From Nyssa sinensis (taxonomy: Eukaryota > Streptophyta > Magnoliopsida > Cornales > Nyssaceae), in contig CM018043.1 of NCBI GenBank assembly GCA_008638375.1, forward strand, positions 38,701,396-38,765,395: a DNA stretch of 64,000 nt, in the 5' to 3' direction. The position numbers and the translations under genes were made by a program. How positions within the stretch are numbered: the stretch's first letter is position 1; each line of letters opens with the position of its first letter. Shown one piece after another: positions 1 through 64,000 of this stretch. The notes under the pieces were generated by a model. That model was not told the DNA's origin and did not search any database. It saw only the letters and a program-made list of their open reading frames with translations.

Positions 1-1485
1 TATTTCTCAAACCATTTGTTGCAAATGCCTTTTTCCATTCAGATGGCTAGATCTTGAAGAAACACATGAAATGTATCTATGATTCGTGTAAATCAGATAA
101 AAGAGGGCCAAGTTACAACTGCTTGAATCCCTAGCCAAAACAACAAATTTGTATCAAATATGAAAAATTGAGGCATATAGTGGCCTTTTTTTTTTTTTTC
201 TCAAAGCAGGCATCAAAAATTTCTTTTGAAATTTTCGTATGGCTAGATCTCAAAAACATACATGAAATGCATATTTAATTCATGAAAAGTGGATAATAGA
301 GCGCCAAGTTATGGCAGTTTGAATCTACAACCAAAAATAGAAAAATTTGCCTCAAAATTGAAAAAAAAAAGTCTTATAGTGGCCTTTTTTCTCAAACCAT
401 TTGTTGTAAACTGCCTTCACCCATTTAGATGGCCAGATATCGAAGCAATAAATGAAACGCATATATAATTCGCGTAAATTAGATAAAAGAGTGACAAGTT
501 AAAACTATTTGGATCCACAACCTAAACAACAAAATTTGCATCAAAAATTAAAAAAATATGGCTTATAATGGTCTTTTTTCTTAAACCATACGTCACAAAC
601 TGCCTTTTGCTATTCAAATGGCAAGATGTCAAAGAAATACAAAAAATACAGGTGTTATTCACATAAATCGGATAACAGAGTGCCAAGTTATAGTTGTTTG
701 AATATGTAGCCTTTACTTCTCAAAACAGGTTGCTAGATCTCAAAAATATTTATGCAATGCATATATAATTCATGAAAAGCAGATAACAAAGACCTAAGTT
801 ATGCCAGTTTGAATCTGTAACCAAAACAGCGAAATTTGCCTCAAAAATTAAAAAAATGGGGCTTATAATTGCCTTTTTTTCTCAAACCATTTGTCATAAA
901 CTGCCTTCGGTCATTTAGATGGTTAGATCTCGAAGAAATACATGAAATGAACATATGATTCACATAAATCAGATAAGAGAACGCCAAGTTATAACAATTT
1001 GAATCCGTTGACAAAACTGTGAAAATTGCCTCAACAATTAAAAATTGAGGCTTACAATGACCTTTTTTCTCAACCCATTTGTCGCAAACTACCATCGGCT
1101 TTTCAGATGGCTAGATCATGAAAAAATACATACAATGCACATATCATTCATGTATATCGGATAATAGAGTGCCAAGTTATGGCAGTTTGAATCCGCAACC
1201 AAAATAGAGAAATTTGCCTAAAAAATAAAAGATGGGGCATATAATGGCCTTTTTTCTCAAACCATTTGTCGCAAACTGCCTTCAACCATTTAGATGGCTA
1301 GATCTCGAAGAAATATATGAAATGCACGTATGATTCGCTTAATTCAAATAACAAAGTGCCAAGTTATAGGTGTTTGAATCCGGAGCAAAAATAGTAAAAT
1401 TGGAATCAAAAATGAAAAATTGAGGCTTACAATGGCCTTTTACTCAAAACAGGCATAAAAAACTGCCTTTGGCGATTTCAGGTGG
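1..1485. repeat. Tandem satellite array, monomer about 188 bp
   Basis: Seven to eight degenerate head-to-tail copies are visible. The landmark 'tggcc' followed by a T-run and 'ctcaaaccatttg' recurs near 181, 380, 569, 869, 1058, 1245 and 1432, giving spacings of 199, 189, 300 (one shortened unit, about 130 bp, plus one of about 170 bp), 189, 187 and 187. Each monomer also has 'gatggctagatctcgaag', 'gtgccaagttatggcag' and 'gtttgaatccgcaacc'. The array begins before the window and ends abruptly near 1485, against LTR-derived DNA. The monomer length suits centromeric, pericentromeric or subtelomeric plant satellites, but I do not recognise the family. Short open frames here are by-products of the repeat. 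Confidence 0.9.
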
Positions 1486-1490
1486 CGAAT

Positions 1491-2617
1491 AGAATATCCC
1501 AACCTCGCATGGATTATTAAATCAAGGTTTCTATCCATATTTTCAAACAAACCCAATTTGTTTTAAAATTTAAAACTAAAGCCCTATACGATATAGTTTC
1601 AATTACTCATTTCTGTGCCTAGGTGGGTTCTGACCCGAACCCGAAAGCTAACCCGATTGACCCGACCCGACACTGTTCTTTTTTCGAACTTCTCCGGCGA
1701 GAGTTCTGGTCACCTTTTCCAACGCCGGCAACCGTTGCCAATCACTTTTCAATGTAAAATCAACGGGGTTCAAACCCTTTTTTGACGAGGATTCCGATTC
1801 TACAGTTTATTTCTTGATTAGGTGAGTCTTTCATTAAGAAATAGAGGGTTTCAGTGGATTTTTGGCAAGACCCGCTTTTTAGTGAGCTACATTTTTTCCT
1901 ATTTTGGCACATTCTAGCTATTGATTTTGCTTCTTTTTTCTTCTTATGTGTTTCTATAAGTATAGGGAGTCTTTCCCCATTCCTAAAACCAAGTAAAGTG
2001 ATTTAAACTTCAATCACTAACTTTACCCGACCGTACCTGCAGCTCAATATTTCTCCATGGTCTCTTGACCATTTTTTATGATTTAAATTGCAAAACACTC
2101 CAAATGTCATGCTCTTTTGAGCCATGCAAACATATTTAAGTTTTACTCAAGTTTTTCTCATGACCCAATTCATCCTAGGTTCGACTATTGTGGGTCTTAG
2201 CGTTTCTTGAATCTAAACAGTGCCATTTTTCTCAAATTTTCATCCTCCTTAAATATTTGATACATGCATGCATTTTATACCCCTTAAACAGTAGGTTTCA
2301 GCAATGTTTTTCTAAAGAGAGAAACTTAGGTTTTTTGTTGATGTTATACCATCAACAGTGAGCTTTTTCTCCCTCTCTTGGTTGATTCTGAATCCTCTAG
2401 ACTTCTTGTGCCTTGACTAGTGCTTGCATGCAAGCCTTTCCTTCCTTTCCTTCTTTTCTTCTTCTTTTTCTTCTCTCACTCTCTCTCTCTCTCTAGTTAC
2501 ACACACACTTCTAATTTGTTTCTGTCCCACACATAGCATATATATATATATATATATTTTGGGTAAGGTGTTGCATGAAATTTAATTGGGTGTAGGGTTG
2601 GTACAATGGGGTTTTAT

Positions 2618-2653
<36 letters not shown>

Positions 2654-3029
2654 GAGATATATAGCACAGAAGTGTTGTAGCCAAGTTGGCTATATTTTTG
2701 GACATAAGTTCTTTCCCACTTTTTGGTCTTGGGTTCAAGACCTTGGGCTAACACCTTTGGCCTATTTTTCTTCCTTTTTCCTTTTTATGCCTTGATTGGG
2801 ATTTGGTATTTTATCCCATTTTTCTTTTTGCATTATTTTTATTTTTCTTCTTATGTACTTGTATTTTTATTTATTTCCTTCATGTGCCGACTTCGTAAAT
2901 CTAAGTCTTATTATTTTATAGCTTTTATTTTTCTTGATCAAATTTTTTTCTTAACTATTATATTGTCTCTTAAAGTTTCTAATATTTAATTAGCGACTTA
3001 ATTATCAATAACTCGGTCGGGGTAATGTA
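1491..3029 (-). mobile_element. LTR remnant, family D type
   Basis: The reverse complement of about 2080-2720 matches the D LTR at 31459-32180. Shared stretches include 'tcgaacctag', 'attgggtcatga', 'aacttgagtaaaacttaaa' and the 'tgtgctatatatc' block beside TA microsatellites. The left part (1620-1770) has the 'gacccgacccgac' and 'ccggcaaccg' block also seen in A-family LTRs, so the LTR is modular or recombinant. The right edge near 3015-3029 ('ggtcggggtaatgta') looks like a mutated inverted LTR start. No target-site duplication was found. The left end abuts the satellite. Confidence 0.55.
2677..2745 (+). promoter_or_regulatory. tRNA-like A-box/B-box module in D LTR remnant
   Basis: The strand opposite to the LTR has 'tagccaagttggc' (A-box like) followed about 50 bp later by 'gggttcaagacc' (B-box like). 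The same arrangement occurs in other LTRs of this window. It does not fold as a complete tRNA by eye. It may be a fossil tRNA-derived SINE or pol III promoter. Confidence 0.35.
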
Positions 3030-3510
3030 GTATTCATGAGGTTCGATATTTTGCATATGTGAGAAATGGACCAAAAATGGCATTACAATAAGAGATATTT
3101 TAAGTGAGGGAAAAAAAGGAAAAATACCAAAATTTGATTTTTGGTACTCTTAAAAGACCAACACACTCATGCACAACATACATATACACACACCCACACC
3201 TTACATTTCGGCAAACAAGAAAGAGGGGGAGAAAGAAAGAAAAAACCAAGAGTTATTGATATTCTCTCAGAATATCTTCAATTCTACATGGATTCATGCT
3301 ACACAAAGCCTTTCTAGTCCAAGAATACACCATTAAGAAAACTTGGTCTCATCTTGGGAGATAGGGTTTTGAAGGAGCTTCATCAAAATCACAAGAACAA
3401 ATGCTAGTGCTCAGGAAAAACCTCTAAGGAATATGTAAGGCTCCCAACCTAGGTGAACAATCAAGTTTTAGGAAGAGATCATGCATTCCATAACATTTTC
3501 ATAAACATTT
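3030..3510. other. Unassigned intergenic or LTR-derived stretch
   Basis: No coding frame and no clear match to the LTR families elsewhere in the window. It holds a CA-rich run near 3170-3200, a purine-rich run near 3215-3245 and AT-rich sequence. It may be the host or older-repeat DNA between two LTR remnants. Confidence 0.3.
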
Positions 3511-6090
3511 TGTCACAACCTGAAACCCACCCTATGCAGATCTCGTGTCGCGGGGCTGGTCCAATGGCCGTCCCTACTTTTTTTATTCTTTTACCAATGA
3601 TAACAGTAAATAATATAACCATAACATTAAAGTGCGGAAGCCTTATTACAAACATTGTTCAAAGACTGGAAATAAATCTGACAATAAACTAAACATAACC
3701 CACTCTTAGGTGGTGATTACATGGGAGAGACTATATCATTCTATTGTGATCCTCAACTGTCTCCCTATGCTCTTGACCTCCTATTGTGGCTCTGTTGCAT
3801 TCTCACCTAAAAAATATAATGAATGGGGTGAGCTAACAAAGCTCAGTAAGTAAAAGCCTATCTCAAATACGGGTTAGGGATTACATAGGAAAATATGAAT
3901 TTAATGGAAACATGATAGCCAGTCATGACAACGGTTGCAGTTAACAGTAAAATGCCACAATGGCCAATGAATAATAAAACACAATAACAATTATGAGCAA
4001 CGGTGTAGCATAGATATGGGAAAACTCCATGATCACATTTAACATGAATATACTGCCACAATAACTCGGTCACAGTCAAGTATAATTAATGAGTGAACAG
4101 TTAACATTTCAGTCAAACTTAAGTAATGCATTTACTCTGGTTGGCAGACCCTAGGTCTTATGGGGCCCGACATACCCCCCATCACCATCACCATGCATAA
4201 AAACACCCCCATCACCTTATGTCCATTCATAATCTCAACCCGTAGGTCCCGTCAATCGATAAAAACACTCCCATCACCATATGTCCATTCACAGTCTCGA
4301 CCCGTAGGTTCTGCCAACTCAGAAAGCAATCAGATGGATAGTGTGACTGAGCACAAATTCGACATTCAATTATAAATCGAGATTCTATCGTATATAAGGT
4401 ATGAAATAACATGACATAAGCATAGAATGATAGGCATCAGTACAATGAATCAAATCATGAGATATCAGTCAATAGGCGACCACCAAATAGGACAATATCA
4501 ATGGTGGGACAATAACAGCGGATACATACATGAATACAAAGTTTTGGCAGTAATAGAAAGAATGTGGCTTGGAAAATCACGTATAAGAGATAGAAATTCA
4601 CTTACCTTTAATCCGTGTGATCTACCTCAGTATTCTGTAACTTTTTCTTTTCCTTTGAGTTCCCTATCATTCAGTAAACATGTCTCAATTTTAAATGTTA
4701 TTCATCAAATCTTATGCCTCATTATCATAAGTATCTATTTTGCTAATTTAGACTCTTTGCGGTTTTCCATTTGGACTTATATACCCAAAAGGGCAAAATG
4801 GTCATTTACTTGACTCTATTTTTTGGGTTCTATTTTTACAAATTAGACTTCACCGTTGAGTCTAGAAGCTTTGAAATAATAAAAATTTACTATTTACTTA
4901 ACTCAATCGGAGTCCGTTTGACTTACATTTGACTTAGGGGCATTTCAGTCATTTTTGGCATTTCTACGAGTATCTTATTTTTTGGTCTCTGTCTCATGAA
5001 ATGGACCTCATCATTAGATTTAGAAGGTCCAAAATAGTAAGTTTACACTATTCATTTGACTAATTTGCGTGTCAAAATTTAATTTGAAATTAATTAATTT
5101 AAACTAATTTATTAAGTTAATTAAATGTAACTAATACATATATTATTTGAGCCCAACTAGATCACATGTGCCTTAGTGGCACAGTGGTCTATTCCTCAAG
5201 ACCCTTCCCCTAGGTTGTGGGTTCAAGTCACAGGGGCAGCAACCCTTGTGTAATTTGTTTTTTCATTTCCTTTACCATTGTAAGCCAAATAATGCATAAC
5301 TTCTCCTAAACAACCAAACACCCCCAAACTCCAATTTAAAAACACAAACCATAACATCACAGTGTTGGGCAGCCTTTTGAATGGGTGGGTCGGGCGTGAC
5401 CCGACCCGATTTGGCCCAACCCCTCACAACAATAGCGTCTTCTTCTTCTCAGCACTGGTGATCTCTTCCGTCGACGGTGACTCGCCGACGACGGATTTCC
5501 TTATGGTTTTCCACTAGCCCCGAACCTATTTTCCACAGGCAACCTAAATCTACCTTTGGTTTCCCGATTGGAGTGTCGGATCTCCCCGAAACAGGAAGAA
5601 ACTGCAGCTCCGGTAGAGCTGTATGGTTTTCCGGCCAGTCGATTTCTTCCTCATTTCCCACCATTTTCTCCACGGTTTTTGGTCCGTTTTACTCCCTATT
5701 CAATTTTTTCAGTTCCTAAGAATAGTTCCTCAAGGTTAAATCAAGTTTTAATGCACAAAATTCGTAAAAAACAATTATAATACACAACTTGCAACTAAGG
5801 ATATCTTGCTCAATTCTTAACCAATTTCCCTCATTATTTTTGCAAAATAATCAGCATTCCATGTTCTACAAGACCCTACCTCTAGAGCTAAATCTCTATG
5901 CTTGAAAAATTAAAATAGAAAATTAGATCCATACCTTTTTTTGAGTTTTTCCCAGCCGCGTATCCCTTCCATTTTTCCGTTCTACAAGCATCACTATCAA
6001 TCCCTTGCCTCATGTTTTATTCCTGCTTACTTCATTTCCTATCAACAACTCACACATGCCCTGATATACCCACCAACCATGTGTGCGGCA
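3511..6090 (-). mobile_element. Family A LTR, 3' part, interrupted by B element
   Basis: It begins with the inverted LTR end 'tgtcacaacctgaaaccc' and continues with the A-family block 'gatctcgtgtcgcggggc', diverged from the other A copies. It contains the A-type exon-like block (4600-4680), the 'gacccgacccg' block (about 5395) and CT-rich stretches. It stops at 6090, where the B element inserts after 'cggca'. The missing 5' part of this LTR should lie beyond the B element but was not identified, perhaps because of the assembly gap. All open frames within are short and not conserved. Confidence 0.7.
5167..5235 (+). promoter_or_regulatory. tRNA-like A-box/B-box module antisense to A LTR
   Basis: 'ccttagtggcacagtggtc' (A-box like) is followed about 30-40 bp later by 'gtgggttcaagtcac' (B-box like), on the strand opposite to LTR transcription. 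It is probably a tRNA-derived fragment built into the LTR and not a tRNA gene: no acceptor stem is seen. Confidence 0.4.
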
Positions 6091-6453
6091 TGTCACATCC
6101 CAAAACCCACCTTATGCAGATTTAGGACATGCGACCGGCCAGTCAGGCACCCATCGGATTTTTTTTTTTGAAATTAAAATGCCAACGGTAATCCTAACCA
6201 CAGGCCATTCACTTGTAACTTCCAAGTGTAGTGCATTCGATATACATGAGTTAAGCAGCGGAAATTAACAATAAGAATGCATATTCACTTGGCAAAGCAA
6301 CTAATTACATCCATAGTTGATATTACATAGTTTGATTATAAAATTCGTGCCATTGTACGTTCGGTTATACAAAATATCAAAAGATGAGATGGGATACAAA
6401 AATGGAATTATGTTCGTAAGTTCTTCAGAATAATCCCCTAGGTTCCTAACTGG

Positions 6454-7485
6454 CTAATCCTGGCCTCTAGATCCTTCACCTGAAAAATGTTAGGATGATG
6501 GGGTGAGCTTAAATAAGCCCAGTGAGTAACACAAGTTCCCTGTCATGGGTTTCAAAACCAGTTCTTGCTTATAAAGCACACGGATGGTTCAGAATATTTC
6601 AGAAATAACAGTTCTATAAATCCACTTAAATACAGTTTTAGTAAAACAGAATCGAACAAACAGGATGCCAATGTATCAATCAAGAGTATAGGTAATGCAA
6701 TCAAAGAACGGAACAGATCAGTACTGAATGAAACAGAATAACAAACAGAATAATGCCAATTAAGTAGTACAGTATACTTATGCCATGCCGCTCAAGACTG
6801 GAGTGGTACCAAGAGTCAGACGTAATAGTACAGAACAGGTTTGAAACAACTATATGTATATAACAGAATAGAACAGAAAAGCCAGACAGAGTAAAATCAT
6901 GCATTTAAGTATATGCGTTTAAATAGTGTAGCATATAAAACGATACAGTGTATGAGATACAATATCTATACAGTGTAACTTATACACCAAGTCAGAAGTT
7001 CCAAGTTACTCACCTTTAAGTCTTGGAGTGGGTGCTATAGTTTGTGCCTTCCTGTCTCTTTTAAGCCTAAAACAATTTGAAAATTCCATCAACTTGTGAT
7101 CTTAATCTATTCTTAGGCTGTGTAAGTCTATCTCTGTGATGGGTTCCATTCATGCAGAATTGGACTAACTCATAGTGATTTACTCATAGATATTAGCTTT
7201 GAAGCATTTCATTTAGGGTCTTAGTGTTTTTCCTTTCTATTTCCTCTTTTAGAGCTTCCTCAGCCTTCTTGCGGTTGCCTCTTTCATTAGTCATCCCATC
7301 GGGACGATTGGGGCTTTATATATAAATGGTCTAACCGATACGATTTCGGTCGTCTTGGCAATCCTAATTTTCCTGGCAATTACTTTTTGTTGCCACAACA
7401 AGTCTTCCACGAACTCATGCTGCTTTTTATCTGTTGTCCTCTGAGCCTTGGTTATAATTGTAAATTCCTTCTGTTTCTTATCCAT
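6454..7485 (-). pseudogene. Decayed copy of the B-LTR small three-exon gene
   Basis: Exon 1 starts at the ATG at 7485-7483 and is open to a TGA at 7291-7293, after residues matching 'IAKTTEIVSVRPFIYK'. A 4-bp deletion relative to the 19.4-kb copy follows, and the exon 1 donor GT has become CT. Exon 2 (7066 down to 7014, 53 nt, Lys/Arg rich) still has TTTTAG and GTGAGT borders. Exon 3 (6479 down to 6454) has TTTTTCAG and reads 26 nt to a TAG in the same phase as the other copies. It is a non-functional relative of the gene at 22795-23756. Confidence 0.65.
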
Positions 7486-9530
7486 TACAATAATCACCTA
7501 TGTAAAATTAATGAGTTAGAAATTTCATTCTAATTTAGACACCTCTGATAACTTTAGTATTTTAAGTTTGATTTTCTTACTTCATGTGTTGTCATGTCAT
7601 ATTTTTTTGTACCTTATTTCATAATATGGACCTCGTCATTGGGTTCGGAACGTCGAAGAAAGTCAATTTAGACCCTCTCAGCTTTTTATTTGGCCTTGGG
7701 TACATCAGGGGTATTTTGGTCATTTTACACTTGTGAAATTCTGACTCCGAATTGTCATTTAATCATGTGTACAGTCTCACGGGTATCTGGGCCCCTATTG
7801 GTAACAATTCCGTCCCAATCGGACATCATTCAGACTTCGTATAGCGTTAGGGGCGTTTTGGTAATTTCATGCGTCATATTTTTCAGTACTTCATTTGCTA
7901 GTACAGACCCCACTGTTGAGTCCGGAGTGCCCAACATAGTCAAAATGGACTATCTTTTAGTGTTATTTGGTCCACGGTATCGTTAGGGGTAGTATAATCA
8001 TTTACCATTTATGTGTCTTTATTTTTTGGGACTTAATTTCCCAAATCGGATTCCACCGTTGAGTCCGGAATATTCGTGTCACATCCCCCAGACCCACCCT
8101 GTGAGGATTTGGGGCACGTGGCAAAGGCCAGTTAGGCACCCATCGGGTTTTATCAGTTTTTTTTTTTTTTTTGAAAGCAAAACCCCGACGGTAATCCTAA
8201 CCACAGGCCATTCCGATCTAAATCCCAAGCATAATGCATTCAACATGTATAATTTAAGCAGCGGAATTTTCACAAGAGAATGCATACATCTATACTTGGC
8301 AGGGCATTCAGGATACATCATAGTCAGTCCTATCTTAATCAAGCTTACAAAACAGTTTCACTACAAAAAGTCATAATCTGTTCAATTACACAAAAAGTAC
8401 AAAAATGGTATAGATTCACAAAAATGGGTTATCATTTTATCTGGGGGTCTCCAACATTTTCCCCCTAAGTTCTGGACCTGCTAAACCTGTCCATCTGAGA
8501 GTTTCCCTGAAATTATTAAAATAATGGAATGAGCTTTAAAAAGCCCAGTGAGTAACAAAGATATCCAGACAAGAGTTTCGAATTCAATCTTTGCTTAAAT
8601 CACATGGTAATTAAATCAGTTTGGAATTAATAGTTCAATAAATCCAAGTCAAGTTCAATAGATCAAAACAGATAAACGGTTCAGAGTGCTAGCATATCAA
8701 TCAGAAGTGTAGTTAATCATTTGAGAAACTAAAAACCATGTCATCGGTGATAAAAGCATGCATTTAAAACAATTGCATTTAAAACATATGGTATTCGAAA
8801 CAATTTAGCAGATCAAGGAGCAGTAACTTAAACAGTGTCAGAAGTTACTCACCTTCAATATTCGAGTTTGAAGCTATGAACGGAGCCTTCCTCTTTTCTC
8901 CTTAAGCCTAAAACAATTTATAGAGATTTATCAACTCATGACCTTATACTGAGTAAGTCTACCCTATGATGGGTTTCATGGAACTAACTTATAGTGGCTA
9001 GTTCATAGGTTTTACCTCTTAAGCATTTGGCTTAGGGTTTCAGTGTCTTCACACATTTATCGGTTCTGATTTTCATAATATGGACCTAACCGTTGAGTTC
9101 GGAAGGTCGGAGAAAGTCAATTTAGACTCTCTCGGCTTTTAAATCTGGGTTCGGGTATGTCAGGGGTATTTTGGTCATTTTTGCCGTCACATAATTTCTG
9201 TCTCGGGTTCGTCATCTAATCATGTATACAGTCTCACAAGTGTCAGGTCTACTATTGGTATCAGTTCCGTTGAAATCGGATTTCATTTGGGCCTTGTACA
9301 GGGTCAGGGGTATTATGGTAATTTCATACATCATATTTTTTTCGGTACCTCATTTGCAGTCACAGACCTCACCATTGGACTCAGGAGGTCCGAGACAGTA
9401 GGAATACATATATAACTTATGATTTTTGGACAACGGACTAATTTGGAGTATTTAATTTAATTAAATGATTTTAATTAAATTAATTTCGGAATATCTATAA
9501 TATATATTATTTTCGGCACAATAGTGAATG

Positions 9531-9610
9531 GTCGAATAGGGTGGCACAGCGGACGCGTGCCACCTCCCTCTCCAATAGACACCACATTCGAGTCCCATAA
9601 GGCGCAAAAT
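9531..9610 (+). promoter_or_regulatory. tRNA-like module 1 in solo B LTR
   Basis: 'gggtggcacagcgga' resembles an A box, and 'cattcgagtccc' about 50 bp downstream resembles a B box. It is antisense to the LTR and lies about 90 bp before a second such module. Confidence 0.35.
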
Positions 9611-9688
9611 GCGTCTTTTATTTCTGGTTTATATTAAATATATAATATATATATATATATATTCTGTCTCATAAGGGTCACACGTAGG

Positions 9689-9760
9689 TGGGTGGCCGAG
9701 TGGAAAGAAGGGGCGCGTGGGTTCTGGAGGTCAGGGGTTCGAAACCCCGTAGCCCCGTTT
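9689..9760 (+). promoter_or_regulatory. tRNA-like module 2 with consensus B box
   Basis: 'ggtggccgagtgg' is a good A box of the Leu/Ser tRNA type. 'ggggttcgaaacccc' at about 9733-9747 matches the B-box consensus GGTTCGANNCC exactly and can form the T-stem. The 5' and 3' ends do not pair as an acceptor stem, so it is tRNA-derived and not an intact tRNA gene. It is antisense to the host LTR. Confidence 0.5.
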
Positions 9761-11071
9761 TTCCTTCCTTCCCTTTCTTTTCTTTTAAACGTAACTATTT
9801 AACATATAAACGCCCAAAACGACGCCGTCCCATTTAATTCGGTGGCAGTCCCAGGTTACTCCACGTGTCCGAGTCAACCCGTCAACTCGGTTTAAAAGAC
9901 ACGGAGTCGACTCAGCGTCGTCTCCTTCGTTGAACCTCACACAGTGGTGCCCTAATTTCTGCAGATCTTTAGCTTCTATTTCGTGACGTTTGGGACACGA
10001 TTCCTCTCTGTTTTTCATTCAGATATACTATAAATATGATTTCCATCATTTTGGCATTCATAAACCAACAATAAATCAACTCAAACGGTGAGAATAAACC
10101 ATGCTATCCGTACCTGCAACTCAACAATACATCCTCATTTCTCGACCATTTCATGTGTGGTTTGAAGCTACGTGACCTACAGACCATAAGGATCAAGACC
10201 CTATCTTCATTTTTCAGTTTAGTCACATGCATCGACAATTTAAGTTTTGAACCCGTAAGAATATTTTGAAATCCGTGGGGCTATACAGTGTTCTGGGGTC
10301 GCGTAGGTAGATGGTTGAGATCCTCTTGGGGTCTATTTCAGGTCTTGCCACTCAAGGTTCCATTCTGCTATGGTCGATTCAGACCTGGTATTCCAAGGTC
10401 CATTAATGGAGGTTGGTCTCGGGTTTCATGGTTTTTGACCTATCTGAGACCTCTAACACATGCAATACACTCAGAATAATTCCTAAGATCAAGAATGAAA
10501 CATGCATGCAGTCTAATTCTATCAAACAGTTCCAAAATCTATAAAACAAGGATTGAAGATAAATTTGGAATTTTACCTTCAAGCAGTAGCAGTTCACACT
10601 CTTGGCTCGGTTCAGACCTTTCTAAATGTCTCTCAAGCTTCTCAGTTCATGCACCGATGATCCTCAAGTCCCCCCTTGCACTTCAAATGGCCAAATTTTC
10701 CCTCAAGCTCCCTTGCATGCAAAGCTTTCTTCCCCTCTCTCTCACTACACTCTCACACTCTCTCACAGTCCCTCACGTACACAACATGACTCACACAATT
10801 TCTGTATTTTCAGAATTCTCTAAAGAGAGAATTTGATGCAAGTTATAGCTTATATATATTATAGCTTCATATACATATAGGGCTATACACATATACATAT
10901 ATGTGAGTGTATCTCTGCCCTTAGTGGGGTTAGTGGCTGCTGACCTGATGGAGGTGATGGAGGGCTATGATGAAGGGAATGCATGCAAGGCCATTGGCCA
11001 ATTTGGGTGGTGGCTTGGGCAAGATTATAGGTTATATACATATTTTGCTGTATAATTGCACAAAGTAACCA

Positions 11072-11140
11072 ACAGCCTAGTTGGTAATTTTTTTGGGACA
11101 GATTTTACCTACCTTGGTAGGTCAAGGGTTCAATTCCCCT
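11072..11140 (+). promoter_or_regulatory. tRNA-like module near the 5' end of solo B LTR
   Basis: 'agcctagttggtaa' (A box) is followed by 'agggttcaattcccc' (B box, 11125-11139). The same module recurs inverted at 54614-54682 in the plus-strand copy, and in diverged form at 13181-13247 and 20636-20702. It is antisense to the LTR in every copy. Confidence 0.5.
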
Positions 11141-12856
11141 TGGCCTCTCAAGTGACCATTTTCTCCTATTTTTTCTGGTTAAGGCCCTGTTTGGTTGTCG
11201 CGGAATTCCAGTTTCACTATTTTGGCCTTAACTTTCAATCCGTAACTCCTTTTTCAGTGCGGTTTCTTTCTGTCACTTCCTACTCAGAATATCTTTCATT
11301 GATCAAGGTCCAATGTCAGTTTTTATTTTCTCGAGTTTTCCATAATTAGCTAATTTGAGTTTTATCACTATTAAAAATAGACATTAAATTAGCTAAACTC
11401 GACATTTCATTCCCAAAACAGTTTTCAATACACAAAACATGCCAGTCAAGTAATTGGGGTGTTACAATTCGAACTAGTAAAAATACACTATTTATTTATT
11501 AAATTTGGACTTCGTTTGACCTATTAATGCCCAAGGGTAAAATAGTAATTTTACTCAATTAATAAAATAATAAAATTAATTATTTTATTATTTATTTATT
11601 TATTTATTTCTTCAGGGGTGTATTTGCATTAATTTTTTAAAAGCTGGGCCAAAACAGAATTCCCCAGAACTATTGGGGTCAGAATATAAATAGGCAGAGT
11701 TCCGGTTTAATTCATTTCAATTATGCCCCTAGACCAGTTGGTTTTTTAAACAAAACCCTAGACCGGCTTATCTCCCGTCGAACCAACCGGTTTAACTAAG
11801 TCAGAGAACCGGAATGGGATATCCTCGTTTTTCCTCCTATCCATGTTTAGGTTAGTTCCTTCTTTATTTTTTTTTATTTTTTTATCCACGTACCCAAACA
11901 ACCAGAAATCAAATTTAAAACCTATTTATCCCAAAACGACGCCATCCCACTAAAGCAGTGGCACGCCCATGAGTGGACATGTGTCCGAGTTGACACGGTA
12001 GGCCTGAGCGAGTTGGGCGAGTCGACTCGGTCGACTCGTTGTCTTCCCCATCACGTAGAGTACTGTAGCCCTAATTTCCAATTTCAAACCCTTCAATTTC
12101 GTGAAGTTTCGGATCGATCTATTCTCTGCTTTTGGTTTTAACTCATTTCTGGGAGTCTAAGGGTCGGTTTGGCATTCATTAGAAGCGTTGGTTTTAGCTT
12201 AAATGTCTGGTTCAAGGTTTGATAATGAAAGCTGCAACTGGTTCGTAAACGCTTGTTTTTGGCCCAAAACTCGTGAGGTTTGGCTCAAACTGATCGTCAT
12301 ATCACGGGGGTTCAGTCCTCATTCCAAAAAATCAGGTTTACAGTGATATTTTTGAGGTCGAGTTTTAGAACCTAAACCTGTAACTCGCCATTTGAGGGTC
12401 AATTCTAGGTCTTTGGGATCGCGGATTAGTGTTTTTAAGATGCTGGTGAAGTCTAGTTAAAGTCTCAATAGGCAAAACTAGGTTTAAAGCAAATGTTTTC
12501 ACACCTGTTCAACCCAAGGTGTATCAATGGCGGCTGGGTGTACGACTTCGTGTTCTAGGCTATTTTAAGGTCCAACACTCACGCCTTTAACCTAGATTTC
12601 ACAGTCTTAACTTCATGCATGCAGTAACAATCCAAAATACACCAAAATAGTGGAGGAAATCCAAAAGAAAAATTCTTAAGTTTTTGGTGTTTACCTTGTA
12701 CAGCAGTTTTTCTCTCTGTTCGTGGCTCAAGGTGAGACCTCAGTATGGTAGGTCTTCTCTTGCTCATGCACTCCTCAGTCCTTCCTCCTTTTGCCCCTTC
12801 AATGGCCACACACTCTCATACACAAGCATGCACACTATGTCTCTCTCTAACTCACC

Positions 12857-12888
<32 letters not shown>

Positions 12889-13180
12889 TTCAAACTTGCA
12901 AACACACATTTTCTGATTTCTCTCTTCAAATGTTCATATACCTAAAATAGAATCATGTGAATTTTATTTATTTGATTTGTAAGTAATTATTTGGTTGCAT
13001 GCAAAATGGTTGGGGGAGAGGTGATCAAGTACGCTAGGGTAGATGTGATGATAGACTAGGGTGCATAGGCTGAGGTAGTGGTGAGGTGTTGCATGCATGA
13101 CCATTGGCCAATTTGGGAGGTGGCCTTGGCTGAATTGGTTTTAAATACAATTTGTTGTATATCCAGGCACAAAGATGCTA

Positions 13181-13247
13181 GCAGCCTACTTGGTAATTTT
13201 TTGGATGCATAAGGTCTTGCCCACTTGGTCAAGGGTTCAAGTCCCAT
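13181..13247 (+). promoter_or_regulatory. tRNA-like module in full B element LTR
   Basis: 'agcctacttggtaa' and, about 50 bp on, 'caagggttcaagtccc'. It has the same position and antisense orientation as the modules in the other B LTRs. Confidence 0.45.
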
Positions 13248-13567
13248 TGGCCTCATTTTGGGTATTTTTCCCCATTTGGGCTTCTGCCTTGTTTGGCTGT
13301 CGCAGAATTTTGTTTCAGCTATTTCCTCCCTAACTTCTTTTTTGTTGCTCCTTTTTCGACGCGGTTTCTTCTGGTCAACACCTATTCAGGTTAGCTTTAG
13401 TGTCCAAGGTCTAGTGTTGGTTATTATTTTCTTGAAATTTTTGTAATTAGCTAATTCGAGTTCCATTAGTGTTAAAAATAGGATTTAAGGAGCTAAAATA
13501 TTGCATTAGATCCACAAAAGGAACTCCATTACATTAATTAACCGGGGACTAAGCTTGGGGTGTTACA

Positions 13568-13577
13568 TCCTCCCCTC
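13568..13577 (-). other. Polypurine tract of the B element
   Basis: On the minus strand GAGGGGAGGA sits directly against the 3' LTR start TGTAACACCCC. This is where plus-strand DNA synthesis is primed in this class of element. Confidence 0.8.
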
Positions 13578-13618
13578 ATTCAAAAGAGTTTTGCCCCTAA
13601 AACTCAGCCTAGCTTCAT

Positions 13619-15130
13619 TTAAGTGAACAACTTGGGATACATTTTATGCATCTCTGCTTCACATTCCCATGTTGCTTCCTCACTGGTGTGATTTTTCCAC
13701 AAAACTTTCACCAGTGGGATTACTTTGTTGCTCAAAGTGTTTTCCTTTCGATCCAGAATTCGCACTGGTTGTTCTTCATATGACAAGTCCTCCCTTAACT
13801 TGAGTGGCTCATATTCAATAACCCGTCTTGGTTCTTGTACACACTTCCTCATCATTGATACATGGAACACGTGGTGTTCTTTGTCTAACTTGGGTGGTGG
13901 TGCCAAACTATATGCGATTGGTCTAACTCTTTTCAGGATATCAAATGGACCAATATAGCGAGGACTTAACTTGCCCTTCTTGCCGAACCTGAGTACCCCT
14001 TTTAATGGTGACACCTTAAGGAACACGAGGTCGCCTACTTCAAATTCAAGATCCTCCCTTCGGTTGTCAGCATAACTCTTGTATCGACTCTGGGCCGTCT
14101 ACAACCTACTCCAAATTTTTTGAATCTGTTCAGTGGTGTCCTGGACTAGATCCTATCCGAGTAACTTCTGCTCACCAGCTTTGGCCCAACAGAGTGGAGA
14201 TCGACACCTTCTTCCGTACAGTGCTTCATACGGTGCCATTTTGATGCTGGCTTGATAGCTGTTATTGTAGGCGAACCCAACTAATGGCAAATGTTCTACC
14301 TAATTTCCCTTGAAATCCAATGCACACAGTCGTAACATATCCTCCAGCATTTGTATCACTCGTTTAGACTGCCCGTCTATCTGTGGGTGATATGCTGTAC
14401 TAAATTTGAGTTCAGTGCCGAGTGCCCTTTGCAGACTCTTTCAAAATCGTGACGCAAACCGAGGGTCTCGATCAGACACAATAGATAAGGGCGTGTCGTG
14501 CAAACGTACAATCTCCTGGATGTACAGTGTAGCTAGCCTTTCCATGCTATGTATTGTTTTTACAGGTAGAAAATGTGCAGACTTGGTCAACCTATCCACA
14601 ATGATCCAAATAACATCGAAGCCCTTTGGGGACTTGGGAAATCCGGATACGAAATCCATGGTAATGTGGTCCCACTTCCATTCTGGAACAGGGAGTGGTT
14701 GCAAGAGTCCGCTGGGGCGTTGATGCTCAACCTTTACTTGTTGGCAACATGTACAGTGGGCGATAAATTCAGCTATGTTCCTCTTCAATTCAGGCCACCA
14801 ATAGAACTCTTTGAGGTCATGATACATCTTTGTATTTCCAAGGTGTACCGTAAACCTTGAAGTATGAGCTTTTTCCAAAATTTCTCTCTTCAAATCGGTT
14901 ATCTTGGGCACACATAACCTGCCTCGATATCGCAGAACACCCTCTCGAATATCAATGTCAGTTTTTCCAATTGCCTGTAATTCCTCACGGATTTTGACTA
15001 GCTCATCATCCTGAGATTGACCTGCTTTGATCCGTCCCACCAATGTAGACCTAATCGTCAGACTAGTCAGATAAGCCGTGCTACCTGGTGGAATCACCTC
15101 AATGCCCATCTCGTCTAGGTTTTGAATCAT
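13619..15130 (-). pseudogene. Integrase and chromodomain, B element (broken)
   Basis: The integrase joins the cDNA to host DNA. From 15130 downwards the frame has the HHCC zinc region (H...H then CTCC), the catalytic core start 'ITMDF' and 'VSDRDPRF', then a stop after 'RFASRF' at about 14441. Reading on in the same frame, the catalytic Glu of the D,D-35-E triad is Lys (AAA at 14363-14365), and further stops occur near 14300, 14150 and 14100. From 14026 to 13619 the frame is open again: GPF module ('RYIGPFDI') and a C-terminal chromodomain ending 'EEATWECEAEMHKMYPKLF'. Chromodomains of this clade are thought to target heterochromatin. The protein is inactive. Every lesion checked is a G-to-A or C-to-T transition. 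Confidence 0.88.
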
Positions 15131-15654
15131 TCCTTTTGTGTAGTAATCATGTAGGCGAGATTGCCAGACCTTCGGCTTAAGGCATCGGCCATCACTTTAG
15201 CCTTGTCGGGATGGTACTGGATCGTCACATCATAGTCTTTGATCAATTCAAGCCAACGTCGTTGCCTCATATTCAACTCCTTCTATGTAAAGAAGTATTT
15301 CAGGCTCTTATGATCAGTAAAGATTTTGCACACCTCCCCATATAAGTAGTGGCGCCAGATTTTTAAGGCAAACACCACTGCAGCTAGTTCTAAGTCGTGG
15401 GTAGGATAATTTTGTTCGTGCGATCGGAGTTGTCGAGAGGCATAGGCAATGACCCTACCATCTTGCATCAAGACGCATCCCAAGCCTTTATAGGAGGCAT
15501 CACAGTAAATGACGAACTTCCCTTCCTTGGAGGGGATAATCAGAACAGGTGTTGAAGTTAACTTCTCCTTAAGTAGCTGGAAACTCCATTCTTGCTCATC
15601 CGTCCAAATGAATGGTACATTGTTCTTGGTCAAGTGGGTGAGTGGCTTGGCCAT
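15131..15654 (-). pseudogene. RNase H domain, B element (broken)
   Basis: RNase H removes RNA from the RNA-DNA hybrid during reverse transcription. The open segment 15654-15283 has '[16 protein letters not shown]', '[13 protein letters not shown]', '[16 protein letters not shown]' and '[12 protein letters not shown]', the usual Ty3 RNase H series. A TAG replaces Gln just after 'YFFT' at 15280-15282. The connection to integrase ('[13 protein letters not shown]', 'MADALSRR') continues in the same frame to another stop near 15130. It is fused in frame with RT upstream and integrase downstream in the ancestral polyprotein. Confidence 0.85.
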
Positions 15655-15678
15655 CTTAGCAAAATCTTTGATGAATCA

Positions 15679-16545
15679 TCAGTAGTAGCCGGCCAATCCA
15701 AGAAAACTTCGGACCTCTGTCACAGTAGTTGGCTGGGGCCAATCCAAGATGGCTTCTACCTTCTGTGGGTCAACGGCAATACCCTCTTTAGAAATCATGT
15801 GGCCCAAGAAGGTAATACTAGGTAACCAGAATTCACACTTTTTGAACTTTGCATACAGTTTATGCTCCCTCAGGGTCTGTAATGCTATCCTCAAGTGTTT
15901 ACCATGTTCCTCTTCACTCCGCGAATACACAAGTATATCATTGATGAAAACAATGATGAAATCATCCAAGTATGGCTTAAAGACCTGATTCATCAAATCC
16001 ATAAATGTGGCTGGGGCATTAGTTACGCCAAAAGGCATAATTAGGAACTCGTAATGGTCGTACCGAGTCTGAAAGGCTTTTTTCGGTACGTTAGCGCCCT
16101 TGATCTTGAGTTGATGATATCCTGATCTTAGGTCAATTTTGGAAAACACACTAGCCCCTTGCAATTGGTCGAATAACTCATCAATGCGCGGAAGAGGATA
16201 CTTATTTTTGATCATCACCTTATTGAGTTCTCGATAGTCAATGCAAAGCCTTAGGGATCCATCTTTCTTTTTCACGAATAGCACTGGTGCTCCCCAAGGG
16301 GATACACTTGGCCGGATGGATCCTTTCTCCGATAGCTCCTTTAATTGAGCCTTAAGCTCTTTCAGCTTTGATGGAGCCATCTGATATGGAGCTTTGGATA
16401 TTGGTTGAGTTCCGGGAACGAGGTCGATGGAAAATTCAATTTCTCGATCGACCGTTTCACTTGGTAGATCCTCAGGGAATACATCGGGAAACTCACGCAC
16501 GACTGGCACTTTTGATAATGGGGGAGTTTGATTTTGGGTATCCAA
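15679..16545 (-). pseudogene. Reverse transcriptase domain, B element (catalytic Asp lost)
   Basis: The open segment shows the Ty3 RT series: '[19 protein letters not shown]', '[10 protein letters not shown]', '[13 protein letters not shown]', '[13 protein letters not shown]', '[11 protein letters not shown]'. The active site reads F-I-N-D where the family has F-I-D-D: codon AAT at 15940-15942 replaces an Asp codon. Just after 'FLGLAGYY' two consecutive TGA codons (about 15673-15678) take the place of two Arg codons, ending the frame. The upstream linker '[11 protein letters not shown]' is typical of the clade. The enzyme cannot work. Confidence 0.9.
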
Positions 16546-17160
16546 AACACTACACAGATAACCACGGCATCCTTTTTTCAGTAATCTCCCCGCCTAGATG
16601 GTAGAGATGAGATAGGGCGGAGGGCTGACGACATTTCCTTTGAACACAAATTCGGGTTACCCCGGGTGTTGAAACAACACTTTCTTTTCAAAGCAGTTGA
16701 TGGTGGCGTGATTGAGAGACAACCAATCCATGCCTAAGATCACATCGAACCCCTTAATAGCTAAGGGTTTCAGGTCGACCAAAAATTCTTGGTCCCCAAT
16801 CATCATACTGCAGCCCTTAAGGATTGTGGACCCAACCATTGATATCCCAGATAGAGTTTGTACAGATAACAGATCATTCATGGGTTCAGGTGTTTTATGC
16901 AATTTATCAGCAAAAAGTGGAGACACAAAGGAATGCGTGGATCTAGAATCAATTAACACATGTGCAGAAATTTCACAGATTGGGAGTATACCTGCCACCA
17001 CAGCGTTTGCAGTGGATGTTTCTCCTGGTCCTAGGGCAAATACTTTCCCTGGTCGTCCTTGCGGCGCCTTGCCCTTATCCCTTGTGGGTGCCACTGGAAT
17101 AGGTCTTTGGCCCGTATTATTGGTAACCGAGGCTGGGGTTCTCGTGTCTGGTGGCAGTTG
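16546..17160 (-). pseudogene. Aspartic protease region, B element (broken)
   Basis: The retroviral-type protease cuts the gag-pol polyprotein. The active-site motif here is 'LIDSRSTHSF': the Gly of the D-S/T-G triad is replaced by Arg (codon AGA next to GAT at 16948-16950), a G-to-A change expected to kill activity. Later residues 'GMDWLSLNHATINC' are typical of this family. The open frame ends at a TAA at 16657 and a second stop (TAG) lies near 16596 before the RT segment resumes. Both stops are in frame with protease and RT. Confidence 0.85.
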
Positions 17161-18129
17161 TGGGCAATCCTTGACCTGATGTCCCTTTTCTCCGCACCTA
17201 TAACACGCGTCAATCAACCGGTGACACTCCCCTAGGTGAGACAATCGGCAGTGGGGGCATTTGGGTACCTTATTGGATTTCCTTTGGTTCTTATTCCCCT
17301 TACTTGAGTCTTCGGTTTTCTACTTTTTAGATGGTTGCTCTTTCTTGAAGTTCTTCCCCTTTTTCTTCTGCCCTTGGTCCTTGAGATGATTGAACTCCTC
17401 TATGTCTTTCTCGATGACGAGGGCCTTGTTGAGAACATCAGAGTAGGTGTGCAATTCAAAAGCGGAAACTCTTACTCGAATTCCCATGCGAAGGCCTCCT
17501 TGGAATTTCCTTGCCTTGTGGTGCTCTTCCCGTACCAAGGAGGGGACAAACCTAGATAGTGCTGAAAACCTAGTGGCATATTGGATCACCGTCATTTCTC
17601 CTTGTTGTAGGTTCATAAATTCTTGGATTCTCCTCTTTCGGACAGTCGGTGGAAAGAACATGCTATAGAATTTATCTACAAAGTCTGTCCAAGTCATGGC
17701 GGGGTTCTCTCTTTGCATTTCCAGCCACCAGTTATACGCCTCTCCTTGTAACACGTACGTGGCCAACTTCACTTTTTCCTCCTCCGTACAGATTAGGAGC
17801 CTGAAGGCTTTTTTCATTGCCACGACCCACAGTTCAGCTTGCTCCAGATTTGTTACAGTATCAAAGGATGGAGGCCTGAGCTTATGGAACTTGTCCAGTA
17901 AGTCATTGTGAATGCCAGCTCCTATGGGTGGCACCGGAGCAGGTGGGGGTGGCATGGCTGGAGCTTCAGCCGGATTGTTGGCTGGTCCGGGCTGGTTATA
18001 CTGCAGAGTTCTCGTCAATCCTTCGATTACTCGGCTAAACTGAGCCAAAGTTGCTTGCATCTCGCATAAGGCCACGCTCTCAGTCGGAGCTCGAGGTTCC
18101 CTATTGCCATTTCTAGTGCATGGCGGCAT
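17161..18129 (-). pseudogene. Gag (capsid and nucleocapsid), B element
   Basis: The start codon at 18129 lies about 150 nt after the primer-binding site and the protein begins 'MPPCTRNGNREPRAP'. The capsid-type domain has 'LDKFHKLRPPSFDTVTNLEQ', 'YNWWLEMQRENPAMTW' and 'IQEFMNLQQGEMTVIQYATR', all characteristic of plant chromovirus gag. After 'KEQPSKK' a TAG interrupts the frame (about 17317-17319). The frame then continues to a degenerate knuckle (CPHC...H...C) and a classic CCHC knuckle, CYRCGEKGHQVKDC (about 17161-17202). Gag coats the RNA in virus-like particles. There is one nonsense change but the domains are well preserved. Confidence 0.9.
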
Positions 18130-18278
18130 CGGAGGCAGAATAAAAGCTATCTTTAGTATTCTCGTTCGGTGTGTCGTAGTGAAACGACACTCAGGTCATT
18201 CGTTAACTCAAAGATCCTATGACTTAAGCATTTTATCTCCTAAGGACTCATTTTCCAATGATTCAGGATAACCCTAAA

Positions 18279-18290
18279 GCTCTAATACCA
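18279..18290 (-). other. Primer-binding site, B element
   Basis: The minus strand reads TGGTATTAGAGC four bases after the LTR end. This is the initiator tRNA-Met-type site TGGTATCAGAGC with one C-to-T change. The adjoining LTR end reads GTGACG rather than GTGACA, also one transition. Confidence 0.85.
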
Positions 18291-19400
18291 AGTTCGTCAC
18301 ATCCCAAAACCCACCTTATGCAGATTTAGGACTTATGACCGGCCAGTTAGGCACCCATCGAATTTTTTTTTTTTTTGAAATTAAAATACCAACGGTAATC
18401 CTAACCACAGGCCATTCACTTGTAACTTCCAAGTGTAGTGCATTCGATATACATGAGTTAAGCAGCGGAAATTAACAATGAGAATGCATATTCACTTGGC
18501 AGAGGAACTAACTGCATCTATAGTTGATATTACATAGTTCAATTACAAAAGTTGTGCCATTGTACGTTTGGTTATACAAAATATCCAAAGATGAGATGGG
18601 ATACAAAAATGGAATTATGTTCGTAAGTTCTTCAGAATAATCCCCTAGGTTCCTAGCCGGCTAATCCTAGCCGCTAGATCTTTCACTTGAAAAATGTTAG
18701 GATGATAGGGTGAGCTTAAACAAGCCCAGTGAGTAACACAGGTTCCCTGTCATGGGTTTCCAAACCAGGTCTTGCTTGTAAAGCACACAGATGGTTTAGA
18801 ATATTTTAGAAATAACAGTTCTATAAATCCACTTAAATACAGTTTTAGTAAAACAGAATCGAACAGACAGGATGTTAATGTATCAATTAGGAGTATAGGT
18901 AATGTAATCAAAGAATGAAATAGATCAGTACTGAGCGGAACAGAACAACAAACAAAATAATGCCAATTAAGTAGTACAGTATACTTATGCCATGCCTCTT
19001 AACACTGGAGTGGTACCAAGAGTCAGACGTAACAGTACGGAACAGGTTTGAAACAACTATATGTATATAATAGAACAGAACAGAAGAGCCAGACGGAGTA
19101 AAATCATGCATTTAAGTATATACGTTTAAACAGTGTAGCATATAAAATGGTACAATGTATGAAGATACAATATCTATATAGTGTAACTTATACACAAAGT
19201 CAGAAGATCCAAGTTACTCACCTTTAAGTATCAGAGTGGGTGCTACAGTTTGTGCCTTCCTCTCTCTTTTAAGCATAAAACAATTTGAAAATTCCATCAA
19301 CTTGTGATCTTAATCTATTCTTAGGATGTGTAAGTCTATCTCTGTGATGGGTTCCATTCATGCAGAATTGGACTAACTCATAGTGATTTACTCATAGATA

Positions 19401-19696
19401 TTACCTTTGAAGCATTTCATTTAGGGTTTCAGTATTTTCCCTTTCTTCTTCCTCTTTTAGAGCTTCCTCAACCAGCCTTCTTGCCGCTGCCTCTTTCATT
19501 AGTCGTCCCATAGGGACGATTGGGGCTTTATATATAAATGGTCTAACCGAGACAATTTCGGTCGTCTTGGCAATCCTAATTTTCCTGGAAATTACTTTTT
19601 GTTGCCACAATAAGTCTTTCATGAACTCCTGTTGCTTTTTATCTGTTGCCCTCTAAACCTTGGTCATAATTGTAAATTCCTTTTGTTTCTTATCCA
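19401..19696 (-). pseudogene. Exon 1 of the B-LTR small gene, decayed copy
   Basis: Start ATG at 19696-19694. A TAG at 19655-19653 interrupts the frame after 'FTIMTKV'. The rest is open to the TAA at 19401 and includes 'IAKTTEIVSVRPFIYK', 'RLMKEAAARRLVEEA' and the end 'TETLNEMLQR'. The exon 1 donor AG|GTAA is intact. The acceptor of exon 2 (19260s) has TAG changed to TATG, and the acceptor of exon 3 (about 18690) has CAG changed to CAA. Its lesions differ from those in the other LTR of the same element. Confidence 0.6.
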
Positions 19697-20635
19697 TTAC
19701 AATTATCACCTACGTAAAATTAACGAGTTAGGAATTTCATTCTAATTTAGACACCTCTAATAACTTTAGTATTTTAAGTTTGATTTTATTACTTCATGTG
19801 TTGTCGTGTCATTTTTTTTTGTACCTTATTTCGTAATATGGACCTCGTCATTAGGTTCGGAACGTCGAAGAAAGTCAATTTAGACCCTCTTGACTTTTTA
19901 TTTGGCCTCGGGTACATTAGGGGTATTTTGGTCATTTTACATTTGTGAAATTCTGACTCCGATTCATCATTTAATCATGTGTACAGTCTCAGAGGTATTT
20001 GGGCCCCTATTGGTATTAATTTCGTCCCAATTGGACTTCATTTAGACTTTGTATAACGTTAGGTGCATTTTGGTAATTTCATGCATCATATTTTTCGGTA
20101 CTTCATTTGCTAGTACAGACCCCACCATTGAGTCCGGAGCGCCCAACATAGTCAAAATGGACTGTCTTTTAGTGTTATTTGGTCCTAGGTATCGTTAGGG
20201 GCAGTATAGTCATTTACCATTTACGTGTCTTTATTTTTCGAGACCTAATTTGTCACGACCCGAAACCCACCCTATGCGGATCTCGTGTCGCGGGGCCGAC
20301 CCGAAGGCCGTCCCTACTGTAACACCCCAGACTTAATTATTAAACTATGTAATGAAAACTTTTCTTGAAATCTGATCTGGCATTTAACTGTTTAAATTCA
20401 ACTGTTTAATACTGATCAAACCCATGTTAGCAAATGTTAAAAATTCTGAGAAACTGATTATTGTCACTGAACCCTTAGACACTGAAGCTAACCTAACTAG
20501 GAGTTGACCGAAGGAAACCGCGTCGAAAATTAAGCTACAGATTGAAAGTTAGGAAGAAAACAGTGAAACTGCATTAATGCGCAGCCAAACAGGGCCTAAG
20601 CCCGAAATAGGGGAAAAAGACCAAAAATGTGGACA

Positions 20636-20702
20636 AGGGGATTTGATCCCTTGACCAAACTAGGCAAAATTTAGTTTACCAAAAATTTACCAACTAAGCT
20701 AA
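20636..20702 (-). promoter_or_regulatory. tRNA-like module antisense to nested B LTR
   Basis: The minus strand reads 'gcttagttggtaa' (A box) and then, about 45 bp on, 'tcaagggatcaaatcccc' (B-box like). It matches the modules at 11072, 13181 and 54614. Confidence 0.4.
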
Positions 20703-20717
20703 GAGCACCTTTGTGCA

Positions 20718-21175
20718 TATATATGCAAAGATATATATTTAATTAGTAATCAGATTTGGCCTCTCCCCAAAGTGACCAATGGACATGCATGCAACACCTC
20801 AGCATGCATCACCCTAAGCCCTAGCCATCATGCCTATTCCACCATGATTACATCTCCTCCCAACCAAATTGCATGCAAACCCATCATGCACTTGGGGGAG
20901 ATGAAACATCAAGAAAAGAAATCTGATTTTTGATATACAATCTCCATGAGACCAGATCTGTATTGAGGGTAGTCTACTGTTTTAGAGAGAGTGTGGGTTA
21001 GAGAGAAAGGGAGAGAATCTAGAGAGAGAAAGTGAGACCTTGTGTGTGCATTGGTGATCCATTGAAGAAGCAATAGAAGGGAGCTAAGATCTGGGACTGC
21101 ACGGAGGGATCAAAGCAACCTGTTGGAGTTCCTGTTTGAACCTAAACCAGTGAGGAGACCACTGTTTGAAGGTAA
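20718..21175 (+). promoter_or_regulatory. Putative LTR promoter and leader exon (nested B LTR)
   Basis: A TATA-rich stretch (20718-20740) is followed by GA-rich runs (20990-21040) and then a strong 5' splice donor 'gaaggtaagcc' at about 21168-21172. The order TATA, GA tract, donor recurs in the A, B and D LTRs (donors near 31883, 41248, 48218, 55133). I infer the transcription start lies here and that the small gene is downstream of an intron of about 1.6 kb. No transcript data are available. Confidence 0.4.
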
Positions 21176-22279
21176 GCCATCCAAAAACCTTGAACTTCTC
21201 TTTGGAAATTTCAGCTACTGTTTTGATGTTTTTAGGATTTTTTACGCATGTATCATGTTTAAACCATAAAATCTGGATTGAATGCTCACATTTGAACCAT
21301 CAGAACTGCCCCAAACCATGGAAACAGTGAAATCCGCCATTAGAGGACCTTGACTGAATGGGTCTAGTTCAACCTGCTCCGAACTTGTTTTAGTTACTTG
21401 GGACGTAAAATAGACCTTCCTAGGATCACAAAAACCCTAGACCGCGACCTCAATACCTAGGTTTAAGCCCTCAAAATCGACATCATCCTTTTCGGCCCAA
21501 AAATCAACTCGCAACGTTTGACCACTAAATCGAGATTGAACGATGGGGAATTGAAGCCCATGTTAAGAGGGTCACGGAGGACCAAACCCCGTGCAAAATG
21601 GTCAAGAAACCAGGCCGTATGGACCGACTGTAACTCCCACGATAATCGGCTAGAACAGTCCCCCGTCGTTGAGTTTGATGCTTGAAACCGATGCCAAACG
21701 AATGGTCTTACACCCAGGAGTCTTTTAGAACAAAAACCAGTGAAAATCGATGCATAAAACCCCACGAAATTGGAAGAGAAATTTCTGAAATTTCTAGGGC
21801 AACAGTGGCCCTAGACGGGTGAAGACGATGAACAGTAACCGGGTCATGGATCGGGTTTGCGGGTCGGGCTCTGACCCGACCGAGAAACGGATAAAACCCA
21901 TAAATCAAAACTGCGTCGTTCTGTTAACTGATTTTAAATTTTTGAATTTTAGGGCTGACGTCAGCCTGACGTCAGCACATTACCCTGAACCGGTCAAGAC
22001 CGGATTGAACCGGTCCGGTTCACTTGCTTAAGGGCTGAACCCTTTGGTTCAGTTCAAACTTTTGGAAAATTGCAAACCAACCCCCAACAGTTCCGAAATA
22101 TTACACTGTGGCCCAGATTCTGATATTTTATTTCATTTATACCCCTGATAATTTAATAAATAATAAATTAATTTATTTAATTAATTTATTAATTAAATAA
22201 AAATGACCAAATTACCCCTAGGTCATAAATAGGTCAAATAAAGTCCAAATAAGTCAAATGAATAGTGTATTTTCACTAT

Positions 22280-22470
22280 TTCAACCATTCCGGACTCAAT
22301 GGTGGAGTCCGATTTGAGAAATTAAGTCCCGAAAAATACAAACACGTAGGAGTAAATGACCATACTACCCCTGATGATACTCGAACCCAAATACAACTAA
22401 AAGATAGTCTATTTTGACTATGTCAGACATTCCGGACTCAACGGTGAGGTCCGTATTAGCAAATAAAGTA
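22280..22470 (+). repeat. Iteron pair with inverted-repeat core in nested B LTR
   Basis: GGACTCAATGGTGGAGTCC (about 22292) and a second unit beginning GGACTCAACGGTGAGGTCC (about 22434) are 142 bp apart. Each is followed by 'agtcccgaaaaatac' or 'agtaccgaaaaatac' and by 'gaccatactacccctga' or 'accaaattgcccctga'. The core is a 6-bp inverted repeat with a 7-bp spacer in the first unit. Further degenerate units lie on either side. Confidence 0.6.
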
Positions 22471-22794
22471 CCGAAAAATACAACACACGAAATTACCAAA
22501 TTGCCCCTGACACTGTTTAGAACCCAAACAAAGTCCGATTGAGACGAAACTGAAAACAATAGAAACCCCGACACGTAGGGGACTATACACATGATTGGAT
22601 GACGAATCGGAGTCGAAACTTCACAACTGTGAAATGACCGAAATACCCCTAACCCTGTATCAAGCTAGATAACATCCGAATGAACTAAGAACTAACCCAA
22701 TGAAAGCTTAAATAATTTCATGACCGGACTGCCTAGAAGTAGTACACATCCTGACTTCTTGGATCATGCTATAGGGTAAAAACTCAAACCGGTC

Positions 22795-23756
22795 ATGGAA
22801 GGGAAAAACAAGAAATTTACCATTATGTCTAAAGCCGAAAGACTAGCTGACAAGAAGCAACAGGAGTTCATGCAACAACTCTTATGGCAACAAAAGATTA
22901 TCGAACGGAACATAAGGATAGCCAAAACGACTGAGGTAGTCTCCGTTCGACCGTTTATATACAAGATGCGTACCAAGGCAATGGTCGCAGAGGCTAAACT
23001 AAAGAAACAGGAAGACACGGAAACCCTGAAAGAGTGGGTGCAAAGGTGAATTTCAATTATCATAAAAACACAATAGACAGCGAGATAGTCTAACTCAGGT
23101 TGAATTTTGAATTAAAATAAACCAAGTTAAGATTCATGTGAGATTTACGAAATGTTCCTAAATTTTCTAGGATAAAGAAGGATAAGAAGAAGAGAAAGGC
23201 TTCTCAGTTAAAACCCGATACCGCACAAGGTGAGTAACCTAGACTCCTGAATTGGTGTATAAGTACACCATCTAGTTATTGTATTTTTATTACTGTACTG
23301 TACTGTTCCTACTGATATACTGACTTCCATGCTTTTACTCAATGCATGACTATATTTTACCCTGTCCGATTTCACTGTTCCGTATTGAAATGAAATTATC
23401 CTTGTTTTTACTAAAAGAACTACTGACTCATGGTACCAAATTCAGTCTTGATCTCTGTATGAGCATATTGCACTATTTAAAGTGTGCATACTGTACTGTT
23501 AACCTGTTATACTGTTCTGCTCTGCCCATTATTGAACTGTTCTGTTGCTATGATGTTTTGACTGTATTCTTGTTTTGAATATTGTTCAAATATACGGATT
23601 TAACTATATTCTCTAAAATGTCTGATCCGACCACCTGTTTTATAAACAACAATGGTTTGAAACCCATGACAGGGGACCCGTGTTACTCACTGGGCTTTTT
23701 AAAGCTCACCCCTTCCCTAACATTTTTCAGGTGATGGACCTAGCGACCGAGATTAG
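22795..23756 (+). CDS. Conserved small three-exon gene inside a B-family LTR (function unknown)
   Basis: Predicted exons are 22795-23045 (251 nt), 23171-23229 (59 nt) and 23731-23756 (26 nt to TAG), giving 111 residues. Splice borders are CAAAG|GTGAAT, TTTCTAG|G, ACAAG|GTGAGT and TTTTTCAG|G. Residues 1-60 are mixed charged and probably helical, with the best-conserved stretch 'IAKTTEVVSVRPFIYK' (about 41-56). A second charged region ends 'TETLKEWVQR'. Exon 2 gives a basic patch 'KKDKKKRKA', possibly a nuclear localisation signal. Exon 3 gives 'GDGPSDRD'. Without splicing, exon 1 alone would give 84 residues ending at TGA 23047-23049. Three related copies in this window keep splice phase and differ in exon 2 length by multiples of three. 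I know no family like it. A role in element transcription, RNA handling or silencing evasion would be speculation. Confidence 0.6.
23681..23730 (+). promoter_or_regulatory. Conserved LTR block before the last exon
   Basis: 'tgttactcactgggc' plus a near-palindrome GGGCTTTTTAAAGCTC, then 'accccttcc' and TTTTTCAG. Equivalent blocks are at 57255-57303, 43401-43453 and 50370-50422, and inverted in the other copies. It combines an intron 3' end with a possible hairpin. The function is unknown. Confidence 0.5.
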
Positions 23757-24170
23757 CGGGTTGGAGACCCGAAGCACTATTTTGAAGAATCCATGAATTA
23801 GCCATTTTTGTACCTAACTCCATTTTTGAATGTGATGTACTGAAACCTAAGACTAGTATCTTTTGTAGGACAATGATGTAATAGTTAACCATGGATGTAT
23901 TTATGGCTCTGCCAAGGTGTTATGCATTCCCTTAGTTCCGCTGCAACTTATATTAATTGAATGCATTGTACTTGGATGTTACTGATGAATGGCCTGTGGT
24001 TAGGATTACCGTCGGCATTTTGATTTCAAAAAAAAAACCCGATGGGTGCCTAACTGGCCGGTTGCATGCCCCTAATCCGCACAGGGTGGGTAAGGGGGAT
24101 GTGACACCTACTTTTTCCATTCCTGTATCATAGTACTAATATGCAATGTACTAAAAATTTTAAACAATGA

Positions 24171-24242
24171 ACAGCGGAAGTCTTTATCAATTACAGTAAT
24201 CCAGCGGAAGTCTTTTAAATAAATTAAACAGCGGAAGTCTAT
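24171..24242 (-). repeat. Short tandem 'acagcggaagtct' units near the A LTR 3' end
   Basis: Three copies at about 24171, 24202 and 24229 are spaced about 30 bp. Equivalent triplets lie at 50949-51015 and 58584-58650. The young A element has only one clear copy plus one degenerate copy per LTR (about 43620-43653). Confidence 0.55.
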
Positions 24243-26650
24243 TAAATACATGACATAGTTCTACATAAGACAAAATGAGAACTAAACGTAACCAGCACCC
24301 GGGGGTGGTGAATACATGGGAGAACTAGCATAGACTAGTACAGTACTTCAAAATGTCCCCCTACGCTCTCAGACTCCTACTGGGGTCTTGCAGCGTCATT
24401 ACCTGAAATGGGGGGTAAGTGGGGTGGAATGAGCTATGAAGCTCAGCAAGTAAAACAGATCTCCGACACTGGTATCGATGATTAGAAAGAACAAGAATCC
24501 ATGAATAACAATATGATAGCCAATCATAAGAAGTAAGATGCTGTGATAGCCAATGAGAACGGTTGCCATGATGGCCAATGAATAGTGGGGTCACAATGTA
24601 CAATCAGGAGTAATAGATAAGAAATGATAAGGGTTTCTCAACAATAACCTATCACAATAAAAGTACTGCCACAATAAATCGATTACATCAATCCAATGAA
24701 CAATATAAGATAAACCATAAGAAACAGTAACCATTCAACAATATATCCATAACAATAATCCAATCGAGATGCTTATAATCTGTAGTAGGGGATGGCAGTC
24801 CCTCTTTATTTCGAGGCCCGGCATACCTCTCAGTTAAACTCACATCTTTTGCCACACGTCCGTTCACGGACTAGTTTGTCACAGAAACATCGGATGGATG
24901 TTGTGACTGAGCACAACTCCAGCATTTACAAACATAGCATGATCATTTGTGATTCCATAGAAGTATAAAATGGAATATCATAGATCCAATGAAAGCATAA
25001 CAGTAAGCCTTTCAAGGCATGGTTCAATATGATAACAATAACATAGCAGTAGATCGATGTCCACAAGATAGAACAATATCACATTGTGGAAAACAATAAC
25101 ATTTGAAACGTTCATGAGTACAATTTTGGCAGTAATGAATAAACTTGGCTTGGGGATACCATATGCAAGAGAAAGTGATCCACTTACCTCTATCTTGATT
25201 CTATTTCAGAAATCCGTGAGTGTGCCCTTGCCTTTCGAGTTCCCTATATATTAGTAATTATGTTTCAGAATAAATGCTATTCATCAAATTTATGCCTTTC
25301 TATCATAGGTATTTCAAATACTAATTTAGACTTTACCATTGAGTTCGGAACGCCGAAGAAAGTCGGTTTAGGCTTTCACAGAATTCCATTTGGACTTTTG
25401 TACTAAAAGGGCAAAATGGTCATTTTGCACTTTTACGGTATTTTATCTTTCGGGGTCCCATCTAGTAAAACGGACCCCACCATTAGACTCAGAACGTCCG
25501 AGATAATAAGTTTTGACTATTCATTTGCATCGTTTGGACTTCGTTTGACTTATATTTGGAATAAGGGCATTTTTGTAAAAATTAATATTTTATTAATTTT
25601 CCTGTTTGGGCCTTAGTGAGATTTTTCAAAACATTTGGGGCCGGTTCATAATTTCCTAAAGCTGCGGTCTGAACCAGTTGGTTCAGAACCAGAAACCCTA
25701 AACCGGTCTGCCCCCTTACTGAACCAAACGGTTCAGTCTATTTCAAAGAACCGGATTCCAATATCCTGGTTCTTACCTTATCCGTGGTTGGAATAAGCCC
25801 AAACCCAATTTCCATTTCCTATCTCCGTAGCCAAACAAGCCTAATCCATTTAAATTAAAAACCCAAATGACACAGTTTCACTTACCCATTTATTTCCGGT
25901 CAGGTCCCGACCCGATCCGAACCCAAACCCTGTTCGTCTTAACCCGATAGCCTCGTGACATTCTGGTCGCCCCCTTCATCACTCCGGTAGGAAAACAGTA
26001 GGGTTCCGTCACCATCTCTGGTGACGGCAACCTGTCCCGATCAGTTTTCTCTCCCGTTTTCAACGCCAATCTCTTCCTTTCTTCCCCACGACCTCATTCC
26101 TATCCTCCATTTCCCTCAAAACCTTCCCAATCTTCTCGAATATGGAGGTTAATAGCTCCGGCCGGTTTTTCGGTGAGCTGGTTTTTCTCATTTTTACACT
26201 CGGTTCTCAACTGTTTCGACCCTTTTTTCATTCTATTAAATTTCTGCACTTTATGGGAACAATCCCATGCATTTTAAACTAAGTTTTTAGCATAAAATTC
26301 GTGGAACCCAGATTATCTATGAAACCTGCAACTGAGAATTTCTCTCTCGGTTCTACACCATTTAACCTGATTCTTTTTGCAAATTAACCTATAGATCATG
26401 CAGATTCGAACCCTATTATTTAAACAACCCATCATGCTTTTAAATTGAAAACTGAAGCAAGCCCACTTACCTTTCAAAATTCTGATTTCTTCTTGTTGCT
26501 TCTTCTTCCCTCTTCTGGTTCTACTTGGTTCACTTCTATCTCTTCTCCTCTTCAGTTCCTGACCCTTCCTTTTCTTTTCTAACCTCTCGACTCACAAAAC
26601 CCGTATACATATATATAAGCAATCACCCACCGCCTCTTTTCTCTCTGCCT

Positions 26651-26651
<1 letters not shown>

Positions 26652-26683
<32 letters not shown>
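26652..26683. repeat. CT microsatellite in A LTR
   Basis: An uninterrupted (CT)n run, in LTR sense (GA)n, next to a TA microsatellite at about 26756-26772. It belongs to the promoter-like block of the LTR. Confidence 0.8.
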
Positions 26684-26693
<10 letters not shown>

Positions 26694-28431
26694 TGCAGTC
26701 ATTCTTGACTGCAGAGAACCGTCCATCATTCCTCCTCCATCCACGTACCCTCATATATATATATATATATATACATATATTACATATATACACACACCAC
26801 TTCACCAAGTCGGTTGGTGTGGTTCCCAAACACACATACACACACAGTGATGCACACACTGATATTTTGTTGCTTGGAAGATTCCCTCCCTTTTTCTTTA
26901 TCTTAATTTAATATCTTGCATTTATATACATAATACATTGACATTATACACATATATACATATAAAATACATATTTTTTATACATGTATTTATAACCATA
27001 TAAATACGTATAATTGTATTTTTAGTCACGTATACATACACTAATATTTCATGAACTATGCATGTGTACGTACGTATGCATGCATGGGTTGCATATATGC
27101 ACGCTTTTCGAGGTAAGGTTCTGAGTTGCTCGGTACTACCCGACACTAGCCATACTAAGCAAAACATTTATCTTTTTAAACTAAATTCAGTTCCATAATT
27201 ATTGTGATAGAGTTTAAAATAGCTCAGGTTATGCTATTCAATCGAGTTGCCTCGGTAAACGTGTCGTATCCCGGGTCGGAATATCACATAATTTCTCAAA
27301 TCGGATTCCACCATTGAGTCCGGAATGTCCGAAGTAGTAAAAATACACTATTTATTTATTAAATTTGGACTTCGTTTGACCTATTAATGCCCAAGGGTAA
27401 AATAGTAATTTTATCCAATTAATAAATAATTAAATTAATTATTTTATTATTTATTTATTTCTTCAGGGGTGTATTTGCATTAATTTTTCAGAAGTTGAGC
27501 TAGAACAGAATTCCCCAGAACTGTTGGGGTTAGAATATAAATAGGCAGAGTTCCGGTTTAATTCCTTTCAATTATGCCCCTGGACCAGTTGGTTTTTTAA
27601 ACAAAAACCTAGACCGGCATATCTCCCCTCGAACCAACCGGTTTAATTAAGTCAGAGAACCGAAATGGCATATCCTCGTTTTTCCTTTTATCTGTGTTTA
27701 GGTTAGTTCCATCTTTAATTTTTTTGTTTTTTATTTTTTTATCCACGTACCCAAACAGCTAGAAATCAAATTTAAAACCTATTTATCCCAAAACGGCGCC
27801 ATCCCACTAAAGCGGTGGCACGCCTGTGAGTGGAAATGTGTCCGAGTCGACACGGTAGGCCTGAGCGAGTTGGGCGAGTCGACTCGGTCGACTCGTCGTC
27901 TTCCTCATCGCGCAGAGTACTGTAGCCCTAATTTTCGATTTCAAACCCTTCAATTTCGTGAAGTTTGGGATCGATCTATTCTCTGCTTTTGGTTCTAACT
28001 TGTTTCTGGGAGTCTAAGGGTCGGTTTGGCTTTCATTGGAAGCGTCGATTTTAGCTTAAATGTTTGGTTCAAGGTTTGAAAATGAAACCTGCAACTGGTT
28101 TGTAAACACTTGTTTTTGGCCCAAAACTCGTGAGGTTTGGCTCAAACTGATCATTATATCACGGGGGTTCAGTCCTCATTCCAAAAATCAGGTTTACAAT
28201 GATATTTGTGAGGTTGGGTTTTAGAACCTAAACCTGTAACTCGCCATTTGAGGGTCGATTCTAGATCTTTGGGGTCGCGGATTACTGTTTTTGAGATGCT
28301 GGTGAAGTCTAGTTAAAGTCTCAATAGGCAAAACTAGGTTTAGAGCAAATGTTTTCACACCTGTTCAACCCAAGGTGTATCAATGGCGGCTGGGTGTACG
28401 ACTTCGTGTTCTAGGCTGTTTTAAGGTCCAA

Positions 28432-29106
28432 TGTGATATCCCGACCCGGGATACGACACGATTACCGAGGCAAGTCGACTGAATAGCATAACCTGAGCTG
28501 TCTTAAACTTTAAGTCACAATAATTATGGAACTGAACCTAATTTCAAAAGATAAATGTTTTGATTAGTAAAGCTAGTGTCGGGTGGTACCCGAGCAACTC
28601 GGAACCTTACCTCGAAAAGCGTGCATACATGCAACCCATGCATGCATACGTACGTACACATGCATAGTTCATGGAATATTAGTGTATGTGTACGTGATTA
28701 AAAATACCGTTATACGTATATATATGATTATAATGATATGTATAAAATATGTATTGTATAGGTATATATATATATGTAATATAAATGTATTATGTATATA
28801 ATGTATTATGTATATGAAATTAAATGAAGAAAGAAAAAGGAAAGGAAGCTTCCAATACAAAAATCAGTAGGTGTGTGCATCACTGTGTGTGTGTGTGTGC
28901 ATCACTGTGTGTTTGTGTGTATTTGGGAAACCCACCAACCGACCTTGATAAAAGTGGTGGGTGTGTGAAGGTAATATATGTATATATGTATATTGGAGGG
29001 TACGTGGATGGCTACAGGTGAGGGGGCAGTTCTCTGCAGTCAAGGATGACTGCAAGAGAGAAAGAGAGAGAGAGATAAGGTAGAGAGAGAAGAGGCGGTG
29101 GGTCTT

Positions 29107-29149
<43 letters not shown>

Positions 29150-29800
29150 GGGTTTGAGTGATGAGAGGTTAGAAAAGAAAAGGGAGAGTTAGGAACTGAA
29201 GGAGAGAAGAAGAAAGGAATATTGAAGCAGAAACAGAGAGGATTGGGAAGGTCACAGTGGGCTAAAAACCGAAACCCAGGTAAGTGGTTTAGGTTCTGTT
29301 TTTATTGTTTTTGAGCATGAAGCTTATATATGATTATAGGGTCTTAATAAGCATGGTATTAGCTTTTAAATGCAAAAGGAATCATGTTAAATGGTGTAGA
29401 ACCGAGAGAGATATCCTCAGTTACAGGTTTCATGAATAATCTGTGTTACACGGATTTTATGCTAAAAACTTAATTTAAAATGCATGGGAATGATCCCATG
29501 AAGTGCAGAAATTGAATAGGATGAAAAGAGGGACAAAACAGTGCTTAAAACACCATGAAAATGAAGACTGTCACTTGGCCGGAGATTCGGCCGGAGATGA
29601 TTAAGCTCTATTTCGTGAAGAATCGAAAGGCTAAATGGAAAACTAAAGTTATAAATATATTCTACATGAAAAGGGGAATAAAACGGCATTAACAATGGGT
29701 TTAAAAACCATCGGATTTAGGTTGCCGTCACCGGAGATGGTGACGGAACCCTAATACAGTTCACCGGAGATATGAGGGAGATGATCGGAAAATCGGGGGG
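28432..29800 (+). mobile_element. Family A subtype 2 LTR, 5' part, cut by gap
   Basis: It starts TGTGATATCCCGACCCGGG and for the first several hundred bases matches the reverse complement of the right end of the solo A LTR at 27288. Shared stretches include 'gaccccgggatac'-like ends, 'gcataacctgagct' and 'accttacctcgaaaagcg'. It carries a TA microsatellite (29109-29145), a GA-rich block, a leader donor 'acccaggtaagtgg' (about 29277), and the 'ccggagatggtgacggaacc' block. It runs into the N gap at 29801; the remaining 1.9 kb is not present. Confidence 0.75.
29109..29145. repeat. TA microsatellite
   Basis: An uninterrupted (TA)n run in the promoter-like block of the A LTR fragment. Confidence 0.9.
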
Positions 29801-29900
29801 NNNNNNNNNNNNNNNNNNNNNNNNNNNNNNNNNNNNNNNNNNNNNNNNNNNNNNNNNNNNNNNNNNNNNNNNNNNNNNNNNNNNNNNNNNNNNNNNNNNN
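29801..29900. other. Assembly gap, 100 N
   Basis: Exactly 100 unknown bases, the usual placeholder for a gap of unknown size. Different LTR families in opposite orientation lie on the two sides. Confidence 0.99.
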
Positions 29901-31458
29901 GCACTTGCTGCAGTGCTGCTGCTGCCGCTTCATTCCCTCTCTCGGCTGCTCTCTCCTTTCTCCATTTTTTCCTCTTTCTTTTGTTGTACCGTAGCTCAAA
30001 CAGATCCTCCAACAGCAACTCCTGCTGTTCTACTTCTTCTGGTTTTTGCCGTCTGCAGCCATCACACAACACACACATACATGAATATATATATATATAT
30101 ATTTTCCTATTGCACCTTACACAACCACACACATATACACCTCATTCTGCACCGCCCCTACGCCTGCTGCACCGTCTCCCTCTCTTTCGCAATTTTTCTT
30201 TCGGCTGCCACTTTTCTAGCCCCTTTAATTGACCACTACACAGCCACATATATATATATATATATATATGTACATAAGCCTCCTGTTGTACGCTACTCAG
30301 CCACACAATACACACTATATAAATATATTTTTCACTGCACCGCCCATCACTTCTCAAGAATGTCGGTAGCCCACTTTATCTTCTTTCTTTCTATTTTTTT
30401 TCCCTTTGTTTTTGTTTGTTTTTTTTGTTACTTTATTGTTGCAATTGAGATATATATATATATATATATATGTTATATTATATTATATTTTACAACCACA
30501 CACCATATATACACTTGAAATATTTTACATTATATCATAATATATAAAATTACATCACTAACATCATACAACACGGCTCCACTTGCTTTTTACTTTTTCT
30601 ATTCTTTATTTTTCTTTTTCTTTACATGCAATGCATGCAAGCTCATCTCCATATATATACAAATAATAATTTGCATTATATATATATATATTTATATTAA
30701 TACATATTTTTATAAAATACATGTACATACATAATCATATATATATATATATATGCTTGTATATATAGATTTTTATATTTTATTTTTATATACATATATA
30801 TATATATAATCTCATATATATATATATATGCCCTTGTATTTATTAAAATATATTTTGCATGCATATCGAGGCATGTATTGGCCTATGTGCATGATTCTCT
30901 ATATCGCTCGAGTTTATTGTATGGTACTCTTGGGTACTCAGGATCACTTAAAATTTACTTCTTTTATTTTTAAATTGTATGTTACTAAATTAATGAATCG
31001 TATTATCTGTCTCAAACTGCGTGCCTATTTCATTACGTAACTTACTTATGATGGCTCGGGTTTATTTTGGTATCACTATTCTAGGCTCGGTTTACTCATA
31101 CTTGGCTCGTCTTAATCTCGTAATTCCCTGAGATTATAACTTCTACCAATTACCAATTACCTCGGTAATCATACCCATCACTGCATAATACTTATTAAAA
31201 TAGTTCGGTATATTTTGGGGTCTACTATTCGCGGTCTGAGTCGATCTCGGTTTATCTTGATATTATGATTAATGCTTGGTTGAAGCTCGGTGTTATTATT
31301 TGACTCTTTTTAGATAAAATGAAATTTATTCTATTTATTCGGAACTCATGTTTGATTATAACTGGAATTACGCTTCTTGACTCGACTTATCTCAATTTAC
31401 GTGTACTCGATCGGGTCTACCTCGGTTTACCTGTCGAACTCTGGGTCGAGATATTACA
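29901..31458 (-). mobile_element. Family E-like LTR, 5' part, entered from gap
   Basis: The right edge 'gggtcgagatattaca' is an inverted LTR start TGTAATATCTCGACCC. Repeated TA microsatellites (30088-30103, 30247-30268, 30450-30471, 30677-30692, 30736-30754) alternate with 'ctgcaccg' motifs, resembling in inverse the 'cggtgcag' motifs of the E LTR at 53302-58458. There is no coding potential; one long frame here only exists by running through the Ns. The left end is lost in the gap. Confidence 0.55.
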
Positions 31459-31688
31459 ACAAGCACTTGTGTGCTATATATCCCATAAGATATGTATATA
31501 ACCCATACAAAACTCCATGTCTGCATGCTCAAAAGTTGAAGTGTCAACACCTCATTGGACCCCTATTTCCTCCAATAAGAATTCATGCAAAATCTGATTA
31601 TATATATATATATATATGTACATATGTAATGTGTGTGTTATGCGTGTGTTAAAGAAAACCAGAACTCTGTGTGTGTATGTGTGTGTGC

Positions 31689-31692
<4 letters not shown>

Positions 31693-31735
<43 letters not shown>
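31693..31735. repeat. AG microsatellite in D LTR promoter-like block
   Basis: An uninterrupted (AG)n run about 75 bp after a TA repeat (31598-31616). Confidence 0.9.
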
Positions 31736-31738
<3 letters not shown>

Positions 31739-33232
31739 GTAGATAAAGAAACTAGAGAAGAAGAAGGAGGATAAGGAGTTGCATGCACCATGAGCCCAAA
31801 CCAGAGGAGCAACTAGGAGCATTTGAGGGTTCAAAATCAAGCCAAAGGAAGGAAAATAATGGGGGAGAGAAGAGAGGCTGCCATTGGAGGTAAGAAAAGA
31901 TTTTCTCTTTGGTTTTCTCTTTTAAAAACCCTCCAATTGTGAGTTTTACTAGCATGCATGCATGTGAAATTAAAAGAGAATGAAAATACACAGTTTAGGC
32001 TTGAGAACCCTAAGAAACCACCATGTTCGAACCTAGAGAAATTGGGTCATGAAAAGAACTTGAGTAAAACTTAAAGATAATTGCATTGCTCAAAAGAGCA
32101 TCAAATTTGGGGTATGCAACAACTTGTAGTGTTGAAAATAATTAAAGAACCATAGAGAAAATTAAAATTTTAGTTGGGGCATGATGATTCAGTAATGAGA
32201 GTTTTTTAGTGATTCAATCAGTTTTAAGAATGGAAAAGCACTCCCCACACTCCCATAAATCCATAGGAAGGAAAAAAAAGGCAAAAACAGTAGCTAAAAC
32301 CCTTCGAAATAGGAAAAACATACCTTACGGGAAAGTCGGGCCCTTGTTGGAGCCCGACTATAACACCCTATTTCGAGCCTAAGAACCCATAGAATCAAGA
32401 AACCAACACCATTTATGGAGTCCTTATAAAGATCTGAAAAATCATGATAAATTTTTCATTTTTGCTGGTAGAACACTATTCATGCACTATTTGATGGTAG
32501 GGTACTGTACATGCATCATTTAGACATAACTCATGTTTAAAAGCATAATTGTAGTATTCTATAGAAGAAAAATATGCTTAGAATGTTAAAATACATCTCG
32601 TGTGAAAATTTGAACCTAATCAGAAATAGTTTGAAAATGGATCCGAAAAGGGCATCCCAACTGGCCCGGGTGGGCCCAGCTACAACTGCCAATAGAAGAA
32701 AATAAATTTTTTGAAAAAATATCATTTAAAATATTTTTAAGAACTTTGGTTAAAGCAGAATGTTGAATTGAGGCATTTTGGGACGGGTTGTAGTGTAACG
32801 GGGTCCCGCGACTCAATAAGGGCAAAAGGGTCTTTTCACCCCTTAGCCCCTTTAGTATAAATACAGCCCTTGAGAGTTAAGTTTCTCAAAATTGATATGA
32901 GAAAACACAGCAGGTTGTGCTTGGAGAGAAAAGGTGAGAAAACTTAGGTTTTCCAACTTTCTACCTTCCAAAACTCATTTCTAGCCTTGTAATTTCACAA
33001 GGCTTCCTTCTAAGAAGTTGTTCCCCACCTCAAGGGCTACATTCTTATTGATTGGTTCAGTTGCACAGTGAGCACAACTCCCTAGGGCTGAGAAAAACCC
33101 TTTTAGTTATGATATTTTGCTAAGTAAATAATAGAGTTAAGTTTAGGAGTGTTTTTATATTTGATTGTCTGACTTACATCCTTACTTGTTGTTAGAAAAT
33201 CACCTAGCATATAGTTACTTTGAAAACCTAGC

Positions 33233-33524
33233 ATTGGTACCTTGTGTACTTATGTATTCTTTGAGAATTTGGTGAAGTGATGAACATGTAACACGAATAT
33301 ATGTATAATTCATTGCATTCTAGCTTATGTTCATGTAGACAAAATCTTATAGTTTGAAAGTTATGGTTTGCTCAATGTATTGGTACTTTATATACTTGTG
33401 TAATCTTTGAGAATTTGGTAAGGTTGTGAATATGTAACATGATTATATGTGTAATTGAATGGATTATACGCTATGTTCATGTACACAAAGTTTTATGGTT
33501 TAAAAGTTATACCTTGCTTTATGT
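33233..33524 (+). repeat. Tandem duplication, period 146 bp, in D LTR
   Basis: 'attggtac' to 'ttgagaatttggt' and on through 'atgttcatgta' and 'aaagttat' occurs twice, starting at 33233 and 33379. The copies are moderately diverged. Confidence 0.8.
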
Positions 33525-34675
33525 ATGGTGCATTATTTAAGGCACACTTCATGGGTTTGATAAATGCCTCATTGAAATTACATAGAGAAATCAAGGCATC
33601 TTGGCATACATGAATTTTTGGAAACATGGCGTGTGTTGAGCACTTTGGTGCTATGCATTATGAGGATGTAGATCCTGTGGTTAAAAACCTAAAATTGGCC
33701 ATGGAACTCGTGATCCAATCGGGACGGACCGTGAAGTGAGACATACGATTGGTACTTGTGTTCCAACGGGGAAGGATCGTGAAGTGAGACATGGGTGTGG
33801 CATAGAGTTGCATGTGTGTGTCATGCATATTGCCATTGCATTGTACTGATGAATTGGAAGGTGTATAGCTTATAAATGTACACTTTGCAATGCCACGCCT
33901 TAACTTTGTTCTTTATATTAGCATTATGTCATACTGGGCCGTCGTGCTCACCTTATACGGGAAATGATTTCAGGTGGGAACAAGGAAGAATAAGGCTTGG
34001 AGAAACCTAGGTGATTCTTTTGGCATGCCTCGAGAGTATGGAATAGAAGTTGGGATATTTGGCCCTTTGGGCATATTTTGGTTGTATGAGGGCATAAGCC
34101 CTAGGACATATGTATTAACTTGTAAAATTTTGTATACCATTGAAATAATGGGTAAGGCCCTAAATTTGTAATGAGTATGGAGTTCATGACACTTAAGCTT
34201 CAAGTATATACATATATATATGGTGGATGTATGTTTTAAATCATGAATGAATGACTTGGTTGTCTAAATTAAGTATAAATAAGTTTAGTTGAGTAAGAGG
34301 ATGTAGTTTGGTAGTTAGTTTAAGAGTGGTGGATTATGTTGTGAAATATTAGGTGAAAATGCTTAGAAAACAAAGGAGACCATGTCAAAATTTTGTTAAT
34401 TAAACAGAGTTGTTGGGTGTGTAAAATGTCCCATATATAAATAGAAAGAGTGCCAAAAAGTGGGGGTTAAAAACTATGAGAAAGTAGGTTAAAAATTAGA
34501 AACATTAGCTTGCAGTACTTTGAAAAAAATTCAAAAAATGAAGAAATCAGATTACATCAAATACACTGTAGCTACAGGAACAGCACACCAGGCCATGCCC
34601 CGCACGCCTGCCCGTGCGCCCAGGCCCTGATCACTGCGCCCTGTGCACCTAGCCCTAACACCTCCTTGCCACTAG

Positions 34676-34950
34676 CCCTTGGCCACTTGCCTTAGGCTAT
34701 GTTTGGCCAACCCCTAGGCGATGTTGGCCAATCACCTTGGGCCATGTTTGGCTACCCTTTGGGACCATGTTTGGTCACTACTTAGGAAAATATTTGACCT
34801 TTACTTAGGCCATATTTGGGCCACCAACCTTGACCATGCTCTGTCATCATTTTAGGCTATGCTAAGCAACCACTTGGACTATGCTTGGTCACCACCTTGA
34901 AGTTGTGTTATAAAAGCACCTAGGCTATGTGTAGCCTACACTTTAAGCCA
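34676..34950 (+). repeat. Degenerate minisatellite, unit about 25-30 bp
   Basis: About nine diverged copies of a unit like 'ttaggctatgtttggccac' run head to tail close to the 3' end of the D LTR. They are preceded by a C-rich 'gccctagccc' stretch (34590-34680). Confidence 0.75.
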
Positions 34951-35073
34951 TTATAAGACATGATCTTGGATATTAACAATTAAAAGCCAATTAAAAATAA
35001 ATATATTAATTTAATTCTTTTATTTTATTATTCTCATTCACACCTCGAGTTTATGAAAATTCAGGGTGTGACA

Positions 35074-35843
35074 ACGTGGTATCAGAGCTTAGGTTTGAAT
35101 ACTTAGGGACCGTGGGTGTTGTTGAACACCATGAGACTCTAGTGGGGTGTTGTTGAACACCATGGGACTCTAGAGGACAGCATGTGACTTAGAATGAACT
35201 GTCGGTGGTATGTGATAGGATCGTGTACATTATGTGGCTATTTATACTTGACGCATCACATGTGTGATTATATGTTAGTTGATGCTATATTATGATGCAT
35301 GGTTACGTGATTTGGTGCAGTAAGGTGCATGATATGGGTAATATGTGTATTGGCAAGACCATATGTGGTAACTTGGTATATGTTTACATACATGATAGAT
35401 TGATATTTGTTTGCCTTCATGATATCATGTAGCATTATGGGAGAATGCCATGAGATGTGGAATGCATTAGATGAGTAGAAGGTGAATTTCTAAACAATAC
35501 TTGTTCATACTATAGGATGCCATCCAAAACATTGGATTGAGGTAGGTGGGTCGAGGGAGAGGGAGAACTTTTGTTCTCAAACCTCTACCAACCCCGGTAG
35601 CCCCAATTGACATGAGATCTAGGATCTAATTCGTTGGAACAGTGGATGGGATTTAGACCTCAGGTTAGTTGGGCTAGTTGAATACTAGCATGACTTGGGC
35701 ATGTATATATTGTATTGCTTAAATGGATTTTTCCTGGCGAAAGACTGTGTTTGAATTGGGTGAAAACTTGTTATTTTTTTATTGTAAACAATGGGTGGAG
35801 GTGGTTGACGTGAGTTTTATGAGTTATGATTAAGCAAGTATGC
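35074..35843 (+). mobile_element. Internal region of D element, part 1 (non-coding)
   Basis: The primer-binding site TGGTATCAGAGC is at 35077-35088, three bases after the LTR. A 30-bp direct duplication around 'gtgttgttgaacaccatg' lies at 35105-35175. An ATG near 35519 is followed by 'ggtgggtcgagg', reminiscent of a degraded gag start, but stops follow at once. No recognisable protein is encoded, so this element is non-autonomous or deleted. The interior continues at 39567-40578 and 50752-50824. Confidence 0.65.
35077..35088 (+). other. Primer-binding site, D element
   Basis: TGGTATCAGAGC, complementary to the 3' end of initiator tRNA-Met, three bases after the LTR terminus GTGACA. Confidence 0.88.
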
Positions 35844-37970
35844 TGTCACGACCCGAAACCCACCCTGTGTGGATTCCCGAATCGCGACCGCCGCCCTTTA
35901 GCCCAGGGGCTTTAGGGCGAGGCTCACATAAGCGACGGAATTGGACAACGGTACGGCCCGTGTTTGTAAAAGCATGAAAAAAATTTTCTTTTCTTTTCTT
36001 ATTTAAATCTTTCGCACATCCGCCCGGTACTGCTGCTCTTCAGAACGGTACACATGATTATACATTTAGAGCATAATAAAAACTCTAAGGACTTATACAT
36101 AATACATATCCAGTTGTCCTTCAGGACTTAATTACATAACAATCTAACATTTACTATGATCAAAAGTGACAAACTATAAATCCATAATACATCCCATGAA
36201 CTGTTAATACAAAAATGACTAACATGTCTTCCCACTACTTCTATGTTAACCCTGTAATAAACTTCTTATGCCCTTCCACAAAATGGGCAAGGCTTTCACT
36301 ATCTTCATCACAAAAATGGGTCAGGATCACTTCTGTTACCTGAAAGGGGGTAAGATAAAAATTCGGGTAAACTAATCTAAGCTTGTGAGTAATTCCAGCA
36401 TTTGTCATGGGGTTTCAATTGGCAGCGGTTTAGCACAAGAGAGTTTATAAAACAATCACTACCAATTGCTCGTAAACTTCGAACACAGAATATATGCATT
36501 CTTTAAAACAGATAGCTTTGAAACATTTAAAGTATTCAAGCTAAACATGTACTTCTTCAAATAGAGTATATGAACTTCGAAACATGTAAATATGCATAGT
36601 GAAAATGAGGGTAAACCTACTTCCATTTTCAACATAACATCTTATCACTTTCATTAGTGGAATCCATTTCGAACCAGACTCCCATTTTACTTTTCGTGGA
36701 GATATCTCAAGCCTGGGGGATTAGATCCTGATACATGGCATTTATTCATGTCGTGGTTGAGTTCTGAAGAAACCCGACAAAATCCGTGGTGTTTATGCAC
36801 AGTTTATCTTGCATTTCCAGTGGCAACAAAAGGTATAAAACACTTACAAATAGATGTTATTTAAAAGCATTAAAACATGGCCTCCTTGTAGTTGCATTCA
36901 AATACATTTAACACATGACTTCTTCAAATAGATGCTTTTGTGAGCATTTAAAACATAATGTTCATGACTTCATGATAGAATCTTCAAATACTTGAAATGT
37001 GCAAATTCAGAATACTTTTAAGGGATTTGGCATTTTAACTTATACATGCTTAAACATATTTTAAGAAAAACTGTAGTAGAAACCATTCACTGAGCATGTC
37101 ACAATAGGGTTTATAAGAACAAAATATTTTAAAATAGGAAACATGTAATACTGAATTTGATATTCAAATACTTCAGATATTTTGAACTTAAAACTTTTTC
37201 AAATCCATGGAGTTAAATCTCCACATCAAATACAGGGTTACTCACCTCTGTCCTTTAGGGTTAATACCAAAAATGCACTTTCCACTTCCCTTGTAGTTCC
37301 TAAGAATAATTCATGAATAGTCTCATTAACTTCACATTCACTGCAGTATCACCTATTAATGCTTCTTAACTTATGCGTAGGTCATATTAAATCCTAAACG
37401 ATTTATGAACAGTCAATAAATTTCATATGTACTTAATTTAACTCGAAATCTTAACCTATGACACAATTTGATGTTTTAGGAATTAAATTTCGTTTCAATT
37501 TATACTCTTCTGGTAGCTCCATTATTTTTAAGTTTGATTTATTTACTTCACCTGTTTATGTGTCGTGTCTCTCCGTACCTTATTTTAAAATGTGGAGCTC
37601 ACTATTGAGCCCAAAACGTCGAAAAACGTTTCAGTCTAAAGTTACATGAATTTATGCTATTCATCAAATTTTATATCTCTTTATTATAAGTACCTCTTTT
37701 GGTCAAATAGACTCTACCATTGAGTCCGAAACGTCGAAGAAAGTCAATTTAGACCCTCTCGAACTTCCATTTGGCTTTAGGGGCACTAGGGGCAATTTGG
37801 TCATTTTACATTTCTACGTGTCTTTATTTTTTGGGGTCCTGTCTCGCGACATGGACCACACTATTGGTCTCAGAATGTCCAAAATAGTTAAAATACACTA
37901 ATAACTTGTTCAATTTGGACATCGGACCATTTCGTCATTATTTAATTTAATTTATTTAATATAATTTATG

Positions 37971-37975
<5 letters not shown>

Positions 37976-38014
<39 letters not shown>
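37976..38014. repeat. AT microsatellite in C LTR
   Basis: An uninterrupted (AT)n run of about 39 bp. Confidence 0.9.
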
Positions 38015-38018
<4 letters not shown>

Positions 38019-38047
38019 GGGGTTTAGTGGACACGGGATTGTCCTGT

Positions 38048-38100
38048 CTAAGTGGGTTAAGTGTCTTGGTTTATTTGGAAGGTGCAGGGTTAGATTCTCA
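38048..38100 (+). promoter_or_regulatory. tRNA-like module antisense to C LTR
   Basis: 'ctaagtgggttaagtg' (A-box like), then 'gcagggttagattctc' (B-box like) about 37 bp later. It is weaker than the B-family modules but has the same orientation relative to its LTR. Confidence 0.3.
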
Positions 38101-39097
38101 AGGGCTACGGACCCTTTTATTTTTTTTGATTTTCATCAGGCCAAACAACAGATAAGGCTTAAGAATCCGGATAGGCTATCTTATCCTTATAAGGGATATC
38201 AAATTAGGCCCAAAACCCCGTAACCAAATAGGCCCACTTAGGGTTTATGTTTAAAACAGTTCTAATTTAAACAACGCGGTATCGGTTTTACTTAAGGCCA
38301 AACGACGTCGCACCCTAGTCACTGTTCATCATCACCCTCGTTTTTCAAGCGAGGGTCCGGTAGGGTTCCGTCTCCTTCTCCGACGACGGCGACGGTGACC
38401 ATTTTTTGACCATTTTTCAATTTATTTTCAATGTGGTCTTCTTCCACTTTTCATGAGGATTACATATCTAACCTTTGTTTTTCATTTAGGCCATTAACTC
38501 TTTATGAATCAAGCAAAAACAGTGGCTCCGGCCAACTAATCTTTTGAAATTTCGTGCCTATCTACTCACTGTTTTCACTTCTTTTCTTTACAAATCTTCT
38601 TTTTCACTATAGAGGATGAGTTCCTCATTATAAAATCAAGGTTTTAATCATACTTCACTTGTAACTGATTTGTTCTCGTTCAATTCTCAACATTTTTCCC
38701 TAATTCTTTTTGTAAACTTTTACATTTTTCATGCTCTTCTAGGCTATCTATTTAAATCTAGCATTCATGCTTGAATTTTCATAAAATTGAAACCAAATTT
38801 CTTTTGCCCGTTTGAAGTTACTCTCGGTTTCTCTTTTGTTCTCACTTCCTCCACTTCTGAATCCCTTCCCTTCTCTCCCTTCTAATGCCTTTCTTCCTTT
38901 TCTTCTAATTTCCCTTCAGCATGCAGTGCATGAACTTGCTTTTAAGCAAGTTCCATTGCCCTCTCTCTCTCTTCTCATTTCTCTTTCTTTATCCTTTCAC
39001 CGCCCCTTTCATTGACCTTTTTACTTTTCTAATTACTTCTCATTTTTCTTCTTTTCAGAAATGCAGCCTTGCATTAATGGTGGGTTGATATTTGTAT

Positions 39098-39135
<38 letters not shown>

Positions 39136-39566
39136 GTATACACTTTACAGCACACAACACACACTTGCACACTTTGGTGTGTGCTGCCGACACTCACACA
39201 CATCCTTCCACAATTCTGCACACACACACATGCTTTTGTATTTATTCATATGTATTTATATATATATATGTATATATATATTTGTTCATATGTATATTTG
39301 TATATACATATATGTATTAATGTATATACATTCGGCTATACACACACAATACACACTTAATATGTGTATTTGCATGTGTTAATATACACATAAAATTTAT
39401 ATGCATATTACTATATACTTGTGTCACATAGCATGAATATGTTTTGGAATATACATATTTGTATATTTCCCGACCCTCGGTCCTTTCTTGTAGTAAGTTC
39501 TGGAATATCATTTATGTTATCGTAAAACGTGTCATTAGGTTTGGTATTTCAGGTCGGGGTATTACA

Positions 39567-40578
39567 TATGCCTACAGGATATGTTAGGTTATCAAGTGAT
39601 GGTTAATGATCTCTTGTCTTAGGAGAATTGTATAAACATGAATAGTTTGAAAAATATTATTGTGGATTAATCCATGTTATGATGTAATAGAATTTTGATT
39701 TTGTGCTTAGGATGAATATTAATAAGTTCAAGTGATGTGAATCTGAAAGTTAGGGGTTATAATGATTTTTTTATTGAATTGGAATATGTTATCTTGTGGA
39801 GGACTATGGAGGTAACCTAGAAATGAATACTATTGTCTTACCTAGTCCTATAAGATGGTCGATACTAGTTGTGATAAGAATAATGGATTGATTAAATGAA
39901 CTTATGAATATAAGCCTTGTGAAAATAATGAATTGCATAAAATAGGCCAAATTGAGGTATGAATTATGAACCTAGTTCTAGCTTAGTTTATAAGATTGAT
40001 TCCAAAATTATGATTGAATAAACGGTAAATATTAATTGTTATTTTGGAGAAAATTGTGTATCAGGTTAAGAGTTGGATGATACAAATTTTTGAATATGAA
40101 TCTTGTGTTTAATATGTGAATTGTGTGAATATACTTAGAGTGAAAATATTGTGGTTGAGGCACTAAAAAAAAAAAAAATTGGGGGTATGTACAAACATGA
40201 GATGTGTATTGCAATATGAGAACTTGGATTGTTATCTAACTTATGAGTGAATGGTGATTTTCACTTGTCATTTTAAAAATATATGGGTAAAAAGTTATGA
40301 ATTAATTTGATTGATTTGGATAAATTTATAAATGGTCGCATTGTCTAGACCTAGATAATAAATATTATACTTGGGAGATTTTTTATTTTATTTAGGGGCT
40401 TGTGATGATTTCCTTGTTCCACCATTATATGATTCACCAAGTTGGGGTAGCCAGATTTTGTGAATCTTAGAAATGATGGTAGTGAGGTAGTATCGGTAGT
40501 GTTACCACCAGTTGTATGTGAGTTTCGGATATCTTTCTAGAATACTTACTTGATTTGGTTTAATCATAATGCATGTAG
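39567..40578 (+). mobile_element. Internal region of D element, part 2 (non-coding)
   Basis: AT-rich sequence between the solo C LTR and the young A element. I see no protein-coding frame and no repeats except a short A-run near 40167. It includes the TATGC duplication at its left and TGTAG (40574-40578) at its right. Confidence 0.5.
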
Positions 40579-43500
40579 TGTAATATCCCAACCCGGGATA
40601 TAGTGTGTACACCGGGCTGGACCGGGCTATAAAATGAAATCCCGAATTATGAGCCGTTATATGACATAAAAAAAAAGGGGGGATGCGTAATAGACTGTAT
40701 TGTTCAATTACGATGCATAGGTACGAGAGGCAAACAGTCACGGGTGTCCGGCTGCTGTTACACCGGAAGCCGAGTTTATTGAAAAACGTGCAAGTGAATG
40801 TCGACGCATAAATTTTTAAAGTAAATCCAAATGATTATGAATATCATATATATATATATATACAGTTGGATGACATATATATATATATATTATAATACAA
40901 TATAATTAAATACAAAGAAATAAAATGGAAAGAAAGGAATTGCATGTGGGTCATGTGTGAGGTGTCTTGTGTGCATGAGTGTGCTGCCACCGCGGCTACA
41001 AGTGGCAAGGGCCACCGACTGGGGGATCGGTTAAAGGGAATGAAGAAAGAGATTGGAAGAGAGAGAGATAAGGTAGAGAGAAAAGAGGCGGTGAGTGTTT
41101 TGTATATATATATGTATACGGGTTTGAGAGATGAGAGGTTAGAAAAGGAAAGAAGGGTCAGGAACTGAAGGGGAGAAGAAGGGAGAGAGATTGGTTCAGA
41201 AACTGAAAGGTGGGAGAGTCACAGTGAGCTCAAAATCCGAAACCCAGGTAACTGATTTCAGTTCTGTTATTTCGATTTAAAGCATAAAGCTTAGATATAA
41301 TTGTGGGGTCTGAACAAGCATGAAATATAGAAATTATTGCAAAAAGAATGAAGCTAAATGGTGTAGAAACCATAGAGAAAATTTGAATTGCAGGTTCGGG
41401 AGGATAATCGGGTTCCATGAACTTTATGTTTAAAAACTTGTTTTGAGTTGCTAGAAATGACCTACACAAGTGTAGAAACACACTAGAAACATTTTTGAGC
41501 CAAAACCGTGATTTAAACGCCATGAAATGGAAGAATCCACATGGCCGAAAAATCGGCCGAAAATGTTAAACCCCTATTTCGTGATGATGGGGAGGGCTTT
41601 AGGGCAAGTCGAGGCTAGGGTCGAGATCCTTGGAGGGAAAGGAATGGAATGGCATTGAAAACGGCTTAAAAAATGATTAAAAATGAGTCACCGTCGCCGG
41701 AGAGGACGACAGTGTACGCCGGAAACCTACCGGAGACGTGGGGAAGAAGATCGGAAAAGCGTGGGTCTATTCGGGGACGGATCCGGGTTGGATCGGGTCG
41801 GTACCCGACCGGAAATAAAAACGGTACCAACACTGTGTCGTTTTGAATGTAAAATTAAAATCAATTGGGCTGTTTGGTTGCAGAGACAATAAATAGAGAT
41901 GGGGTCTAGGGGTTAACCGAACCATGGATAGGGATAGGAAATTGGGTTATTGTATTCCGGTTCTTGAAGGAAACTGAACCATTTGGTTCAGGAGAAAGGC
42001 TGACCGGTTTAGGGTTTTGGGGTCTGAACCAACTGGTTCAGACCGCAGCTTATGGAATTTATGAACCGGCCCCAAATGTTTTGAAAAATTCCACTAAGGC
42101 CCAACAGAAAAATGTTAATTTTACAAAAATGCCCCTGACTCAAAAGTGGGTCAAACGAGGTCCAAATAGGGCAAATGAATAGTCAATTTTTATTATCTCG
42201 CATGCTCTGAGTCCAATGGTGAGGTCCGTTTCACGAGACGGAGTCCCGAAAAGTTATGACTTGTAAAAATGACCAAAATACCCCTGCTCATAGGTGAGTC
42301 AAATGGACTCCGATTGAATTAAATAATTAGTGAATTTTTATTATTCTGAACCTTCCGAATCTATTGGAAATGTCCAAATTATGAAAAGAGGTTCCGAGAA
42401 CAACGGACATATAGAAGTCTAAATAAGTATTAGAAATACTGATCATAGCAAGGCATAGAGTTTGGTGAATAGAAATTATTCTGAAACGTATTTACTGATA
42501 TATAGGGAACTCAACGGGGAAAAGGCAAACCTACAGGAGACTGATTTAGCAACGCATTAGAGGTAAGTAGATACCCTTTCTCTTCCATGTGGTGTTATCA
42601 AGCCAAGTTCATTCTTTTACTGCCAAACTTGTATTCCTGAGCGTATCTGATGTTATTGTCTCCACAATGTGATATTGTTCTATCTGGTGGACATTGATTT
42701 ATTGTTGTACCATCGTTATCATGTTGAACCGTACTTTCAAATGCCTATTGTTATGTTTCCATTGAATTGATGATATTCCATTTTATATACTCTTATGGAA
42801 TCATTTATGATCATGAAATGTTTATGTATACAGGATTTGTGCTCAGTCACAATATCCATCCGATGCTTTTAAATACACTGAAGACCTTCGGGTCGAGTCC
42901 GTGAATGGACATATGGCCATACACTGGAATGCACTGAAGGGGGTAAACCGGGCCCCCAAGGACCGAGGGCATATCAAGCCCTGACACAGAACAAAAGCAT
43001 CTCTTATACGATTGCTCAACTAAAATTGTTGAGTTACATTGTTCTTGTGATTATCTTGTATTGCGAGATATTCCTTTATTGATTTATTATGATCAATTAT
43101 AATGGCAGTACTTTCTTGTTATTATATTATCGTTGAGAATTCCAGAACATTGTTATGCCATTCCTACTGATTACACATTGTGATCCTACTGTTCATTTGC
43201 CACTGTTCACATGTTAAGAGTTTCATGTTGATGTTATGTCCCTTACTCCTAATGGTACATTGTGTTCTATTGTTTATTGGCCTTTATGGCAACTGTTCCC
43301 ATTGGCTATTATAGCATCTTATTTTTATGATTGGCTATCTTATTCTTATTCTTGGATTCATATTCTTTTATGATCCTCGATACCAGTGTCGGAGATCTGT
43401 ATTTACTTGCTGGGCTCTTGTAGCTCATTCCACCCTCCTCACCCCCATTTCAGGTACTGATGCCGCGAGACCCCGGTAGGAGTTTAAAGACATAGAAGGA

Positions 43501-43781
43501 CATTTGAGGAAATGCATCAGTTTATGTTTTAGTTCTCCCATGTATTCACCACCCTCGGGTGCTGGTCATGTTTGGTTCTTATTTTGTTTATGTAGAACCA
43601 TATTATGTATTGTAAAGACTTTCACTAACATTGTGTATTGAAAAGACTTCCGCTGTTATTGTTTTGAGGTTTTAGTACTTTGCACATTAGTACTATGATA
43701 CAGGAATGGAAAAAGTAGGGACGGCCTTCGGGTCGGCCCCGCGACACGAGATCCGCATAGGGTGGGTTTCGGGTCGTGACA
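40579..43781 (+). repeat. 5' LTR of the young A element
   Basis: TGTAATATCCC to GGGTCGTGACA. It includes TA repeats (about 40848 and 40878), GA-rich and TATA blocks (41060-41115), a leader donor 'acccaggtaact' (about 41247), iterons near 42210 and 42350, an exon-like block 42506-42562 (TATAG|G to AG|GTAAGT), and the GGGCTCTTGTAGCTC block with TTTCAG (43401-43453). Confidence 0.95.
41060..41250 (+). promoter_or_regulatory. Putative promoter and leader donor, young A element 5' LTR
   Basis: GA-rich sequence, a TATATATATATG stretch (about 41102-41113), more GA-rich sequence, and a donor 'cccaggtaact' at about 41247. It is repeated identically in the 3' LTR about 6.97 kb downstream. Inferred only from the arrangement. 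Confidence 0.35.
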
Positions 43782-43784
43782 GCT

Positions 43785-43796
43785 TGGTATCAGAGC
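43785..43796 (+). other. Primer-binding site, young A element
   Basis: TGGTATCAGAGC, three bases after the LTR end GTGACA; initiator tRNA-Met type. Confidence 0.93.
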
Positions 43797-46700
43797 TATA
43801 GGTTCAATTGTGAGTCATGGGAGATAGGACTAGAAATAGAATGAATAGATGTAACTGACCTTCCTTATATAGAGTTCATACGATCCTTGATCATTCTCTT
43901 ATTGATTGATTTGACAATTTACGGGTTATCTTTACTGGTTATCTTTATAGACATGGTTATCACAAGGAATACATCGATAGTTATGAAATACATAGATCAC
44001 ATAGAGTTAGAATCAATAGATAGAATTGAAGTCTCTATGATATAGATTTCATGTGAACATTGATTGTTATTTTGAGCATTGATGGTTATCTTATAGACAA
44101 GGTTCACAAAAAGGAATATCTCAGTAGATTATATTGACTCGATTAGACCATAGACGAGTAGACTTTTGTGGACATACTTATCTAACACTTATGGTTTAGA
44201 GCAATGGTGTATACTAGGAATATTGGGATAGGCAAGGCTCAATTAGACTGAATTGAGCGCCTTATAGAAGAGATTCTCAAATCTCTGCCTCAAGCTCACC
44301 CCAACAGACAACTATGGACATTGAAATAGTGGCACTGTTAAGGATCACCCCGCAGGGTGAACAAGAAACTGTCCTCGGAAAGCTAAGGCTACGACCAGTG
44401 CCACACCTACGTCACCAGTCTTGTTGGTGTCAAGGAAAGATTAAACTACTACCCAGATAGCCACAGGTACCCTTCCAGTTATTTCTAACCTGTTTAGATC
44501 TTAAGAGATCCTTACACACTTGATTGTGTTTCCATGTAATTGCCGAACTGAACTTAGTAATTGAACATGGGATGATTGATTTACTGATTCTATTACATCT
44601 GGAAGGTTATTATTGGAGAACGTTAGACAGAGAAACACGAGAACTTTGATGGTTACCTTGAGGATTATTGTTTAGAAATATTGAGCATAGAACAAAAGAT
44701 ACGGAGCAAAATCACGAATATTATCAACAAGTGACCTATACTTGGAAGTTAGGTCTAGTGATGTAGAAGAAATCGAGACTGAAGATTAGGAGTGAATATA
44801 AATTATGAAAATGGATAATTGTGATTGTAAACGGTTAAAAGAGAAAATGTGGAAAATTGACAGTCACTGATGTGCTATCAGGACCTCTGTTACCGGTGAG
44901 GAACGACCGCCTTATCATGTAACTAGGGTAACTGAGAAACACACAGTGCTACCTTACCCAATCTGGATACTACGAATCCTTTATGATACTGTTAGAACGA
45001 CGTATACCCCAGAGGACTTGAGGATTAGAATGCTACAATATCACGACATCTATCCTACCAAACCTAGTGATGCTAGGAAACGATTGGAGCATTAAGTCAA
45101 ATTCTTAAGCTCACTGGTATCAAAAAGATTTGGTGTTGAAACAGTTTTGTAATAGTGGTTCATAGGAGATGAGATTGATACACCGGTATTACTAATGCCA
45201 AATAGAGTAAATCCTAACATGATAGATAGACTTGTATATGAATTCTGACCATTGATCTTTTACAGCGAATTGAGAGATGATTAGGCTACTGTACCAGTAG
45301 TCGTAGGTATTATTTATAGTTGTTTCCAAATGCTCAATATTGTTAAATATTACTCTACATACTGATTTATAATTTCAACATTTACTGCTAGCCGAACATA
45401 GAAACAGAACTCTGAGGTTATATGTTAACTGTTCAGGGATGATGATTGATGATAGATGTTATGCATGAAATAAGTAGAGTATGTAACATAGATATACGAG
45501 TGTTAGATTGACATATTATTCACTTGTAAAATTAAAAGACATTGATGAGCCAAGTGATTGCATAATTAATAAATTTCAGGGAACAATGATAGAATAAATG
45601 TAAGATTTATAATCTTTAGAATGAATTACATACTGTTATAGATAGGAATGATTACTGGATAGACGAGATTGAATAAATGTCAACTCTTGAAAGAGTCATT
45701 ATTATTAAATACTATACACTGGGGGAATCATTAGAAATGAACAATATACATAGAATATAGGAGGTACAGATCATAAGTGTATAGTTTAACTGATCCAAGA
45801 AAGAACTTGGTGTATTGAAACACATTAAATGAATTGGGGCTATCCAAAGACAAAAGCAAGATAAGATATTAAAAGTCAACTAGTCTTGGAAAACGACTAC
45901 ATATTAAAATGAAAATTGATGATTATTGACTAGTGACCCTTAAGGATAGTAGTGTACTTAAGGATAAGTGATGAAAATTCTTGAGATTTGACATTGAAAA
46001 TACTGAAGGAGGTTTCGATAACTGATATAGACAGATAAGTGAAACATGAGTAGGAAATAGTAGTCATACTTAAAAGAAATTGGAAGGAATCATAGCAATA
46101 ATGAAATAAATAATCCGTAATGATTATTTTGTCTTATGAAGGTACATAATGAATATCCATTGGATTACAATTTGATGATTGTTATATATGTAAGGGAACT
46201 TAATGGGGGTAAGTACAGGGGAATTAATATTCTAAATAAATTGATGACGTACCGGGAAATATGAAGAGTCTTGAGTAAAATATAGATAAATCAACGAGGT
46301 TTCAATGGGAGATAACAGTTAAACTTGGAAGGAATCATAGTAATATTGGATCTAGAAATCCTTGAGATTGTTCTATCTTATGGAAACATGTACTGGATAT
46401 TTATTAAGTTATGGTTAATGATTGTTCTATACTGAGGGAGCCTTAAGAATTAAATTACTATATCTGGTCTATAGACTTGATGTTTATGGTTGGACGGTCA
46501 ATCTATATTACGAGAGTTATTGAGAATTGAAATTCTAATTACGGATTAGGAACTTGTTGATTTTTTTTTTTATACAGTGAAAATCTGTGAGAATTAAATT
46601 ATGTTTCATAATAAACGAGGGAAACGATTAGTGCTCATTGAGGGGTAGAATGTAATATAAAATTGGAAACATGACGCTTTGAAAAATAGTGAATCTGACA

Positions 46701-47530
46701 GTAATATCTAAATGAAATGAAAATACCTTGAAAAGGTAATAAATTAACTGTGATATCTAGACAGAGGAATGACACCTTGAAAGATGATACAGGTGATGAG
46801 TAACAGTTAATCAAAATACATTATTGGAAAACGATACTTTTAGGGTTACTTATGATTGGTCTATCTTCTATGTTATGTTACACATTTAATGTGTTCCCAT
46901 ATGTTACTAACTGAATGTAGAAAATGAACGCCTGGACTATTGACTCATTGCTTACGTGACCGTCAAGAGAACTATCATTGAAACATGTTAGATACAGGAC
47001 ATGTGAAATATGGACTAGGGATACAAATACTCTTACATAGCTGACTTGAGGTTAAGGAACGATTAGTAGAATAACAGATTGATTGTAGAGGAAATGATAC
47101 ATAGAAGTCGATGTGAACCCTATGAGTTCCACATAATATCATTTCAAGTGATATATATACCCTAGATATATTAGTAGACTGAATGGATAGAGTTTTGTCA
47201 AGCTACGTTTAGAAATTTTAAAATTTCCTTCATCAAAAGATATCTTAAATTACAGAAACCGAAAAGAATCATAGGAAGGAAATTGTGTTTCATGGGAAGA
47301 TTTCGAAGCATACGGGGAATTATAAAGAGGGTAGTACAGTTACAGATGTGACAGTAAAACTTGATTTGATGTGACTGTAAAACTTGATCTAACGTGATAG
47401 TAAAACTTGATTCTCAACAGAAAATCTTTATTTAGTTAATGTAACAGCCTATTTAAGTTATATTGTGATGTTAGAGGAACCACGAAAACCACCGAGTTAG
47501 AATCGTTAAGTTTGGGGACAAACTTATTTT

Positions 47531-47544
47531 TAAGGGGGTAAGAA
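47531..47544 (+). other. Polypurine tract, young A element
   Basis: 'taagggggtaagaa' abuts the 3' LTR start. The coding A element has the same tract inverted at 61803-61816. Confidence 0.85.
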
Positions 47545-50500
47545 TGTAATATCCCAACCCGGGATATAGCGTGTACACCGGGCTGGACCGGGCTATAAAA
47601 TGAAATCCCGAATTATGAGCCGTTATATGACATAAAAAAAAAAAAGGGATGCGTAATAGACTGTATTGTTCAATTACGATGCATAGGTACGAGAGGCAAA
47701 CAGTCACGGGTGTCCGGCTGCTGTTGCACCGGAAGCCGAGTTTATTGAAAAACGTGCAAGTGAATGTCGACGCATAAATTTTTAAAGTAAATCCAAATGA
47801 TTATGAATATCATATATATATATATATATACGGTTGGATGACATATATATATATATATTATAATACAATATAATTAAATGCAAAGAAATAAAATGGAAAG
47901 AAAGGAATTGCATGTGGGTCATGTGTGAGGTGTCTTGTGTGCATGAGTGTGCTGCCACCGCGGCTACAAGTGGCAAGGGCCACCGACTGGGGGATCGGTT
48001 AAAGGGAATGAAGAAAGAGATTGGAAGAGAGAGAGATAAGGTAGAGAGAGAAGAGGCGGTGAGTGTTTTGTATATATATATATGTATACGAATTTGAGAG
48101 ATGAGAGGTTAGAAAAGGAAAGAAGGGTCAGGAACTGAAGGGGAGAAGAAGGGAGAGAGATTGGTTCAGAAACTGAAAGGTGGGAGAGTCACAGTGAGCT
48201 CAAAATCCGAAACCCAGGTAACTGATTTCAGTTCTGTTATTTCGATTTAAAGCATAAAGCTTAGATATAATTGTGGGGTCTGAACAAGCATGAAATATAG
48301 AAATTATTGCAAAAAGAATGAAGCTAAATGGTGTAGAAACCATAGAGAAAATTTGAATTGCAGGTTCGGGAGGATAATCGGGTTCCATGAACTTTATGTT
48401 TAAAAACTTGTTTTGAGTTGCTAGAAATGACCTACACAAGTGTAGAAACACACTAGAAACATTTTTGAGCCAAAACCGTGATTTAAACGCCATGAAATGG
48501 AAGAATCCACATGGCCGGAAAATCGGCCGAAAATGTTAAACCCCTATTTCGTGATGATGGGGAGGGCTTTAGGGCAAGTCGAGGCTAGGGTCGAGATCCT
48601 TGGAGGGAAAGGAATGGAATGGCATTGAAAACGGCTTAAAAAATGATTAAAAATGAGTCACCGTCGCCGGAGAGGACGACAGTGTACGCCGGAAACCTAC
48701 CGGAGACGTGGGGAAGAAGATCGGAAAAGCGTGGGTCTATTCGGGGACGGATTCGGGTTGGATCGGGTCGGTACCCGACCGGAAATAAAAACGGTACCAA
48801 CACTGTGTCGTTTTGAATGTAAAATTAAAATCAATTGGGCTGTTTGGTTGCAGAGACAATAAATAGAGATGGGGTCTAGGGGTTAACCGAACCATGGATA
48901 GGGATAGGAAATTGGGTTATTGTATTCCGGTTCTTGAAGGAAACTGAACCATTTGGTTTAGGAGAAAGGCTGACCGGTTTAGGGTTTTGGGGTCTGAACC
49001 AACTGGTTCAGACCGCAGCTTATGGAATTTATGAACCGGCCCCAAATGTTTTGAAAAATTCCACTAAGGCCCAACAGAAAAATGTTAATTTTACAAAAAT
49101 GCCCCTGACTCAAAAGTGGGTCAAACGAGGTCCAAATAGGGCAAATGAATAGTCAATTTTTATTATCTCGCATGCTCTGAGTCCAATGGTGAGTTCCGTT
49201 TCACGAGACGGAGTCCCGAAAAGTTATGACTTGTAAAAATGACCAAAATACCCCTGCTCATAGGTGAGTCAAATGGACTCCGATTGAATTAAATAATTAG
49301 TGAATTTTTATTATTCTGAACCTTCCGAATCTATTGGAAATGTCCAAATTATGAAAAGAGGTTCCGAGAACAACGGACATATAAAAGTCTAAATAAGTAT
49401 TAGAAATACTGATCATAGCAAGGCATAGAGTTTGGTGAATAGAAATTATTCTGAAACGTATTTACTGATATATAGGGAACTCAACGGGGAAAAGGCAAAC
49501 CTACAGGAGACTGATTTAGCAACGCATTAGAGGTAAGTAGATACCCTTTCTCTTCCATGTGGTGTTATCAAGCCAAGTTCATTCTTTTACTGCCAAACTT
49601 GTATTCCTGAGCGTATCTGATGTTATTGTCTCCACAATGTGATATTGTTCTATCTGGTGGACATTGATTTATTGTTGTACCATCGTTATCATGTTGAACC
49701 GTACTTTCAAATGCCTATTGTTATGTTTCCATTGAATTGATGATATTCCATTTTATATACTCTTATGGAATCATTTATGATCATGAAATGTTTATGTATA
49801 CAGGATTTGTGCTCAGTCACAATATCCATCCGATGCTTTTAAATACACTGAAGACCTTCGGGTCGAGTCCGTGAATGGACATATGGCCATACACTGGAAT
49901 GCACTGAAGGGGGTAAACCGGGCCCCCAAGGACCGAGGGCATATCAAGCCCTGACACAGAACAAAAGCATCTCTTATACGATTGCTCAACTAAAATTGTT
50001 GAGTTACATTGTTCTTGTGATTATCTTGTATTGCGAGATATTCCTTTATTGATTTATTATGATCAATTATAATGGCAGTACTTTCTTGTTATTATATTAT
50101 CGTTGAGAATTCCAGAACATTGTTATGCCATTCCTACTGATTACACATTGTGATCCTACTGTTCATTTGCCACTGTTCACATGTTAAGAGTTTCATGTTG
50201 ATGTTATGTCCCTTACTCCTAATGGTACATTGTGTTCTATTGTTTATTGGCCTTTATGGCAACTGTTCCCATTGGCTATTATAGCATCTTATTTTTATGA
50301 TTGGCTATCTTATTCTTATTCTTGGATTCATATTCTTTTATGATCCTCGATACCAGTGTCGGAGATCTGTATTTACTTGCTGGGCTCTTGTAGCTCATTC
50401 CACCCTCCTCACCCCCATTTCAGGCACTGATGCCGCGAGACCCCGGTAGGAGTTTAAAGACATAGAAGGACATTTGAGGAAATGCATCAGTTTATGTTTT

Positions 50501-50751
50501 AGTTCTCCCATGTATTCACCACCCTCGGGTGCTGGTCATGTTTGGTTCTTATTTTGTTTATGTAGAACCATATTATGTATTGTAAAGACTTTCACTAACA
50601 TTGTGTATTGAAAAGACTTCCGCTGTTATTGTTTTGAGGTTTTAGTACTTTGCACATTAGTACTATGATACAGGAATGGAAAAAGTAGGGACGGCCTTCG
50701 GGTCGGCCCCGCGACACGAGATCCGCATAGGGTGGGTTTCGGGTCGTGACA
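47545..50751 (+). repeat. 3' LTR of the young A element
   Basis: Collinear with the 5' LTR. Differences seen include T/C at the 26th base, length changes in an A-run and in TA repeats, and scattered single transitions (for example near 48488, 48753, 48960, 49195, 49383 and 50425). The flank TGTAG follows. Confidence 0.95.
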
Positions 50752-50824
50752 TGTAGTGTGCTTATATCTGTTAGTATGCCTGACTACTTGATGAAGTGAA
50801 TAAAATGCCTAATAGGGTAGTTAT
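50752..50824 (+). mobile_element. Internal region of D element, part 3
   Basis: Short non-coding stretch between the young A element and the next A LTR, beginning with the TGTAG duplication. It is presumed to be the continuation of the D element interior. Confidence 0.4.
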
Positions 50825-53301
50825 TGTCACGACCCGAAACCCACCCTATGTGGATCATGTGTCGTGGGGCCGACCCTAAGGCCGTCCCTACTTTTTCCAT
50901 TCTTGTATCATAGTACTAATATGCAATGTACTAAAAATTTAAAACAATAACAGCGGAAGTCTTAGCAATAACAGTGATCAGCAGAAGTGTTTCCAATAAC
51001 AGTAAATCAGCGGAAGTCTTTTCAATACATAATATGGTTCTACAAAAGTAAAATAAGAACTAGAAATAACCAGCACCCAGGGGTGGTGAATACATGGGAG
51101 AACTAAAACATAGACTGGTACAGTTCCTCAAAATGTCCTCCTACGCTCTCAGACTCTTACTGGGTCTTGCAGTGTTAGTACTTGAAAAGGGGTGGAATGA
51201 GCTACGAAAGCTCAGCAAGTAAATATAGATCTCCGACACTGGTATCGGTGAAAAGAATATGATTCCATGGATAAGAATGTGATAGCCAATCATAAGAAAA
51301 GAGATGCTGTGATAGCCAATGAGAACAATTGCCACCGGATTTGTGCTCAGTCACAATATCAATCAATAAATACGTTTCAGAATAAATGATATTCATTAGA
51401 TTTTATGCCTTGCTATCATAATTATTTCTAATACTCATTTAGAATTTACCATTGAGTCTGGAATGCCGAAGAAAGTCGGTTTAGGCTTTTGCGGAATTCC
51501 ATTGGACTTTTAGATTGAAAAGGGTAAAATTGTCATTTTACATGTTTAAGTGTCTTTTATCCCTAGGACCCCGTCTCGTGAAATGAACCTCACCATTGGA
51601 CTCAGAATGTCTGAGATAATAAAAATTGACTATTCATTTCCCATGTTTGGACTTCGTTTGACCCACTTTTGAGTTAGGGGTATTTTCATAAAATTAATAT
51701 TTTATTAATTTTTCTGTTTGGGCCACAGTGAAATTTCATAAAACTTCTGGGGTTGGTTCATAATTTCCAACAGCTCTGGTTTGAACTAGTGGGTTCATCA
51801 GTCAAAACCCTAAAGTGGCTTGATCCTTCACTAGACCAACCGGTTCAGTTTAATTCAGAGAATCGGAATTCAATAGCCATTCCTTTATCCTATCCATGGT
51901 TTGGATAACCTCAAACCCAATTTAAATTTACTATCCCCGCTACCAAACAAACCAAATATCATTTAAATCCAACCTCGAAACGATGCTGTATCACTGCCCC
52001 ATTTATTTTCGGTCGGGTCCCGACCCGATCTGACCCGAACCCGGTTCCGTCTTGACCCGATATACCCCTCGATAATCCGATCATCTTCTCCGGCTGTTTT
52101 TCCGGCCACAATTGCCAGAATAGTAAACCCAAGCCACTAATATTCAATGTTTCACGTTTATTTTTGTTGCCTTTTGAATCTTTTCATACCAAATTAATCC
52201 CACAGTCTTAATCTTCCATTTGGATAGTCTTAAACTTAAGAAACTATAGTTTCCATCATTTCTTTTTCCTAGTTTCCGGTGACTGAACTTCTCAAATTTT
52301 CTTGCATATTTCTTGACTGTTTTAACTCCGATTTGTCTCTAAATTATTCCTGTATAATAAAGGATCAGTTCCTCATTACTTGAATAGATTTTAAAACACA
52401 AAAACCATGGGACCCGAATTACTCATAGAACCTGCAACTCCGATTATCTTGTTCATTTTTCAACCATTTCTTTCCATTTTTCTTGCATTAATTCACTTTT
52501 ACTTTCAACTATATGATCCTACTATTAAAATAACCCTTCATGCGTTAAAACTTAAAAACAGAATCTTATACCACTCACCTAGGTTTCCTTGGTTGCACTC
52601 ACTGTAACCCTCTGCTTCTGCCTCAATTTCTATGCCTTATTCTCTCCTTCAATTCTCAGTTCTTCTTTTACTTTCTTTCTTTCCTTGACCGACCTCAAGA
52701 TCGGTGGCTTGCCACTTGGTTCCATGGAAGCTCACGCACTGCCACCTAGCACACACGACTGCTTGCATGCAGCCACCACACCACCTTACACTACAGGTGC
52801 ACACCGACTGCCTCCACTTGCCCTCACTTCCCCCTACTTCTTTTATTTCCTTTCTTTTGTATTACCTTACATCAATATATATATATATATATTCTGACCG
52901 TATATATGTATTGTGTATATAGTATAAATTATTTATTTATACACACACATTTATAAATGTACACGTAACTGTATATATATAAATATACCTATACTCACTT
53001 GCACGTTTTTCTATAAAATCGAGCTTTCGGTGCAACAACACCCGGCACCTGTGACTGCCTGCCTCTCGTACCTATCTATCGTAATTAACATAACAATCTA
53101 TTGTACAACCAGTTTTTATTTATGTCATACACTGGCTTACAGTTCGGGATTACCCTTCATAGCCTAGTCCAACCCGACAATGTTTGTAAAAATAACCCAT
53201 TCACATTCCAATCCATTCAGTCCAGTGAATACAATGATATAGAGCTTAACAGCTCAGTTTACAACTAGTGATATTCCACTTTACCGGTGTACCCTGGTAT
53301 A
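50825..53301 (-). mobile_element. Family A LTR, interrupted near its 5' end by E LTR
   Basis: It begins 'tgtcacgacccgaaaccc' and includes three 'cagcggaagt' units (50949-51015), the 'gacccgatctgacccg' block (52020-52040), and inverted A-start blocks ('gactgcctgcctctcgtacc', 'tttatgtcata'). The last few dozen bases of the LTR start are missing because another LTR begins at 53302. Bases 51332-51352 resemble part of the young A LTR ('ggatttgtgctcagtcaca') in the opposite sense, which suggests a local rearrangement. Confidence 0.75.
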
Positions 53302-54613
53302 TGTAATATCCCGAAAAATCCGACAAAGCCCAAACTACACCCCGACCTAACGAAAGTAGGTTATGTGATGTTAATAAATTGAAATAGTGCAAAATAAGGT
53401 AAGCCATAACAGAATTTAGTATCCCTAGATATAGAATGACTTATGCTTGGAAAATTAATTAACCGAGTCGATCGAGTGCCAAAATAAATAACTGGGCTAA
53501 TTGAGTGCCGAGATGCATGAGTGGACCGATACGAGTAATTAATTTTGAAATTATGTGAAAATAAATAATTACGATACCGAGTTTCAGTTTTAAGGCAGAT
53601 TTTATATTATTTCATAAATTTATATTTTATGAAATAAAATATTAATACCTGTATATGAGATAAATATGGCCATGGTATATACATTGTACTTGACATATAA
53701 ATGTTATGTGGCAAACATAAAATATATATAATAATATTAATATACATGTCACATAAAAATATATAATAGATAATATATAAAAATATATTATACACTTAAG
53801 CTTCAAAGAAGCTGCTGGAAGCACGTGACAAAAGGGGCGGCAATATGAGAAATATATGTACATATATATATATATAGAGAGAGAGAAATCTGGAAGAAGC
53901 TAGAAAAGAAATATAGAAAAGAGGGAGAAAACCTAGAAAGTTCTAGCATCGTCCAACAGCCAATCTATATGCATAAATATATAATAAAAAGTTAAAAGAA
54001 GCAGGAAGCTTCTAGCAAGGCGCTGCCAAGACGGAAGTGTAGAGAGAAATCAGGAAACTTCTAGAGCAGGAAAATTCCAGGCGGTGCAGCTCTATATACG
54101 TCTCTGTCCGTAGGAAAATTGGGGGAGATTCTTAATAGGGAGCGAGACAGTAGTAGCGGTGTAGCAGAGTATAACGATGCAGCAGTGGGGACGGAAGTGA
54201 GAAAGATTGGGGATTTAGATTTGGAATTTCGTTACTGGAAGATGGGGGATTTTAGCTGTTGTTGCGGAAGAGAAAAGCTACAGAGTCCGTGTAATACCCC
54301 AATTTCGTAACTGACATGTTTTGTATATGAGAAAACTGTTTTGGGAATGAAATGTCAGGTTTAGCTAATTTAATGCCTATTTTTAATAGTGATAAAACTC
54401 GAATTAGCTAATTATGGGAAACTCGAGAAAATAAAAACTGACATTGGACCTTGGTCAATGGAAGATATTCTGAGTAGGAAGTGACAGAAAGAAACTGCAC
54501 TGAAAAAGGAGTTACAGATTGGGAGTTAATGCCAAAACAGTGAAACTGGAATTTAGCGACAACCAAACAAGGCCTTAACCAGAAATTAAGAGAAAATGGT
54601 CACTTGGGAGGCC

Positions 54614-54682
54614 AAGGGGAATTGAACCCTTGACCTACCAAGGTAAGCAACTTTGTCTCAAAAAGTTACCAACTAGGCTGTT
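54614..54682 (-). promoter_or_regulatory. tRNA-like module antisense to solo B LTR
   Basis: The minus strand reads 'agcctagttggtaa' and, about 45 bp on, 'aagggttcaattcccc'. It matches the module at 11072-11140 almost exactly. Confidence 0.5.
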
Positions 54683-56754
54683 GGTTACTTTGTGCATAAA
54701 TACAGCAATATATGTATATAACCTATAATCTGCTCAAGCCACCACCCAAATTGGCCAATGGCCTTGCATGCATTCCCTTCATCATAGCCCTCCATCACCT
54801 CCATCAAGTCAGCAGTCACAAACCCACTAAGGGTAGAGATACACTCACATGTGTATAGCCCTATATGTACATATATATATACATAACTTGCATCAGATTC
54901 TCTCCTTAGAGAATTCTGAAATTCTAAAACTGAGTCATACGTGAGGGATTGAGAGAGAGTGAGAGTGAAGTGTGGAGAGAGAGAGAGAGAGAGAAGGGAG
55001 ATTGTGCATGCAAGTGAGAGAGGGAATTGGTAATTGAAGTAAAGGCTTGAGGATTTCATGCATGACCTGAGGAACTTGAGGACACTGTGAGAGGTCTGGG
55101 TCGAACCATAACCGAGAAAGACAGCACTATGAAGGTAAAAATTCTAAATTATCTTCAATTCTTGTTTTGTAGATTTTGAATTATTTTTGATGAGTTGCTA
55201 CGGGTATAGACTACATGCATGCCTCATTATTGACTCTAGGAACTGTTTTGAGTGTATAGCATGGCTTAGAGGTCTCGGATAGGTCAAAACCCATGAAACC
55301 CGAGACCAACCTCTATTGATGAACCTTGGAAAACCCAGGTCTGAATCGACCATAACAGTTCAGAGTTTTGAGTGTCAAGGCCTGAAATAGACCCCAAGAG
55401 GATCTCAAATATGTACCTACGCGACCTCGAGACTCACTGTAGCCCCACGAAATTGGAAATAAACATACGGGTTTAAAATCCAATCCGTTAAAACTCGAGA
55501 CTAAACTGAGATATATAAATAGGGTCTTGATCCTTATGATTTGTAGGTCACGTAGCTTCAAACCACACACGAAATGGTTGAGAAATGAGGGTGCTAGATC
55601 GAGTTGCAGGTCACGGTTACTCTCTTGAAAACAGAACTTGTTGGGTTGATTTGATGCCCAAAACCGATGCCAAAGTGTTGGTGTGACCCTCAGGAGTCGA
55701 TACCACCCCAAAACAGCAAGAAACCGTACCCTAAAACTCACGAAATAGAAGCTAAAAATCTGCAGAAAATAGGGCAACACCGAGTCAGTTTGTGGAGAAG
55801 ACGGAGTTGACTCGGCCGAGTCGACCGAGTCGATCGAGTCGAGCTGGGTTGGGCTGAGCCAACTCGGACACGTGTCTGTCCCAGGGACTGCCACTGCATT
55901 AATAAAGCTACGTCGTTTTGAATAAACTAGTTTTTAAATTTATTTGAGGGCTGACGTCATCGTGACGTCAGCAATGTAACAGGACCGGTCAGAACCGGAC
56001 TGAACCGGACCGGTTCAGTTGCAAAGAGACTGAACCCTTTGGTTCAGTTTTGAACTTTTAAATATTTGCAAACTGACCCTCCACTGTTTGACAGAATTAC
56101 ACTAAGGCCCAGATTTTGAAAATCTTATGCAATTATACCCCTGAAAAATTAATTAAAATAATAAAATAATTATTTAATTATTTTATTAAAAGGGGATAAT
56201 TACTATATTGCCCCTGGACCCTAAACGAGTCAAACCAAGTCCGAATTTAATGATTGAATAGTGTAATCTTACTATTTCGGGCATTCCGGACTCAATGGTG
56301 GAGTCCGATTTGTGAAACCAAGTCCCGAAAAATACAGACATGTAAAGGGTAAATGACCATACTGCCCCTAATGACACATAGGGCCAAATTTCACTGAAAG
56401 ATAGTCCATTTTAACTATGTTGGACATTCCGGACTCAATGGTGAGGTCCGTGACTGCAAATAAAGTACCGAAAAATACAACATATGAAATTACCATAATA
56501 CCCCTGACACTGTACAAGGCCTAAATGAAGTCCGATTAAAACGGAATTAATACCAGTAGTAGACCTGACACTTGCGAGACTGTATACATGATTAGATGAC
56601 GAATCCGAGACAGAAATTATGTGACGACAAAAATGACCAAAATACCCCTGACATACCCGAACCTAGATTTAAAAGCCGAGAGAGTCTAAATTGACTTTCT
56701 TCGATCTTTCGAACTCAATGGTTAGGTCCATAATATGAAAATCAGAACCGATAA

Positions 56755-57329
56755 ATGTGTGAAGGCACTGAAACCCTAAGCCAAATGCTTAAGAGGTAAG
56801 ACCTATGAACTAGCCACTATAAGTTAGTTCCATGAAACCCATCATAGGGTAGACTTACTCAGTCTAAGGTCATGAGTTGATAAATCTTTATAAATTGTTT
56901 TAGGCTTAAAGAGAAAAAGAGGAAGGCTCCGTTCCTAGCTTCAAATTCAAATATTGAAGGTGAGTAACTTCTGACACTGTTTTAGTTACTGCTCCTTGAT
57001 CTGTTAAATTGTTTCGAATACTATATGTTTTAAATGCAATTGTTTAAATGTATGCTTTTATCACCGATGACATGGTTTTTAGTTTCTCAAATGATTAACT
57101 ATACTTCTGATTGATATGCTAGCACTCTGAACCGTTTATCTGTTTTGATTTATTGAATTTGACTTGGATTTATTGAACTATTAATTCCAAACTGATTTAA
57201 TTACCATGTGATTTAAGCAAAGATTGAATTCGAAACTCTTGCCTGGATATCTGTGTTACTCACTGGGCTTTTAAAGCTCATTCCATTATTTTAATAATTT
57301 CAGGGGAACCCTCAGATGGACAGGTTTAG
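56755..57329 (+). CDS. Short form of the B-LTR small three-exon gene
   Basis: Predicted exons are 56755-56795 (41 nt), 56904-56959 (56 nt) and 57304-57329 (26 nt to TAG), giving 40 residues: 'MCEGTETLSQMLKR', a basic exon 2 starting 'LKEKKRKAPF', and the end 'GEPSDGQV'. Borders are AAGAG|GTAAGA, TTTTAG|G, TTGAAG|GTGAGT and TTTCAG|G. Phases 2 and 1 are the same as in the long copy at 22795. Relative to that copy it lacks the N-terminal region including the RPFIYK stretch. The in-frame TAA just before the ATG (56750s) shows exon 1 does not extend further. Function unknown; it may be a truncated relic that still reads through. Confidence 0.45.
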
Positions 57330-58458
57330 CAAGTCCAGAACTTAGGGGGAAAAGTTGGAGACCCCCAGATAGAATGATAACCCATTTTTGAGAATCTATA
57401 TCATTTTTGTACTTTTGTGTAACTGAACAGACTATGACCTTTTGTAGTGAAACTGTTTTGTAATCTTGATTAAGATAGGTCTGACTATGATATATCCTGA
57501 ATGCTCTACCAAGTATACATGTATGCATTCTCATGTGAAATTTCCGCTGCTTAAACTATATATGTTGAATGCACTATGCTTGGGATTTAGATCGGAATGG
57601 CCTTTGGTTAGGATTACCGTCAGGGTTTTGTTTCAAAAAAAAAAAAAAAAAAACTGATAAAACCCGATGGGTGCCTAACTGGCCTTTGCCACGTACCCCA
57701 AATCCGCACAGGGTGGGTCTGGGGGATGTGACAGTCCGAATAAGAGAAGGTCCCTCAACTGCAGTTGATTTTTGGATACGGCCTTATGGCTCAACAGGAG
57801 TTGTCTCGTCTTCATCGCTTATTCTCACTGCTGGACATTGGTTCAACCCAAGTAACAAGATTGACAACAGCCATTGATGGTAGAGGGAACCACGCATTTG
57901 AGAGAAAGTGTGGATGTTGCGGTTTGTGGCTCAGAATTGCGTATGGCTGCTACTGGAGTTGCGATTGAGGGCGATGACGGTGCCGCGGTGGAAATATATG
58001 TATATATATGTGTGTCTGTGTGTATAGCGGTGCAGAGAGGGGTCTGATTCGTATAAAGGGTCGCTAGTATTGCAATCTGTTTGGTTTACAGTTGGGAGAT
58101 ACAAAAGAAACCCAACCCTCGGCGCAGCCTCGAATAATGTCCATCGAGTTGGATAAATTACGTGTGATGTTGCGGCAGTAGTGGATGGATTCTAAGGAAC
58201 GGGTTTATCAGAGAAACTAGAAGAGTTGTGGCAGTGCATCAGATGTTTATATATCTATATATATGTGCACAAATGTTTGTGTATTTGTGTAGAGGTTCAG
58301 CAGATGGTCTGTATGTATATGTGTGTGTTTGTGAAGTGGTGCAAGAGGGGACAGAAATGCAGTGATTTGTTGAATGGGTTTTGGCGATGGGTGGAACTTG
58401 TTGTATTGCTGTTGGATGACGCTCCCTCAGTTGTTAAGACAAGGAATTGAAATCCCTT

Positions 58459-61400
58459 TGTCACGACCCGAAACCCACCCTATGCGGATCTCGTGTCGCG
58501 GGGCCGACCCGAAGGCCGTCCCTACTTTTTCCATTCCTGTATCATAGTACTAATATGCAATGTACTAAAATTTTAAACAATGAACAACGGAAGTCTTTAT
58601 CAATTACAGTAATCCAGCGGAAGTCTTTTAAATAAATTAAACAGCGGAAGTCTATTAAATACATGACATAGTTCTACATAAAACAAAATGAGAACTAAAC
58701 GTAATCCAGCACCCGGGGGTGGTGAATACATGGGAGAACTAACATAGACTGATACAATACTTCAAAATGTCCCCTTACGCTCTCAGATTCCTATTGGAGT
58801 CTCGCAGCGTCATCACCTGAATGGGGGTAAGTGGGGTGGAATGAGCTACAAAGCTCAGTAAGTAAAACAGATCTCCAACACTGGTATCGATGATCAATAT
58901 GAATCCATGAATAAGATAATGATAGCCAATCATAAGGAAGGAGATGCTGTGATAGCCAATGAACATAATTGCCACGAGGGCCAATGAACAGTAATCACAA
59001 TACACAATCCGAAGTAATGGTGTACAATGAAAATATAACAACAATGAAGTACTGCCACAATGAATCGATCACAATCAAGTCAATCAATGCAAGTCCCTCG
59101 GGACTTGAAGAATCATAAGGAATAGTGCCATTCAACAATCAAGTTCTGTCAATCATAAGAGATGCTGTTATTCTGTTTCAGGGCTCGGCAGACCCTCGAT
59201 CTTTTGGGGCCCGGCATAACCCCCAGTCAATTCCAATAAATTGCCATTTGTCCGTTCACGGACTTGACCCGTAGGTCCCATTCAATCAGATAGCATCAGA
59301 TGGGTGTTGTGACTGAGCACAACTCCCGTGTTATAAACATGTCATGATCATAAGTAATTCCATAGAATATAAAAATGGAATATCATTCATTCAATGAGGA
59401 TACAATAGTAGGCCTTTCAAGGCATGGTTCAACATGATAACAATGATATAGCAGTCAATCAATGTCCACAAGATAGAACAATATCACATCGTGGATAGCA
59501 ATAACATGTGTACTTTGAAAGCACAATGAAACATGATGACAATGATACATCAGACAATCAAATGTCCACAAGATAGAAAATATCGAATTGTGGAACACAA
59601 GGATATCAATACATTCAAGAGTACGAGTTTGGCAGTAAAAGAATGAACTTGGCTTGTGGAAACACCACATGTAAGAGAGAGTGATCCACTTACCTCTATC
59701 GTGATTCTAGATCAGGAATCCGTGAGTGTACCTTTGCCTTTCGAGTTTCCTATATATCAGTGAATACGTTTCAGAATAAATGCTATTCATCAAATTTTAT
59801 GCCTTTCTATCATAAGTATTTCAAATACTAATTTAGACTTTACCATTGAGTCCGGAATGCCGAAGAAAGTCGGTTTAGGCTTTCGCGGAATTCCATTTGG
59901 ACTTTTGTACTAAAAAGGGCAAAATGGTCATTTTGCACTTTTACGGTATTTATCCTTCGGGGTCCCGTCTCATAAAATAGACCCCACCATTGGACTCAGA
60001 ACATCCGAGATAATAAGTTTTGACTATTCATTTGCATCGTTTGGACTTCGTTTGACCTATTTTTGAAATAGGGGTATTATTGTAAAATTTAATATTTAAT
60101 TAATTTTCCTGTTTGGGCCTTAGTGAGATTTTTCAAAATATTTGGGGCCGGTTCATAATTTCCTAAAGCTGCGGTCTGAACCAGTTGGTTTAGAACCAGA
60201 AACCCTAGACCGGTCTGCCCCCTTACTGAACCAAACGGTTCACTTCATTTTAAAAACCGGATTTCAATAACCCTGTTTTCCTATCCCATCCTTGGTTTGG
60301 ATAACCCCAAACCCAATTTCAATTTACTATCCGTGTAAGCAAACAAGCCCAATTCATTTAATTTCAAAACTCAAACGACACAGTTTCATGTTCCCACTTA
60401 TTTCCAGTCGGGTCCCGACCCGATCCGAACCCGGATCCGGTCTAGATTTAACCCGGTAGCCTCATGACATTCCGGTTGTCTTCCCCAGAACTCCGGTAGG
60501 GTTCCGGTGGTGAACAGTCACCTTCTCCGGCGACGGTCACCGGTTTTCGATGGTTTTTCCTCCCGTTTTGAATGCCGTTTTATTCCCTATCACATGAGGA
60601 TCATGAATCCATCCTCCGTTTTGATCAAGACCATCTTGATCTTCACGAATATGGGTTCAAATATCTCCGGCCGATTCTCCGGCCAAGTCATATTTTCCAT
60701 TTCCATGGCGTTTTGATCACTGTTTTGGCTCTAAAATTCTTCTAGTGTGTTTCTGCACTTGTGTAGGTTGTTTCTAGAAACTTAAAACAAGTTTTAATCC
60801 TAGTTTTTCATAAAACCCGAGATTATTCATTACACCTGCAACTCAGTTTTTCTCTTTGGTTTCTTAACCGTTTTCTATCATTCTTTTTGCATTTAGTTCC
60901 ATATTTCATGCTGATTTAGACCCTACAATTATATATAAGCTTCATGCTCTAAATCGTAAAAACAGAACTAAAAACTCTTACCTGGGTTTCGGATTTTAGC
61001 TCACTGTGACCCTCCAAACCCTTCTGTTTATGCTCATGAGTTCCTTGCCAATGCTTCTCTCAATCTTGGTCTCCTTTTTGTCTCTCAACTCACGCCCGTA
61101 TACATATATATAAAGAGAGAGATTTCCACCGCCTCTCTCCCTCTTTCTCTTTCTCTCTCTCGGTTACTCCCCCTTCTATGGCCCCTTTCCTTGACCTAGG
61201 TTCTGTGTTCCCTCTGCCAAATGCAACTTTGCATTTAATGGCTCGGGGAGACTTGTGGTGCACACTTATATACATATATCATATTATATACATTACACTC
61301 ACACACACTTCACCCAACCGACACACACACACCCTCATTCAGTGCACTTACATACTGCCCAAGGGCAGTTTCCCTTTTCCCTTTTTCTTTTCCTTTTATT

Positions 61401-61802
61401 TCTTATACATGTACATATATACATATATACATAAATACATGTATAATACATTATATTATATACATATATATACACATAAAATACATCTTTTTATACATGT
61501 ATATACATGTATGTGTAGGGATATAAATCCATTTTAAATCATATATACATACATTCATTTTGGTCGGGCTACTCATCTATGTTCACGTATGCATGCATGG
61601 GAATACGTGCATGCACGCATTACGATGCAATGCCTTGTAGTGCTCGGGTGTTACCCAGCCTTGATCATTCATTTCCATCATTTACAATTTCCAGTCATAC
61701 ATTTCTATGAAATACCATGATATACATATCTTACTGTTCAAGTTACATGTTTTAACCAACCTACCTCAGTATACGTGACATATCCCGGGTCAGGATATTA
61801 CA
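58459..61802 (-). repeat. 3' LTR of the coding A element (3344 bp)
   Basis: From 'tgtcacgacccgaaaccc' to 'cgggtcaggatattaca'. It has three 'aacggaagtct' or 'agcggaagtct' units (58584-58650), an exon-like block with GTAAGT and ATATAG borders (about 59694-59750), 'ccattgagtccgga' iterons (59845, 59985), the 'gtcgggtcccgacccg' block (60408), and a GA/TATA block (61100-61160). The left flank is CCCTT (58454-58458); the partner lies outside the window. Confidence 0.88.
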
Positions 61803-61816
61803 TTCTTACCCCCTTA
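61803..61816 (-). other. Polypurine tract, coding A element
   Basis: The minus strand reads 'taagggggtaagaa' directly before the LTR start, identical to the tract at 47531-47544. Confidence 0.85.
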
Positions 61817-61850
61817 AAAATAAGTTTGTCCCCAAACTTAGCATATACTA

Positions 61851-63020
61851 CTATGAAAATAAGTGTGGGTACTTGGCGCGCATATCATCTTCTCGCTCCC
61901 AAGTAGCCTCTTCCATCCGGTGATTTCTCCACAGAACTTTGACAAATGGAATAGTCTTGTTCCGTAGTACCTGATCTCGACGATCCAAAATCTGAACTGG
62001 ATGCTCTATGTAACTTAGATTTTCCTGGACGTCTAGTGGTTCGTGCTCGATCACTTGATCTGCACTCTGTACACATTTCCTTAGCATCGAGACATGAAAC
62101 ACATTGTGAACATGTGCTAACTCTGAAGGTAAGGCAAGCTCGTAAGCTACGGGTCCAACTCTCTTCGTGATCCTGAATGGCCCAATGTATCTGGGGCCAA
62201 ACTTCTCTCTCTTGCCAAACCTGACTACTCCTTTCATGGGTGATACTTTCAAGTATACAAAATCGTCTTTTGCAAACTCTAAGTCCCGTCGGTGAACATT
62301 CACATAGCTTTTCTGTCGACTTTGAGTTGCCAATAAACGCTGTCGGATCAGTTGTATCTTTCCTGTGGTCTGTTCCATTATTTCTGGCCCATAGAGTTTC
62401 CTTTCTCCCACCTCTGTCCAACATAGTGGTGATCGGCACTTCCTGCCGTACAATGCCTCATATGGCGCCATACCAATACTAGCTTGATAGCTATTATTGT
62501 ACGTGAACTCCACCAATGGCAACTGATCTTCCCAACTCCCTTCAAAGTCTATGACACAGAAACGCAGTAAGTCTTCTAAAGTCTGTATCATCCTTTCCGA
62601 CTGGCCGTCGGTCTCAGGGTGATACGCAGTACTAAGACTCAGTTCCGTGCCCATAGCTTGTTGTAATCCTTTCCAGAATCGTGATACGAACCGGGGGTCC
62701 CTATCAGAAACAATCGATACTGGAACTCCGTGAAGTCTAACAATCTCTCTGATGTACAGCTCGGCTAGTCGCTGAAGAGATTGTGTCGTCTTGGTTGCCA
62801 GGAAGTGAGCTGTCTTAGTTAATCTGTCTACGATGACCCAGATAGAATCACTTCCCTTGACTGTCTTTGGCAATCTTGACACAAAGTCCATCGTGATGTG
62901 TTCCCACTTCCATTCAGGAATGGGCAGTGACTGCAGAAGTCCTCCAGGCTTCTGATGTTCCACCTTAATTTGCTGGCACTTGGCACATCGTGCTATGTAT
63001 TCAACTATGTGACGTTTCAT
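61851..63020 (-). CDS. Integrase core, GPF module and chromodomain of the coding A element
   Basis: 389 open codons, the C-terminal part of the pol polyprotein, so the Met is not a true start. Residues show the end of the HHCC zinc region ('CAKCQQIK'), then the D,D-35-E core with 'HITMDF', 'VSDRDPRF' and '[10 protein letters not shown]': all three acidic residues are present and the D-to-E spacing is 35. These are followed by '[19 protein letters not shown]', the GPF module 'RYIGPFRI', and a C-terminal chromodomain ending '[19 protein letters not shown]'. The integrase inserts element cDNA and the chromodomain probably directs it to heterochromatin. The segment is intact, unlike its B counterpart. 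It is separated from RNase H by a single TAG at about 63024-63026. Confidence 0.9.
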
Positions 63021-63767
63021 CCCAGACTACCAATAAGTATCCTTAACATTGTGATACATTTTGGTGCCCCCTGGATGTAAGGCAAACTTCGAACTGTGTG
63101 CCTCATCAAGAATCTCTTTCCTGATCTCGGGCACGTCGGGTACACAGATCCTACCCTGATAATATAATATTCCATCTCTCACTGTGTACTCAGAATCTAT
63201 GCCTGTCTCAATTCCTTGAAGAAGCTTAGCCAGCTTCTCATCCTGAGTCTGCTGTCCCCTGATCTTGTCCACAATCGACAAACCGACTGTGACGTTGGCA
63301 TATAGTGCCTCGGAGCTGGGCAGAACTATCTCTAATTCCATGTCCTCCAAATCTCTCAGTATTTCTGTCTGTGTTGTCAACAGGCAAGCTAAACTACCTG
63401 ATGACTTTCTACTAAGAGCGTCAGCTACCACATTTGCCTTTCCCGGGTGGTACTGTATGTTGACCTCGTAGTCTTTCAATAACTCTAACCAACGGCATTG
63501 TCTCATATTGAGCTCCTTCTGTGTAAACAGATACTTGAGGCTCTTATGGTCGGTGAAGATTTCGCACGTGGTTCCGTATAAATAATGTCTCCATATCTTC
63601 AAAGCGAAGACAATGGCTGCTAGCTCAAGGTCGTGTGTCGGATAGTTCCCCTCGTGGGGTCTCAACTGTCGGGAAGCATAGGCTACCACTTTTCCGTTCT
63701 GCATTAACACACACCCTAAGCCCTTGAACGAGGCATCACTGTAAATTACAAAACCGTCAGTTCCTTC
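63021..63767 (-). pseudogene. RNase H and integrase zinc region of the coding A element
   Basis: The frame runs from about 63767 ('[17 protein letters not shown]') through '[13 protein letters not shown]', '[16 protein letters not shown]' and '[19 protein letters not shown]', then the linker 'VVADALSRK' and the start of the integrase zinc region ('[16 protein letters not shown]'). It ends 'KDTYW' followed by TAG where the family has a second Trp, a single G-to-A change. Upstream of about 63767 the match ceases abruptly. With only one nonsense change over about 1.9 kb this copy is much younger than the B element's gag-pol. Confidence 0.88.
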
Positions 63768-64000
63768 TAGTCTTATGCTAATCCAATAGTTGTCAATAAG
63801 ATGCTAAATTACAACTTGTTATGATTCTTAACAAATGTGATATCTTTTATGGTTTTGGGGTTGATAGTTAATAATGATAAATTTAGTTTCGTGCTTAGCA
63901 AAATTATAATGCCTTGCATAAAGATTAAATAATTGCTTAATAGATAACGATAGAGTCCAAATGACTTATATCATAACCCCGATAGCTACTAAGCTTAATT
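63768..64000. other. Unassigned AT-rich end of window
   Basis: No coding frame and no match to the RNase H and RT sequence expected here. It may be a further insertion into the A element or the far side of a deletion. Confidence 0.4.

Follow-up and report, generated by a model that had tools for sequence, protein, structure and literature searches.

Does the LTR of a plant retrotransposon carry a spliced, protein-coding gene of its own? Annotators of such elements usually regard LTRs as control DNA, so that a gene located there can readily escape notice. The question is raised by a stretch of 64,000 nucleotides of the Nyssa sinensis genome (contig CM018043.1, positions 38,701,396 to 38,765,395), hereafter called the window, whose own coordinates are used throughout. 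An original prediction, made from the letters of this stretch alone, proposed that a family of LTRs in it harbours a small gene of three exons that is spliced and has been under selection. This proposal is upheld here, with corrections, by codon tests, by losses of the first intron and by the position of the gene within the LTR. Overall, the observations are very probably best explained by a small accessory gene which lies in sense orientation inside the LTR of an abundant element, probably a chromovirus, and which is both spliced and selected as a protein.

The host element

The LTR that hosts the gene occupies 20318–24106 on the forward strand (3,789 bp), beginning with TGTAACACC and ending with ATGTGACA (TGTAACACC...GGATGTGACA in the feature list). 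A complete element with its PBS served to place the boundaries of this LTR, and 31 of the 33 LTR copies fetched match it from end to end. The 5-bp target-site duplication CCTAC, read from the sequence, flanks it on the left (20313–20317) and on the right (24107–24111); it is therefore a solo LTR. A TATA-like stretch at 20718–20737, on the same strand as the gene and with TATATA at 20718 and 20732, is probably the LTR promoter.

Complete elements were found in the genome (1.0 Gb in 211 contigs searched) as pairs of LTRs on the same strand, about 8.5 kb apart. In the C12 element, a 5′ LTR of 3,791 bp is followed by a PBS which, by its motif, is of the Met-tRNA type; a purine tract precedes the 3′ LTR and the target-site duplication is AAGGG. 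The presence of paired LTRs, PBS, purine tract and duplication identifies an LTR retrotransposon. The internal region is a single open frame of 1,508 codons, an open gag-pol seen in one copy. Searched in three pieces, it gave Pfam matches to gag, CCHC, RVP_2, RVT_1, RNase H, Integrase_H2C2 and SH3_Tf2-1, and the resulting order of gag, protease, RT, RNase H and integrase is that of gypsy elements. Integrase_H2C2 scored above its own curated cut-off, while rve and Chromo stayed under theirs, the chromodomain match (PF00385) reaching E=1.3e-4 and 22.2 bits against a cut-off of 25.1. The host is an abundant Ty3/gypsy element, probably of the chromovirus kind; its lineage is probably of the Tekay/Del type, as judged from the length of the LTR, its termini and the weak chromodomain. 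The six LTR pairs that are fully comparable differ by 0 to 0.47%, and the subfamily of the window is therefore young.

As anticipated by the original prediction, complete elements have two copies of the gene, one in each LTR, and a solo LTR has one; each leftover solo LTR is accordingly a possible gene copy. The gene is situated within the LTR and not between the 5′ LTR and gag-pol, where an ORF0 of the Retrosat2 type would be located.

Structure of the gene

All three exons of the window copy (copy B) can be read at the positions predicted, on the forward strand. Exon 1 (22795–23045) comprises 83 codons and 2 nt, and its first 57 residues are kept across subfamilies. It is followed by intron 1 (23046–23170, 125 nt), which is exactly missing at four sites of the subfamily and in one copy of another. 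Exon 2 (23171–23229, 59 nt), which is fused to exon 1 in loci L094–L097, contributes a lysine/arginine-rich tail, IKKDKKKRK.... The predicted intron 2 (23230–23730, 501 nt) separates it from the predicted exon 3 (23731–23756), whose 26 nt lead to a TAG and would encode GDGPSDRD; exon 3 is coding only in some subfamilies. Both introns are of the GT-AG type, and the joined exons (336 nt) form an open product of 111 residues ending at the TAG.

Splice sites were scored with a plant-like weight matrix. The donors of introns 1 and 2 rank third and second among the 176 GT sites of the LTR, and their acceptors rank fifth and fourth among 211 sites. All four splice dinucleotides are retained as GT or AG in 66 of 66 aligned copies of a wider set, which consisted of 68 copies, part of them chosen by the exon-1 protein, before two were removed for broken alignment. 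Intron 2 and exon 3 are predicted from these conserved splice sites, no removal of intron 2 having been found in the genome. The best donor of the LTR, first among the 176, is AAG/GTAAGC at 21172–21177 on the forward strand, about 1.6 kb upstream of the gene. Lying in the stretch 21166–21177, this donor suggests a possible non-coding leader exon on its 5′ side, followed by a large leader intron.

The window contains further copies in varying states of decay. The original prediction had assigned identical splice phases to the window copy and to those at 6454–7485 (copy A) and 56755–57329 (copy C), an assignment that stands for the window copy; copies A and C are not intact genes. In copy A, on the reverse strand, exon 1 (7285–7485) is interrupted by an in-frame stop after codon 64 and by a later frameshift, and the donor is lost, CT standing in place of GT. 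Copy C, on the forward strand, retains both introns together with exons 2 and 3, but of exon 1 it keeps only the tail, as judged by eye. A fourth copy, A2, spans about 18600–19697; its exon 1 (19404–19697, reverse strand) is of the 98-codon form of subfamily A, with one stop, and the acceptor of its intron 1 is mutated. Exon 2 measures 53 nt in A, 59 nt in B and 56 nt in C, as had been reported.

Constraint within the subfamily and variability of exons 2 and 3

Selection within the subfamily was followed in the 40 copies closest in DNA to the window gene, the latter included. In 35 of them the start codon, the reading frame, the stop codon and each of the four splice dinucleotides are intact. 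Exon changes private to one copy amount to 19 replacements, 9 silent changes and 3 stops, close to the 17.2, 9.6 and 2.9 expected under neutrality, given the spectrum of changes that these copies show in non-coding sequence. Changes common to several copies, or to both LTRs of an element, number 10, 14 and 0, against an expectation of 17.8, 7.3 and 1.5 (binomial p=0.0019); the direct comparison of lineage with private changes is marginal (Fisher p=0.053). Since private changes look neutral and lineage changes are short of replacements, the constraint appears to act during replication of the element and not after its insertion. The lineage changes comprise 5 replacements and 11 silent changes in exon 1, as compared with 5 and 3 in exons 2–3, where no constraint is visible. 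Selection is clear in exon 1 only.

More distant relatives were collected by a protein search with copy A, which gave 150 scored matches of 75–100% identity from 3,677 candidates. Twenty diverged copies were taken from these 150 for their spread of identity and for a stop-free matched stretch; because of this choice, their openness is not independent evidence. Together with window copies B, A and A2 they make up a set of 23 sequences, with an alignment of 21 of them. In most copies exon 1 has 84 or 98 codons up to the donor, 57 conserved residues being followed by a variable charged stretch. The unspliced frame ends right at the donor of intron 1 in 15 of the 23, and RNA left unspliced could therefore yield a product of some 84 or 98 residues. 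The unspliced frame continues for 9–10 residues past the donor in L076 and L086, in A, A2, L079, L084 and L090 it stops before the donor, and L089 is without intron 1.

A simple rule sufficed to delimit exon 2 in 14 of the 23 copies, with lengths of 53, 57, 59, 60, 63, 64, 65 and 66 nt. The claim that its length varies only by multiples of three, correct for the three window copies, therefore fails over the 53–66 nt seen in the 14 delimited copies; where the frame closes within this exon, its length does not hold to multiples of three, which speaks in part against the original prediction by the indel criterion that it had set itself. Nor does the last exon always run 26 nt to a TAG: the joined frame meets a stop inside exon 2 or at its end in ten of the 14 (L076, L078, L081, L082, L085, L086, L087, L091, L092 and L093), and passes through exon 2 in B, L075, L080 and L083. 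The start of exon 2 in the joined frame is rich in lysine and arginine in 13 of the 14 as judged by eye, L083 being the weak case.

These features invite the question of whether exon 1 alone is the gene. Unspliced RNA that terminates at the donor of intron 1 or shortly beyond it would then be translated into a protein of roughly 84 or 98 residues; removal of this intron would be incidental and exons 2–3 would not be functional coding sequence. The restriction of within-subfamily selection to exon 1, the variable length and frame of exon 2 with its frequent stops, and the stop codon that spans the donor in 15 of 23 copies, or follows it closely in L076 and L086, would all be consistent with this possibility. 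Against it stand the retention of the splice sites in all 66 aligned copies, the recurrent basic start of exon 2 and the exact absence of intron 1 from separate lineages (see below). We consider it unlikely, and favour the gene in which exon 1 is spliced onwards.

As to the product itself, structure prediction for exon 1 from a two-row alignment returned one long helix (pLDDT 82, pTM 0.39), a model of low overall confidence that is too weak for a fold search. No match to the product was obtained in the PDB, the only two matches in Pfam had E values of 1 and 1.7, and the 12 matches of a pattern search in IMG/VR included no relative. In these collections nothing of known function resembles the product, so that the role proposed for it below is a guess.

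Loss of intron 1 from genomic copies

If spliced RNA is reverse transcribed, LTRs without the intron are to be expected. A 30-mer across the junction of exons 1 and 2 occurs, with at most 3 mismatches, at four sites in the genome, as compared with 345 sites for the border that contains intron 1; the reversed control gave 0 in both cases. The four loci lack exactly the equivalent of window positions 23046–23170, while intron 2 and the upstream part are kept as far as these loci were fetched. Intron 1 is also absent, at the same junction, from L089, a member of another subfamily that was included in the diverged set of 20. No copy without intron 1 was present among the first 73 loci, where the matches to the second junction were intact borders.

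In a tree of 71 copies, computed with the intron omitted and one copy dropped, the four loss loci fall in three separate places. L095 adjoins the intron-containing L035 and L036 at 0.9%, L094 stands apart, and L096 and L097 group with L051, which contains the intron. The last pair are the two LTRs of one C21 element, with the target-site duplication AGTTA flanking the pair at either end and a PBS following the first LTR; such an element, devoid of intron 1 in both LTRs, is what would be expected if spliced genomic RNA had been reverse transcribed. L096 and L097 lie 14.09 kb apart, and an insertion between them is therefore probable.

The C21 element (G000:C21:28289416-28307185) is an older one, its LTRs, both without intron 1, being 2.4% apart over the part read, and it has roughly 5.6 kb extra between the LTRs relative to the usual spacing.

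The spliced junction of exons 2 and 3 was found at 0 genomic sites, as against 506 intact borders. Losses thus number 4 of 349 for intron 1 and 0 of 506 for intron 2 (Fisher p=0.027), two of the four belonging to one element. The comparison of genomic copies shows precise losses of intron 1 from the LTRs of several separate lineages. From this we infer that the intron is spliced out of the RNA, and that RNA so processed can serve as a template for reverse transcription. Template switching or gene conversion could spread a single loss, and the count of independent losses therefore depends on the tree. A chance deletion, or one loss spread between copies, would dispense with repeated splicing, and the occurrence of two of the four sites in one element would fit such an origin. 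We nevertheless regard it as very improbable, because the missing stretch is exactly the predicted GT-AG intron, at three separated places of the tree and in another subfamily, because one element shows the loss in both LTRs and because the reversed pattern had no match.

Purifying selection between subfamilies

The argument for protein-level selection had been a core of 17 codons (22915–22965 compared with 7365–7315) with 10 codons changed silently and one replacement, counts that proved exact. Over the whole 57-codon block, copies B and A differ at 15, 3 and 33 first, second and third codon positions, respectively, the excess at third positions being significant (p=4.6e-6). Across the 253 pairs of the 23-copy set, compared over 57 codons, mean pS is 0.63 and mean pN 0.137; dN/dS in the 151 pairs with finite dS > 0.1 has a median of 0.09 and a maximum of 0.72, with none reaching 1. 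Codon models likewise place exon 1 far below 1 between subfamilies, as would follow from the selection originally proposed: omega is 0.221 (GY) or 0.159 (MG), and lnL under GY is −1547.2, as compared with −1643.7 when omega is set to 1 and kappa to 2. The pN/pS ratio in the sense frame of the 23 copies is 0.216, as against 1.20 and 1.82 in the shifted sense frames.

These codon statistics show that exon 1 encodes a protein that was under strong purifying selection while the element spread into subfamilies. The LTR therefore contains coding sequence under selection at the protein level, as an LTR-encoded accessory gene should. The junction and codon tests are independent of the reasoning behind the original prediction, so that chance is not a plausible cause of its success.

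The conserved stretch could in principle be a cis-acting RNA or DNA element, such as a packaging signal or an enhancer, instead of a protein gene. An LTR is where cis elements are expected, and conserved blocks do occur outside the exons. Yet the changes are silent and fall at third codon positions, omega lies at 0.16–0.22, and distinct indel events in the 66 copies of the wider set number 1 in exons, compared with 20 in introns (and 20 in flanks). The codon-position pattern, omega and the exon and intron indel counts rule out a cis element as the sole explanation, to which we give hardly any credence.

The least credible reading, with a probability close to nil, takes the antisense frame that overlaps exon 1 (99 codons in the window copy, 23063–22764, minus strand) as the conserved coding sequence and the sense frame as its shadow: this frame does run for at least 60 codons from 23063 in 32 of 32 full-length B LTRs, and has a pN/pS of 0.262 (the other antisense frames give 0.88 and 1.56 in the 23 copies), but it is disfavoured by a TAG that closes it at the same place in both window A copies, by 26 stops over 23 copies as compared with 1 in the sense frame (20 of these copies having been chosen for an open sense frame) and by the 15/3/33 pattern, which fits sense coding where antisense coding would give 3/15/33, and the lost intron, moreover, reads GT-AG in the sense direction.

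Relation to known systems and proposed mechanism

Retroviruses have to make a spliced regulator while their genome stays unspliced, and meet this problem via Rev, Rex or Rem. If the present gene is expressed, a plant retrotransposon, too, makes its own regulator from spliced RNA while its genome must remain unspliced. A regulator like Rev, Rem or CERV would be made from spliced RNA and would have a basic nuclear or RNA-binding tail; in the present gene, splicing of intron 1 is supported by its exact losses, and the start of exon 2, rich in lysine and arginine by sequence, may be such a tail.

Several systems are comparable by description, as far as excerpts of the respective reports go. Mouse mammary tumour virus has an accessory protein, Sag, whose coding sequence sits in an LTR of unusual length and which is expressed from spliced RNA, as well as the spliced export factor Rem, needed for transport of unspliced RNA (PMC3026287); unlike in this vertebrate retrovirus, the intron lies inside the LTR gene here. 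CERV of the Caenorhabditis elegans element Cer1 is also a novel protein of an LTR retrotransposon produced from a spliced mRNA; it is required to export unspliced genomic RNA, and a figure legend names a KRKK nuclear localisation sequence (PMC10309623). That legend compares CERV with GAG, which is partly removed in the spliced product, and CERV therefore appears to derive from the internal region and not from the LTR.

Among plant elements, additional open reading frames, either env-like or antisense as in Grande, RIRE2 and Retand, likewise represent an extra conserved gene, often of unknown function; according to the excerpted account they reside in the internal region (PMC7264820), in contrast to the gene described here. 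The grass elements Retrosat2, RIRE3 and RIRE8, relatives within Tekay/Del, have LTRs that measure about 3 kb or longer, plus a single extra reading frame, ORF0. In the excerpted description, ORF0 is a second reading frame upstream of gag-pol for which an intron is not mentioned (PMC3485330), whereas the present gene is within the LTR. The assignment of Retrosat-2 to Tekay/Del comes from a report whose excerpt also mentions extra reading frames and an intron of Ogre between gag-prot and RT (PMC6317226). Finally, in EVD, BARE-1, Tyran and Varan, splicing together with premature transcript ending yields a second product, shGAG; by the excerpted account this product is a form of GAG, not of an LTR gene (PMC7730604). 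Neither a plant gene encoded in an LTR nor an accessory and read-through circuit for plant retrotransposons was found among the literature matches listed, judged by titles and the starts of abstracts.

The following mechanism may be envisaged. Transcripts would start at the LTR promoter, and the leader intron may begin at 21172. RNA ending near the end of the LTR would be fully spliced and would yield a protein of some 110 residues, basic and helical, or a shorter one if a stop is met in exon 2. Read-through RNA, by contrast, would keep its introns, occasionally without intron 1, and would supply both the genomic RNA and the mRNA for gag-pol; whether or not the terminal exon is used would decide between accessory mRNA and genomic RNA. 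Such a model would account for the occasional absence of intron 1 from new copies and for the lack of any loss of intron 2 among the sites found.

By analogy with CERV or Rev/Rem, the protein could be a nuclear RNA-binding regulator that aids export or packaging of the intron-retaining genomic RNA, which is our best guess at its role and is put forward tentatively. It is also conceivable, if rather doubtful, that the LTR constitutes a self-contained gene with promoter, leader exon, coding exons and terminator, present in hundreds or more copies including solo LTRs. Its spliced product would act in trans, in a Rev- or Tat-like manner, on intron-retaining genomic RNA, and the terminal exon in the 5′ LTR would set the choice between accessory mRNA, which is spliced, and genomic RNA, which reads through. 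An LTR from which exactly one intron is missing records what RNA served for reverse transcription, and such records can be looked for in other genomes from DNA sequence by itself.

Other repeats

In locus L046 (1929–2200), intron 2 contains a further, incomplete copy of its own start, which a template switch in reverse transcription may have produced. Overlapping direct repeats with identities of about 70–80% at 3–1477 of the window probably represent an old tandem array. Two further direct copies of 3.2 kb each, at 40579–43781 and 47545–50751, are 99.4% identical.
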